DNA from: Streptomyces sp. NP160
GTDB taxonomy: Bacteria; Actinomycetota; Actinomycetes; Actinomycetales; Quadrisphaeraceae
Length of the DNA stretch: 45,788 bases
Assembly (NCBI RefSeq): GCF_006335115.1
Contig: NZ_VDMJ01000011.1
Location: 1-45,788 of the forward strand
Direction of reading: 5' to 3'
In this document: positions 1-45,788 of the stretch, one piece after another
How the letters are laid out: each line of letters begins with the position of its first letter
How positions within the stretch are numbered: position 1 is the first letter of the stretch
The notes under the pieces: model-generated
The model's input: only the letters and a program-made list of their open reading frames with translations
What the model was told of the DNA's origin: nothing
Databases searched by the model: none
Translations under genes and position numbers: made by a program

Positions 1-1
1 C

Positions 2-1576
2 GCGGTGGCCGCGGTGGTCGCCGCCCTCGTCGTCGTCCCCGCGCTGCGCGGCGCCGTGCGGGGCGAGCCGCGCCGCAGCGGCGGCGCAGCGGCGGCGCTG
101 CTGACGTCCCTGCCGGAGTTCCTGCTGGCCACGGCCCTGCTCGTGGTGGTGGCCGTGCACCTGCGCTGGCTGCCGCCCTACGGCTGGGAGGGGCCGCAGC
201 ACGCGGTGCTGCCGGCGCTGGCCCTCGGCCTGCCCGCCGGCGGGCTGCTGGGCCGCCTGCTGTCCGACGCCGTGAGCTCGGCCGCGGCCGAGCCGTGGGC
301 GGCGACGTGGGCGACCGCCGGCACCACGCGGGGGCGCCTGGTCGGCGGCCTGCTGCTGCGCGCCGTGCCCGGTGTGGCGCCGCAGGTGGGCATGGTGCTC
401 GTCGGCCTGGCCGGCGGGGCCGTGGCCGTCGAGCGCGTCTTCGCCGTGCCCGGCATCGGGCGGACGTCGCTGGGGGCGGCCGCCGCCCAGGACGCTCCGC
501 TGCTGCAGGGGTGCGTGCTGGCGCTGCTCGTGGTCGGCACCGCCTGCGGGGCCGGCGCCGCCCTCCTGCGGGGCGCCGTGCTGGGGCGCGCGCTGCGGGT
601 GGCGGGGCTGTCCGTGGCCGAGCCGGGCGCCGCTCGCGGCCGGGGCGCCCGGGCGGTGCCCGTGGTCTGCGCGGTGCTGCTGGTCGGCACCACGGCCGCC
701 GGTCTGCTGCGCGACCCGTACGCGCCCGAGCACGCCCGGCTGGCCGCGCCGACCCTCGCGCTGCCGCTGGGCGCGGACGCCTCCGGGCGCGACCTGCTGG
801 CCCGCGTCGGGCACGGCGCCGCCTCCACCGTCGGCACCGCGGTGCTCGTCTGCGCGCTCGCCGCGGTCATCGGTGTCGCAGCCGGGCTGCTGCCGCGGCT
901 GTCCACGGGCCCCGTCGAGGTCACCAACGCGGCCCCACCGGTGCTCGCGGGGCTCGTCACCGCGGCGGTGCTCGGGCCCAGCAGGGGGCTGACGGGGAGC
1001 GCGGCGGTCGCCGTGCTCGTCGTCTCCTGGGCGCCGCTGGCGGCGCACACCGCAGCGCTGGTCACAGAGGCGCGCGCCCAGCCGCACGTGCGGGTGCTGC
1101 CGCTGCTCGGCGTCGGCCGGGCCCGCCTGCTCCTCCTGCACGTGCTGCCCGACGTGCTTCCCCCCGTGCTGCGCCACGCGGCGCTGCGCCTGCCGGGGGT
1201 CGCGCTGGCGCTGGCGTCGCTGGGCTTCCTGGGGCTGGGGCCGCAGCCGCCCGCGCCCGACTGGGGCCTGGTGCTGGCGGAGGGGATGCCCTACGTGGAG
1301 CGCGCGCCTTGGGCGGTGCTCGCTCCGGCTGCCTCCCTCGTGGCGCTGTCCGTGCTGGCCGTGACCCTGTCGTCGCTGGGGGGCTCGTCGACGGGGGTGC
1401 CCAGGTGGCGCCGGACCCCCGCCACGAGCCCTGCGCTGAGCAGCGGGAACACCGCCAGCACCAGCCAGGGCAGTGCCCTGGCCGGGCCGGCCGCGTCCGA
1501 GGCGTCCACCACGGAGCCCACCAGCCAGCTGCCCAGCAGCACGGCCACGCCGCCGCAGGTGGACACCAGGCCGTAG
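2..1576 (+). CDS. Fused DppB-DppC type ABC transporter permease, 5' partial
   Basis: This is the membrane subunit of a peptide/nickel-type ABC importer with both permease halves on one chain. The window starts inside the DppB-like half. Its cytoplasmic coupling loop (ATWATAGTTRGRLVGG) and the following VERVFAVPGIGR segment are typical of DppB. A second half starts near residue 250 with LGADASGRDLLARVGHG, typical of DppC, followed by a second coupling loop around VLPLLGVGRARLLLLHVLP and the GFLGLGPQPPAPDWG segment. Family-like sequence stops near residue 455 (about nt 1369). The remaining 70 residues are low-complexity Ser/Thr/Ala and lie antisense to the neighbouring MFS gene, so the native C-terminus may be lost. 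Substrate cannot be assigned because the binding protein and ATPases are outside the window. Confidence 0.85.
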   Translation, partial: AVAAVVAALVVVPALRGAVRGEPRRSGGAAAALLTSLPEFLLATALLVVVAVHLRWLPPYGWEGPQHAVLPALALGLPAGGLLGRLLSDAVSSAAAEPWAATWATAGTTRGRLVGGLLLRAVPGVAPQVGMVLVGLAGGAVAVERVFAVPGIGRTSLGAAAAQDAPLLQGCVLALLVVGTACGAGAALLRGAVLGRALRVAGLSVAEPGAARGRGARAVPVVCAVLLVGTTAAGLLRDPYAPEHARLAAPTLALPLGADASGRDLLARVGHGAASTVGTAVLVCALAAVIGVAAGLLPRLSTGPVEVTNAAPPVLAGLVTAAVLGPSRGLTGSAAVAVLVVSWAPLAAHTAALVTEARAQPHVRVLPLLGVGRARLLLLHVLPDVLPPVLRHAALRLPGVALALASLGFLGLGPQPPAPDWGLVLAEGMPYVERAPWAVLAPAASLVALSVLAVTLSSLGGSSTGVPRWRRTPATSPALSSGNTASTSQGSALAGPAASEASTTEPTSQLPSSTATPPQVDTRP

Positions 1577-2658
1577 CGCGCGCCCAGGTCGCGCGCGGGG
1601 GAGAGCGCCGCGACCACGTCGCGCCCGACCGGCATGAGGAGCACCTGTCCCGCCGTGACCAGGACCACGAGGGCGGCGGCGCCGGCCAGTGCCGCGACGG
1701 GACCGCCCACCTGCCGGGAGGCGGCGCCCGCCAGCACCGCGGCCACCAGCAGGCCGTGGCCGGCCAGCAGCGCAGTGGGCGCCGACCAGCGGTGAGAGGT
1801 CCAGCGGAGCACGGGCATCTGCCCCACCACCACGAGCGCCGCCGAGGCCGCGAAGAGCACCCCGACGGCCGCGTCGGCGGTGTCCCGCGGCACGCCCGCG
1901 CGGTCCAGCTCCAGCGGCAGGGTCAGGTAGAGCTGGTTGTAGACCACGAGGTAGCCGGCCTGCGCCAGCGCGACGGCCAGGAACACCGGCTCCCGCAGCG
2001 CCGCCGCCGCGCCCGCCACCAACGGCGGACGCTGCTCGTCGTCGGCCCGGTCGACCCTGCCGTCGGCATCCCCTGCGCGGCGGGGGAGCAGCCGCCAGTG
2101 GCCGAGAAGGACGACGACGAACACCGCAGCCGCCACGAGGCAGGTGGCCCGGAAGCCGACGAGCAGCAGTGCCGAGCCGAGCACCGGGCCGGCCAGCGCG
2201 CCGACCTGGCCGGCCACCGAGAACAGGCCGAACGCCTCGCGCCGGTCCAGACCCGCCCCGGGCGCCCCGGCGGCGCGCGCCAGCTCGGACTCGACGGCGG
2301 GGGAGAACATCGCCGCGGCCACGCCCGTGAGCAGGGCGCCGGCGATGACGCCGGCGGCGCTCGTCGTCGTCGCGAGGAGCACGAAACCGGCGACGCGCAC
2401 GGCGCAGCCGGTGAGCACGAGCGGGCGGGGACCGAAGCGGTCGGCCAGGACCCCACCGACCACGAAGAGGCCCTGCTGGCTGGCGGTGCGCAGCCCCAGC
2501 ACGAGGGCGACGGTGCCGGCGGCGAGCGCGAGGTCGCTCGCGAGGTGCACCGCGAGGAAGGGGAGCACCAGGTAGAAGCCGGTGTTGAAGGCGAGCTGGC
2601 TGAGCACCAGCAGGCGCACCAGCGGGCTGGCGCGGCGCAGCAGGCGGACGCTCGACAT
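1291..2658 (-). CDS. MFS transporter
   Basis: A 455-residue major facilitator superfamily transporter with about 12 hydrophobic helices. It carries the loop motif GVLADRFGPRPLVLTG between helices 2 and 3, typical of MFS drug or metabolite exporters. Two ATG codons (2667 and 2658) are possible starts. 2658 is preferred because GAGG lies a normal distance upstream. The family-like part ends around RRHLGTPVDEPP, near nt 1390. The last 30 or so residues are Ser/Thr/Ala-rich and are antisense to the last membrane segment of the convergent ABC permease. Substrate is unknown. Confidence 0.88.
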   Translation of the reverse strand: MSSVRLLRRASPLVRLLVLSQLAFNTGFYLVLPFLAVHLASDLALAAGTVALVLGLRTASQQGLFVVGGVLADRFGPRPLVLTGCAVRVAGFVLLATTTSAAGVIAGALLTGVAAAMFSPAVESELARAAGAPGAGLDRREAFGLFSVAGQVGALAGPVLGSALLLVGFRATCLVAAAVFVVVLLGHWRLLPRRAGDADGRVDRADDEQRPPLVAGAAAALREPVFLAVALAQAGYLVVYNQLYLTLPLELDRAGVPRDTADAAVGVLFAASAALVVVGQMPVLRWTSHRWSAPTALLAGHGLLVAAVLAGAASRQVGGPVAALAGAAALVVLVTAGQVLLMPVGRDVVAALSPARDLGARYGLVSTCGGVAVLLGSWLVGSVVDASDAAGPARALPWLVLAVFPLLSAGLVAGVRRHLGTPVDEPPSDDRVTASTDSATREAAGASTAQGARST

Positions 2659-2693
2659 GAGAACCATCCTCACCCACCGCGTCCCTGTGCACC

Positions 2694-2713
2694 GCAGCCG
2701 GGCGCCCGGCTGC
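2694..2713. terminator. Perfect 20-bp palindrome downstream of the FAD reductase gene
   Basis: GCAGCCGGGCGCCCGGCTGC is its own reverse complement. It lies 16 nt beyond the stop of the minus-strand operon ending at 2730 and just upstream of the MFS start. Position and stability suggest an intrinsic terminator without a clear U-tract. It could also be a protein-binding site. Confidence 0.5.
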
Positions 2714-2729
2714 GAGGACGGGGGGCGGG

Positions 2730-3545
2730 TCAGGAGGGGCCGAAGCGCTCCACGCGGACCGACTCCGCCGGCACGCCGACCTCCAGCAGCAGCTGCTCGG
2801 CCGCCGTCGTGAAGGGCGTGGACCCGCAGAGGAACACGTCGGCCTCGCCGGCGAGGGCGCCGAGGCGGTCGGCGTGGGGGAGCAGGTCCTCGGCGCGCAG
2901 GCGGCCGGCGGGGCGGCCGCTGCGCCCGGGACCGTCGTCGTCCTCGCGGGACAGCACGACGGTGGTGCAGCCGGCGAAGGCGCCGGTGAGCTCGTCGGCG
3001 TAGAACAGCTCCTCGTGGGTGCGCGCCGCCGCGACGAGGTGCACCGGCGCGCTCTCGCGCCCGACGGCGAGCCGAGCCGCCCGCGACCTCAACACGCAGA
3101 CCAGCGGCACCAGGCCCGACCCCCCGCCGACCAGCAGCGCCGGCCTGTCGCCGCGCCACACGAACCAGCCCCCGAACGGGCCGCGGACCTCGAGGGCGTC
3201 GCCGACGGCGACGTGCTCGTGCAGGTACCCCGACACCTCTCCGTCCGGAAGCCTGTCGACGGTCAGCTCGACCACCCCCGGGTCCTCCGGGGGGCTCGCG
3301 ACGCTGTAGGAGCGCTGCGCGCGGTAGCCGTCGGGCGCGGTGAGGCGCACGAGGTAGTTCTGCCCCGGCAGGTGGGGCTGCCACTCGGCGAGCTGCACGC
3401 GGAACGTCGACGCGTGAGGGGTCTCCCGCCGCACCTCGGTGACCGTGCCGGTCTGCCACGAGCGCTTGGCGCCGGTCGGGGGGACGCGGCGGCGCGGGGA
3501 GTCGAGCTGCGGGAGCTCGGGGAGCTGCGGCAGCCCGTCAGTCAC
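2730..3545 (-). CDS. FAD-binding oxidoreductase, ferredoxin-NADP reductase fold
   Basis: A 271-residue flavoreductase. The FAD-binding RSYS motif lies in AQRSYSVASPP. A glycine-rich nucleotide motif (LLVGGGSGLVPL) opens the NAD(P) domain, and VFLCGSTPF near the C-terminus is the usual end-of-domain motif. There is no 2Fe-2S domain. The GTG start overlaps the stop of the molybdopterin gene by 8 nt, so the two are translationally coupled. Inference: this protein feeds electrons from NAD(P)H to, or accepts them from, the cytoplasmic molybdoenzyme upstream. A pairing of a sulfite-oxidase-fold protein with such a reductase is common in actinobacteria. Confidence 0.88.
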   Translation of the reverse strand: MTDGLPQLPELPQLDSPRRRVPPTGAKRSWQTGTVTEVRRETPHASTFRVQLAEWQPHLPGQNYLVRLTAPDGYRAQRSYSVASPPEDPGVVELTVDRLPDGEVSGYLHEHVAVGDALEVRGPFGGWFVWRGDRPALLVGGGSGLVPLVCVLRSRAARLAVGRESAPVHLVAAARTHEELFYADELTGAFAGCTTVVLSREDDDGPGRSGRPAGRLRAEDLLPHADRLGALAGEADVFLCGSTPFTTAAEQLLLEVGVPAESVRVERFGPS

Positions 3546-4143
3546 CGGCGTACCGCTGCTCGGCCCACGGCTCGCCGCGGTCGTGGTACCCGTTGCGCTC
3601 CCAGAAGCCCGGCTCGTCGTGGTCGAGCAGGCGCAGGCCCGCGACCCACTTGGTGGACTTCCAGAAGTACAGGTGCGGCACGAGCATGCGCACCGGCCCG
3701 CCGTGCTCGGCGGTCAGCGGCTTCCCCTCGTGCTCCCACACCAGCCACGCCTTCCCGCCGGTGACGTCGGCCAGGGGCAGGTTGGTGGTGTAGCCGCTGC
3801 TGCTCCACGCCAGCACGTGCGTGGCGCTGGGGAGCACCTCGACCTGGTCGAGCAGGGCGTCGAGGCTGACCCCGGTGAAGCTCGTGCCGAGCTTGCTCCA
3901 GGTGGTGACGCAGTGGATGTCGCCCTCGTAGGACGAGCCCGGCAGCGCGTGCACGTCCTCCCACGACCACGTCCGGGGCGCGGCCACCTCGCCGTCCACC
4001 CGGAAGCTCCACGTGTCGGTGCTGACGTTGGGCGTCGCCTCCGCGGTCAGCACCGGCCAGGAGCTGCCGACGTCGTACTGGCCCGGGGGCAGGCGGGGGT
4101 CGCGCCCGCGCCGCCCGGTGAAGCCCGCGCTGAAGGTGCTCAC
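3538..4143 (-). CDS. Sulfite-oxidase-like molybdopterin oxidoreductase
   Basis: A 201-residue protein of the SUOX/MsrP (YedY) molybdopterin domain family. The block DIHCVTTWSKLG carries the cysteine expected to ligate molybdenum. HGGPVRMLVPHLYFWKSTKWV is the second conserved block around the cofactor. No Tat or Sec signal is visible, so it should be cytoplasmic, unlike classical MsrP. It starts at GTG within a GTGA overlap with the upstream serB-GNAT stop and overlaps the downstream reductase by 8 nt, so the three genes form one coupled unit. The substrate is unknown. Sulfoxides or oxyanions are possible. Confidence 0.88.
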   Translation of the reverse strand: MSTFSAGFTGRRGRDPRLPPGQYDVGSSWPVLTAEATPNVSTDTWSFRVDGEVAAPRTWSWEDVHALPGSSYEGDIHCVTTWSKLGTSFTGVSLDALLDQVEVLPSATHVLAWSSSGYTTNLPLADVTGGKAWLVWEHEGKPLTAEHGGPVRMLVPHLYFWKSTKWVAGLRLLDHDEPGFWERNGYHDRGEPWAEQRYAGD

Positions 4144-6026
4144 GCGCCCATCCCAGCAGCACCGGGCGCGCTCGTCGAGCCGTCGCGCGGCCCGTCCGCG
4201 GAGCGCCGCAGGCGGTACACGACGTGGTCGCGGGCGTCGAGGGGGTTGTCCGGCGCCATCTCGCCCTCCGCGGCCCTCTCGAACCCGGCCTTCTCCAGCG
4301 CCCGCCAGGAGGCGCGGTTGCCCAGCGCCACCGACACGAGCACCTCACCGGCCTCCGGGTGGCGCGCGAAGCCCTCCGCTACGGCGGCACCGATGACCGC
4401 GGCGCCGAGGCCGCGGCCCTGCAGGTCGGGCTCGCCGATGAGGTAGTCGATCCCCAGCGCCCCGGCCGGCACCGGCAGCAGGGCCTCCAGCGCCGCGCGG
4501 CTGTCGGGCTCGTCGTCGTAGGAGTAGGTCTGCACGAAGGCGAAGGCACGGCCCCCGGCCGTCAGCGCCAGCGCCAGCGAGATCGGGTCGGTCCCGTCGA
4601 TGCCGGGGCCGTAGTCGCGCTCGAGGTCCTCGGGGGCGTGCGGGTCCGGCCACCAGCGGGCCACGCGCGGCTCGTCGAGCCAGCGGGCGAGCAGGGGGAA
4701 GTCCTCGCGGACCAGCGGCCGCAGCGCCACCGCGCCGAGCAGCTCCGCCTGCTCCTCGCGGGAGCGGCGCACCTCGTCGGCCTCCTCGCGGGAGATGCCG
4801 AGCAGGTGCAGCACGCTGTCGAGGTAGGGGTTGTTGACCGACGTGTCGGCCTGCTCGCGCACGAGCGGCTTGGCGTTGAAGGCCACGCCCAGGCCCGCGG
4901 CGGCGATCATGTCGAGGTCGTTGGCGCCGTCGCCGACGGCCACCGTGCGGTCCAGGTCGAGGCCCTCCGCGCGGGCGAACTCGCGCAGCGCGGTGGCCTT
5001 CCCGGCCCTGTCGACGACGTCGCCCAGCACCCGGCCGGTGAGCCTCCCGTCCACCACCTCCAGGCGGTTGGCGCGCACCCGCGCGATGCCCAGGCTCGCG
5101 GCCAGCGGCTCCACGACCTCGGCGAACCCGCCCGAGACCAGCGCCATGACGAACCCGAGCCGCTGCAGCACCGAGCACAGCACCTCCGCACCGGGCGTGA
5201 GCCGCACCGACGCCCGCACGTCGGCCAGCACCCGCGCGTCCAGACCGGCCAGCGCCTTCACGCGCTCGTGGAGGGACTCGGCGAAGTCCAGCTCGCCGCG
5301 CATCGCCCGCTCGGTCACCTCCGCCACCGCGCGCTGGGCGTCCGGGCCGGCGTGCGCGGCGATGAGCTCGATGACCTCGTCCTGGATGAGCGTCGAGTCC
5401 ACGTCGAGCACCACCAGCCGCCGCCCGTGCCGCACGAGCCCCGCCGGGGAGACCGCCACGTCCACCCCGGCGCTCGCGGCGACGGCGGCCAGGTCGCGCC
5501 GCAGCGCAGCCGGCTCGGCGCCGCGCACGTCGAGCTCCAGGCAGGTCACCGGGTGGTCGGGGGTGGCGGTGGCCAGGCTGCGGACGGCGTCGATGGACGC
5601 GCCCGCCTGCGCCACGGTGCCCGCGACCAGCGCCAGCTGCTCGGGCCGCAGCGGCGCGGCCAGCACCGTGACGTGCGAGCGCGGGTGGCTGGCGACGACG
5701 ACGCCCGCGGCCTCGTCCTCCCCGCTTCCGCCGGGCGCGGTGGTCACGGCCAGGTCGAAGGGGGCGGCGGCGGCGCGCAGCGCCCTGCCGAGCTCTCCGG
5801 CCACCTCGGCGGCGCGCTCGCCGTCGTCCTCGTCACCGGTGGAAGGGCCGCAGGTGGTGAGCAGCGCGAGCGTCAGGTGGCCGCGGACCACGTGCTGCTC
5901 GACGTCGAGCACCTCCAGGCCGCGGCCGGCCAGCGCCCCCAGCACTGCCGCGGTGACGCCGGGCCTGTCCGTGCCGGTGAGGGTCGCGAGCAGGGTGCGG
6001 TGGTGCTGCGGGTCGGGCTGGGACAC
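4140..6026 (-). CDS. serB: Phosphoserine phosphatase SerB fused to a GNAT acetyltransferase
   Basis: A 628-residue fusion. Residues about 10-195 form two ACT-like regulatory segments. Residues about 200-415 form the HAD phosphatase with the nucleophile motif DVDST (208-212), SGGF (298-301), and GDGAND (365-370) for magnesium. This half hydrolyses phosphoserine in the last step of serine synthesis. A normal SerB ends soon after LLGISREE. Here the frame runs on through a charged linker (about 411-430) into a GNAT domain (about 433-606). The acetyl-CoA loop is QGRGLG (536-541), and DEPRVARWW resembles AAC(6')-like and RimJ-like enzymes. The GTG start lies 6 nt after a TAGCGT -10 box (leaderless). 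The stop overlaps the molybdoenzyme start by 4 nt. A GTG at residue 433 could permit internal initiation but lacks a well-spaced Shine-Dalgarno. Confidence 0.92.
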   Translation of the reverse strand: MSQPDPQHHRTLLATLTGTDRPGVTAAVLGALAGRGLEVLDVEQHVVRGHLTLALLTTCGPSTGDEDDGERAAEVAGELGRALRAAAAPFDLAVTTAPGGSGEDEAAGVVVASHPRSHVTVLAAPLRPEQLALVAGTVAQAGASIDAVRSLATATPDHPVTCLELDVRGAEPAALRRDLAAVAASAGVDVAVSPAGLVRHGRRLVVLDVDSTLIQDEVIELIAAHAGPDAQRAVAEVTERAMRGELDFAESLHERVKALAGLDARVLADVRASVRLTPGAEVLCSVLQRLGFVMALVSGGFAEVVEPLAASLGIARVRANRLEVVDGRLTGRVLGDVVDRAGKATALREFARAEGLDLDRTVAVGDGANDLDMIAAAGLGVAFNAKPLVREQADTSVNNPYLDSVLHLLGISREEADEVRRSREEQAELLGAVALRPLVREDFPLLARWLDEPRVARWWPDPHAPEDLERDYGPGIDGTDPISLALALTAGGRAFAFVQTYSYDDEPDSRAALEALLPVPAGALGIDYLIGEPDLQGRGLGAAVIGAAVAEGFARHPEAGEVLVSVALGNRASWRALEKAGFERAAEGEMAPDNPLDARDHVVYRLRRSADGPRDGSTSAPGAAGMGA

Positions 6027-6032
6027 GCCCGA

Positions 6033-6038
6033 ACGCTA
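6033..6038 (-). promoter_or_regulatory. -10 box of leaderless serB-GNAT
   Basis: TAGCGT on the minus strand with 6 nt between it and the GTG start. This spacing puts the transcription start on or next to the start codon. No convincing -35 is seen. Confidence 0.6.
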
Positions 6039-6046
6039 CCCACCCG

Positions 6047-6105
6047 CCGTGATCATGGACGGTCGGCCACCTCGCTGGTCGGTGGCCGGCTGCCCATGAT
6101 CACGG
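6047..6105. repeat. Intergenic hairpin with CCGTGATCATGG arms
   Basis: Perfect 12-bp arms CCGTGATCATGG (6047-6058) and CCATGATCACGG (6094-6105) enclose a second perfect 7-bp stem, GGCCACC (6065-6071) and GGTGGCC (6081-6087), with an internal loop between them. It lies just upstream of the serB promoter and 10 nt past the LLM oxidoreductase gene's 3' side. It could end transcription of that gene or be a small dispersed palindrome. Confidence 0.6.
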
Positions 6106-6115
6106 ACGCTGGTGG

Positions 6116-6970
6116 TCAGGCGTTCTTCTCGTCGCGCCAGGCGAGCCAGTCGCGCAGGCGGCCGAAGTCGTAGTCGGGTCCGCCGGCGCCGATGGTGAAC
6201 AGCGTGGCGCCGCGGCGCAGCAGCTCTTCGCCCTGCTCCGCCGGGTCGGCGGTGCCCTCCACGCCGATGCTGCGCTCGACGTCCACCGGCTGGCGGCCGG
6301 CCTCGCGGGCCCACCGGTCGAGGACGCCGCTCTTGCGGGTGAAGGTCTCGGCGTCGCCGAAGGAGTGCCAGGCGTCGGCGTGCTTGCCGACCATGCGCAG
6401 CGTCTTCTTCTCACCGCCACCGCCGATGAGCACGGGGATGTGGCGGGTGGGCGCCGGGTTGAGCTTGCTCAGACGGCTCTCGATGCGGGGGAGGGCCTCG
6501 CCGAGGGCGTCCAGGCGGCCGCCGGCGGTGCCGAACTCGTAGCCGTACTCGTCGTAGTCCTTCTCGAACCAGCCGGAGCCGATGCCGAGGATGAGCCGGC
6601 CCTCGCCGCTCTTCGCGGAGATGTGGTCGACGGTGCGGGCCATGTCGGCCAGCAGCTCGGGGTTGCGGTAGCTGTTGCAGGTGACCAGGGCGCCGATCTC
6701 GACGCGCTCGGTGGCCTCCGCCCAGGCCGCGAGCAGGCTCCAGCACTCGAAGTGCAGGCCCTCGGGCTCGCCGTACAGCGGGTAGAAGTGGTCCCAGTTG
6801 AAGGCGACGTCCACGCCGGCCTCCTCCACGGCGGCCACGGTGCGGCGGATGCCGGCGTAGTCGGAGTGCTGCGGCTGGACCTGGACGCCGATGCGGACGG
6901 GGTAGCGCTCGCGCAGGGCGCTGACGACCTCGGTGTCGATCGGGGTGGGCTCGGGAGTCTGCTCGCTCAC
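6116..6970 (-). CDS. LLM-class F420-type oxidoreductase
   Basis: A 284-residue luciferase-like monooxygenase-fold protein. VRIGVQVQPQHSDYAGIRRTV at the N-terminus, VAFNWDHFYP, GALVTCNSYRNPELLADMARTVD and LILGIGSGWFEKDY are classic blocks of actinobacterial F420-dependent LLM enzymes, as is VLIGGGGEKKTLRMV. F420 (rather than FMN) is inferred from family and host. The start was set at GTG 6970 because a TAGGGT -10 box lies 7 nt upstream (leaderless). An upstream in-frame GTG at 6988 would overlap that box. It is a single gene flanked by hairpins. The substrate is unknown. Confidence 0.9.
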   Translation of the reverse strand: MSEQTPEPTPIDTEVVSALRERYPVRIGVQVQPQHSDYAGIRRTVAAVEEAGVDVAFNWDHFYPLYGEPEGLHFECWSLLAAWAEATERVEIGALVTCNSYRNPELLADMARTVDHISAKSGEGRLILGIGSGWFEKDYDEYGYEFGTAGGRLDALGEALPRIESRLSKLNPAPTRHIPVLIGGGGEKKTLRMVGKHADAWHSFGDAETFTRKSGVLDRWAREAGRQPVDVERSIGVEGTADPAEQGEELLRRGATLFTIGAGGPDYDFGRLRDWLAWRDEKNA

Positions 6971-6977
6971 ACCCGTG

Positions 6978-6983
6978 ACCCTA
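6978..6983 (-). promoter_or_regulatory. -10 box of leaderless LLM oxidoreductase gene
   Basis: TAGGGT on the minus strand, 7 nt before GTG 6970. It decides between the two in-frame GTG start codons. Confidence 0.55.
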
Positions 6984-7030
6984 GGCACGCTCCCGGTGGC
7001 CGCACCAGGGCACGAACCCCACCCACCTCA

Positions 7031-7094
7031 CGCACTCGCGCACCCGAGTGCGGCTTCCAGTGGGTCTGGAGCCGCACTCGGGTGCGCGAGTGCG
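7031..7094. repeat. Long hairpin downstream of metQ, copy 1 of a dispersed element
   Basis: A 30-nt left arm (7031-7060), a 5-nt loop (TGGGT) and a 29-nt right arm (7066-7094) that pair throughout apart from one bulged A. Each arm also contains a smaller inverted repeat (GCACTCGCGCACCCGAGTGC). It lies between the metQ stop and the next gene's promoter, so it may terminate metNIQ. A close relative is at 15845-15921. Confidence 0.65.
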
Positions 7095-7109
7095 AGGAGA
7101 GGGGGTGGG

Positions 7110-8036
7110 TCAGCTGGCGTCGAGCGGCAGCAGCACGCCCTTCACGGACGGGTCGTTGGCGAGGAACTCCTGGACCTTCGGGTCCTGGAAGGTCTCGACG
7201 AGGGCCTTGATGTTGTCCGAGTCCTTCCACGTGGAGCCGATGGTCAGCTGCCCGGCGAACTCGTCCGGCGGGGTCGGCGCGAAGATCTGCTGCTCGAGCG
7301 GGATCTTCGCCGCGAGGTAGTACTCGGTGTAGCCGACGGCGGCGTCGAGGTCGGGCAGGGCCCGGCTCTGCGCGCCGAAGTCGAGCAGCGTGAACTCCAG
7401 GTCCTTGGGGTTGGACGCGATGTCGTCGACCGTGGCCGAGCCGACGTCCACGCCGTCCTTGAGGGTGATGAGCCCGGCCTGCTGCAGCACGTACAGGCCC
7501 TGCGCCTCGTTGGCGGGGTCGGAGTACAGCGAGACCGTGCCGCCCTGGGGGATCTCCTGCGGCGTCTTCCACTTGGCCGACCACAGCCCGAAGCCCCAGC
7601 GGAAGACCGGCGTCGCGGCCTCCTCCGTGAAGTCGGGGTTGGCCTCGAGGACCTGCCCCAGCCACAGCTTGTGCTGGTAGATGGTGCCCGCCACCTCGCC
7701 GTCGCTCACGGCGCGGTTGATGGTGTTGGAGTCCGCCAGGGCCTTGAAGGCGACCTTGATGCCGTGGTCGGGTGCGACGTCCTCGGCGATGTACTCGATG
7801 AGCGCCTGCTCGCGGGCGTTGCCCTCGGCCGTGGCCACGTAGAGCGTGGCGCCCGGCGTGGTGTTGGCGGTCTCGGTGCCGCCGAGGCGGGGGACGACGA
7901 CGGCGCTGGCCACCGCGAGCACCGCGACGGTGCCGCCGGCGATCCACGGCCACCGCTTGCGCTTGCGGACCTCGAAGCCGTGGCCGTCGGGGCTGCCGGT
8001 GCCGCCTGTGCTGGGGCGGGTCTCAGTGGTGGACAT
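7110..8036 (-). CDS. metQ: Methionine ABC transporter substrate-binding protein (NlpA/MetQ family)
   Basis: A 308-residue NlpA-family binding protein that captures methionine for import. LYVATAEGNAREQALIEYI opens the mature domain, and GTIYQHKLWLGQ, ARTVSLYSDPAN-like and STWKDSDNIKALVETF blocks are conserved. The N-terminus is unusual. A charged stretch EVRKRKRWPW is followed by a hydrophobic helix (about 31-48) with no lipobox cysteine, so it may stay anchored by that helix rather than by lipidation. The start overlaps the metI 3' end by 14 nt. Last gene of the SAM-IV-controlled operon. Confidence 0.92.
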   Translation of the reverse strand: MSTTETRPSTGGTGSPDGHGFEVRKRKRWPWIAGGTVAVLAVASAVVVPRLGGTETANTTPGATLYVATAEGNAREQALIEYIAEDVAPDHGIKVAFKALADSNTINRAVSDGEVAGTIYQHKLWLGQVLEANPDFTEEAATPVFRWGFGLWSAKWKTPQEIPQGGTVSLYSDPANEAQGLYVLQQAGLITLKDGVDVGSATVDDIASNPKDLEFTLLDFGAQSRALPDLDAAVGYTEYYLAAKIPLEQQIFAPTPPDEFAGQLTIGSTWKDSDNIKALVETFQDPKVQEFLANDPSVKGVLLPLDAS

Positions 8037-8835
8037 CGGAGAGCTCCTTCGAGGACGCGCTGGTGCTGGTCTGGGTGGCGGAGGACGACGACGGCGAGGG
8101 CGCCGCGCCGGTGGAGCTGCTGCGCTGGCGCGGGAGGCGGCGGCGCGAGTGCGGGGTGGTGGCGCGCACGGCGGCGTCGCCGAGGGCCTGGACGGCGGCG
8201 ACCAGGGCGACCAGCACGACGATCGTGGTGATCATCACGTTGTGGTCGAACCGCTGGTAGCCGTAGGTGACGGCCACGTAGCCGATGCCGCCGGCGCCGA
8301 TGGTGCCCGCGATGGCCGAGTACTCGATCATCGCGATGGTGTTGATGGTCAGGCCGCCGAGGATCGAGGGGACGGCCTCGGAGAGCTTCACGCTGGTGAG
8401 CACCTGCAGCGGCGAGGCGCCGGACGCGCGGGCCACCCGGACCAGCGACGGCGGCACCGACCGCAGCGAGTTCTCCACGATGCGGCTGAAGAACGCCGTG
8501 CCGGCCAGAGCCATCGGCACCACCGCGGCGGGGATGCCGATGTTGGTGCCGGTGACGAACCGCGTGAACGGCACGAGCGCGGCCATGAGGATGAGGAACG
8601 GCAGCGACCGGCCCACGCTCACCACGGCCGACAGCACCTTGTGGAGCACCGGGCGCGGGGTGAGGCCGCCGGGTCCGAGCGCGTCGAGCGCGACCCCCAG
8701 GGGCACCCCGAGGACGACGACGATCGCCATCGTCACGCCCACCATGACCAGCGTGTCGCCCAGGGCCGGCAGCACGAGGGCGGGGATCTCCGCCCAGGTC
8801 AGGTCGGTGCTGGTCGCCGTCAAGACCGCGCTCAT
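8023..8835 (-). CDS. metI: Methionine ABC transporter permease MetI
   Basis: A 270-residue permease with five or so membrane helices. ARASGASPLQVLTSVKLSEA is the coupling loop that docks with the ATPase, and GLTINTIAMIEYSAIAGTIG is strongly MetI-like. The ATG start lies in an ATGA overlap with the metN stop. The last 40 residues are a Ser/Thr/Ala-rich tail beyond the normal MetI length, and its coding sequence overlaps the metQ start. The tail may be a by-product of that overlap. Confidence 0.94.
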   Translation of the reverse strand: MSAVLTATSTDLTWAEIPALVLPALGDTLVMVGVTMAIVVVLGVPLGVALDALGPGGLTPRPVLHKVLSAVVSVGRSLPFLILMAALVPFTRFVTGTNIGIPAAVVPMALAGTAFFSRIVENSLRSVPPSLVRVARASGASPLQVLTSVKLSEAVPSILGGLTINTIAMIEYSAIAGTIGAGGIGYVAVTYGYQRFDHNVMITTIVVLVALVAAVQALGDAAVRATTPHSRRRLPRQRSSSTGAAPSPSSSSATQTSTSASSKELSDVHH

Positions 8836-9893
8836 GCGACGACCTCCAGGGTCTGTCCGAGCGTCTGGGCGGCGGCGCGCTGCTCGGCGGCGTCGGAGGC
8901 CTCGCGCTGGGCGTGCAGCCCGAGGCCGATGAGGGCGGCCTCGACGTCGTCGTCGTCCAGGTGCGCCGGGGCGCCGACGACGGCGTGGCCCACGGCCACC
9001 CCGGCCACGGTGCTCAGCGACGCGCCGAGCAGCTCCAGGTCGGTGCCCAGGGCGCGGGAGGCGCGGACCAGCCAGTCCGCCGGGACGCGGTTGCCGGCGT
9101 GGCTGACCACCCACGTCGATCGCAGCGCGCGCGATCCGTCGTCGAGCGAGCCGGCGTGCGCGCGGCGCGGCAGCAGCGCCCGGCCGAGCGGGGACGCCGG
9201 GGTGTGGAGGAGGTCCACCAGGGCGCCGTGCTCGACGATGCGGCCGTGGTCGAGCCGGGCGACCGTGTCGGCCACCGCGACGACGGTGTCCATCTCGTGG
9301 GTGATGAACAGGACGGCCAGCTGCAGGTCGTCGCGCAGCTCCTTGAGCAGCGCGACGATGCTCGCCGTGGCCTGCGGGTCCAGGCCGGAGGTGGCCTCGT
9401 CGGAGAGCAGCACGCTCGGCCGCAGCGCGAGGGCGCGGGCGATGCCCACGCGCTGGCGCTGGCCGCCGGACAGCTCGTGCGGGTAGCGGTGGGCCTTGTC
9501 GGCCAGGCCGACGCGCTCCAGCAGCTCAGCGACGCGCGCCCTGCGCTGCGCAGGCACCACGCCGAGGTGCTTCAGCGGCAGCTCGACGTTCTGCGCGGCG
9601 GTGCGGCGGGTCAGCAGGCCGTCGGCCTGGAACACGGTGCCGATGCCGCGGCGGGCCTCGCGCAGGTCCTTCTCGGACAGGGAGGTGAGGTCGCGGCCGC
9701 CGACGAGCACCGCACCGGACGTGGGGCGCTCGAGGAGCGTGACGCAGGCGGCGAGCGTCGACTTGCCGGCGCCGGACGGGCCGACGACGGCGGTGATCTC
9801 GCCGGGGGCGACCGTCAGGTCGAGGGAGTCCAGCACGGTGGTGGCGTGCTGGCCCTCGCCGTAGGTCTTGGTGAGCGACCTGAGCTCGATCAC
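8832..9893 (-). CDS. metN: Methionine ABC transporter ATP-binding protein MetN
   Basis: A 353-residue ATPase driving methionine uptake. Walker A is GPSGAGKST, the signature is LSGGQRQRVGIARAL, Walker B is VLLSDEATSGLD, and the H-loop is FITHEMD. The C-terminal 100 residues form a NIL domain, which in characterised MetN proteins binds methionine and inhibits transport. The GTG start at 9893 has no strong Shine-Dalgarno. GTGATCGAGC occurs twice in a row at the start. A 230-nt untranslated stretch separates it from the leader ORF. Confidence 0.95.
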   Translation of the reverse strand: MIELRSLTKTYGEGQHATTVLDSLDLTVAPGEITAVVGPSGAGKSTLAACVTLLERPTSGAVLVGGRDLTSLSEKDLREARRGIGTVFQADGLLTRRTAAQNVELPLKHLGVVPAQRRARVAELLERVGLADKAHRYPHELSGGQRQRVGIARALALRPSVLLSDEATSGLDPQATASIVALLKELRDDLQLAVLFITHEMDTVVAVADTVARLDHGRIVEHGALVDLLHTPASPLGRALLPRRAHAGSLDDGSRALRSTWVVSHAGNRVPADWLVRASRALGTDLELLGASLSTVAGVAVGHAVVGAPAHLDDDDVEAALIGLGLHAQREASDAAEQRAAAQTLGQTLEVVA

Positions 9894-9951
9894 GGCTCGA
9901 TCACCGTGGCCTCCAGGGGTGTGGGTGGGGTGTTCCGGGCAGGGGGCATCG

Positions 9952-9985
9952 CCGCTCGACGGTCACGCAGAGTGACTGCGAGCGG
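9952..9985 (-). promoter_or_regulatory. Secondary hairpin in the metN leader
   Basis: Arms CCGCTCG (9952-9958) and CGAGCGG (9979-9985) enclose GTCAC/GTGAC (9962-9966 and 9972-9976). It lies between the leader ORF and metN, about 60 nt upstream of the metN start. It might be an attenuator or terminator stem, but no U-tract is present. Confidence 0.35.
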
Positions 9986-10123
9986 TGGCGAGTGGGACGC
10001 TGGGGGGAGCAGCGCGGAGAGTGCGACGCGCGGTGCAGCCACCGCTGCCGGCGTCCCGCAGGGGAGGGCGTCGAGCGGTGCGTTCGCCGGGGCCGGGGGT
10101 GCCGGCCGGTCAGCGGGCTGCGG

Positions 10124-10174
10124 TCAGGCGCGTCGCCAGCGACAGTCGTCGCTGGTCATGGCGTGCGTGTGCAC
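10124..10174 (-). CDS. 16-residue leader peptide behind the SAM-IV riboswitch
   Basis: A 17-codon ORF starting GTG, preceded by AGAGGAG with 5 nt spacing, the best ribosome binding site in this part of the window. The predicted product is MHTHAMTSDDCRWRRA. It starts 18 nt after the riboswitch's last hairpin and 230 nt before metN. It is histidine- and arginine-rich with one Cys and two Met. The strong Shine-Dalgarno makes translation plausible. A role as a translated leader regulating metNIQ is inference. It is not a known peptide to me. Confidence 0.6.
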   Translation of the reverse strand: MHTHAMTSDDCRWRRA

Positions 10175-10191
10175 GTCGGCTCCTCTGAGTC

Positions 10192-10298
10192 GTCCTTGCC
10201 CGTGCCGGTGGGAACGGACCTGGTCTTCACCCGGAGCACCCCATGACGAGCAGGGTTGCCGGCCAGCGAGCCGGGGCTTGGCGCTGGCGCTCATGACC
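10192..10298 (-). promoter_or_regulatory. SAM-IV riboswitch upstream of metNIQ
   Basis: Read on the minus strand, the segment has the SAM-IV consensus: GGTCATGAGCGCCAGCGCC, then CAAGCCCCGGCTCGCTGG, then CCGGCAACCCTGCTCGTC, and GGGTGCTCCGGGTGAAGACC closing the first helix (GGTC/GACC). A further stem (GTCC...GGAC with CCC/GGG inside) follows at 10192-10219, as expected for the 3' part of this class. SAM-IV riboswitches bind S-adenosylmethionine and lower expression of methionine genes in actinobacteria. Here it should repress metNIQ when SAM is plentiful. Boundaries are approximate. Confidence 0.92.
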
Positions 10299-10306
10299 TG
10301 GGCAGG

Positions 10307-10336
10307 ACCGTAGCGGGTCGATCGCCCACGAGTCAA
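10307..10336 (-). promoter_or_regulatory. Promoter of the metNIQ operon
   Basis: On the minus strand, TTGACT (10331-10336) and TACGGT (10307-10312) are separated by 18 nt. This is a good housekeeping sigma-factor match. Transcription should start about 7 nt downstream, almost at the first base of the riboswitch. Confidence 0.75.
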
Positions 10337-10415
10337 CGCTGCGTCACGACGAGCGTGTCAGGATCTTGTGGCCGGTGTGGCAGGCCGGGACCTGCCGCCG
10401 CGGCGCCGGTGCCGC

Positions 10416-10421
10416 TAGCGT
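10416..10421 (+). promoter_or_regulatory. -10 box of the leaderless maleylpyruvate isomerase-like gene
   Basis: TAGCGT with 6 nt to the GTG start. It diverges from the metNIQ promoter, about 80 nt away. Confidence 0.55.
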
Positions 10422-10427
10422 CCGCGC

Positions 10428-11177
10428 GTGCAGAACCACCGCGCCGCCGACCTCGTCGAGCGGGAGGCAGCAGCCCTCGCCGCGCTCCTGGCGCCGGGGG
10501 CGCTGCAGGCCCCGGTCCCCGCCTGCCCGGGGTGGAGCCTCGTCGACCTGGCGCGCCACACCGGTGGGGTGCACCGCTGGGCCGCTGCGGCCCTGGCCGC
10601 GCCGCCCGACGGCGACCCGGGCGACGAGCCCGGCGGTCCCGAGGACGACAGTGAGGTCCGAGGCTGGTTCACCGCCGGCGCCGCGGCGCTCGTGGCGGCG
10701 CTGCGCGCGACGCCGCCGACCCGGCCCTGCTGGACCTTCGCGGTGCCGGAGGCGCCGGCCACCGCGGCCTTCTGGGGCCGTCGGCAGGTGCTCGAGACGG
10801 CGCTGCACCGCTGGGACGCGGAGTCCGCGCTGGCAGCCGCGGGACTGGGGGCGGCGCCCGACCCGGCAGCGTGGCTGGAGGACGGCGTCGCCGCCGACGG
10901 CGTGGCCGAGGTCGCCGACGTCGTGCTCCCGCGGCAGGTGCGGCTGGGACGCACGCCGCCCCTGCCGGGCGCCCTGGCGCTGCAGAGCACGTCGGGCCGG
11001 TGCGTGCTGGGCCAGGGCTCCGAGCCGGCGGCGGAGCTGACCGGACCGGCACCGGCGCTGCTGCTCCTGCTGTGGCGGCGCACCGCGCTCGAGGCCGAGC
11101 TGGCCAGCGGCCGTCTGGCGCTGGCGGGCAGCCGCGAGGCCGCCGACCGGCTGCTCTCCGGGGCCCTCACCCCCTGA
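10428..11177 (+). CDS. Maleylpyruvate isomerase-family mycothiol-dependent protein
   Basis: A 249-residue protein of the DinB-like, mycothiol-dependent maleylpyruvate isomerase group. VPACPGWSLVDLARHTGGVHRW near residues 30-51 holds the conserved CPGW and the first metal-site histidine of the family. RRQVLETALHRWDAE near residues 122-136 holds the second (H131). The C-terminal half matches the SCP2-like part of these proteins. Most relatives are uncharacterised and the true substrate is unknown. The GTG start is supported by a leaderless -10 box. Confidence 0.85.
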   Translation: MQNHRAADLVEREAAALAALLAPGALQAPVPACPGWSLVDLARHTGGVHRWAAAALAAPPDGDPGDEPGGPEDDSEVRGWFTAGAAALVAALRATPPTRPCWTFAVPEAPATAAFWGRRQVLETALHRWDAESALAAAGLGAAPDPAAWLEDGVAADGVAEVADVVLPRQVRLGRTPPLPGALALQSTSGRCVLGQGSEPAAELTGPAPALLLLLWRRTALEAELASGRLALAGSREAADRLLSGALTP

Positions 11178-11191
11178 GGGCGCCCCTTCAC

Positions 11192-11258
11192 CGCACTTCC
11201 CGCGGAAAGTGCGCCAAGGACCACCCTCCTTCCCGCACTTCCCGCGGAAAGTGCGGGA
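11192..11258. repeat. Tandem palindromic units between convergent genes
   Basis: Two identical 22-nt units at 11192-11213 and 11234-11255. Each reads CGCACTTCCCGCGGAAAG followed by TGCG and is an inverted repeat about a CCGCGG core with two mismatches. The second unit extends to a 32-nt hairpin with CTTC/GAAG flanks. It sits between the stops of two convergent genes, so a two-way terminator is likely. The exact tandem duplication is unusual for one. Confidence 0.6.
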
Positions 11259-11278
11259 AGAGCGCGGACGGGGGGACG

Positions 11279-11959
11279 TCAGAGGAGGCGCAGGCCGACG
11301 TGGGCGGCCAGCACGGGCGCCAGGCCCACCAGCTGCACCGCGTCGACCGTGCAGCCGCGCAACCCGTCCGCACCGCGCAGCTCCTCCAGGGTCGCGCCGC
11401 GCAGGTCGACGTCCTCGCAGCGCGCGCCCGACAGGTCGGCGCCGGTCAGGTCCGACCCCGCGAACGACACCCGCCGCAGCGCCGCGCCCCGCAGGTCAGC
11501 GCCGCGCAGGTCGCACCCGTCGAGGACCACGTCGGTCAGCGCCGCGTCGCGCAGCAGCGCGCTGTCGAGCCGGCAGCGCCGCAGGACCACCCTGTCGAGC
11601 CGCGCACCGCCCAGCCCCAGCGCTGACAGCCGGGCGTCCGCCACCTCGGTGTCGGCCCACTGCGTGCGCGCGCCGTCCGCGGCCACGGCCGACACCCGCT
11701 CCCACCGGCTGCCGGTGCACCGCATCCCCGCCAGCAGCGCGCCGTCGAGCACGGCGTCCTCCACGAGGCTCTCCAGCACGAGCAGCCCCTCGAGTCGCGC
11801 CTGCGCCAGCTCGGCACCGTCGACCAGGGCGCAGTCCCACCGGCCGGACAGCAGCACCGAGCGGTCCGCCACGTCGAGGTCGGGCAGGACGACGTCGGGA
11901 GGACGCGGCGGGGTGGGGCCCGCGCTGCCGCGCCGAGGTGGCCTACTGCCCATGATCAC
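11279..11959 (-). CDS. Pentapeptide-repeat protein
   Basis: A 226-residue protein whose middle and C-terminal parts consist of A(D/N)LXX repeats, for example GCDLRGADLRGAALRRVSFAGSDLTGADLSGARCEDVDLRGATLEEL. These fold as a right-handed quadrilateral beta-helix. Function is unknown. Some relatives mimic DNA and protect gyrase, but nothing here shows that. GTG 11959 overlaps the oxidoreductase stop as GTGA, which is why it was chosen over ATG 11953. Third gene of the glgC operon by coupling. Confidence 0.82.
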   Translation of the reverse strand: MIMGSRPPRRGSAGPTPPRPPDVVLPDLDVADRSVLLSGRWDCALVDGAELAQARLEGLLVLESLVEDAVLDGALLAGMRCTGSRWERVSAVAADGARTQWADTEVADARLSALGLGGARLDRVVLRRCRLDSALLRDAALTDVVLDGCDLRGADLRGAALRRVSFAGSDLTGADLSGARCEDVDLRGATLEELRGADGLRGCTVDAVQLVGLAPVLAAHVGLRLL

Positions 11960-13218
11960 GGGGGTGCGGGGGGAGGGGTGAAGCAGGACGGGGGCTGCTC
12001 GCCCTCCAGGAGGAGCCTGACCGCGGCCCGCGCCGCGACCGCACCGACGAGGTTGCCCGTCCCGCAGTAGCCGCCGACGGCGGCGACCCGGCCCCCGGGC
12101 CTCTCGTCGACGAGGCCGCACAGCGCCCGGCCCTGCGCCTCCGGCGCGGTGTAGCCGACCGAGGCGCCCCAGCGGTGCCCCACGTCACCGGCGCGCAGGG
12201 GCCGACCGAGCAGCCGCTCCGCGACGCGCTCGACGTGGGCCTGCACGGGCGGCGTCGGGTCGGTGGAGGTGGTCCACTCCGCCGCGCGGTCGACGTCGCG
12301 GCCGCCGCCCACGAGGAGCCGGAGGCCCGCCGGGCCGTCGTCGAGCTGCGCGTAGTCGTAGCCCCACCGCTCGTACACGCCGCAGGGCACCCGCTCGCGG
12401 ACGCGCGCCGCGTCGTCGTCGTCGAGGGGGGTGGTCGCGAGCATCTGCAGCCGCGCGGTGCGGACGGTGGGCCGCTCCCCGCCGAGCTGGGGGAGGAGGA
12501 CGTCGAGGCGCCCGTCCACGGCCACCAGCACCACGTCCGCCCCGACGGCGCCGCGGTCGGTCTCCACGCGACCGGGGCGGACCCGGAGCACGCGGGTCGC
12601 CTCGTGCAGGCGCACGCGGGGCCCGTGCTCGCGCTGCAGGTGCGCGAGCACGCCGAGGTGGCGGACCACGGGGTTGGCCTGCGCGTCGTCGGGCAGGAAG
12701 AGGCCCTCGCCGAAGGAGCCGGAGCGCTCCTCCACCGCGATCCCGTGCTCGCGCAGTGCAGCGGCCTGCGCGGCGCAGTCGGCGAGCTCGCGGGTCCGCT
12801 CGTCGTCGTCGACCCCCACCCCGCCGGCCAGGCGCAGCGAGCCGGCGCGGCGGACGACGCCGGCGGGCAGCACGTCGACGAGGTGGTCGAGCTCGGCGAG
12901 CGTGGCGCGGTACAGCCAGGCGGCGGGCCCGGCGCCCCAGTCGGCCACGGCGTCGTGGAAGGCCGGTTCGGCGCCTCCCAGCAGCAGACCGCCGTTGCGG
13001 CCGGCCGCTCCGGCGGCCACGCGGCCGGCGTCGACACCGACCACGGTCAGGCCCCGGGACGCCAGCTCCTCGACGGCCGCGAGGCCGGAGCCGCCCAGCC
13101 CGACGACGCAGGCGTCGGCGGTGCTGTCACCGCCGAGGGGCGGCAGCCCCGGCCAGGACGCGACGCGGGGGTCGGCGTCCCAGCCGGGGACCGTGAGCGC
13201 TGTGGTCAGCTGGCTCAG
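11956..13218 (-). CDS. FAD-dependent amine/glycine oxidase-like protein with probable CTG start
   Basis: A 420-residue DAO-family flavoprotein. The Rossmann motif [18 protein letters not shown] is near residues 39-56 and ends in the acidic [22 protein letters not shown] and the C-terminal [20 protein letters not shown] are FAD-contact blocks. No ATG, GTG or TTG lies between the glgC stop and the FAD motif in this frame. CTG at 13218 overlaps the glgC TGA as CTGA, with GGTGGAG just upstream, so a coupled CTG start is the simplest reading. A frameshift to an upstream start inside glgC is the alternative. The substrate is unknown. Nothing links the enzyme to glycogen except the operon. Confidence 0.8.
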
Positions 13219-14453
13219 GGCTCCACCGTCTGGTGCTTGCCGACGATGGTGATGCCGGACTCCGTCACCGTGAAGCCGCGGGCGCGGTCGCGCTCGGGGT
13301 CGACGCCGACGGTGGCGCCCTCGGGGACCTCGACGTTCTTGTCGAGGATGGCCCGGCGCACCACCGCGTGGCGGCCGACCTTCACCCCGTCCATGAGGAC
13401 CGACCTGTCGACCGACGCCCACGAGTGCACGTTGACACCGGCGGCGAGGACCGAGTCCTCGACGAGCGCACCCGACACCACGGACCCCGGGCCGACCACG
13501 GAGTTGATGGCGTGGCCGATGCGGCCCTGCCAGCCGTGGACGAACTTGGCCGGCGGCAGCGGCGGCTGCTGGCTGAAGATGGGCCACTCGTAGTTGTAGA
13601 GGTTGAACACCGGGTGCACCGAGATGAGGTCCATGTGGGCCTCGTAGTAGCTGTCGAGCGTCCCCACGTCGCGCCAGTAGTCCTTGTCGCGCGGGGTGGA
13701 GCCGGGGACGTCGTTGTCCTTGAAGTCGTAGACGCCGGCGCGGCCCTGCTCGACGAACCAGGGGACGATGTCGCCGCCCATGTCGTGGCGGGAGCCCTCG
13801 AGGGTGGCGTCCTTGGTGACGGCCTCGGTGAGCGCCTTGGCGTCGAAGACGTAGTTGCCCATCGAGGCGAGCACCTCGCCGGGGGAGTCCGGCAGCCCCT
13901 GCGGGTCCTTCGGCTTCTCCAGGAAGGCCCGGATCCTGCGCCGGTCCGAGGGGTCGACGTCGATGACGCCGAACTGGTCGGCGAGGGCGATCGGCTGGCG
14001 GATGGCCGCGACCGTCGCCGCCGCACCGGAGGCGATGTGGCTCTCGACCATGGCCGAGAAGTCCATCCGGTAGATGTTGTCGGCCCCGACGACGACGATG
14101 ATGTCCGGCCGCTCGTCGTTGATGAGGTTGACGTTCTGGTAGATCGCGTCGGCGCTGCCGAGGTACCAGTGCGGGCCGCGGCGCTGCTGCGCGGGGACCG
14201 GCGTCACGTAGTTGCCGAGCATCGTCGACATGCGCCACGTCATGGTGATGTGGCGGTCGAGGCTGTGGCTCTTGTACTGGGTGAGCACCACCGACTTGAG
14301 GTAGCGCGAGTTCACGAGGTTGGACAGGGCGAAGTCCACCAGCCGGTACGTCCCTCCGAAGGGGACGGCCGGCTTCGCGCGGTCCGCGGTCAGCGGCATG
14401 AGCCGCTTCCCCTCGCCGCCGGCCAGGACGATGGCCATCACCTTCGGTGCCAT
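13215..14453 (-). CDS. glgC: Glucose-1-phosphate adenylyltransferase
   Basis: A 412-residue enzyme making ADP-glucose from glucose-1-phosphate and ATP for glycogen synthesis. The N-terminal nucleotidyl motif is [38 protein letters not shown] and the sugar-phosphate site FLEKPKD follow, and a left-handed beta-helix ends the protein. The ATG lies 7 nt after TAGGGT (leaderless). Divergent from glgA, and first gene of a coupled trio. Confidence 0.97.
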
Positions 14454-14460
14454 GCGGCAG

Positions 14461-14466
14461 ACCCTA
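14461..14466 (-). promoter_or_regulatory. -10 box of leaderless glgC
   Basis: TAGGGT on the minus strand, 7 nt before the ATG. Confidence 0.6.
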
Positions 14467-14563
14467 GTGCGCTGGTCACGTGGTGCACACGTGGGTCACC
14501 CGAGCCGCGCGTCGGGCGTGCGGGAGGGGGCTGCCCCGGGCGCGCGGCGGGGGCGCCAGGGTC

Positions 14564-14569
14564 TAGGTT
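14564..14569 (+). promoter_or_regulatory. -10 box of leaderless glgA
   Basis: TAGGTT, 6 nt before the glgA ATG. The glgC and glgA -10 boxes are about 100 nt apart, leaving room for shared regulation in the 122-nt divergent gap. Confidence 0.55.
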
Positions 14570-14575
14570 CCGGCC

Positions 14576-15835
14576 ATGCGCGTCGACGTCCTGACCCGTG
14601 AGTACCCGCCGGACATCTACGGCGGGGCCGGGGTGCACGTGGCCGAGCTGGTGCGCGTCCTGCGCCAGCTGCACCCCGACGGGCCGGGCGGTCCCGCGCT
14701 CGACGTGCGCGTCCGGGCCTGGGCCCTGGCCGAGGGCGAGCGCGACGAGGCGGGGACGACGAGCCACCCCGAGCCGGCCGAGCTGGCCGGCGCCAACGCG
14801 GCGCTGCGGGTGCTGGGCGTGGACCTGTCCATGGCGGCCGCCGTCACCGGTGGTGACGGTGCCGCGGGCGGCAGCAGCACCGACCTGGTCCACTCCCACA
14901 CCTGGTACGCCAACCTCGCCGGGCACGTCTCCGGCCTGCTGGCCGGCGTGCCGCACGTCGTCACCGCGCACTCGCTGGAGCCGCTGCGCCCGTGGAAGGC
15001 CGAGCAGCTGGGCGGCGGGTACGCCCTGAGCAGCTGGGCGGAGAAGACCGCCTACGAGGGCGCCGCCGCCGTCATCGCCGTCTCCGCGGGCATGCGCGCC
15101 GACATCCTGCGCTGCTACCCCTCCCTGGACCCCGCGCGCGTGCACGTGGTGCACAACGGCATCGACGCCGACGCGTGGAGCCGCGACGACTCGCCCGAGG
15201 CCCACGACGCCGTGCGCGCCCTCGGCGTGGACCCCGAGAAGCCGAGCGTCGTCTTCGTCGGGCGCACCACGCGCCAGAAGGGGCTGCCGCACCTGCTGCG
15301 CGCCGCCGCCCAGCTGCCGCCCGAGGTGCAGCTGGTGCTGGCCGCCGGTGCGCCGGACACCCCGGAGATCGCCGCCGAGGTCGCCGGCCTCGTCGCAGAC
15401 CTCAAGGCGACCCGCTCCGGCGTCGTCCTCATCGACAGGATGCTGCCGCGCACGGACGTCATCCGGCTGCTCTCGGCCGCCACGGTCTTCGTGTGCCCGT
15501 CGGTGTACGAGCCGCTCGGCATCGTCAACCTCGAGGCGATGGCGTGCGGCGCGGCCGTGGTCGCCAGCGCCACCGGAGGCATCCCCGAGGTCGTCGCCGA
15601 CGGCGAGACCGGGTGGCTGGTGCCCATCGAGCAGGTGCAGGACGGCACCGGCAGGCCCATCGACCCCGCGACGTTCGAGGCGGACCTCGCCGCGGCGCTC
15701 ACCGCTGCCACCTCCGACCCCGCCGAGGCCCGCCGCCGCGGCGAGGCGGGGCGCCGGCGGGCGGTCGCCGAGTTCGGCTGGGACGCCATCGGCGAGCGCA
15801 CGCTCGCCGTCTACCGCGCCGCGCTCGCGGGCTGA
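14576..15835 (+). CDS. glgA: Glycogen synthase, actinobacterial GT4 type
   Basis: A 419-residue glycosyltransferase. REYPPDIYGGAGVHVAELVR at the N-terminus is the signature of the actinobacterial GlgA/GlgM type, which uses ADP-glucose to extend glucan or, in mycobacteria, make maltose-1-phosphate. The GT-B C-terminal domain has VVFVGRTTRQKGLPHLLRA and PSVYEPLGIVNLEAMACGAAVVAS with the EX7E motif. The choice between glycogen synthase and maltose-1-phosphate synthase cannot be made from sequence alone. Confidence 0.93.
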   Translation: MRVDVLTREYPPDIYGGAGVHVAELVRVLRQLHPDGPGGPALDVRVRAWALAEGERDEAGTTSHPEPAELAGANAALRVLGVDLSMAAAVTGGDGAAGGSSTDLVHSHTWYANLAGHVSGLLAGVPHVVTAHSLEPLRPWKAEQLGGGYALSSWAEKTAYEGAAAVIAVSAGMRADILRCYPSLDPARVHVVHNGIDADAWSRDDSPEAHDAVRALGVDPEKPSVVFVGRTTRQKGLPHLLRAAAQLPPEVQLVLAAGAPDTPEIAAEVAGLVADLKATRSGVVLIDRMLPRTDVIRLLSAATVFVCPSVYEPLGIVNLEAMACGAAVVASATGGIPEVVADGETGWLVPIEQVQDGTGRPIDPATFEADLAAALTAATSDPAEARRRGEAGRRRAVAEFGWDAIGERTLAVYRAALAG

Positions 15836-15844
15836 CCCGCGGCC

Positions 15845-15921
15845 GGCCTCCGATGCCGCACTCGCGCACGCGAGTGCGGCGTCGGAGGCCCCTGGAGCAG
15901 CACTGGGGTGCGCGAGTGCGG
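15845..15921. repeat. Compound hairpin, copy 2 of the dispersed element
   Basis: 15845-15866 and 15869-15890 form 22-bp arms with a single mismatch and a 2-nt loop. The following 15891-15921 closely matches the right arm at 7066-7094 (CTGGAGC-GCACT-GGGTGCGCGAGTGCG with two differences). The left core GCACTCGCGCAC-CGAGTGCGGC is shared too. It lies between the convergent glgA and the next gene, so it could also terminate both. Confidence 0.65.
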
Positions 15922-15937
15922 AGGGGTGGGCGGGTGG

Positions 15938-16798
15938 TCAGGGCCGGGGGGCGGTCCCGGACAGCTCGGCCGCGGCGGCGTTGACGGCGACGGCGAGGGC
16001 GCGGCGGGCGACCCCGTCCACCTCGCGCAGCGACCGCGACCGCGCGAGCGCCTCGCTGCTGGACACGGCGGCGCCGTCGTCCTCCGTCGCCAGCTCCACG
16101 ATCGCGCGCACGCGGGCGGCCGACGCCACCACGCGCACGGCGCGGTCGGGGCACCCGGGCGGCAGCTCGCTGGTGGCGAGCGCACCCTCGCGGACGGCGG
16201 TGATCCTGTCGGCCGCGTCGTCGCGCCAGCGGGCCACGTCGAGGCCGGCGAGCACGCGCGTGGCCTCCGCGAGCCCGAGGCGCAGGGACCTGTCGGCGTC
16301 GGCGAGGGTGGTGCCGTCGGGCGCCTTCGGCGACCACGTGGGGAAGACCCGCCAGGTGACCTCGGCGCCGGGCTCCCACGCGGAGCCGAACCAGGCGACC
16401 TCGGGCACCAGGCCGACGCGCCCCACCCCGTCGGTGAGCAGCAGCTCCTCGTCGACGAGCACCGCCTCACCGGCCTCGACGGCCTCGGCGCTGAAGGCCG
16501 CGGGGCCGGGCAGCCCGGCCGGGTCGCCGGGGGCGGGCAGCGCCACGCGGAGGCTGCGCGCGCCGGCGGTCGAGAGCCCCGCGAGCAGCTGGCCCAGGGC
16601 TGCGGCGGGGTCGCCGGGGACGCCGGCGGCGCCGACCGGGTCGACGCCCTGCCACCCCGGCAGCGGCTCCCCGCCGCTGACGCCGTGGGGCTCGTCGGAG
16701 CCGGTGACGGCCCTGGCGGCGGTGCCCGCGTCGGACCTGCCGGACAGGACGGCGGTGCCCCAGGCAGCCAGGCGCGCCGAGCGGGGGAGGTGCAGCAC
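15938..16798 (-). CDS. Conserved actinobacterial protein of unknown function
   Basis: A 286-residue acidic, Ala/Gly-rich protein with no membrane segment, signal peptide or catalytic motif I can name. VLHLPRSARLAAWGTAVLSG at the N-terminus and EVTWRVFPTWSPKAPDG in the middle look like conserved blocks. I recall similar proteins next to ABC ATPases in other actinobacteria, but cannot confirm it. The minus-strand TACGGT at 16805-16810 leaves either GTG 16804 (no gap) or GTG 16798 (6 nt gap). The latter fits the leaderless pattern. Divergent from the ABC ATPase gene. Confidence 0.75.
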   Translation of the reverse strand: MLHLPRSARLAAWGTAVLSGRSDAGTAARAVTGSDEPHGVSGGEPLPGWQGVDPVGAAGVPGDPAAALGQLLAGLSTAGARSLRVALPAPGDPAGLPGPAAFSAEAVEAGEAVLVDEELLLTDGVGRVGLVPEVAWFGSAWEPGAEVTWRVFPTWSPKAPDGTTLADADRSLRLGLAEATRVLAGLDVARWRDDAADRITAVREGALATSELPPGCPDRAVRVVASAARVRAIVELATEDDGAAVSSSEALARSRSLREVDGVARRALAVAVNAAAAELSGTAPRP

Positions 16799-16804
16799 CG
16801 GCAC

Positions 16805-16825
16805 ACCGTAGGCGCCGACTAGGGT
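16805..16825. promoter_or_regulatory. Back-to-back leaderless promoters
   Basis: TACGGT on the minus strand (16805-16810) and TAGGGT on the plus strand (16820-16825) are 9 bp apart and drive the unknown gene and the ABC ATPase gene. The start codons are only 34 bp apart, so the two RNA polymerases should exclude each other. Confidence 0.55.
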
Positions 16826-16832
16826 CGACGAC

Positions 16833-17618
<786 letters not shown>

Positions 17619-17692
17619 CCGCCCGGCCCCTCCGGGTGCTCCTCGGGTGCCTCACGGGTGACGCCCCCTCGCAGTGCGTGACCTCCGCCGCC

Positions 17693-17698
17693 TAGGGT
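17693..17698 (+). promoter_or_regulatory. -10 box of the leaderless NfeD operon
   Basis: TAGGGT, 6 nt before the ATG of the NfeD gene. Confidence 0.55.
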
Positions 17699-17704
17699 CG
17701 GTGC

Positions 17705-18226
17705 ATGGCCGCGCTGTGGTGGGTGATCGGGGCCTTCGTCCTGGCCGGCCTCGAGGTCTTCGCCCTGAACCTCGTCTTCGGCACGCTCGTCGTGGGGGCC
17801 CTGGCCGGTGCCCTGGCGGCCCTGCTCGGCGGTGACTTCACCGTGCAGGCCATCACCGCGAGCGTCGTGTCGCTCATCGGGCTGGCCGTGGTGCGGCCCG
17901 TGCTGGTCAAGCGCTTCAAGGTGGAGGGCCGCTTCACGGCCACCGGGACCGCGGCCAACGTCGGCCGTCCCGCCCGCGTCCTCGCCGAGGTCACCGAGGT
18001 GGGCGGGCGCGTGAAGCTGGCCGGCGAGGAGTGGTCGGCGCGCACCGCCGAACCCGCTGCCCGCTTCCCCGTGGGCGCCACCGTCCACGTGGTCGCCATC
18101 GACGGCGCCACCGCCGTCGTCGCGGCACCCGCGGGCTCCCCGGCGGCGCAGGCCCCGCCCGCAGACCCGCCCGCAGACCCGGCCGCCGGCACCCCGCCGT
18201 CGGCACCGCGCCAACCGGAGGGCTGA
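17705..18226 (+). CDS. NfeD-like membrane protein
   Basis: A 173-residue protein. Two or three hydrophobic helices (about 5-65) are followed by an OB-fold domain (about 80-140; GTAANVGRPARVLAEVTEVGGRVKLAGEEWSAR) and a Pro/Ala-rich tail. NfeD proteins pair with SPFH proteins in membrane microdomains. The SPFH gene starts 3 nt after this stop, so the two are one operon. Confidence 0.88.
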   Translation: MAALWWVIGAFVLAGLEVFALNLVFGTLVVGALAGALAALLGGDFTVQAITASVVSLIGLAVVRPVLVKRFKVEGRFTATGTAANVGRPARVLAEVTEVGGRVKLAGEEWSARTAEPAARFPVGATVHVVAIDGATAVVAAPAGSPAAQAPPADPPADPAAGTPPSAPRQPEG

Positions 18227-18229
18227 CCC

Positions 18230-19402
18230 GTGGACCCCACAGGCTTCCTGCTGACCGTCGTCCTGGTCCTGCTGCTGATCTTCGTGGTGATCACGGTGGT
18301 GCGGGCGGTGAGGATCGTGCCGCAGGCGTCCTCGCTCATCGTCGAGCGCCTCGGCCGCTACTCGCGCACGCTGGAGGCCGGCCTGCACGTGCTGGTGCCC
18401 TTCTTCGACAGGGTCCGCGCCCGCGTGGACCTGCGCGAGCAGGTGGTGACGTTCCCGCCGCAGCCGGTGATCACCAGTGACAACCTCGTGGTGAACATCG
18501 ACACCGTCATCTACTTCCAGCCCACGGACCCGCGCGCGGCGGTCTACGAGATCGCCAACTACATCCAGGGCATCGAGCAGCTCACCGTCACCACCCTGCG
18601 CAACGTCATCGGCTCCCTCGACCTGGAGCAGACCCTCACCAGCCGCGACCAGATCAACGGCCAGCTGCGCGGGGTGCTCGACGAGGCCACCGGCCGCTGG
18701 GGCATCCGCGTCAACCGCGTCGAGCTCAAGGCGATCGACCCGCCGGCGTCCGTGCAGGACTCCATGGAGCAGCAGATGCGCGCCGAGCGGAACCGCCGCG
18801 CGGCCATCCTCACCGCCGAGGGCTCCAAGCAGAGCCAGATCCTCACCGCCGAGGGCGAGAAGCAGTCGGCCGTGCTGCGCGCCGAGGGCGCCGCCCAGGC
18901 CGCGATCCTCAAGGCCCAGGGAGACGCCAGGGCCATCACCCAGGTCTTCGACGCCATCCACCGCGGCGACCCGGACCCGAGCCTGCTGGCCTACATGTAC
19001 CTGCAGACGCTGCCCAAGCTGGCCGAGGGTCAGGGCAACACCACGTGGGTCATCCCCGCCGAGCTCACCGAGGCGCTGCGGGGCATCGGCTCCGCCCTCG
19101 GCGGTCGTGACGGCGCCCCGGACGCCGGCTGGGCCGCGCAGGCCCGCCCCCGCCGCGAGCGCCCGGTGGGCGAGCCCGGCGTCGACGTCTTCGGCGACAC
19201 GCAGCTGGAGGACCCGTCCGTCGCGCTGCGCGCGGCCCGCGAGGAGGCCGAGGGCGCCACGCGCGAGGCCGAGCGCAGCACGCCGGAGACCCGCGGCAGC
19301 GCGGCGCCGCAGGGAGCCCGCCAGGCCCCGCCCGCCCCGCAGCCGCAGCAGCCGCCGTCGGCCCCCGAGCCCCCGACCACCGGCCCCGGGGCGGCGTCGT
19401 GA
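18230..19402 (+). CDS. SPFH/stomatin-like (slipin/QmcA) membrane protein
   Basis: A 390-residue protein with one N-terminal membrane helix (about 4-24), an SPFH domain (IVPQASSLIVERLGRYSRTLEAGLHVLVPF onward) and a coiled-coil region of repeated EG-containing units (AILTAEGSKQSQILTAEGEK). The C-terminus is Pro/Gln-rich and probably disordered. Stomatin-family proteins scaffold membrane domains and proteases. The exact role is unknown. Confidence 0.93.
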   Translation: MDPTGFLLTVVLVLLLIFVVITVVRAVRIVPQASSLIVERLGRYSRTLEAGLHVLVPFFDRVRARVDLREQVVTFPPQPVITSDNLVVNIDTVIYFQPTDPRAAVYEIANYIQGIEQLTVTTLRNVIGSLDLEQTLTSRDQINGQLRGVLDEATGRWGIRVNRVELKAIDPPASVQDSMEQQMRAERNRRAAILTAEGSKQSQILTAEGEKQSAVLRAEGAAQAAILKAQGDARAITQVFDAIHRGDPDPSLLAYMYLQTLPKLAEGQGNTTWVIPAELTEALRGIGSALGGRDGAPDAGWAAQARPRRERPVGEPGVDVFGDTQLEDPSVALRAAREEAEGATREAERSTPETRGSAAPQGARQAPPAPQPQQPPSAPEPPTTGPGAAS

Positions 19403-19599
19403 ACCCGCTCGTCTCGCTCGTGCTGCTCGTGGCCGGCCTCCGCGCCGGTCGGGCCGCCGCCGCGCAGGCCGGCCCCGTGCCGCCCGTCGCGTCGGCCGCG
19501 CTCGCCGCGGGCCTGGTGGGGGCGACCGCGTTCGTGGGCCTCCTGGGCGTCGTCGTGGCCTGCTGGGCGTTCGGGCTGGCGGTGCTGCTCTTCCTCTGA
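19399..19599 (+). CDS. Small two-helix membrane protein
   Basis: A 66-residue protein almost entirely made of two hydrophobic segments (about 3-13 weak, and 30-66 strong). GTGA overlap with the SPFH stop supports it being real and the third gene of the NfeD operon. No known family. Confidence 0.65.
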   Translation: MNPLVSLVLLVAGLRAGRAAAAQAGPVPPVASAALAAGLVGATAFVGLLGVVVACWAFGLAVLLFL

Positions 19600-19605
19600 T
19601 CGGCT

Positions 19606-21210
19606 GTGCCGGTGGCGGATGATCGCGCTCCCGGGACCGTCCGCTGGCTCTTCGCGGACCAGCTCGGACCCCACTTCCTCGACGACCCCCGGCAGCGGGC
19701 CGTGCTCGTGGAGTCCACGCGGGTCTTCGCGCGCCGCACCGTGCACCGCCGCAAGGCGCACCTGGTGCTCTCCGCGATGCGCCACCGGGCCGCCGAGCTG
19801 GGTGACCGGGGCGTGCACGTGCGCGCCGCCACCTACCGCGAGGGCCTCGCGCTGGCCGCGGAGCAGCTGACCGACGACGAGCGCGCCGCCGGCCTGTCGG
19901 TGAGCGACCCCACCTCCTACGCCGCCCGCCGCTTCGTGCGGTCGCTGTCGGGCCGGCACGACGACGACGTCGAGCGCGGCGGGAGCTCGGACCTGCTGCC
20001 GCTGCGGGTGCTCCCCGCGCGAGGCTGGGCGGTCACGCAGGACGAGTTCGCCCACTGGGCCGGGCGGCGCGGCGAGCCCGGGCAGAAGCGCCTGCTCATG
20101 GAGGACTTCTACCGGGAGGTCCGCCGGCACCACCACCTGCTGCTCGAGGGCGACGGCGAGCCGCTGGGCGGGACCTGGAACTACGACCACGAGAACCGCG
20201 AGCCGGCCCCTCGCGACGGCACGCTGCGCGAGGTGGCGGGCGTCCCGGAGCCGTGGTGGCCGAGCGAGGACGACGTCGACGCGCAGGTCCGCGAGGACCT
20301 GGACCGGATGGCGCGCGACGAGGGCGTCCAGTTCGTCGGCGAGGACGGGCCGCGCCGCTTCGCCGTGACGCGCCGGGAGGCGCTGCACGTGCTGCGCGAC
20401 TTCCTCGAGCACCGGCTCGAGGCCTTCGGCACCTACGAGGACGCGATGCTCGCCGACGACCGGTGGATGGCGCACTCCTTCATGTCGGTGCCGCTGAACC
20501 TGGGCCTCGTGCACCCGGTGGAGGTGGTCCAGCGCGCCGAGGCGCGCCACCGCGAGCACGGCACGCGCCTGGCCAGCACGGAGGGCTTCGTGCGGCAGGT
20601 GGTGGGGTGGCGCGAGTACGTGTGGCACCTGTACTGGCACCTCGGGGAGGACTACGGGCAGCGCAACGAGCTCGGGGCCACCGAGCCGGTGCCGGACTGG
20701 TTCAACGACCTCGACGCCGAGGGGGAGGTCCGCGCCGCGTGCCTGTCCGACGTGCTCGGCACGCTGCGCGAGGAGGGCTGGGTCCACCACATCCCTCGCC
20801 TCATGGTGCTGGGCGGGTACGCCCTGGCGCGCGGGTGGAGCCCGCAGGAGATGACCAGCTGGTTCCACACCCGGTTCGTGGACGGGTACGCGTGGGTCAT
20901 GGCGGCCAACGTCGTCGGGATGAGCCAGCACGCCGACGGCGGGATCATGGCCACCAAGCCGTACTGGTCGGGCGGGGCGTACATCGACAAGATGTCCGAC
21001 TACTGCGGGCGCTGCCCGTACGACCCCAAGAAGCGCCTCGGCGAGGACGCCTGCCCCTTCACGGGCGGGTACTGGGCCTTCACCGCGCGGCACGAGTCCC
21101 TGCTCGCGGCGAACCCCCGCACGTCACGGGCGGTCAGCGGCCTGCACCGCCTCAAGGACGCCGACGCCGTGGTGGCGCAGGAGGCAGACCGCGGCTCCAG
21201 CGCTCCCTGA
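19606..21210 (+). CDS. Iron-sulfur bacterial cryptochrome/photolyase (PhrB-like)
   Basis: A 534-residue FeS-BCP family protein. RWLFADQLGPHF opens the alpha/beta domain. Cysteines 379, 467, 470 and 483 have exactly the spacing of the 4Fe-4S ligands of characterised PhrB (350, 438, 441, 454). WNYDHENR and the MSVPLNLGLVHP block are family signatures. Characterised members repair (6-4) photoproducts using FAD and a ribolumazine antenna. Repair activity is inferred. GTG 19606 lies 6 nt after the previous stop, so it may be read from the NfeD operon. Confidence 0.92.
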   Translation: MPVADDRAPGTVRWLFADQLGPHFLDDPRQRAVLVESTRVFARRTVHRRKAHLVLSAMRHRAAELGDRGVHVRAATYREGLALAAEQLTDDERAAGLSVSDPTSYAARRFVRSLSGRHDDDVERGGSSDLLPLRVLPARGWAVTQDEFAHWAGRRGEPGQKRLLMEDFYREVRRHHHLLLEGDGEPLGGTWNYDHENREPAPRDGTLREVAGVPEPWWPSEDDVDAQVREDLDRMARDEGVQFVGEDGPRRFAVTRREALHVLRDFLEHRLEAFGTYEDAMLADDRWMAHSFMSVPLNLGLVHPVEVVQRAEARHREHGTRLASTEGFVRQVVGWREYVWHLYWHLGEDYGQRNELGATEPVPDWFNDLDAEGEVRAACLSDVLGTLREEGWVHHIPRLMVLGGYALARGWSPQEMTSWFHTRFVDGYAWVMAANVVGMSQHADGGIMATKPYWSGGAYIDKMSDYCGRCPYDPKKRLGEDACPFTGGYWAFTARHESLLAANPRTSRAVSGLHRLKDADAVVAQEADRGSSAP

Positions 21211-21219
21211 GCAGCGGCG

Positions 21220-21510
21220 TCAGGAGACGAGGCGCTCGCCGTCGTCGTCCACGGCGGTGCTGGCCGGCTGCTGGCACAGCTGCGTCCACAGCGCGTCCAG
21301 GGACAGCCCCAGGACGCCCGCGACCGCGGCCACGGTGGGGAAGGCGGGCGTGGCGATCCGGCCGGACTCGATCTTGCGGAGCGTCTCGGGGGAGATGCCG
21401 GCGTCGAGGGCGGTGGTGAGGACCGTGCGGTCTCCGCGGGCCTCCCGCAGCAGCGCGCCCAGGCGCTGTCCGCGCTCGAGCTCGTCGGGGGTGAGGGGGA
21501 CCCGGACCAC
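21220..21510 (-). CDS. Small XRE-family transcriptional regulator
   Basis: A 96-residue protein with one Cro/C1-type helix-turn-helix. RLGALLREARGDRTVLTTALDAGISPETLRKIESGRIATPAFPTVAAVAGVLGLSLDAL fits it well, and SPETLRKIESG is the recognition-helix region. It has no extra effector domain. Divergent from map with an AT-rich palindrome between, so autoregulation and control of map are likely. Confidence 0.85.
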   Translation of the reverse strand: MVRVPLTPDELERGQRLGALLREARGDRTVLTTALDAGISPETLRKIESGRIATPAFPTVAAVAGVLGLSLDALWTQLCQQPASTAVDDDGERLVS

Positions 21511-21518
21511 GCCCGAAT

Positions 21519-21537
21519 CTTATACCGGTATTAGTAT
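21519..21537. promoter_or_regulatory. AT-rich palindromic operator between XRE gene and map
   Basis: ATACCGGTAT (21522-21531) is a perfect 10-bp palindrome in one of the few AT-rich islands of the window. It overlaps TATAAG on the minus strand (rc of 21519-21524, 8 nt from the regulator's GTG) and abuts TAGTAT on the plus strand (21532-21537). A repressor bound here would block both promoters. Confidence 0.6.
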
Positions 21538-21554
21538 CCCAGGGTGATGAACCG

Positions 21555-22328
21555 GTGATCGAGGTCATGGACGCCGCCCAGGTGCCGCACGCGCGGGCCG
21601 CTGGCGCGCTGGTGGGGCGGATCCTCGCCGAGCTGCGCAGCCGCACGCGCGCCGGCACCAACCTGCTGGAGCTGGACGCCTGGACGCGTCAGATGCAGGC
21701 CGAGGCCGGCGCGACGAGCTGCTACGTCGACTACGCCCCGTCGTTCGGGCGCGGCCCGTTCGGCCACCACCTGTGCACCTCCGTCAACGACGCCGTGCTG
21801 CACGGGCTCCCGCACGACCGCGCGCTCGCCGACGGCGACCTCCTCTCCCTCGACCTCGCCCTCTCGGTGCAGGGGGTGGTGGCCGACGCCGCCATCAGCT
21901 TCGTGGTGGGGGAGCGGCCCACCCCCGAGGACGCCGCCCTCATCGGCGCCACCCAGCGGGCGCTCGCGGCGGCCGTCGAGGCGGCGAGGCCCGGCGCGCG
22001 GGTCGGCGACGTCTCGCACGCGATCGGCACCGTGCTCACCGAGGCCGGGTACCCGGTGAACCTGGAGTTCGGCGGCCACGGGGTCGGCTCGACCATGCAC
22101 CAGGACCCGCACGTCGCCAACCACGGGAAGCCGGGGCGGGGCTACAAGCTCCGGCCGGGACTCCTGCTGGCGCTGGAGCCGTGGGTCATGGCCGACACCG
22201 CCGAGCTGGTCACCGACGACGACGGCTGGACCCTGCGCAGCGCCACCGGCTGCCGCACCGCGCACAGCGAGCACACCGTGCTCATCACGCCCGGTGGCAC
22301 CGAGGTGCTGACGCTGCCGCCCGCCTGA
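21555..22328 (+). CDS. map: Methionine aminopeptidase, type I
   Basis: A 257-residue enzyme removing N-terminal methionine. The metal-site aspartates lie in GDLLSLDLAL (D100) and VVADAAISF (D111). HGVGSTMHQDPHV supplies the histidine, LLALEPWV a glutamate and TAHSEHTVLIT the last glutamate. The GTG start at 21555 follows a candidate -10 by 17 nt. A four-codon ORF (ATG AAC CGG TGA) overlaps it as GTGA. Confidence 0.95.
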   Translation: MIEVMDAAQVPHARAAGALVGRILAELRSRTRAGTNLLELDAWTRQMQAEAGATSCYVDYAPSFGRGPFGHHLCTSVNDAVLHGLPHDRALADGDLLSLDLALSVQGVVADAAISFVVGERPTPEDAALIGATQRALAAAVEAARPGARVGDVSHAIGTVLTEAGYPVNLEFGGHGVGSTMHQDPHVANHGKPGRGYKLRPGLLLALEPWVMADTAELVTDDDGWTLRSATGCRTAHSEHTVLITPGGTEVLTLPPA

Positions 22329-22331
22329 GCC

Positions 22332-24107
22332 TCAGGCGGGGCGCAGCCGCACGGCGAGCAGGGCGACGTCGTCTTCGGGGTGGGCCGGCAGCAGCCGGCG
22401 CACCACCGCGTCGCACAGCTGCTGCAGCGGCAGGTCCCGGAAGTCCTCGAGCGCGGCGCGCAGCTGCTCCAGCCCGGTGTCCAGCGGGGTCCCGCGGCGC
22501 TCGACGAGCCCGTCGGTGCACAGCAGCACCGTGGCCCCGGGAGCCAGCTCGGCCACCTGGTCGGTGCGCACGGACCCGCCGGTCAGCTGCTCCATGCCCA
22601 GCAGCAGCCCGGAGCGGCCGGGCAGGACCCGGGCCGCACCGCCCGGCTCCACCGCCACCGGCGGCAGGTGGCCGGCGCTGCACCAGCGCAGCAGCGCACC
22701 GCCCAGGGCCACGTGGTCGCCCTGGCGCTCGACGCGCGCCACGAGCGCCGTGGCCGTGGTCTCCACCCCCAGGCGGGCCATCGCCGAGTCGACCGCGGCC
22801 AGCAGCTCCGACGGGGGCGTGTCGCCGGTGACGCCGAGGCCCCGCAGGATGCCCCGCACCTGCCCCATGGCGGCGGCGGCGCGGCTGTCGTGGCCGACCA
22901 CGTCGCCGATGACCAGCACGGCCGGCCCGGCCGGCTGGCCGAACGCGTCGTACCAGTCACCTCCGACGTGCGCGGTGTGAGCCGCCGGCACGTACCGGAC
23001 CGCCACCTCGCAGCCCGGCAGCACCGGCGGCGCCGTGAGCAGGGAGCGCTGCAGCGCCTCACCGAGGCGCTGCTGCTCGTCCCGCAGCCGCGCCGACTCC
23101 ACCGCCAGGCCACCGCGGCGGGCGAGGTCGGTGATGAGCGCGACGTCCTCGGCGTCAGGAGCGGGCCGGCCCTGGTCGGTGTAGCAGGACAGCAGCCCCA
23201 CGAGCCCGTACCGGCCGCGCAGCGGCACGACCACCACCGAGGCGGGGTCGAGCTGCGCCAGGGCCGCGCGCGCCCCGGGGTCCGAGACGGCGGCCGCCAT
23301 GACCTCGGCGGCTCCGCGCGTGAGCACCACGGGTCGGCCCTGCAGGAGCGGGCCGAACACCTCGCGCGCCTGCGTCCGCCGCGCCTCGTCCTCCGGTCCC
23401 GGCGGTGGGCCGCCGGACGCCTGCGAGGTCTCGAGCGCCAGGCGTGCCACCAGGGGGAGGCGGCCGCTGTCGCGGTGCCACCACCCGGCGGTGCGGGCGG
23501 CGCCGCGGGACAGCTGCTCGTCGCCCTCCACCTCGCTGACCAGGCACCAGTCGGCCAGTGCCGGCACCACGAGGTGGGCCAGCCTCTCGCTCGCCTCACG
23601 AACACCGACGGCGCCGCCCAGCTCCGCGCCGGAGCGGGTCAGCAGGCCGTTGCGCTGCGCGCTGCGCTCGGCGGCCTCCCGGTCTAGGTGGCGCGCGGTG
23701 ACGTCGGTGGTGCTCGTGGCCAGGCCGTCGCCGTCGGGCCAGGCGCGCACCTCCAGCCACACGGGCGGGTCGACCGAGGCGTGCACCTCCACCACGGTCT
23801 CGCGCTGCTCGGCGACCGCCGTGCGCCACGCGTCCTCGACACCGGCTCCGCGCACGCCGGGCAGCGCCTCCCACACGACGGACCCGATCATGGCCTCGCG
23901 CGTAGACCCCGCCAGGCGGGCGGAGGCCGCGTTCACCCAGGTGAAGCGCCAGTCGGCGTCGAGCAGGGCGAAGCCGTTCGGCAGCGCTTCGAGCAGCGCC
24001 GTCGCGCGCTCCGGCGACAGCGCGGCCTCGGGAGCGGCGGCGACGCGGGCAGCCTCGTCGACCGCCTCGTCGACGGCCGTGTCGACCGCGTCCCCCACCA
24101 CGGGCAC
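22332..24107 (-). CDS. PAS-GAF-PP2C (SpoIIE-type) serine phosphatase
   Basis: About 591 residues: PAS domain (about 25-145; LLEALPNGFALLDADWRFTWVNAASARLAG), GAF domain (about 175-345) and a C-terminal RsbU/SpoIIE phosphatase (about 370-590). The phosphatase shows GGDWYDAF, VIGDVVGHD and LLLCTDGLVERR with metal-binding aspartates. It probably dephosphorylates an anti-sigma antagonist in a partner-switching stress pathway. No partner gene is nearby. GTG 24107, 24101 or 24098 could all be the start. It converges on map with a 3-nt gap. Confidence 0.9.
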   Translation of the reverse strand: MPVVGDAVDTAVDEAVDEAARVAAAPEAALSPERATALLEALPNGFALLDADWRFTWVNAASARLAGSTREAMIGSVVWEALPGVRGAGVEDAWRTAVAEQRETVVEVHASVDPPVWLEVRAWPDGDGLATSTTDVTARHLDREAAERSAQRNGLLTRSGAELGGAVGVREASERLAHLVVPALADWCLVSEVEGDEQLSRGAARTAGWWHRDSGRLPLVARLALETSQASGGPPPGPEDEARRTQAREVFGPLLQGRPVVLTRGAAEVMAAAVSDPGARAALAQLDPASVVVVPLRGRYGLVGLLSCYTDQGRPAPDAEDVALITDLARRGGLAVESARLRDEQQRLGEALQRSLLTAPPVLPGCEVAVRYVPAAHTAHVGGDWYDAFGQPAGPAVLVIGDVVGHDSRAAAAMGQVRGILRGLGVTGDTPPSELLAAVDSAMARLGVETTATALVARVERQGDHVALGGALLRWCSAGHLPPVAVEPGGAARVLPGRSGLLLGMEQLTGGSVRTDQVAELAPGATVLLCTDGLVERRGTPLDTGLEQLRAALEDFRDLPLQQLCDAVVRRLLPAHPEDDVALLAVRLRPA

Positions 24108-24162
24108 AGTGTGGGCCCGGGCACCGACGGCCCACCACCGCGGGCGGCACGTCCGGTGCCCG

Positions 24163-24168
24163 TAGTGT
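24163..24168 (+). promoter_or_regulatory. -10 box of the leaderless TSUP gene
   Basis: TAGTGT, 8 nt before GTG 24177. Confidence 0.45.
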
Positions 24169-24176
24169 CGCCGCAC

Positions 24177-24992
24177 GTGACGTGGCTCGAGGTGTCGTTG
24201 GTCCTGCTCGCGGGCCTGTGGGCGGGGACCATCAACGCCGTCGTCGGCTCGGGCACCCTCGTGACCTTCCCGGTGCTCGTCGCGCTGGGGTACTCCCCGC
24301 TGGTCGCCACGGTCAGCAACGGCATCGGCCTGGTGGCCGGAGGCGTCTCCGGGGCGTGGGGCTACCGCCGCGAGCTGCGAGGCCAGGGACGGCGCCTGGC
24401 CCTGCTGCTGCCGGCGTCCGTGGTCGGCGGTGCGGTGGGCGCGGTGCTGCTGCTGCGGCTGCCGGAGTCGTCCTTCGAGACCGTGGTGCCGGTGCTCATC
24501 GTGCTGGCGCTCGTGCTGGTGGTGCTGCAGCCGCGGCTGCAGGCGCGCCTGCGGCGCCGGGCGGAGGCCCGGGCGGCCCAGCTGGCCGTCGACGGGGGGC
24601 CGGTGCGCGCCTCCCGGTGGCTGGTCGGGGCGACGGTGCTGGCCACCCTGCTCATCGGCGTGTACGGCGGGTACTTCACCGCCGCCCAGGGCGTGATGCT
24701 GGTCGCGGTGCTCGGCAGCCTCCTCGACGAGACGCTGCAGCGCGTCAACGGCCTCAAGAACGTGCTGACGCTCGTGGTGAACGTCGTCTCCGCCGTCTTC
24801 TACGTGCTCTTCGGGTACGAGACCATCGACTGGCTCGTCGTGGCGCTCATCGCCGCGTCGTCGCTGGTGGGGGGCGCCATCGGGGCCCGGTACGGGCGCC
24901 GTCTGCCGCCCACGGCGCTGCGCGCGGCCATCGTCGTCCTGGGCGTGGTGGCGCTGCTGCGCCTCCTCGGGCAGCAGGTCGGCTGGTGGTGA
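24177..24992 (+). CDS. TSUP family (TauE/SafE) permease
   Basis: A 271-residue membrane protein with about eight hydrophobic segments. LLAGLWAGTINAVVGSGTLVTFPVLVALGYSPLVATVSNGIGL near the start and GVYGGYFTAAQGVMLVAVLG in the second half are the duplicated TSUP motifs. Family members move sulfite, sulfoacetate or other sulfur oxyanions out of the cell. The substrate here is unknown. Confidence 0.9.
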   Translation: MTWLEVSLVLLAGLWAGTINAVVGSGTLVTFPVLVALGYSPLVATVSNGIGLVAGGVSGAWGYRRELRGQGRRLALLLPASVVGGAVGAVLLLRLPESSFETVVPVLIVLALVLVVLQPRLQARLRRRAEARAAQLAVDGGPVRASRWLVGATVLATLLIGVYGGYFTAAQGVMLVAVLGSLLDETLQRVNGLKNVLTLVVNVVSAVFYVLFGYETIDWLVVALIAASSLVGGAIGARYGRRLPPTALRAAIVVLGVVALLRLLGQQVGWW

Positions 24993-25369
24993 CGACGACG
25001 AGGCGGGGTGCCCTGGGCCCGCCGAGTGGGCAGTGGTCACCCGACGGAGGTCCAGGACCAGCACCTGCACTGAGGTGTCACCTGAGGTCTGGCGTCTGGC
25101 TGTCCGCAGCGTGAGGGCGATCACCGGATCGACCTCGCCTGCTGCCGCACCGCACAGCGCCGTCCGGCCTCCGCGAGAGCTTCCGGTGGTGGTGGCGCTC
25201 GGCGGGTCGAGGGGGCGTCGGCTCCTTGCGCGCTGACGGTCGTCGTCCGGTCAGCGTCCCGCTCACGAGGACCCGCTGCGCCGGGTCGCCCCACGGGTGC
25301 GCTGGTCCGCCCCGCCGACGACGGTGATCGACGCGTGGGCGCGCTGGGCCCGCTGGGCTCGTGACGAAG
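24993..25369. other. Intergenic stretch with no supported gene
   Basis: Short reading frames here lack start signals and family resemblance. I see no RNA gene. GCGCTGGGCCCGCTGGGC is a local direct repeat. A perfect palindrome begins at 25370. Confidence 0.5.
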
Positions 25370-25405
25370 AGGTCACCGGCGGCACCGCGGTGCCGCCGGT
25401 GACCT
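25370..25405. terminator. Perfect 36-bp palindrome between convergent genes
   Basis: AGGTCACCGGCGGCACC and its exact reverse complement flank a central GC with no loop. It lies 5 nt beyond the stop of the 77-residue minus-strand gene. Probably a terminator; CCTGCCCTTC follows on the plus side. Confidence 0.6.
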
Positions 25406-25410
25406 GCCCT

Positions 25411-25644
25411 TCAGAGACCGAGCTTGCCCTTGAGGCCTCCGAGCCCGCCGGCGGCCCCACCGCCGCCACCTCCGCCGGAGACCATCCCGGCCAGGTCAGC
25501 GGGGTCGACGCCGAACTTGCTCAGCAGCCCGGCGTCCTTCTCGGTGTCGACCTGGTCGGGCAGCTCCCGGCCGGCCTGGTCGGCCTGCTGGCCGCCGATC
25601 TTGGACATGATGAACTGGATGACGAGGTCCTTGGGGATCTGCAC
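25411..25644 (-). CDS. Small conserved actinobacterial protein, Gly-rich C-terminus
   Basis: A 77-residue protein beginning MQIPKDLVIQFIMSKIGG. It has a middle block ELPDQVDTEKDAGLLSKFG that I recognise as recurrent in small actinobacterial hypotheticals, and a glycine-rich tail. GTG 25644 has AGGAG five nt upstream, so the longer frame to 25764 is not needed. Function unknown. Confidence 0.75.
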   Translation of the reverse strand: MQIPKDLVIQFIMSKIGGQQADQAGRELPDQVDTEKDAGLLSKFGVDPADLAGMVSGGGGGGGAAGGLGGLKGKLGL

Positions 25645-25834
25645 GGTCACTCCTGGGTCGTCGGGCCGGTTGCCCTCGTCCTGTACCCGGCAGTCGGCCG
25701 CTGACGCCACCACTGCCCCGAGAGTCTTGGTGTGGTCGCCGCTGACTGCACTCGGCGGACGCATCCTGAGCCAGCCGGCGACCAGAGCTCTCGCCCCGTC
25801 GCGAGCCGGGCCGGCTCGCGACGCAGCCGACCGG

Positions 25835-26287
25835 TCACGCGGCGACGCTGATGCTCCAGGTGACCTCGAACCGGTCAGTCAGCATCCCGAACCCCGCGCT
25901 CCACGCCGAGGCCGCCAGCGGCTCGACCACCACCGCGTCCACGGCCAGGGTCTCCCAGTACCCCTGCAGCTCCACCAGGCTGTCCGCGCTGAGGGAGACG
26001 AACAGCGCCTGGTCGGTGATCGTGGTGCCGTTCTCGCGGCGGGTGCTGCCACCGCCGGCGATGGACCCGCCCTGCTCTCCGGGGATGTCGTAGCCCATGA
26101 CCCGGAAGCCGTTGTCCGCCGCCACCAGGCCGAAGACGACCTGGTCCGAGCCGGGCACCTCCGCCGGCATCCCGAAGTCGGCGTAGGTGTTGACGATCAG
26201 GTGTCCGCCGAAGACGGAGGCGTAGAAGCCCAGCGCCTCACGGGCGTCGCCGCAGAAGTTCAGGTGGGTGGTCGTCTGGATGCTCAT
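25835..26287 (-). CDS. VOC (glyoxalase/PhnB-like) family protein
   Basis: A 150-residue beta-alpha-beta VOC protein of the PhnB type. LNFCGDAREALGFYASVFGG and FVSLSADSLVELQGYWETL are typical. The usual metal ligands are not clear, and the function is unknown. ATG 26287 has a good GGGAGAA site. Divergent from the WYL regulator, so it is a probable target. Confidence 0.85.
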   Translation of the reverse strand: MSIQTTTHLNFCGDAREALGFYASVFGGHLIVNTYADFGMPAEVPGSDQVVFGLVAADNGFRVMGYDIPGEQGGSIAGGGSTRRENGTTITDQALFVSLSADSLVELQGYWETLAVDAVVVEPLAASAWSAGFGMLTDRFEVTWSISVAA

Positions 26288-26354
26288 CGCTTCTCCCTCA
26301 CGAGGTCCGGGTCCGTCTGACCCGCTGCAACGACTCTGCTGCCTGAGTAGGTCG

Positions 26355-26381
26355 GTTCTTGTCCTAGAACTCGCCTAGCGT
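26355..26381. promoter_or_regulatory. Operator-like repeat and -10 box between VOC gene and WYL regulator
   Basis: GTTCT and AGAAC (26356-26371) form an inverted repeat with a 6-nt spacer. It precedes TAGCGT (26376-26381), which is 7 nt before the regulator's ATG, so the regulator looks leaderless and its own protein may bind here. Confidence 0.45.
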
Positions 26382-26388
26382 TGCGGTC

Positions 26389-27408
26389 ATGACGACGACC
26401 ACCCGGCTGCTGGAGCTGCTGTCCCTGCTGCAGACCCGACGGGACTGGCCAGGTCCTCTGCTGGCCTCCCGGCTCGGCACGACGGACCGCACGGTGCGCA
26501 GGGACGTGGAGCGGCTGCGGGAGATGGGCTACCGCATCACCGCGACGATGGGCCCCGACGGCGGGTACCGCCTGGACGCGGGCAGTGAGCTGCCGCCGCT
26601 GCTGTTCGACGAGGACCAGACGGTCGCGGTGGCCGTCGCGCTGCAGACCGCCCCGGCGCTCGGGCCCGGGATGGCGGAGGCCGCGGTGCGGGCCCTGGGG
26701 ACGATCCGGCAGGTCATGCCCCCTCGGCTGCGCCAGCGCCTGGACGGTCTGCGGGTGAGTGCGGTGGGGCGCCCCGGCGAGGCCGCGTCGGTGCACGTCT
26801 CAGGCGAGGTGCTCGTCACCCTCGCGGACGCGATCCGCGCGCGGGAGGTGCTGCGCTTCGACTACCTCACCCGTGACGGCGTCCACCAGTCCGACGACCG
26901 TGCCCTGCCACTGCCCCGGCGCGCCGAGCCGGTGCACCTGGTGGCCTCCCAGGCGCGGTGGTACCTGCTGGGCTGGGACCTGGACCGCGAGGACTGGCGC
27001 CTGTACAGCGTTGACCGCGTGCGACCGCGAACGCCGAACGGGCCGCGCTTCACGCCGCGGTCGGTGCCGAGCGGCGACGTCGAGGGGTTCGTCGCGGCGC
27101 GGGTCAAGGGCTCGGACGTCGACGAGTGGCCTTGCCGCGGCGCGGTGGTCCTGGACCTGCCAGCGCGGGAGGTCCTGCCCTTCGCCGGTGACGGGACGGT
27201 CACCGCTGTCGGGGAGGGCAGGTGCGTCCTGGAGGTCGGTTCGTGGTCGTGGGGAGCGCTGGCCGAGTCGTTCGGGAGGTTCGAGGTGCCGATGGAGGTC
27301 CTCGGCCCGCCCGAGCTGCTCGCCGCCTTCGCGGTCGTCGCTGATCGCTACCGAGAGGCGAGCCGAGGCGCTGCCACGGGCCGTCCCGGTGAGAGCGCTC
27401 CACCGTGA
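26389..27408 (+). CDS. YafY-type HTH/WYL transcriptional regulator
   Basis: A 339-residue DeoR-like regulator. The winged HTH is in the first 60 residues (LLSLLQTRRDWPGPLLASRLGTTDRTVRRDVERLREMGYRI). The WYL domain shows WYLLGWDLDREDWRLYSVDRVR, near residue 190. It ends with a WCX-like segment. WYL domains often sense ligands. Likely regulates the divergent VOC gene and itself. Confidence 0.92.
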   Translation: MTTTTRLLELLSLLQTRRDWPGPLLASRLGTTDRTVRRDVERLREMGYRITATMGPDGGYRLDAGSELPPLLFDEDQTVAVAVALQTAPALGPGMAEAAVRALGTIRQVMPPRLRQRLDGLRVSAVGRPGEAASVHVSGEVLVTLADAIRAREVLRFDYLTRDGVHQSDDRALPLPRRAEPVHLVASQARWYLLGWDLDREDWRLYSVDRVRPRTPNGPRFTPRSVPSGDVEGFVAARVKGSDVDEWPCRGAVVLDLPAREVLPFAGDGTVTAVGEGRCVLEVGSWSWGALAESFGRFEVPMEVLGPPELLAAFAVVADRYREASRGAATGRPGESAPP

Positions 27409-27525
27409 GCGCTCGGTGGACCACCGTGCACCGGACGCCGTGAGGCCTTCGGGTCGCTCCACCTGCCGACGGCGCTGTCCGTCGCAGTTCGACCGGCCTG
27501 CCGGGCACCACCGGCAGATCGCGCC

Positions 27526-28452
27526 GTGCAGACGGACCGACGTGTGAGGCTGGGTGTCGTGCTCGACCTGCGCTCCTCCAGAGCACGCCGCGCCGCACCA
27601 CTGGCCCTCGCGGTGTACCTGGTGGTCCTCGCAGGAGTCGCTTTCCTCCCCCCGCCAGGCGCACCTCGCCCCGGGACCGTGGGCGTCGTGCCGATCGACC
27701 TGGCGCTGGGGCGCCCGGACCTGCTCGGCGGGTGGGAGGCGCAGCGCAACGTGCTGATGACCGTGCCGCTCGGTGTGCTGCTGCCTCTGGTGGTGCGGTG
27801 GCGCTACGAGTGGATGCTGCTGGCGTGCGTGGCCACCACGCTGGCCGTCGAGACCGGCCAGCTGCTGGGGTCCTTGGCGGTGGGGTGGGCCTGGCGGGCC
27901 TTCGACGTGAACGACCTGTTGAACAACACCGTCGGGGCGCTGCTCGGCCTGGGGCTGACCGCAGCGGCGCTCGCCTGGCGAGACCGCGCCCGCGCTGATG
28001 AGGCTCTGGAGCAGGAGCGCGGCACCGGACGCAGCGGGGCGGGACTGGCCCCGCTGCCCGCGCGGCGACTGGTGGCCGGAGGGCTGGCCGCTGCGCTGGT
28101 GGTCGTTGCTGTGATCTCCACCCTCACCGCCGAGAGGCCGATCCCGGTGGTCGACCCGTGTGCCCGACCGCCCGCTGGTGCTGCGACGGAGCTGCCGGAG
28201 GGGCTCCGTGCCTACGCCGGCGTGGACGGGTCGTTGTGCGTGACGGGTCCGGACGGCTCCACCAGTTCTGTTGCTGCCGATGCGCCCTCGGGCGTCGTCA
28301 GCGAGCTGCAGCGGGAGGACGGCAGTGGGTGGCAGGTCGGCGTCACAGCACCTGGTGGAGGCTCGCAGACCGCCCCCGAAGACGAGGCGCCTGGAGCACC
28401 GCGGCAGGTGCAGGGGTCGCACCTGCAGGTGTGGTGGCGACCACTGCCCTAG
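27526..28452 (+). CDS. VanZ-like membrane protein with secreted C-terminal domain
   Basis: A 308-residue protein. The VanZ domain (about 20-150) has FLPPPG, the NVLMTVPLGVLLPL stretch and ETGQLL...FDVNDLLNNTVGALLG, the family's most conserved parts. A further helix (about 186-205) leads to an 100-residue Pro/Gly-rich domain, probably extracytoplasmic. VanZ-like proteins occur in the envelope; function unknown. Start is GTG 27526, or GTG 27544; neither has a strong RBS. Confidence 0.85.
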   Translation: MQTDRRVRLGVVLDLRSSRARRAAPLALAVYLVVLAGVAFLPPPGAPRPGTVGVVPIDLALGRPDLLGGWEAQRNVLMTVPLGVLLPLVVRWRYEWMLLACVATTLAVETGQLLGSLAVGWAWRAFDVNDLLNNTVGALLGLGLTAAALAWRDRARADEALEQERGTGRSGAGLAPLPARRLVAGGLAAALVVVAVISTLTAERPIPVVDPCARPPAGAATELPEGLRAYAGVDGSLCVTGPDGSTSSVAADAPSGVVSELQREDGSGWQVGVTAPGGGSQTAPEDEAPGAPRQVQGSHLQVWWRPLP

Positions 28453-28810
28453 CCGCGCAGCCGGGGTCGAGTCCGATCGGTGACCGTGCTCTGCTCAGCG
28501 TCTCGCTGACGACCCTCGACCGGACGGAGCCGAGGCTCCCCGGCCCGTCGCCGTCACACCGAGCACCCGCTCCTCCGTCGACCTGTTCGTCGGTCCGCCT
28601 CACTCGGCCTCGCGCTGCGACGATCGTCACCGCTCTTCCGGCGGCTCACGCCGCGATCTGCGGTGCGGCAGCACCTCGTCCGAACCGATCGGTCGCACGG
28701 GATGGCTGGCGAGTGTGGCGACGGCTGGTCGCCATCGCTCAGGTCACCCCCGCTGGAGCCGGTGCGGCAGGTCCTGCTCGCCCTGCGGCCACCGGAGGGC
28801 GCCGGGGGGC
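28453..28810. other. Intergenic region with no supported gene
   Basis: No reading frame here has good codon pattern or family match. I see no terminator-like hairpin of the length found elsewhere in the window, and no RNA structure I recognise. Confidence 0.4.
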
Positions 28811-29680
28811 TCAGCGGGCCCGAGCTCCTGGAGCGGACCCGGCGCTGCCGAGCTGTGCAGGTCGGGCAGTGGTGGCGTCCTCCCCGACGGCCCAGAAGGC
28901 GACGGCACTGGCCGCGGCGACGTTGAGGGAGTCGACGCCGCCGTGCATGGGGATCCGCACGACGGTGTCGGCGGCGGCGACGCTGGCCGGGGTCAGGCCC
29001 GCGCCTTCGGTGCCGAGCAGGAGCGCGAGCTTCTCCGGACGGGTGGCGGCGAAGTCCTGCAGGGGGACCGAGTCGTCGGTCAGGGCGAGGGCCGCGACGT
29101 GGAAACCGGCCTGCTGGAGCTGGGTGATGCCTGCCGGCCAGGGCTCGATGCGCGTCCAGGGCACCTGGAAGACGGTGCCCATGCTGACCCTGACGCTGCG
29201 GCGGTAGAGGGGGTCGGCGCACCGTGGCGTCACGAGCACCGCGTCCACACCGAGACCGGCCGCTGACCTGAACACGGCACCGGTGTTGGTGTGGTCGACC
29301 ACGTCCTCCAGGACCACGACGGTGCGCGCGCCGCGCAGCAGGTCCGCCACGGGCACCATCGCCGGCCGGTGCATGGAGGCGATGGCGCCGCGGTGCACGT
29401 GGAAGCCGGTGATGGCCTCCAGGACGGGCTCCTCGGCCACGAACACCTCAGCGCCGGCGTCCTCGCAGGCGGAGAGGACGTCGGTGAGGTCGGGCAGCCA
29501 GCGCGGCGCCGTGAGCAGGGAGCGCGGGCGGTGCCCGGCGCGCAGGGCGCGACGGATGACCTGGCTCGACTCGGCGATGAAGAGGCCCTCGGCGGGTTCG
29601 CGCACGCGGCGCAGGGCGACGTCGGTCAGGCCCGTGTAGTCGGTCAGGCGCGGGTCGTCGGGGCTGTCGAGGTGGATCAC
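28811..29680 (-). CDS. TrmH/SpoU-family RNA 2'-O-ribose methyltransferase
   Basis: A 289-residue SPOUT methyltransferase using S-adenosylmethionine. An N-terminal substrate-binding domain is followed by the knot: VVLEDVVDHTNTGAVFRSAAGLGVDAVLV, then LLLGTEGAGL and IPMHGGVDSLNVAAASAVAFW. These are the three SpoU motifs. GTG 29680 has GGAG with 5 nt spacing, so the long upstream extension is rejected. rRNA or tRNA target unknown. Confidence 0.92.
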   Translation of the reverse strand: MIHLDSPDDPRLTDYTGLTDVALRRVREPAEGLFIAESSQVIRRALRAGHRPRSLLTAPRWLPDLTDVLSACEDAGAEVFVAEEPVLEAITGFHVHRGAIASMHRPAMVPVADLLRGARTVVVLEDVVDHTNTGAVFRSAAGLGVDAVLVTPRCADPLYRRSVRVSMGTVFQVPWTRIEPWPAGITQLQQAGFHVAALALTDDSVPLQDFAATRPEKLALLLGTEGAGLTPASVAAADTVVRIPMHGGVDSLNVAAASAVAFWAVGEDATTARPAQLGSAGSAPGARAR

Positions 29681-29856
29681 GGCTGCTCCGCTGGTGTCGT
29701 CCTGGTGCCCGGTCGCCCGAGCCCGCCCGCGGCGCGGGGGGCCTGGAGACGCTACCCAGGACCCGCGCCGCCCGCCGCTCCCGTCCCGAGGGCGCGACCA
29801 CCTCGGGCCGCTCGCGGGCGCTCCGGGCGGTGGGGCGCACCGCCCTCTGGCGGTGC

Positions 29857-30312
29857 TCAGCCGAGCCCGAGCGCGGTGGTCGGTGGGCACCCGAGCCCGG
29901 TGAGCCCGATGTACCCGTCCACCGTCGCCGGGTCCGTCGCCCGGGCCGTGGCGATCACGGTGTCGTCGGGGGCCGGCAGCGAGGCGGGGTCGGCGGTGGC
30001 GTCCTCCCCGCCGAAGGACGCCGTCCCCGCCGGCCGGCCGTCCACGAACACGGCCGTCGGGGCGCTCGGCACCAGCAGGGCCACGAGCGCGCCGTAGGAC
30101 GTGCTGGCGCTCGCCACCTCCCGCCCGCCCTGGCGCAGGCTGATGACCGCCGGCGAGCCGGTGGGGTGCTCGGCCGTCGGCCCGGCGCACACCACCAGCC
30201 GGTCCACGACCGCGCCCGGCCCGCCGCAGCCCGCCAGGCCCGTCGTGGCAGCGAGGGCCACGAGCACGACGACGGCGGGGACGGGTGCGAGACGGGCTGC
30301 TGCGCGGGACAC
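29857..30312 (-). CDS. Putative lipoprotein
   Basis: A 151-residue protein with a signal peptide and the lipobox LAGC (cysteine near residue 29). The mature part has no known domain. It is rich in Ala/Thr/Val with two more cysteines. Probably a cell-surface lipoprotein. The GTG start lies in a region divergent from the MOSC gene. Confidence 0.75.
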   Translation of the reverse strand: MSRAAARLAPVPAVVVLVALAATTGLAGCGGPGAVVDRLVVCAGPTAEHPTGSPAVISLRQGGREVASASTSYGALVALLVPSAPTAVFVDGRPAGTASFGGEDATADPASLPAPDDTVIATARATDPATVDGYIGLTGLGCPPTTALGLG

Positions 30313-30368
30313 GGCTGATCACAGCACGCCGGTGACCTCCGGGGCGAGAGGCGCTCCAGGCGACGCCG

Positions 30369-30404
30369 ACGCCCCGGGGCGTGCTCGGGGCGTCCGTGAT
30401 CACG
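30369..30404. promoter_or_regulatory. Palindromes upstream of the MOSC gene
   Basis: ACGCCCCGGGGCGT (30369-30382) and CGTGATCACG (30395-30404) are both perfect. They lie upstream of a purine-rich ribosome binding site (GAGGAGGGGAGAGG) of the MOSC gene, as candidate operators. Confidence 0.35.
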
Positions 30405-30425
30405 AGGAGGGGAGAGGATGGCCGG

Positions 30426-31214
30426 GTGAGCGGACGCGTCGACGGGTTGTTCGTGTACCCGGTCAAGGGGCTCAGCCCGCAGCCGCTGAGCAGCGTGCAG
30501 CTGGAGCCGCGGCGCGCGTTCCCCGCCGACAGGCTGTACGCGCTCGCCCGCCCCGACGGCGCCTACGAGCCCGGCCTGGGGCGCGGCATCTCCAAGCGCA
30601 ACTACTACGTGCTCGTCGACGAGGCCCGGCTCGCGGGCCTGGAGACCCACCTGGACGCCGAGGCGGGAGTGCTCACGGCGGCGGTGCGGGGCCACCGCGT
30701 GCTCAGCGCGGACCTCACCACCGACACCGGGCGAGCGGAGGCGGGCGCGTTCTTCGCGCGCGTGCTGGACCTGCCCGACGGCACCGCGCCCGTGGTGGCC
30801 CGCGAGGAGGGCCGGCGCTTCACCGACATGGCGCCCGCCTCCGACCGCGCCATGGAGTTCGTCTCCCTCATCAACCTCGCCTCCGTGGCCGACCTCGCCC
30901 GCCGCGCCGGCGCCGAGGTCGACCCGCTGCGCTTCCGCGGCAACGTCCACCTCTCCGGGCTGTCGCCGTGGGAGGAGCTGTCGCTCGTGGGCCGCGAGTT
31001 CACGCTGGGCGGTGTGCGGCTGCGCGGCACCTGCGTGACCGACAGGTGCGCCGCCACCGAGGTGCGGCCCGGCACGGGCGCGCGCGACCTGCCCGTGCCG
31101 CGGCTGCTCGCCACCCACTACGGCCACACCTTCATGGGCGTGTACGCCGAGGTGCTCGACGGCGGGCTCCTGCAGGTCGGCGACGAGCTCGAGGTCGGTG
31201 AGATCGCTGCCTGA
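30426..31214 (+). CDS. MOSC-domain protein
   Basis: A 262-residue protein with an N-terminal MOSC beta-barrel domain (VDGLFVYPVKGLSPQPLSSVQLEPRRAF) and a C-terminal MOSC domain. The cysteine in VTDRCAATEVRPGTG is the expected molybdenum-cofactor-related residue of the family. MOSC proteins such as YcbX and mARC use Moco to reduce N-hydroxylated compounds. GTG 30426 is chosen because of the strong upstream Shine-Dalgarno. Its stop overlaps the reductase gene by 17 nt. Confidence 0.9.
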   Translation: MSGRVDGLFVYPVKGLSPQPLSSVQLEPRRAFPADRLYALARPDGAYEPGLGRGISKRNYYVLVDEARLAGLETHLDAEAGVLTAAVRGHRVLSADLTTDTGRAEAGAFFARVLDLPDGTAPVVAREEGRRFTDMAPASDRAMEFVSLINLASVADLARRAGAEVDPLRFRGNVHLSGLSPWEELSLVGREFTLGGVRLRGTCVTDRCAATEVRPGTGARDLPVPRLLATHYGHTFMGVYAEVLDGGLLQVGDELEVGEIAA

Positions 31215-32160
31215 CCAGCGCGTCCCCCTGCGCCTGCGGGTGGCGGCCCGGGAGGAGCTGACGCCCGTCGTCGTCCTGCTCACCCTGGTGGCGCCGGACG
31301 GCGCGGCCCTGCCGGGCTACGAGGCCGGCGCGCACGTCACGGTCACCGCGCCGAACGGGCGCCGGCGCAGCTACAGCGTCGCCGAGGCCGGCGGCCCGGC
31401 GCCGGCGCGGTACCAGGTCGGCGTGCTGCGCGAGCCCGGTGGCCGTGGCGGGTCGGTGAGCCTGCACGACGACGTGCGCGTCGGCGACGTGCTCGACGTG
31501 CTCCCGCCGCGGAACGCCTTCCCGCTGCTTCCCGCGCGGCGCTACGTGCTCATCGCCGGCGGGATCGGCATCACGCCGGTCCGGGCGATGGCGGCCGAGC
31601 TGCGCGCCCGGGGGGACGCCGACGTCGAGGTGCTCCACCTGACGCGCACCGCCGAGCTGGCGCCCTGGCGCGAGGAGCTGCTCGCCCAGGGGGCCGTGGT
31701 CCACCACAGCGCCGAGCGCGGCCGGCTGGACCTGTGGCCGTGGCTGGCCGAACCGGACGACGACGCGCGCGTCTACTGCTGCGGACCGGCCTCGCTGCTG
31801 GAGGAGGTCCGGGCGCTGACGGCGCACTGGCGGCCGAGCCGCGTCCACACCGAGGACTTCGCGGGCGTCTCCGCCGACGAGGTCGGCGCCTCGCCCTTCA
31901 CCGCCGTGTGGGAGCCGACCGGCGCCCGCGTGGACGTGCCCGCCGGGGTGTCGCTGCTGACGGCGCTGCGGCGGGCCGGGCTGCCCGTCGACGGCGACTG
32001 CGAGGCCGGCACGTGCGGCACGTGCCGGCTGCGGCTCGTGGCCGGACAGGCGCACCACCGCGACGTGGTGCTCGACGACGACGAGCGGGCGGTCGCGGTG
32101 ATGCCCTGCGTCTCGCGCGCGCTCAGCGAGGAGCTGGTGCTCGCCCCGCCGCCGCGCTGA
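31198..32160 (+). CDS. PDR/VanB-type flavin reductase with 2Fe-2S ferredoxin domain
   Basis: A 320-residue phthalate-dioxygenase-reductase-type protein. FMN/FAD domain with RRSYSVAEAGG, NAD domain with LIAGGIGITPVRAM and VYCCGPASLLEEV, and a C-terminal ferredoxin with CEAGTCGTCRLRL plus a fourth cysteine (VMPCVS). This supplies electrons from NADH. Coupling to the MOSC gene suggests it is the MOSC protein's electron donor, as YcbX-like systems need one. Confidence 0.92.
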   Translation: MRSLPDQRVPLRLRVAAREELTPVVVLLTLVAPDGAALPGYEAGAHVTVTAPNGRRRSYSVAEAGGPAPARYQVGVLREPGGRGGSVSLHDDVRVGDVLDVLPPRNAFPLLPARRYVLIAGGIGITPVRAMAAELRARGDADVEVLHLTRTAELAPWREELLAQGAVVHHSAERGRLDLWPWLAEPDDDARVYCCGPASLLEEVRALTAHWRPSRVHTEDFAGVSADEVGASPFTAVWEPTGARVDVPAGVSLLTALRRAGLPVDGDCEAGTCGTCRLRLVAGQAHHRDVVLDDDERAVAVMPCVSRALSEELVLAPPPR

Positions 32161-32464
32161 GGGCGGCCGCCTCGGCGCCGCTGAGGTGCTCGTGGTGGCG
32201 GATGACCTCCTCGATGACGAGGGTGAGGAACTTCTCGGCGAAGTCGGCGTCCAGCCCCGACTCGGTGGCGAGCGCCCGCAGCCTGGCGATCTGCCGCTTC
32301 TCCCGCTCGGGGTCGGCGGCCGGCAGGTCGAGGCGGGCCTTGAGCTCACCGACCGCCTGGGTGCAGCGGAACCTCTCGGCGAGGGTGTGCACGAGCGCCG
32401 CGTCCAGGTTGTCGATGCTGCGGCGCAGCGTCGCGAGCTCGGGCGGGACGGGGGAGCTGGTCAT
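32123..32464 (-). CDS. Chorismate mutase, AroQ type
   Basis: A 113-residue all-helical chorismate mutase, converting chorismate to prephenate for Phe and Tyr. LRRSIDNLDAALVHTLAERFRCTQAVGELKARLDLP has the usual catalytic Arg and Lys positions (R in LRRSID and R in ERFR, K in ELKAR), followed by DPEREKRQIARL. Resembles the short cytoplasmic mutases of actinobacteria, which often work bound to DAHP synthase. Its 3' end overlaps the reductase gene's end by 38 nt in antisense. Confidence 0.92.
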   Translation of the reverse strand: MTSSPVPPELATLRRSIDNLDAALVHTLAERFRCTQAVGELKARLDLPAADPEREKRQIARLRALATESGLDADFAEKFLTLVIEEVIRHHEHLSGAEAAALSAAAGRAPAPR

Positions 32465-32632
32465 CGGGCTGCCTCGCGCGGGGGAGTCGGTGCGGGGGTG
32501 CAGCTGCGCATCCTGCCGCACGCCCCGGTGCCCGCGTCGCCGCGACCGGGCGCCCCGGGCCCCTTCCCGTCGGTTCCGTGCGGGTCTCGTGCAGGCGCCG
32601 GCGACCTGCCGGTGACGGGGGTCGATCATCCG

Positions 32633-32638
32633 TAGCGT
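32633..32638 (+). promoter_or_regulatory. -10 box of the leaderless MFS gene
   Basis: TAGCGT, 7 nt before GTG 32646. Confidence 0.55.
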
Positions 32639-32645
32639 CGTCCGG

Positions 32646-33908
32646 GTGAGCGACGAGGACGCCCCCGCCAGCGCCGCACGCCGCGCGGTGCGCAGCCGCC
32701 GGGCGCTGCTGGTGGCGCTCGGGGTCGACAACCTCGGCTCGGGCCTCGTGCTGCCGCTGGTGGTCCTCTACGTCACCACGGTCGTCGGGGTGCCGCTCGG
32801 CACGGCCGGCCTGCTCCTCACGACGGGCACGGTGGCGGGACTGCTCGCGCCGCCGCTGGCCGGAGGCCTGGTCGACCGCGTCGGGCCGAAGGCCGTCGTC
32901 GTCGTGAGCCAGGCGCTGCAGGCCGCGGGCGTGGTGGTGTACCTGCTCGCCGACGGCGCGGCGTCCGTGCTGGTGGCCGCCGCGCTCGTGGCAGCGGGGA
33001 CGCAGACCTTCTACTCCTCCGTCTTCGCGCTCATCGCCGACGTCGCCCCCGCCGGGCCCAAGGACCGCACCTTCGCGGCGGTCGAGGTGGTGCGGTCGAC
33101 GGCGTTCGGCGCCGGAGCGCTGGTCGCGGCGGTGCTGGTCTCGGTGGTGGACCCGGCGGTGCTGAGGGCCGCCCTGGCCGTGGACGCCGCGTCGTTCGCC
33201 GTCTGCGCGGTGCTGCTGGTGGTGCTCGTGCACCCGGCCCGCCGCACCGCCCCCTCGCCCGTCGCCGCAGACCCGGGGCGGGGGTCCCGCGCCGTGCTCC
33301 GCGACCGGCCCTACCTGGCGCTCATCGCCGTCACCGCGCTGCTCGCGCTGCCGTCGGACTTCCTGCTCGTGGGCGTGGCCGTGTACCTGCGCGAGCTGGC
33401 GCCCGGCTCGGAGTGGGCCGCCGGGGCGGGCATCACCGCGCTCACCGCCACGTCGCTGCTGACGCTGACCGTGGTCCGGCTGACCTCGCACTGGCGGCGC
33501 ACCACCTCCATGGCGCTCGGCGGGTGCTGCCTCGCGGCCTGGGCCGCGGCGTCGGCCGTGGCGATCTGGCTGCCGACCAGCTGGGTGGGCCCCTGGGTGC
33601 TCGCCTCGCTCGTGCTGCTGGCCGGCGGCAGCCTGCTGTTCGGCTCGCGCGTCAACGCGCTCGCGGAGGCCGCCGCGCCCGCCGCCTCCCGCGGACGGCA
33701 CCTCGCAGCGTTCCAGTGCGCCTTCACCGCGGCGGCCCTCGCGGCGCCGCTGCTGGTCTCGGCGATGGCCGTCGGCCTGTGGCTGCCGTGGCTGCTGGTG
33801 GGCGCCGCCGCACTGGCCGGAGCGGCGGCGGTGCCGCTGGTGGGCCGCCGGTTGCCCCAGCACGCGGTAGGCCCGGGAGGATCCGTGCCGCCCGCGGCGC
33901 AGGAGTAG
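32646..33908 (+). CDS. MFS transporter
   Basis: A 420-residue transporter with about 12 helices. The loop motif is GGLVDRVGPKAVVVVSQ, and the first helix is preceded by a charged N-terminus. Closest in style to actinobacterial exporters of the DHA group. Substrate unknown. Leaderless start by its -10 box. Confidence 0.9.
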   Translation: MSDEDAPASAARRAVRSRRALLVALGVDNLGSGLVLPLVVLYVTTVVGVPLGTAGLLLTTGTVAGLLAPPLAGGLVDRVGPKAVVVVSQALQAAGVVVYLLADGAASVLVAAALVAAGTQTFYSSVFALIADVAPAGPKDRTFAAVEVVRSTAFGAGALVAAVLVSVVDPAVLRAALAVDAASFAVCAVLLVVLVHPARRTAPSPVAADPGRGSRAVLRDRPYLALIAVTALLALPSDFLLVGVAVYLRELAPGSEWAAGAGITALTATSLLTLTVVRLTSHWRRTTSMALGGCCLAAWAAASAVAIWLPTSWVGPWVLASLVLLAGGSLLFGSRVNALAEAAAPAASRGRHLAAFQCAFTAAALAAPLLVSAMAVGLWLPWLLVGAAALAGAAAVPLVGRRLPQHAVGPGGSVPPAAQE

Positions 33909-34064
33909 ACCGCTGCTGGTGACCGGGTCCTCCTGCGTGGCACGCGCGGCGCCCCTGCACGACCTGCCGGCCGTGGGCGTTGGCGTCGTGCTCGTGCGGT
34001 CCACCGTGGCCGGTGGTGGCCGTCGGGCGTTGACGTGAGGCGCCCTCTCCGCAGAGGCTGGAAC

Positions 34065-34967
34065 GTGCTGCCACCCGAGCGCTTCGCCGTCCACAGCGCG
34101 TACAGCGACCCCGGTGCCTTCGCGCACCGGTTGCGGGAGCTCCCCGACGGCGTCGCCGCCGTGTGCGCGGCGGCGCGCGGCACCATCGCGCACTACCGCG
34201 CCGAGCTCGCGGACCTGCCTGTCGAGCGGCGGCACGAGGTCGACCTGCGCTGGCTGGCGCGCATCCTCGCGCTCGACGCCGAGCGCCACTCCCAGCCGCT
34301 GACCCACGCCCGCCCGCTGGAGCAGCGCGTCGCGGGCTGCTGCCGCGACCACACCCTCTTCGTCGTCGGCGCTCTGCGCGAGAGGGGCGTGCCCGCGCGC
34401 TCGCGCGTCGGGTTCGCCGGGTACTTCTCGCCCGGGTACCACCACGACCACGTGGTGGTGGAGCACCACGACGGCGAGCGGTGGGTCCGCACGGACCCCG
34501 AGCTGGACGGCGGCCACTGGCCCTTCGACCCACGGGACGTGCCGACCGGTGCCGGGGCGCCCTTCGCCAGCGCGGCGGAGGTCTGGCGGGGGCACCGCGC
34601 CGGCGAGCTCGACGCGTCGGCGTACGGCGTCTTCCCCGGGTCCCCGTTCGGCGGGCCGGAGTTCGTCCGCGGCTACGTGGTGTTCGAGGTGGCGCACCGG
34701 TTCGGTGACGAGCTGCTGCTGTGGGACGCCTGGGGCGCGACCGAGGACGACGCGGACCCCGCCGAGGCCGACGCGCTGGCCGACGAGGTGGCCGACCTCC
34801 TCGTCCGCAGCGACGACGGCGACGGCGGCGCGGAGTCCGAGCTGCTGGCGCGCTACACCGAGGACGACCGGCTCCACCCCGGGGCGTCGGTGGTCCAGCA
34901 CTCCCCGTTCGGGGCTGACGACGTCGTGGTGGACCTCACCCCGCCGGGGCGCGCTCCCGCGGGGTGA
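34065..34967 (+). CDS. Transglutaminase-like domain protein
   Basis: A 300-residue protein with a cysteine-protease-like transglutaminase fold. The probable triad is Cys in VAGCCRDHTLF, His in YHHDHVVVE and Asp in RTDPELD. A C-terminal extension of about 130 residues is acidic and without known domain. GTG 34065 has AGAGG 7 nt upstream and is preferred to GTG 34035. Cytoplasmic (no signal). Substrate unknown. Confidence 0.83.
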   Translation: MLPPERFAVHSAYSDPGAFAHRLRELPDGVAAVCAAARGTIAHYRAELADLPVERRHEVDLRWLARILALDAERHSQPLTHARPLEQRVAGCCRDHTLFVVGALRERGVPARSRVGFAGYFSPGYHHDHVVVEHHDGERWVRTDPELDGGHWPFDPRDVPTGAGAPFASAAEVWRGHRAGELDASAYGVFPGSPFGGPEFVRGYVVFEVAHRFGDELLLWDAWGATEDDADPAEADALADEVADLLVRSDDGDGGAESELLARYTEDDRLHPGASVVQHSPFGADDVVVDLTPPGRAPAG

Positions 34968-35032
34968 CGGGCCCGTCGCGCTGGTGCGGGGGCGAGCTCG
35001 CCCCCGTGCCGCCGGGGCGAGGCCGGCGGGCC

Positions 35033-35407
35033 TCAGCTGTCGCGACCGCCGCGCGGCCCGGAGGGGTCAGCGGCCAGACCGTGGCGGGCTGCGGGCGCGG
35101 CCTCGCCGGCCGTCGTGGGGTCGACCGGCGAGCCGGCGTCCGCGGGCGGCGCTGCCTCCGGTGCGGGGGCCGCCGGGTCGCCGCCGGTCGGCGCGGCTCC
35201 CGCGGCCAGCTGCTGCGCGCGGGACCGCAGCACCTGCAGCACCGCGGTCCGCTTGCCGTGGGCCTGCTCGAAGCGCAGCAGCTGGTCGAGCTGCTCGGCG
35301 TCGAGCGTGCGGACGCGGCCCTGCAGGGAGCCGACGGGCAGGTGGTCGAAGTCGGGGATCGCCAGGTCCTCGCGGGACGGGGACCCGCCGGCGGTGGGCG
35401 TGCTCAT
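35033..35407 (-). CDS. Small conserved actinobacterial protein
   Basis: A 124-residue protein. IPDFDHLPVGSLQGRVRTLDAEQLDQLLRFEQAHGKRTAVLQVLRSRAQQL (first 70 residues) matches a small helical domain common in actinobacterial hypotheticals, I believe called DUF8129. The rest is a Pro/Ala-rich tail. Function unknown. Confidence 0.75.
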   Translation of the reverse strand: MSTPTAGGSPSREDLAIPDFDHLPVGSLQGRVRTLDAEQLDQLLRFEQAHGKRTAVLQVLRSRAQQLAAGAAPTGGDPAAPAPEAAPPADAGSPVDPTTAGEAAPAARHGLAADPSGPRGGRDS

Positions 35408-35516
35408 GTGCGGGCCCTACCCGGTGCCGAGATCGGTAGACGGACGGCCGGGCAGACGGCCGGGCAGACGGGTGGGCGGGCGGCCGCGGCGCGCGCGGCT
35501 CCCGCGACCGTCGCGG

Positions 35517-35951
35517 TCAGGGGCGGGCGACGAGGCGGCGCAGGGCCAGGGCGGCCAGCGGCGCGTAGGCCACCACCACGGGCGCCCACCCCTCCAGGAC
35601 GAGCGTCGTGGTGGAGCCGCCGTCGACGCGGCCGCTCAGCGAGACGCCGTGCTCCAGGCGGAGCCGGCCGAGCCGCCGCAGCGCGCCCGGCAGCGGCAGG
35701 CCCAGCGCGTGCGTCGGCTGGACGCGCCAGGTCCATCGGCGGGCGCGGTCGTCGACGTCCTCAGCGGTGAAGGAGAGCCTGAGCCCGCCGTGGCCGCGCA
35801 CGACGCCCGCCGTCCCCGTCCGCAGCCGCGGGGTGCTCGGGGAGACGGATGCGATCTGGGGCGACCACGTCGGCCACAGCGACGGGTCGGCGTACCGCTC
35901 CCACACCAGCGGCGGGGGAGCGGCACCCGTGACCGCGAGCTCGCGCCTCAC
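35517..35951 (-). CDS. SRPBCC-fold protein
   Basis: A 144-residue protein of the START/polyketide-cyclase fold. WERYADPSLWPTWSPQIASV is the usual N-terminal block, followed by beta strands and a long C-terminal helix. A hydrophobic ligand is likely but unknown. It starts 7 nt after the YbaK gene stop, so it is the third gene of the PEBP operon. Confidence 0.83.
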   Translation of the reverse strand: MRRELAVTGAAPPPLVWERYADPSLWPTWSPQIASVSPSTPRLRTGTAGVVRGHGGLRLSFTAEDVDDRARRWTWRVQPTHALGLPLPGALRRLGRLRLEHGVSLSGRVDGGSTTTLVLEGWAPVVVAYAPLAALALRRLVARP

Positions 35952-35958
35952 AGCACCC

Positions 35959-36537
35959 TCAGGACGACGAGGGCGGCAGCGGCACGCCGAGGCCCTCGAC
36001 CACCTCGACGCCGGGCAGCCGGCCCAGCAGCGCCCCGGGCAGGGCGAGCTTGGAGCGGCGCACGCCGGAGCCGATGACGGCCACGTCCACCTCGAGCACC
36101 GCGGCGTCCACCAGCACCTGCCACGCGGGCGGCAGCCCCACCGGCGTGATGCCGCCGAACTCCATGCCGGACCCGGCGACGGCGCGGTCGTGGTCGAGGA
36201 AGGACGCCTTGCGCGCGTCGAGGCGCCTGCGGACCAGGCCGTTGACGTCGGCGCGGGTGGTGGCGAGCACCACGCACGCGGCGACCCGCTCGACCTCGCC
36301 GCGCCGGCCGGCCACCACGACGCAGTTGGCCATGATCGAGGCCGGGGCGCCGGTGGCCTCCACGAGGGCGGCGGTGTCGGCGAGGTCGGGGTCGATCTCG
36401 GCGACCAGCACCTGCTGCGCCGCCTCGCCCCACGCCTGCAGCGCCGCCGCCACGGGCGGTGCGAGCAGGTCGGTGCGGCCCGGGGCGGACTCCCACGGGA
36501 GCCCGCCCGGCCCGGTCACCGGCTGCCCCGGCGGCAC
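35959..36537 (-). CDS. YbaK/EbsC-type aminoacyl-tRNA deacylase
   Basis: A 192-residue editing-domain protein, which removes mischarged amino acids from tRNA (Cys-tRNA-Pro and relatives). KSLFVV-like block MANCVVVAGRRGEVERVAACVVLATTRADVNGLVRR, then GGITPVGLP and the final VIGSGVRRSKLALPGALL segment fit the family. GTG 36537 lies 5 nt downstream of the PEBP stop. Confidence 0.85.
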   Translation of the reverse strand: MPPGQPVTGPGGLPWESAPGRTDLLAPPVAAALQAWGEAAQQVLVAEIDPDLADTAALVEATGAPASIMANCVVVAGRRGEVERVAACVVLATTRADVNGLVRRRLDARKASFLDHDRAVAGSGMEFGGITPVGLPPAWQVLVDAAVLEVDVAVIGSGVRRSKLALPGALLGRLPGVEVVEGLGVPLPPSSS

Positions 36538-36542
36538 AGCGC

Positions 36543-37076
36543 TCAGCCCTGCACCTGGTAGGTCGGCGTCAGCGTGGCGCGCGCGATGGTGTGGAACAGC
36601 GCGGTGAACGCGACCACGGTGGGCGTGGCGGAGGCGTCCAGGCCGAGGTCGTCGGTGTCGAGGGCGTGCACCGCGAAGACGTACCGGTGGGGCCGGTCGC
36701 CGGGCGGGGGAGCGGCGCCCGTGAAGGCCGCGCCGCCCACGTCGTTCTTCACGGCCGTGCCGCCGCCCAGCTGCACCGAGCCCTCGTCACCGGCGCCGGT
36801 CGGCAGCTCGGTCACGGACGCGGGGACGCCGAACACGGTCCAGTGCCAGAAGCCCGCCGGGGTGGGGGCGTCGGGGTCGAAGCAGCTCACCACGAAGGAC
36901 TTCGTCTCGGCCGGGAAACCGCTCCAGCGCAGCTGCGGGGAGGTGCTGCCGCCCTCGGCGGAGTGGCGGTCGGCCATGGGCTCGCCGTCGGTGACGTCGG
37001 TGCTGGTGAGGGTGAAGGCGGGCACCTGCGGCAGCTGGCCGTAGGGCTCCGGTGCGAGCGGGCGGTCGAGGTCCAT
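36543..37076 (-). CDS. YbhB/YbcL (PEBP) family protein
   Basis: A 177-residue PEBP-fold protein. [29 protein letters not shown] contains the conserved DPDAP and the HW of the anion-binding pocket, and [19 protein letters not shown] follows. Binds phosphate or phospholipid-like anions; cellular function unclear. Strong site GGAGGAG before ATG 37076. First gene of a three-gene operon. Confidence 0.92.
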
Positions 37077-37130
37077 CGTTCTCCTCCGGGCTGTTCCAGG
37101 GTGGGGGTCGGTGGGCGCCAGGGGCGGTCA

Positions 37131-37148
37131 GCGCTGACGCGTCAGCGC
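37131..37148. terminator. Perfect 18-bp palindrome
   Basis: GCGCTGACGCGTCAGCGC overlaps the stop codon of the small minus-strand ORF. It may end transcription ahead of the PEBP gene or be an operator for it. Confidence 0.45.
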
Positions 37149-37348
37149 GGGTGGTCCTGGGACGGAGAGCCGATCTGCGGCTCCTGCAGAGGGCCGTGGT
37201 GGCCCTCGGCGCCGTCCACGAGGTCGTCCGCGGCGTGCCCGGGCAGTGCCGCCGAGGCGTCCACCGAGGGGTCCTCCTCGGAGGCGTCGAGCTGGCTGGC
37301 CACGCCCAGGGGGTCCTCGGCGGCGCGCTGGTCGGGGTCGCTGGTCAC
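37142..37348 (-). CDS. Small acidic protein, hypothetical
   Basis: A 68-residue acidic ORF (many Asp, Glu and Gly, few hydrophobics) starting at GTG 37348 and diverging from DedA. No strong RBS or known family. The composition is unlike a shadow frame, but support is modest. Confidence 0.45.
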   Translation of the reverse strand: MTSDPDQRAAEDPLGVASQLDASEEDPSVDASAALPGHAADDLVDGAEGHHGPLQEPQIGSPSQDHPR

Positions 37349-37413
37349 GGGCGCCACTGTGCCGCGCGGGTGCGGGAGTCGCACTCCAGCGCGTCGGTGG
37401 CTCCTTCCTCACC

Positions 37414-37419
37414 TAGCGT
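37414..37419 (+). promoter_or_regulatory. -10 box of the leaderless DedA gene
   Basis: TAGCGT, 7 nt before GTG 37427. Confidence 0.55.
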
Positions 37420-37426
37420 GTACCCG

Positions 37427-38161
37427 GTGATCCCCCTGCTCGCCTCCGCATCGGCTGACAGCACCTCCGCTGCCAACGGGCTGACCGGGCTGTCGGGGTG
37501 GGTGGCCGACGTCATGGACGCCCTCGGCTGGCCCGGCGTGTTCCTGCTGACGCTGCTGGAGACGGTGTTCCCGCCCATCCCCAGCGAGGTGGTGCTGCCG
37601 CTGGGCGGCTTCCTCGCCTACGACGGGCGGATGAACCTCGCGGCGGTGTTCGTCGCGGCCACCGCCGGCGGCGTGCTCGGAGCCTTCCTGCTGTACGAGC
37701 TCGCCCGGCGGATCGGGCAGCGCCGCGCCATCGCGCTGCTGGCGAAGATGCCCCTGGTGGACGAGGACGACGCGGACGCCGCCAACCGCTGGTTCCGCCG
37801 CCACGGCCGCTCGGCCGTCTTCTTCGGCCGACTCATCCCCGGGGTCCGCAGCCTCATCTCGCTCCCCGCCGGGGCCGCGGAGATGCCGCTGGGGCAGTTC
37901 CTCCTCTACACCACCGCCGGCACGGCCCTGTGGAACGCGCTGCTCATCGGCGGCGGGTACGCGCTGGGCTCCCAGTGGGACAGCGTCTCGGGCTACGCGG
38001 ACGTGTTCGACAAGGTGGTCATCGGTGCCGTCGTGCTGGCGGTGGCGCTGCTCGTGGTGCGCCAGGTCCGCAAGCGCCGCGCGCAGCGGCGCGCCGAGCG
38101 GGAGGCGGAGCTGGCCGCCCGCGCCAGCAGGGGGACGGGCACCGGCGCAGGCACCCGGTGA
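37427..38161 (+). CDS. DedA family membrane protein
   Basis: A 244-residue integral membrane protein. GVFLLTLLETVFPPIPSEVVLPLGGFLA is the DedA N-terminal motif, with the acidic residues E and the FFGRLIPGVRSLISLPAG segment carrying essential arginines. DedA proteins translocate lipid carriers or phospholipids and support envelope homeostasis. Start GTG 37427 fits the leaderless promoter. Confidence 0.95.
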   Translation: MIPLLASASADSTSAANGLTGLSGWVADVMDALGWPGVFLLTLLETVFPPIPSEVVLPLGGFLAYDGRMNLAAVFVAATAGGVLGAFLLYELARRIGQRRAIALLAKMPLVDEDDADAANRWFRRHGRSAVFFGRLIPGVRSLISLPAGAAEMPLGQFLLYTTAGTALWNALLIGGGYALGSQWDSVSGYADVFDKVVIGAVVLAVALLVVRQVRKRRAQRRAEREAELAARASRGTGTGAGTR

Positions 38162-38228
38162 GGTGAACCGCGGCGACGGCCGGCACCCCAGGGGTGGAGG
38201 AGCTCCGCGGGCCTGCCGATGGGCGGGA

Positions 38229-39008
38229 GTGACCTGCCACCGCGACGGCGCCCGCCACTGCGCCTGCACCCCTGAGCTCGTCGACCACGCACCGCGCCTG
38301 GAGCTGCACAGCCCCGACGCCCGCGCGCACGCCGCGCTGCGCCTGCTCGCCGCGCCCCTCGCCGTCGACGTGGCCCGCACCGCCCCGCACGCCTCGGTGG
38401 TCCGGGGTGACGTGGCTGCGCTGCTGCGCGCCGCCGCCGGTGCCCTGCCCGCCGCGTCCCTGGAGGAGCCCGCCGCACCGGCCGGGGTGGCCGAGGGCTC
38501 GACGACGACGGCGCCCGCGAGCACCGAGGAGCGCCCGGAGCCGACCGCGTCCCTGCCGCACCGGGCCGAGCTGCTCGGCTCGCTCGAGCGCGCGCTGGAG
38601 CACCAGCGCCCCGGGACGACCACCGCGCTGCTGTTCTGCAGCGTGGGCGACGGTGACCTCGGCGGCGCGGTGCTGGGCGTGGTGGCCTCGCGCGTGCGCG
38701 GCCACCTGCGCCGCAGCGACGTGCTCGCCCACTGCGGAGGGGGCCGCTTCGTGGCCGTGCTCCCCGACCTGCCGCTGCCGTCCGGCGAGGACGCCGTCAC
38801 GCGCGTGGTCGCCTCGGTCCGCGACGCCCTGCGCGAGCCTGCAGCCACCGCCGACGGGCTGTTCCCGCTGCGCGCCGTGGTGGGCGCGCTGGTGCACCCC
38901 GGTGGCGACGAGCCCGACGACGCCGAGGCCGGCGGGCCGCTGACGGCCGCCGAGATGCTCGGCGTGGTGGAGCGGGCCATGGAGCGCGGCACGCTGTCCA
39001 CCCCCTGA
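38229..39008 (+). CDS. Degenerate GGDEF-domain protein
   Basis: About 259 residues. The C-terminal 150 residues follow a GGDEF fold: LPHRAELLGSLERAL replaces LTGLPNRR, HLRRSDVLAHCGGGRFVAVLPDL replaces RLRRSDLVARLGGDEFAVLLP. The active-site Asp and Glu are gone (GGGRF in place of GGDEF), so no diguanylate cyclase activity is expected. An N-terminal 130-residue region starts with a Cys-rich run (CHRDGARHCACTPEL). GTG 38163, 2 nt after the DedA stop, is an alternative start. Likely read with DedA. Confidence 0.7.
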   Translation: MTCHRDGARHCACTPELVDHAPRLELHSPDARAHAALRLLAAPLAVDVARTAPHASVVRGDVAALLRAAAGALPAASLEEPAAPAGVAEGSTTTAPASTEERPEPTASLPHRAELLGSLERALEHQRPGTTTALLFCSVGDGDLGGAVLGVVASRVRGHLRRSDVLAHCGGGRFVAVLPDLPLPSGEDAVTRVVASVRDALREPAATADGLFPLRAVVGALVHPGGDEPDDAEAGGPLTAAEMLGVVERAMERGTLSTP

Positions 39009-39080
39009 GCGCGGCCCCCCGGACGGCGAGGGGAGGGCGCCCGTCACGCGCGGGTGTCGATCTGCGAGACGATGGGGCCC

Positions 39081-40865
39081 GTGAGCTCCGCCCCTGACCA
39101 GTCCGCCACTCCCGAGCCGTCGCCCTCGTCGTCGTCCTCCTCCACCTCGACGAGGTTCGCCGACCTCGGGCTCGGCCCGGAGCTGCTCGCGGCGCTCAAC
39201 GACCTCGGCTACGAGGAGCCGACGCCGGTGCAGGCCGAGGCGGTGCCGCACCTGCTGGCCGGGCGAGACCTGCTCGGCCAGGCGGCCACGGGCACGGGCA
39301 AGACGGCGGCCTTCGCGCTGCCGCTGCTGCAGCGCCTGGCTGACGCCAGCCGCTCCGGCGAGCCGACCGGCAGGGGCCCGTCGGCGCTGGTGCTGGCCCC
39401 GACGCGCGAGCTGGCGCTGCAGGTGGCCAGCGCCACCGAGTCCTACGGCGCGGGCCTGGGCGTGCGCGTGCTGGCCGTCTACGGCGGCGCGCCCATCGGC
39501 GGGCAGCTGCGCGAGCTCCAGCGCGGGGTCGACGTGGTGGTCGGCACCCCCGGCCGCGTGCTCGACCACCTCTCCCGCGGCAGCCTGGACCTGTCCGGCG
39601 TGCGCACCGTGGTGCTCGACGAGGCCGACGAGATGCTCGACGCCGGCTTCCAGGAGGAGATCGAGGGCATCCTCGAGCAGGCACCGCGCGAGCGGCAGAC
39701 GGTGCTGTTCAGCGCCACCATGGCCGGGCGCATCGAGCGCATCGCCCGCACCCACCAGACCGACCCGGTGCGCGTGGTGCTGCAGCGCGAGGTGCCCGAG
39801 GGCGGTGCGCCGCTGGTGGAGCAGCGCGCCCACGTGGTGCAGCGGGCGTGGAAGCTGCCGGCGCTGCGCCGCGTGCTCGACGTGGAGGCGCCGGCCGCCG
39901 CGATCATCTTCTGCCGCAGCCGCGGCGAGGTCGACGAGCTGACCGAGGCCCTCAACGGGCGCGGCATGCGCGCCGAGGCGCTGCACGGCGGCATGAGCCA
40001 GGACCAGCGCGACCGCGTCATGGGCCGGCTGCGCGCCGGGGTGGCGCAGCTGCTCGTGGCCACCGACGTCGCCGCGCGCGGCCTCGACGTGGAGCAGCTG
40101 ACCCACGTCATCAACTACGACGTGCCGGCCTCCTCCGAGGCGTACGTGCACCGCATCGGCCGCGTGGGCCGCGGCGGGCGCTCCGGGGTGGCCATCACCA
40201 TCGCCGAGCCGCGCGAGGCCCGGTACATCGCCGGGCTGGAGCGCGCCTCGCGCGGGTCCATCGCCGTGCTCCCGGTGCCGACGGCGCAGACGCTGCGGGA
40301 GCGCCGCGCGGAGCGGACCGCCGCCGCCCTGGAGGCCGCCGACGTCGACGGCGCCGCGCGCGAGCTGGCGGCGAAGCTGACGCAGGAGCGCGAGCCGGCC
40401 GAGGTGCTGGCCGCCGCCCTGGTGCTGCTGGCGCAGGCCCGCGGCGAGCGCGGCGACGAGCCGGACGTGCCCGACGCCTCCTCCGGCCGCCCGCTGCGCT
40501 CCGGTCCGCGGGCCGGGGCCGAGCGGGGCGCGCGCCCGGTCGGCGGTGCCCGCGGCGAGGGTCGTCGCGCGCCGCACGGCCGTCCCGCCGGACCGGTCGG
40601 CGGCGGCCGCAAGCCCCGCCTGGGCGGGGAGGTCTCCCGCGTGTGGGTGGGCCTGGGTCGCCAGGCCGGGGTGCGCCCGCAGGACCTGGTCGGCGCGGTG
40701 ACCGGTGAGACCCGCCTGGACGGCGGCGAGGTCGGGGCCATCGAGGTGCACGAGCGCTACAGCCTCGTCGAGGTGCCCTCCGGCGCCGTCGACGACGTGG
40801 TGACCGGCCTGCAGAGCGGTCTCATCCGCGGTCGCAAGGTGCGCGTGCGCCCCGAGCGCTTCTGA
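39081..40865 (+). CDS. DEAD-box RNA helicase with DbpA-type RNA-binding domain
   Basis: About 594 residues. Q motif and motif I (PTPVQ, ATGTGKTAAF), PTREL, TPGR, VVLDEADEML, SAT and HRIGRVGRGGR are all present. A basic Gly/Arg-rich linker leads to a C-terminal RNA-binding domain of the DbpA/CsdA type (about 515-594). Probably a cold-shock or ribosome-assembly RNA helicase. A GACGAT 7 nt before GTG 39081 fits a leaderless start; ATG 39072 and GTG 39054 are alternatives. Confidence 0.93.
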   Translation: MSSAPDQSATPEPSPSSSSSSTSTRFADLGLGPELLAALNDLGYEEPTPVQAEAVPHLLAGRDLLGQAATGTGKTAAFALPLLQRLADASRSGEPTGRGPSALVLAPTRELALQVASATESYGAGLGVRVLAVYGGAPIGGQLRELQRGVDVVVGTPGRVLDHLSRGSLDLSGVRTVVLDEADEMLDAGFQEEIEGILEQAPRERQTVLFSATMAGRIERIARTHQTDPVRVVLQREVPEGGAPLVEQRAHVVQRAWKLPALRRVLDVEAPAAAIIFCRSRGEVDELTEALNGRGMRAEALHGGMSQDQRDRVMGRLRAGVAQLLVATDVAARGLDVEQLTHVINYDVPASSEAYVHRIGRVGRGGRSGVAITIAEPREARYIAGLERASRGSIAVLPVPTAQTLRERRAERTAAALEAADVDGAARELAAKLTQEREPAEVLAAALVLLAQARGERGDEPDVPDASSGRPLRSGPRAGAERGARPVGGARGEGRRAPHGRPAGPVGGGRKPRLGGEVSRVWVGLGRQAGVRPQDLVGAVTGETRLDGGEVGAIEVHERYSLVEVPSGAVDDVVTGLQSGLIRGRKVRVRPERF

Positions 40866-40885
40866 CCCGGGCGCCGACGACCCGT

Positions 40886-40892
40886 CATATAT
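40886..40892 (+). promoter_or_regulatory. AT-rich element upstream of the NCS2 permease gene
   Basis: CATATAT is one of the few AT-rich islands of the window, about 57 nt before the ATG, and could contain a -10 box. CGGGCGAAACCCG further on forms a small hairpin. Confidence 0.3.
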
Positions 40893-40948
40893 CGCCGCGG
40901 CAACACGGGCGAAACCCGCGCCCGGCGGCGAGCCGTCACCCTGCGGTG

Positions 40949-42436
40949 ATGACCACGGCCGCGCCCGCGACCCGGCGCCCCCACGACCCGCGCGACCCGA
41001 ACTCCATGCCGCCGGCCTCGGTGGCGCTGCCGCTGGCCGCGCAGCACGTGCTGGCCATGTTCGCCTCCAACCTGACCCCGGCGATCCTCATCGCCGGGGT
41101 CATCGGGGCCACCACGGGCCAGTCCGCGGCCCTGGTGCAGGCGGCGCTGCTGTGCGCCGGGCTGGCGACGCTGCTGCAGACCCTCGGGATCGGCCCGGTC
41201 GGCAGCCGGCTCCCGCTGATGATGGGGACGGGCTTCGCGTTCATCGCCGTCGCCGTGCCCCTCGCCGAGACGCAGGGCGCCGCCGCGGTCTTCGGCGGGG
41301 TGCTGGTGACGGCCCTCGTGCAGGTGGCGATCGGCCTGGGCATCCACAAGGTGGCGTTCCTGTTCCCGCCCGTCGTCACCGGGACGATCATCCTGGTGGT
41401 CGGGCTGGGGCTGCTCCCGTCGGGCATCAACCTCGCCGCGGGCGGGGTCGGCCGGGACGGCTTCGGCTCGTGGACCAACTTCGGGGTGGCCGCCGTCGTC
41501 CTGCTGCTGACGGTGGTGCTCAACCAGTACGGCCGCGGGCTGCTCAAGACCGCGTCGGTGCTGTTCGCCATCGTGGCGGGCTACGCGCTGGCAGCGGCGC
41601 TGGGCATGGTCAGCCTCACGGGCGTGGGGGACCGGCCCGTGGTGGCCGCGCCGACGCCGTTCCCGTTCGGCATCGAGTTCACGGCCGTCGCGGCGCTGTC
41701 CATGGCGGTGCTCGGCGTGGTCAACATGGTCGACTCCGTCGGCACCGTCAACGCCGTCACCGAGGGCGGTGCCGGGCGCACGGCCACCCGCCGCGAGCTG
41801 CGCGGCGGCATCCTCGCCGAGGGCGGCAGCGCAGCGCTGGGCGGTGTCTTCGGGGCGCTGCCGACGACGATGTTCAGCCAGAACATCGGGCTCGTGGCCC
41901 TGACGCAGCAGATGAGCCGCTGGGTCGTGGCGATCGCCGGTGGCGCGCTCGTCGTGCTGGCGATGCTGCCGCAGGTCGCCGGTGTGCTCGCGTCGGTGCC
42001 GCCGCCCGTGCTCGGCGGCGGGGTCCTCGTGCTGTTCGGGATGGTCTGCGCCATCGGCATCCAGATGCTCACCAAGGACGGCCTCGACGCCCGGTCGCTG
42101 CTGATCGTCGCGCTGTCGGTGGGCCTGGGGCGGGGCATCGCGGCGGCGCCGGACGCCGTCGCCGGCATCACCGGCCAGTGGAGCGCGCTGTTCGACAGCG
42201 GCATCGTGGTCGCCGCGTTCCTCGCGGTGGTGCTCAACCTCGTGCTGCCGGGGCGGGCCGGGGCGCTGGGCGCGCCCGGCTCGCCGGCGGAGGTCGACGT
42301 GCGCGACCTGCCCTCCCACGCCGGCCCCGCCGTCGACGAGGCCCAGGCCGAGCGGTGGCGCCGCGAGATCGAGCAAGTGGACCTCACGGTGCTCGAGGCG
42401 GAGGTCGAGCGCCGCCGCAGCTCGGCTACGGGCTGA
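40949..42436 (+). CDS. NCS2 xanthine/uric acid permease
   Basis: A 495-residue nucleobase:cation symporter-2 with about 14 helices. AAQHVLAMFASNLTPAILIAG near residue 33 and FSQNIGLVALTQ in the middle are the family signatures. Sequence style and length are of the PbuX/UacT purine branch, not the UraA uracil branch. Xanthine or urate is the likely substrate. The ATG follows a GTG by one codon; either may start. Confidence 0.93.
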   Translation: MTTAAPATRRPHDPRDPNSMPPASVALPLAAQHVLAMFASNLTPAILIAGVIGATTGQSAALVQAALLCAGLATLLQTLGIGPVGSRLPLMMGTGFAFIAVAVPLAETQGAAAVFGGVLVTALVQVAIGLGIHKVAFLFPPVVTGTIILVVGLGLLPSGINLAAGGVGRDGFGSWTNFGVAAVVLLLTVVLNQYGRGLLKTASVLFAIVAGYALAAALGMVSLTGVGDRPVVAAPTPFPFGIEFTAVAALSMAVLGVVNMVDSVGTVNAVTEGGAGRTATRRELRGGILAEGGSAALGGVFGALPTTMFSQNIGLVALTQQMSRWVVAIAGGALVVLAMLPQVAGVLASVPPPVLGGGVLVLFGMVCAIGIQMLTKDGLDARSLLIVALSVGLGRGIAAAPDAVAGITGQWSALFDSGIVVAAFLAVVLNLVLPGRAGALGAPGSPAEVDVRDLPSHAGPAVDEAQAERWRREIEQVDLTVLEAEVERRRSSATG

Positions 42437-43199
42437 CGTTGGCGCTGGTGAGCACCGGCTGGATCACCGGCGCCACGTAGCCCTGCAGCGGCGAGAAGAC
42501 GACGACGAGCACGACGGCGGCGATGCCGAACATCGTGGCCAGCACGTGCTCCGGCTTCGCGCCGGTCTTGAACAGGCTGGCGGACAGGCGCGCGGAGTGC
42601 CCGCCCACCCACGTCAGCGGCACGGGCACGCCGCCCACGGTGAGCCAGTCGCCGAGGATGTGGACGACCACGCCGCCGGCCACCGCGTACGGGAGCCACT
42701 CCAGCGCGTGGCTGGCCGTGCCGGTGACCCACCAGGCACCGACCACGGAGATGACCAGGTTGCCGATCACGGTCTGCTCGACCCTGCCGGGGATCACCAC
42801 GTGCAGCGCCTGCAGCGCCAGCCCGATGCCGAGGGCGATCACGGCCATCGACGCCCAGGGGTTCTGAGCGGCCAGCACCGTCAGCAGCCCGAAGATGGCG
42901 GGGGCCAGCAGCAGGTCGTGCGTGCCTTGGCGGTGACCGCCGGCGATCTTGCCGACCACGCTGGCGAGCGTGGTGGTGATCGGGCCCCACATGCGGGCCA
43001 CGGTGGAGCCGGTGGCGCTGGGCATGACGCCGCGCCAGTGGATGCCGCCCTGGTCGAGGTCGGGCAGCATCGCGAAGCCGCCCCACGCCGCCACCCAGGC
43101 GACCTGCTCGACGGGACCGGTGACGCCGGCCTGGCCGGCCCACGGGAGCGTCGCCGCACCAGCGGCCAGCCCTGACATCGCGTGCGAGTGACCCAGCAC
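42426..43199 (-). CDS. YdjM-like (DUF457) membrane protein
   Basis: A 257-residue membrane protein starting VLGHSHAMSG. GGFAMLPDLDQGGIHWRGVMPS and VVVHILGDWLTVGG carry the conserved His and Asp of the YdjM/LexA-bound inner-membrane family, some of which are called metal-dependent hydrolases. Several helices follow. GGGGAGG (43208-43214) precedes GTG 43199 by 8 nt, and TAGCGT lies at 43254-43259 on the minus strand, so this gene has a normal leader. Confidence 0.88.
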   Translation of the reverse strand: MLGHSHAMSGLAAGAATLPWAGQAGVTGPVEQVAWVAAWGGFAMLPDLDQGGIHWRGVMPSATGSTVARMWGPITTTLASVVGKIAGGHRQGTHDLLLAPAIFGLLTVLAAQNPWASMAVIALGIGLALQALHVVIPGRVEQTVIGNLVISVVGAWWVTGTASHALEWLPYAVAGGVVVHILGDWLTVGGVPVPLTWVGGHSARLSASLFKTGAKPEHVLATMFGIAAVVLVVVFSPLQGYVAPVIQPVLTSANVSP

Positions 43200-43325
43200 C
43201 CGTCTCGCCTCCCCGCTCCGCGCACCGGGTGACCGGACGGCACCCGGCGTTACACGCTAGTCACGGACGGTGGTGGCAGGGAGGTCGGCGCGCCGCGCGG
43301 CCGGCGCCGGGACGCCCCGCCCTGC

Positions 43326-43388
43326 CGGAACCCTGCCGCCAGGTGTCGGAACCCGGGCCCGGTTCCGACACCTCGCGGCAGGGTTCCG
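43326..43388. repeat. Very long hairpin in a divergent intergenic region
   Basis: 28-nt arms (43326-43353 and 43361-43388) pair with a single mismatch around a 7-nt loop (CGGGCCC). They lie upstream of both flanking genes' promoters, so neither mRNA should contain them. Confidence 0.7.
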
Positions 43389-43472
43389 ACGCCTGGGGGC
43401 AGCCGCGGGTACGCGGGGCGGCGTACGGGCGGCTGCGCGCCCAGGACGACGACGGCGGGCGCCGGCGCTGGC

Positions 43473-43478
43473 TAGCGT
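43473..43478 (+). promoter_or_regulatory. -10 box of the leaderless sensor kinase gene
   Basis: TAGCGT, 6 nt before GTG 43485. Confidence 0.55.
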
Positions 43479-43484
43479 CGAGCG

Positions 43485-44678
43485 GTGACCCCCGCGACCC
43501 CGCCGCCAGACCGGGTGGAGGACCGCGACGCGCAGCGCCGCGCCCGTCTGCGGCTGGTGGCGCCGGCGTTCGCGACGGCGGTCGTGCAGGTGGTCGGCAG
43601 CCGGGCGATGTCCGTCGCGCTCCAGGTGGACGTCAGCCCCTTCCCGCCCCACCTGCCGCTGCTGCTCGCCGGCCCCGCCGCGCTGCTCGTGCGCCGCCGG
43701 CACCCGCACGTCGCCCAGGTGGTCGCGGGCCTGGCCCTGCTGGTGTGGGCGGCGCTGCTCGGCGTCACCGGGCCGGTCTGGCTGGCCGTGGCGGTGGCGG
43801 CGGTGAGCGCCGTCGCGGGGTCGCCTTCTGGGCGCGGGGGTCTGCGCCGGCGGGTCACCGCCTACGCGGTCTTCGCGGCCACCTGGGCGCTGGCCTGGCT
43901 CGTCGCGCCCGCGGCCTGGTCGGTGGTCGCCGGGTCGCTGGCGTGGCTGCTCGTCGTCGTCGCGGTGGGCGAGGGCGTGCGCGCCCGGCGCGCAGCGGCC
44001 GCCGACCGCCGCCGCCAGGCCGAGCAGGAGGCGCTGGCCCGGGAGCAGGAGCGGCGCCGCCGCGCCAGCGACGAGCGGCTCGCGGTCGCGCGGGAGCTGC
44101 ACGACGTCATCGGCCACAGCCTGTCCATGATCACCGTGCAGTCCGGCGTGGCCCTGGAGCTCATGGACGCCCGCCCCGAGGTCGCCCGCGAGGCGCTGAC
44201 CGCCATCCGCGCGGCCAGCCGCGACGCGCTCGTGGAGGTGCACGGCGTGCTCGCCTCGCTGCGCGGCGAGGACGACGACCAGCGCCAGCCCCGCGCCCCG
44301 GCGCCCACCGTCGCCGACCTCGACGCCCTGCTCGCCCGCCCCCGCGCCGCGGGACTGCAGGTCAGCGCGTCGGTCGAGGGCGACCTCGGCGACCTTCCCG
44401 TCGCGGTGGACCTGGCCGCTGCGCGCATCGTGCAGGAGGCGCTGACCAACGTCGCCCGGCACGCCGGGGGCTCCCCGGCGCGGGTGCTGCTGCGCCGCGC
44501 CGAGGGCCGGCTGGTGGTCGTCGTGGACGACGACGGTCCAGCGGTCGCGCACCCGTCCCCGACCGGGGGCAGCGGTCTGCCCGGGATGCGCGAGCGCGCC
44601 CGCGCGCTGGGCGGCGGCCTCGACGCCGGGCCGCGCCCCGGGGGAGGGTGGCGCGTGGAGGGGGTGCTGCGGCTGTGA
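43485..44678 (+). CDS. NarL-family sensor histidine kinase
   Basis: A 397-residue kinase. About four membrane helices (residues 25-160), then a HisKA_3 dimerisation helix with the phospho-accepting His in VARELHDVIGHSLSMITVQSG, an N-box EALTNVARHAGG and a G-box SGLPGMRERARALGGG. A short periplasmic-facing loop makes a lipid or envelope signal likely. GTGA overlap with the response regulator. Confidence 0.94.
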   Translation: MTPATPPPDRVEDRDAQRRARLRLVAPAFATAVVQVVGSRAMSVALQVDVSPFPPHLPLLLAGPAALLVRRRHPHVAQVVAGLALLVWAALLGVTGPVWLAVAVAAVSAVAGSPSGRGGLRRRVTAYAVFAATWALAWLVAPAAWSVVAGSLAWLLVVVAVGEGVRARRAAAADRRRQAEQEALAREQERRRRASDERLAVARELHDVIGHSLSMITVQSGVALELMDARPEVAREALTAIRAASRDALVEVHGVLASLRGEDDDQRQPRAPAPTVADLDALLARPRAAGLQVSASVEGDLGDLPVAVDLAAARIVQEALTNVARHAGGSPARVLLRRAEGRLVVVVDDDGPAVAHPSPTGGSGLPGMRERARALGGGLDAGPRPGGGWRVEGVLRL

Positions 44679-45364
44679 CCGAACCGGTCAGGGTGCTCGT
44701 CGCCGACGACCAGCAGCTGGTCCGCGCCGGCTTCGCCGCGCTGCTGGAGGCCCAGGACGGCATCGAGGTGGTGGGCCAGGCCGACGACGGCGAGCAGGCG
44801 CTCGCGCTGGCCCGGCAGCTGCGCCCCGACGTCGTCCTCATGGACGTCCGCATGCCGCACCTGGACGGCATCGAGGCCACCCGGCGCATCACGGCGGACG
44901 CGGAGCTGCACGGGGTGCGCGTCGTCGTCCTGACCACCTTCGAGCTGGACGAGTACGTCTTCGACGCGCTGCGGGCCGGCGCCACGGGGTTCCTCGTCAA
45001 GCACACCGAGCCGGCGGAGCTGGTCCGGGCCGTGCGGGTGGCCGCCGCCGGCGACGCGCTGCTCAGCCCGGGGGCCACGCGGCGGCTGGTGGCGGAGTTC
45101 GCCGCCCGCTCGGCGGCACCGCCCGCCGGTGCCGGACCGCGCGCCGCGGTGCTCGACGTGCTCACCGCCCGGGAGCGGGAGGTGATGGCGCTGGTGGCGG
45201 AGGGGCTGTCGAACGACGAGGTCGCCGAGCGGCTCGTGCTGAGCCCGGCCACCGCCCGCACCCACGTCGGGAGGGTGCTGGCCAAGCTCGACGCCCGCGA
45301 CCGGACGCAGCTGGTGGTGCTCGCCTACGAGACCGGGCTGGTCAGGCCCGGCTGGCAGGGCTGA
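44675..45364 (+). CDS. NarL-family response regulator
   Basis: A 229-residue regulator. The receiver has DDQ near the start, the phospho-acceptor Asp in VVLMDVRMP (about residue 55), TTF and the K of FLVKHT. The LuxR-type HTH is LTAREREVMALVAEGLSNDEVAERLVLSPATARTHVGRVLAKL. GTG 44675 overlaps the kinase stop, so the pair is co-translated. Confidence 0.96.
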   Translation: MTEPVRVLVADDQQLVRAGFAALLEAQDGIEVVGQADDGEQALALARQLRPDVVLMDVRMPHLDGIEATRRITADAELHGVRVVVLTTFELDEYVFDALRAGATGFLVKHTEPAELVRAVRVAAAGDALLSPGATRRLVAEFAARSAAPPAGAGPRAAVLDVLTAREREVMALVAEGLSNDEVAERLVLSPATARTHVGRVLAKLDARDRTQLVVLAYETGLVRPGWQG

Positions 45365-45435
45365 GGCGTACGCACGCCGGCGCACCCGAGGTGACGCACG
45401 CGGGCTGACGCGGCCGGTGGGGTCGCCGGCGCACC

Positions 45436-45729
45436 GTGGACGGCATGGACGCACTCCTCAGCCACCCGTTCACCACCTCGATCACCACCTCGCTCACGAC
45501 AGGAGCGCCCGGCGCCGGCTACGGCCCGTGGCACGGCGGCGGCCCCGGTCCGTGGCTCCTCGTGCCGCTGCTGTTCTGGGTGCTGGTCATCGGCGCCGTC
45601 GTCTTCACCGTCCGTCGCCACCGCTCGCGCAGCGCCGAGCACGTGCTGCGCGAGGCCTTCGCCCGCGGCGAGGTCGACGAGGAGGGCTACCGCGCCCGCC
45701 TCGCCGTGCTGAGGAGCACCCGGAAGTAG
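45436..45729 (+). CDS. SHOCT-domain small membrane protein
   Basis: A 97-residue protein with one membrane helix (about 43-60) and a C-terminal SHOCT motif (AEHVLREAFARGEVDEEGYRARLAVLR). GTG 45436 or ATG 45445 could start it. SHOCT proteins are small and mostly uncharacterised. Its place after the two-component genes suggests a target or cofactor. Confidence 0.85.
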   Translation: MDGMDALLSHPFTTSITTSLTTGAPGAGYGPWHGGGPGPWLLVPLLFWVLVIGAVVFTVRRHRSRSAEHVLREAFARGEVDEEGYRARLAVLRSTRK

Positions 45730-45743
45730 CCGCGGCGACCGTG

Positions 45744-45788
45744 GACGCTGGGTCCCGGTGTGGACCTCCCACACCGGGACCCAGCGTC
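45744..45788. terminator. Perfect 20-bp-arm hairpin at the window edge
   Basis: GACGCTGGGTCCCGGTGTGG (45744-45763) pairs perfectly with 45769-45788 around ACCTC. It is 14 nt past the SHOCT stop, so it is probably a terminator. It may extend beyond the window. Confidence 0.6.

Follow-up and report, generated by a model that had tools for sequence, protein, structure and literature searches.

The SAM-IV riboswitch was reportedly first described by Weinberg in 2008, and the cysteine leader peptides of actinobacteria are said to have been treated by Canestrari in 2020, among others. The SAM-IV structure contains two pseudoknots, PK-1 and PK-2 (PMC6890682). Actinobacterial cysteine leader peptides have been known since 2005 and, in the passages cited, are encoded by short ORFs that carry one or more Cys codons near the stop and precede sulfur genes, with no obvious terminator (PMC1262725). 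In Streptomyces lividans, metL is a leaderless Cys/Met leader peptide (MSTTSDRTPATEATTTPGARCMCRRMCAF) located before metNIQ; the same account places a SAM-IV riboswitch before a cysteine desulfurase gene, tabulates no leader peptide for it in the passages cited, and treats SAM-IV and leader peptides apart (PMC8079986). Control of a uORF by a riboswitch has been described in Mycobacterium tuberculosis for B12 (metE and ppe2; PMC11260477) and for the magnesium-sensing Mbox (pe20; PMC12810186). According to the passages cited, these uORFs act by NUGA re-initiation or through Rho, as tested with reporters (PMC11260477, PMC12810186), and uORF1 of the Mbox also contains rare TGC/TGT codons (PMC12810186). 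Finally, the SAM-I riboswitch of Xanthomonas is described as also sensing uncharged initiator tRNA (PMC7270179). An initial annotation of the locus studied here had called coupled riboswitch and uORF control rarely described for SAM-IV, which fits the open-licence literature: judged mostly by titles and abstract starts, no report of SAM-IV combined with a uORF or a leader peptide was found in it. This suggests that the pairing of SAM-IV with a Cys/Met leader peptide is new, riboswitch-controlled uORFs and Cys leader peptides each being already known.

The window analysed here is the whole stretch of 45,788 nucleotides of contig NZ_VDMJ01000011.1 from Streptomyces sp. NP160, which the GTDB places in the Quadrisphaeraceae. 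We propose that the metNIQ leader on its minus strand is a two-input control RNA, in which SAM gates the translation of a Cys-sensing leader peptide that in turn sets metNIQ expression; on the sequence evidence, we give this reading a probability of roughly 0.55. The SAM-IV riboswitch named in the initial annotation is the only Rfam match of the window above its gathering score: the aptamer (RF00634, 10298-10187, minus strand) scores 92.4 bits against a cut-off of 38, with an E-value of 1.5e-15 over the full model (1-116). Both pseudoknots can be drawn by eye, PK-1 between CCCGG in the P2b loop and CCGGG, and PK-2 between TCGTC in the P3 loop and GACGA after CAAG. Upstream lies a promoter-like pair of hexamers, TTGACT (10336-10331) and TACGGT (10312-10307), 18 nt apart, which resemble the sigma-70 consensus by eye. 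The Shine-Dalgarno (SD) sequence AGAGGAG (10186-10180) adjoins the 3′ edge of the aptamer and is separated by five nucleotides (CCGAC) from the GTG (10174) of a candidate leader peptide, VHTHAMTSDDCRWRRA, whose 16 codons end at a TGA (10126-10124). The whole arrangement, AGAGGAG-N5-GTG followed by a short frame (10186-10124, minus strand), is as first annotated, and so is the distance of 230 nt between the uORF stop and the metN GTG at 9893. The reading of the operon as metNIQ is sound: metN (8832-9893) has an ABC_tran match, with MetN as its best NCBIfam match (264.7 bits, below the cut-off of 499.7), the permease gene that follows is metI-like (ORF 8023-9114, BPD_transp_1 match), and metQ (7110-8036) has an NlpA lipoprotein match. 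The genome belongs to Quadrisphaera, the nearest named metN loci being those of Quadrisphaera granulorum DSM 44889 (93% identity) and Quadrisphaera sp. INWT6 (90%).

Conservation was assessed over five congeners, namely the window and the four other complete metN leaders (G008, G009, G010 and G011); the leader of G012 was excluded from this set because its contig ends inside the uORF. Both promoter-like hexamers are identical in the alignment of the five. The SD (as GAGGAG), the GTG, the frame, the TGT-CGC-TGG codons and the stop are kept in all five, although the length of the uORF varies by 12 nt in frame, two congeners having four extra codons. Invariant columns amount to 101/112 in the aptamer, 10/12 from SD to start and 43/51 (ungapped) in the uORF, compared with 41/84 and 10/31 in two parts of the spacer and 51/59 around the metN start. 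Retention of the uORF in 5/5 leaders, from its SD and start through the frame with the Cys codon to the stop, exceeds what chance would be expected to leave. The initial annotation named a lack of conservation of the uORF or its SD in relatives as refuting; its idea withstands this within the genus but not across the whole family. Beyond the five congeners, a second genus of the same family (G003) carries a 33-codon uORF, led by an SD and containing TGT-CGC, that starts at +11, the same distance. In a third genus (G004 and G006) the metN-like genes themselves begin at +68 and +70, and a uORF between SAM-IV and gene is absent. Most codon differences within the uORF change the amino acid (by eye), so that selection on the RNA and selection on the peptide look indistinguishable from the five leaders, and selection at the peptide level is thus without support. 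The uORF, in its G008 form, has no match to NF042934 or elsewhere in NCBIfam up to an E-value of 5; it is an SD-led short ORF with a Cys codon near the stop (codon 11 of 16) before a sulfur operon, as in the general description of Cys leaders.

The start of metN itself was said to have no clear SD. This stands only in part: a GGAGG does precede the gene (9914-9910), at 16 nt from the metN GTG, and the start to which it is well spaced is GTG 9904, 5 nt downstream. This GTG opens a mini-ORF of four codons, VIEP* (9904-9890), whose TGA overlaps the metN GTG (GTGA), an overlap of stop and gene start of the kind associated with termination-reinitiation at ppe2. VIEP* is also found in G008, G009 and G010. 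The mini-ORF arose where 11 nt of the metN start were duplicated in tandem (9914-9890, minus strand; GTGATCGAGCC GTGATCGAGCT), and G011 apparently has two such mini-ORFs in tandem before metN (by eye).

Observed in this leader are an aptamer, a uORF conserved together with its SD and Cys codon, conserved paired RNA segments and a mini-ORF that overlaps metN; pairs of SAM-IV with Cys/Met uORFs also recur at other sulfur genes. From these parts and their conservation we infer each regulatory step, including translation, the amino acid sensed and termination, and each effect may run in either direction. In the proposed model, the SAM-IV aptamer would fold at the transcript's 5′ end, with its 3′ edge touching the uORF SD, and SAM would set whether ribosomes start on the uORF. 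A ribosome short of charged Cys-tRNA would halt at the rare TGT codon; otherwise it would reach the stop. Its position would free either the hairpin around the Cys codon or a long-range helix in which the last uORF codons pair with a segment about 92 nt further on, and the RNA parts so freed may alter the passage of transcription through the C-rich spacer, most likely by way of Rho. The position of the ribosome would also decide whether metN is translated, by re-initiation from the overlapping mini-ORF. At other loci, the ribosome on the uORF may report the supply of methionine instead of cysteine.

The recurrence was measured over 153 SAM-IV leaders. Thirteen family genomes supplied 70 of them; the other 83 come from a class sample in which 60/118 genomes have a SAM-IV match and which gave 84 places outside the genome of the window, the one left out (G247:C36) lying near a contig end. 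Where the gene starts within 100 nt, a uORF is present in 2/104 leaders, none with a late Cys or Met, while 38 of the 49 leaders whose gene is farther away or undetected have one, 32 of them with Cys or Met in the last eight residues; these counts include many orthologs, near-gene leaders had less room for a uORF since it was required to end before the gene, and the far group without a uORF includes a leader (L152, in G009) that has an HVDL leader peptide without a recognised SD. The uORF starts sit where gene starts otherwise sit, at a median of 29.5 against 34 nt past the aptamer. After dereplication by hand, which favours the reading by one because L044 (Cys-Arg) was kept and its ortholog L046, which lacks the motif, was dropped, 13 of 25 uORFs have [C/M]-Arg in the last eight residues, against 35 of 613 short SD-led ORFs taken as background from the same loci (p 1.3e-9). 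The observed count was reached in 0/2000 length-matched draws; a 'first start' rule that kept a frame without Cys for one leader (L002) counts against the reading. Because the motif was first noticed in the genome of the window, a fairer test uses only the class set; there, [C/M]-Arg occurs in 6/14 uORFs (p 1.1e-4) and a late Cys or Met in 10/14, against 196/613 in the background (p 0.003). A late Cys or Met is absent from some SAM-IV uORFs (L049, L254, L277, L292, L294 and L046). Two of these, L292 and L294, encode HIDL leader peptides that follow SAM-IV and end in SSAY, with no cysteine.

The genome of the window has nine SAM-IV aptamers (L001-L009); in the class sample outside the genus, genomes with a match have one to four. 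Four of the nine leaders have an SD-led uORF, and all four uORFs contain TGT-CGC (Cys-Arg) in their last six codons. One of them (L002) passes the NCBIfam model NF042934, 'putative leader peptide', with 32.8 bits against a cut-off of 27, and precedes a gene for an SBP_bac_5 protein. Across the 13 family genomes this model has two matches over its cut-off, both directly 3′ of SAM-IV, and weaker leader matches with no SAM-IV upstream lie before a MetY-like gene, two genes with a rhodanese domain and one for a transporter of the SDF family. Further genes that follow SAM-IV and a Cys uORF match an acyl-CoA-dehydrogenase-like protein (L005; best NCBIfam matches DszC and SfnB, both below cut-off), TauE (L062) and, at L201, a permease of an amino-acid ABC transporter. 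At L008 (1290-1102, minus strand), the first SD-led frame after SAM-IV and a Cys uORF has 63 aa and no Pfam match; it is possibly a broken or mis-assembled gene, and its assignment as a carbonic anhydrase was rejected on the same grounds. G009 and G008 each have a back-to-back pair of SAM-IV aptamers, one per strand and separated by about 100 nt (L175/L176). The leader peptide of L213 has no SAM-IV, and its Cys codon and stop lie inside a 14-bp hairpin of terminator-like shape.

A six-codon uORF, VS(K/Q)RMR, separates SAM-IV from a cysteine-desulfurase-like gene in seven leaders (L227, L229, L230, L238, L241, L251 and L255); the gene at L227 has an Aminotran_5 match, with SufS as its best match, below cut-off. 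The pattern of the SAM-IV 3′ half followed by this uORF occurs in 100/150 genomes of one genus, and the reversed pattern in none; the genus is probably Streptomyces, an assignment that rests partly on the SAM-IV before a cysteine desulfurase gene in S. lividans. Before MetY-like genes, uORFs such as MCIRRMCCR, VSCQRMPRR, VNHHRMRR and MCCCRMQQVTGA have CGA-ATG in common. The same CGA-ATG (Arg-Met) is common to the SAM-IV uORFs L223, L225, L242, L245 and L278, from five genomes, and to the VS(K/Q)RMR leaders. A phylum-wide DNA pattern for SAM-IV with HVDL gave 31 places in 27/396 genomes, and among the 20 of 31 that were checked the SAM-IV core was present only in the genome of the window; this pattern was too narrow and is no measure of rarity, because the class survey found HVDL- or HIDL-type uORFs after SAM-IV in G446, G194 and G173. 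At metN, a regular expression for the SAM-IV core matched 2/80 loci, both from Quadrisphaera, 7 of the 78 others having less than 1200 nt of upstream sequence.

Altogether, the recurrence of SAM-IV with Cys/Met uORFs at other sulfur genes favours a riboswitch that acts on the uORF first. We tentatively extend this to actinobacteria at large, where SAM-IV may widely act on a leader peptide with Cys or Met codons and not on the gene, forming a recurrent leader with two sensors, one for SAM and one for aminoacyl-tRNA. With the same reserve, this leader could include at least three uORF types. Two would end in Cys-Arg, namely HVDL..Cys-Arg and the metN type; the third would have Arg-Met (CGA-ATG) and precede genes that are metY-like or cysteine-desulfurase-like. 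The Cys codon, the kinship with actinobacterial Cys leader peptides, the metN mini-ORF and the recurrence all go beyond the initial annotation, and the phenomenon is wider than the single locus that it described.

The Cys codon also bears on the best surviving alternative, in which SAM would be the only signal: the aptamer would control the uORF, the uORF would act through Rho or coupling, and the Cys codon would be a slow and rare one, or part of the RNA hairpin. The mycobacterial riboswitch uORFs, in the passages cited, provide precedents of this type, with Rho or re-initiation as the outlet and rare TGC/TGT codons in Mbox uORF1 (PMC11260477, PMC12810186). Moreover, the TGT of the metN leaders (10144-10142, codon 11, followed by the Arg codon CGC) lies within a conserved hairpin, CCAGCGAC-GACT-GTCGCTGG (10155-10136), that has 8 bp in 5/5 congeners. 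TGT is rare, accounting for 3/70 cysteine codons in nearby genes (window and L010), and is kept in the five congeners and in G003. It is the last Cys codon in 23/23 leaders compared, of metN or HVDL type, with or without SAM-IV; at L260 an earlier Cys codon is TGC and the last is TGT, and other SAM-IV uORFs (L044, L052, L059 and L240) use TGC instead. A shared RNA hairpin as the cause of TGT was rejected, since the codon recurs where local hairpins differ; by the same measure, a hairpin of at least 6 bp is present at 35% of positions taken at random. This recurrence, together with the enrichment of late [C/M]-Arg in SAM-IV uORFs over background short ORFs, argues against a purely SAM-dependent leader, which we regard as somewhat unlikely.

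A second alternative dispenses with a working uORF: the hairpins and the long-range helix would be the expression platform, and the SD and frame incidental or a decoy for ribosomes. It draws on the second half of the uORF, which is near-invariant as nucleotides (31/36 columns) and lies wholly within hairpins, and on the start codon, which is computed as paired. A hairpin, CGTGC-ACAC-GCACG (10175-10162), encloses the start with 5 bp and a variable loop in 5/5 congeners, and the computed unpaired probability of the start codon is 0.00-0.02 in all five, which speaks against the initial description of the uORF as strongly initiated. Segment 1, GCGACGCGC (10136-10128), spans the final uORF codons and forms 9 bp in 5/5 leaders with the complementary segment 2, GCGCGTCGC (10031-10023), about 92-96 nt away, which is invariant in the five within a variable spacer; the helix appears in minimum-free-energy and centroid folds. 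Further on, a spacer hairpin with an inner GTCAC...GTGAC (9985-9952) is present in the folds of 5/5 congeners, with 22/35 columns invariant and its outer pairs broken in some consensus rows, and an entirely invariant block, GGCGATGCCCCCTGCCC (9953-9937, 17/17 columns), contains a segment 3 (GCGATGC). Segments 2 and 3 can pair alternatively (7/7 pairs including a G-U, in 5/5 congeners), and mutually exclusive pairings 1:2 and 2:3 can be drawn in all five. Between the SD and the mini-ORF, the RNA has a folding z-score of -2.14, 3/200 shuffles being equally stable. When the spacer is shuffled 1000 times, however, segment 1 still finds a 9-bp partner in 16 to 203 cases, according to the species. 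There are also no compensatory (two-sided) changes in the long-range helix among the five congeners, and covariation contributes an unfavourable term (+1.24) to their consensus fold. Against a leader of RNA structure only, the SD, start, frame and stop survive the 12-nt in-frame length difference and a change of genus with a different sequence, and uORFs recur precisely where the gene is far from the aptamer; we consider it improbable.

Two switching mechanisms were examined against these folds and set aside. Classical attenuation with a terminator was rejected because no T-run follows the conserved spacer hairpin (9985-9952) by eye, the next sequence being GATGCCCCC. SAM-dependent hiding of the metN uORF SD likewise receives no support from constrained folding: with the aptamer held folded, the openness of the SD goes up in 4/5 congeners and down in one, a trend opposite to that of a simple OFF switch, and the start codon stays closed with and without the constraint. 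The proposal of the initial annotation, that the riboswitch first controls translation or termination at the leader ORF, which would then set metNIQ expression, is partly supported: the conservation of the uORF within the genus and its recurrence favour action at the uORF first, whereas the folding model lends it no SAM-dependent closure of the SD. In the VS(K/Q)RMR leaders, the same model gives a lower or unchanged openness of the SD with the aptamer held in 7/7 cases, which suggests that SAM hides the SD there, unlike in metN leaders.

The two remaining alternatives are weaker. The frame could be a chance occurrence without a role, SAM acting on metN by an unseen route; short SD-led ORFs are indeed common in such DNA, as the 613 background cases from the same loci illustrate, and the conservation in 5/5 congeners and the contrast between far-gene and near-gene leaders make this explanation very unlikely. 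Least probable of all is that the uORF encodes a small functional protein, regulated along with methionine import. All five congeners do share the C-terminal CRWRRA, but the product has only 16-20 residues with a variable N-terminal half, and the leader-like relatives before other sulfur genes share only its Cys-Arg end.

If the two-input reading is correct, actinobacterial sulfur genes would integrate the supply of SAM and of aminoacyl-tRNA in one RNA. Gene-finding that, after a riboswitch, considers only the main gene's SD would misread such leaders, and the NF042934 'putative leader peptide' proteins would gain a place in a circuit.

Compared with described systems, the metN leader combines features that are found separately elsewhere. 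Like the mycobacterial B12 and Mbox leaders, it places a riboswitch before a uORF that would govern the downstream gene, and metN overlaps its mini-ORF just as ppe2, which has no SD, overlaps its uORF at an NUGA (PMC11260477). The mycobacterial systems differ in their ligands and aptamers, the passages cited draw no link to Cys/Met leader peptides, and their uORFs are backed by reporters, that of metN being a candidate read from sequence (PMC11260477, PMC12810186). The late Cys codon and the position before a sulfur operon relate the metN uORF to the actinobacterial Cys leaders (PMC1262725; NF042934, cis_reg_atten); relative to the NF042934 type, it has a single Cys-Arg, lacks the HVDL motif and sits behind a riboswitch. 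The metL of S. lividans is likewise a Cys/Met leader peptide ahead of the same operon, but it is leaderless, and no SAM-IV is named there in the passages cited (PMC8079986). In Xanthomonas, as proposed here, a single methionine leader responds to two inputs, tRNA charging among them. The Xanthomonas RNA is said to do the sensing of the tRNA by itself (PMC7270179), whereas this would be the task of a translating ribosome in the metN leader. Within the SAM-IV family as described (RF00634; PMC6890682), the leaders surveyed here stand out in that a uORF, instead of the gene, provides the next ribosome start after the aptamer in 38/153 cases, all with the gene far away or undetected.
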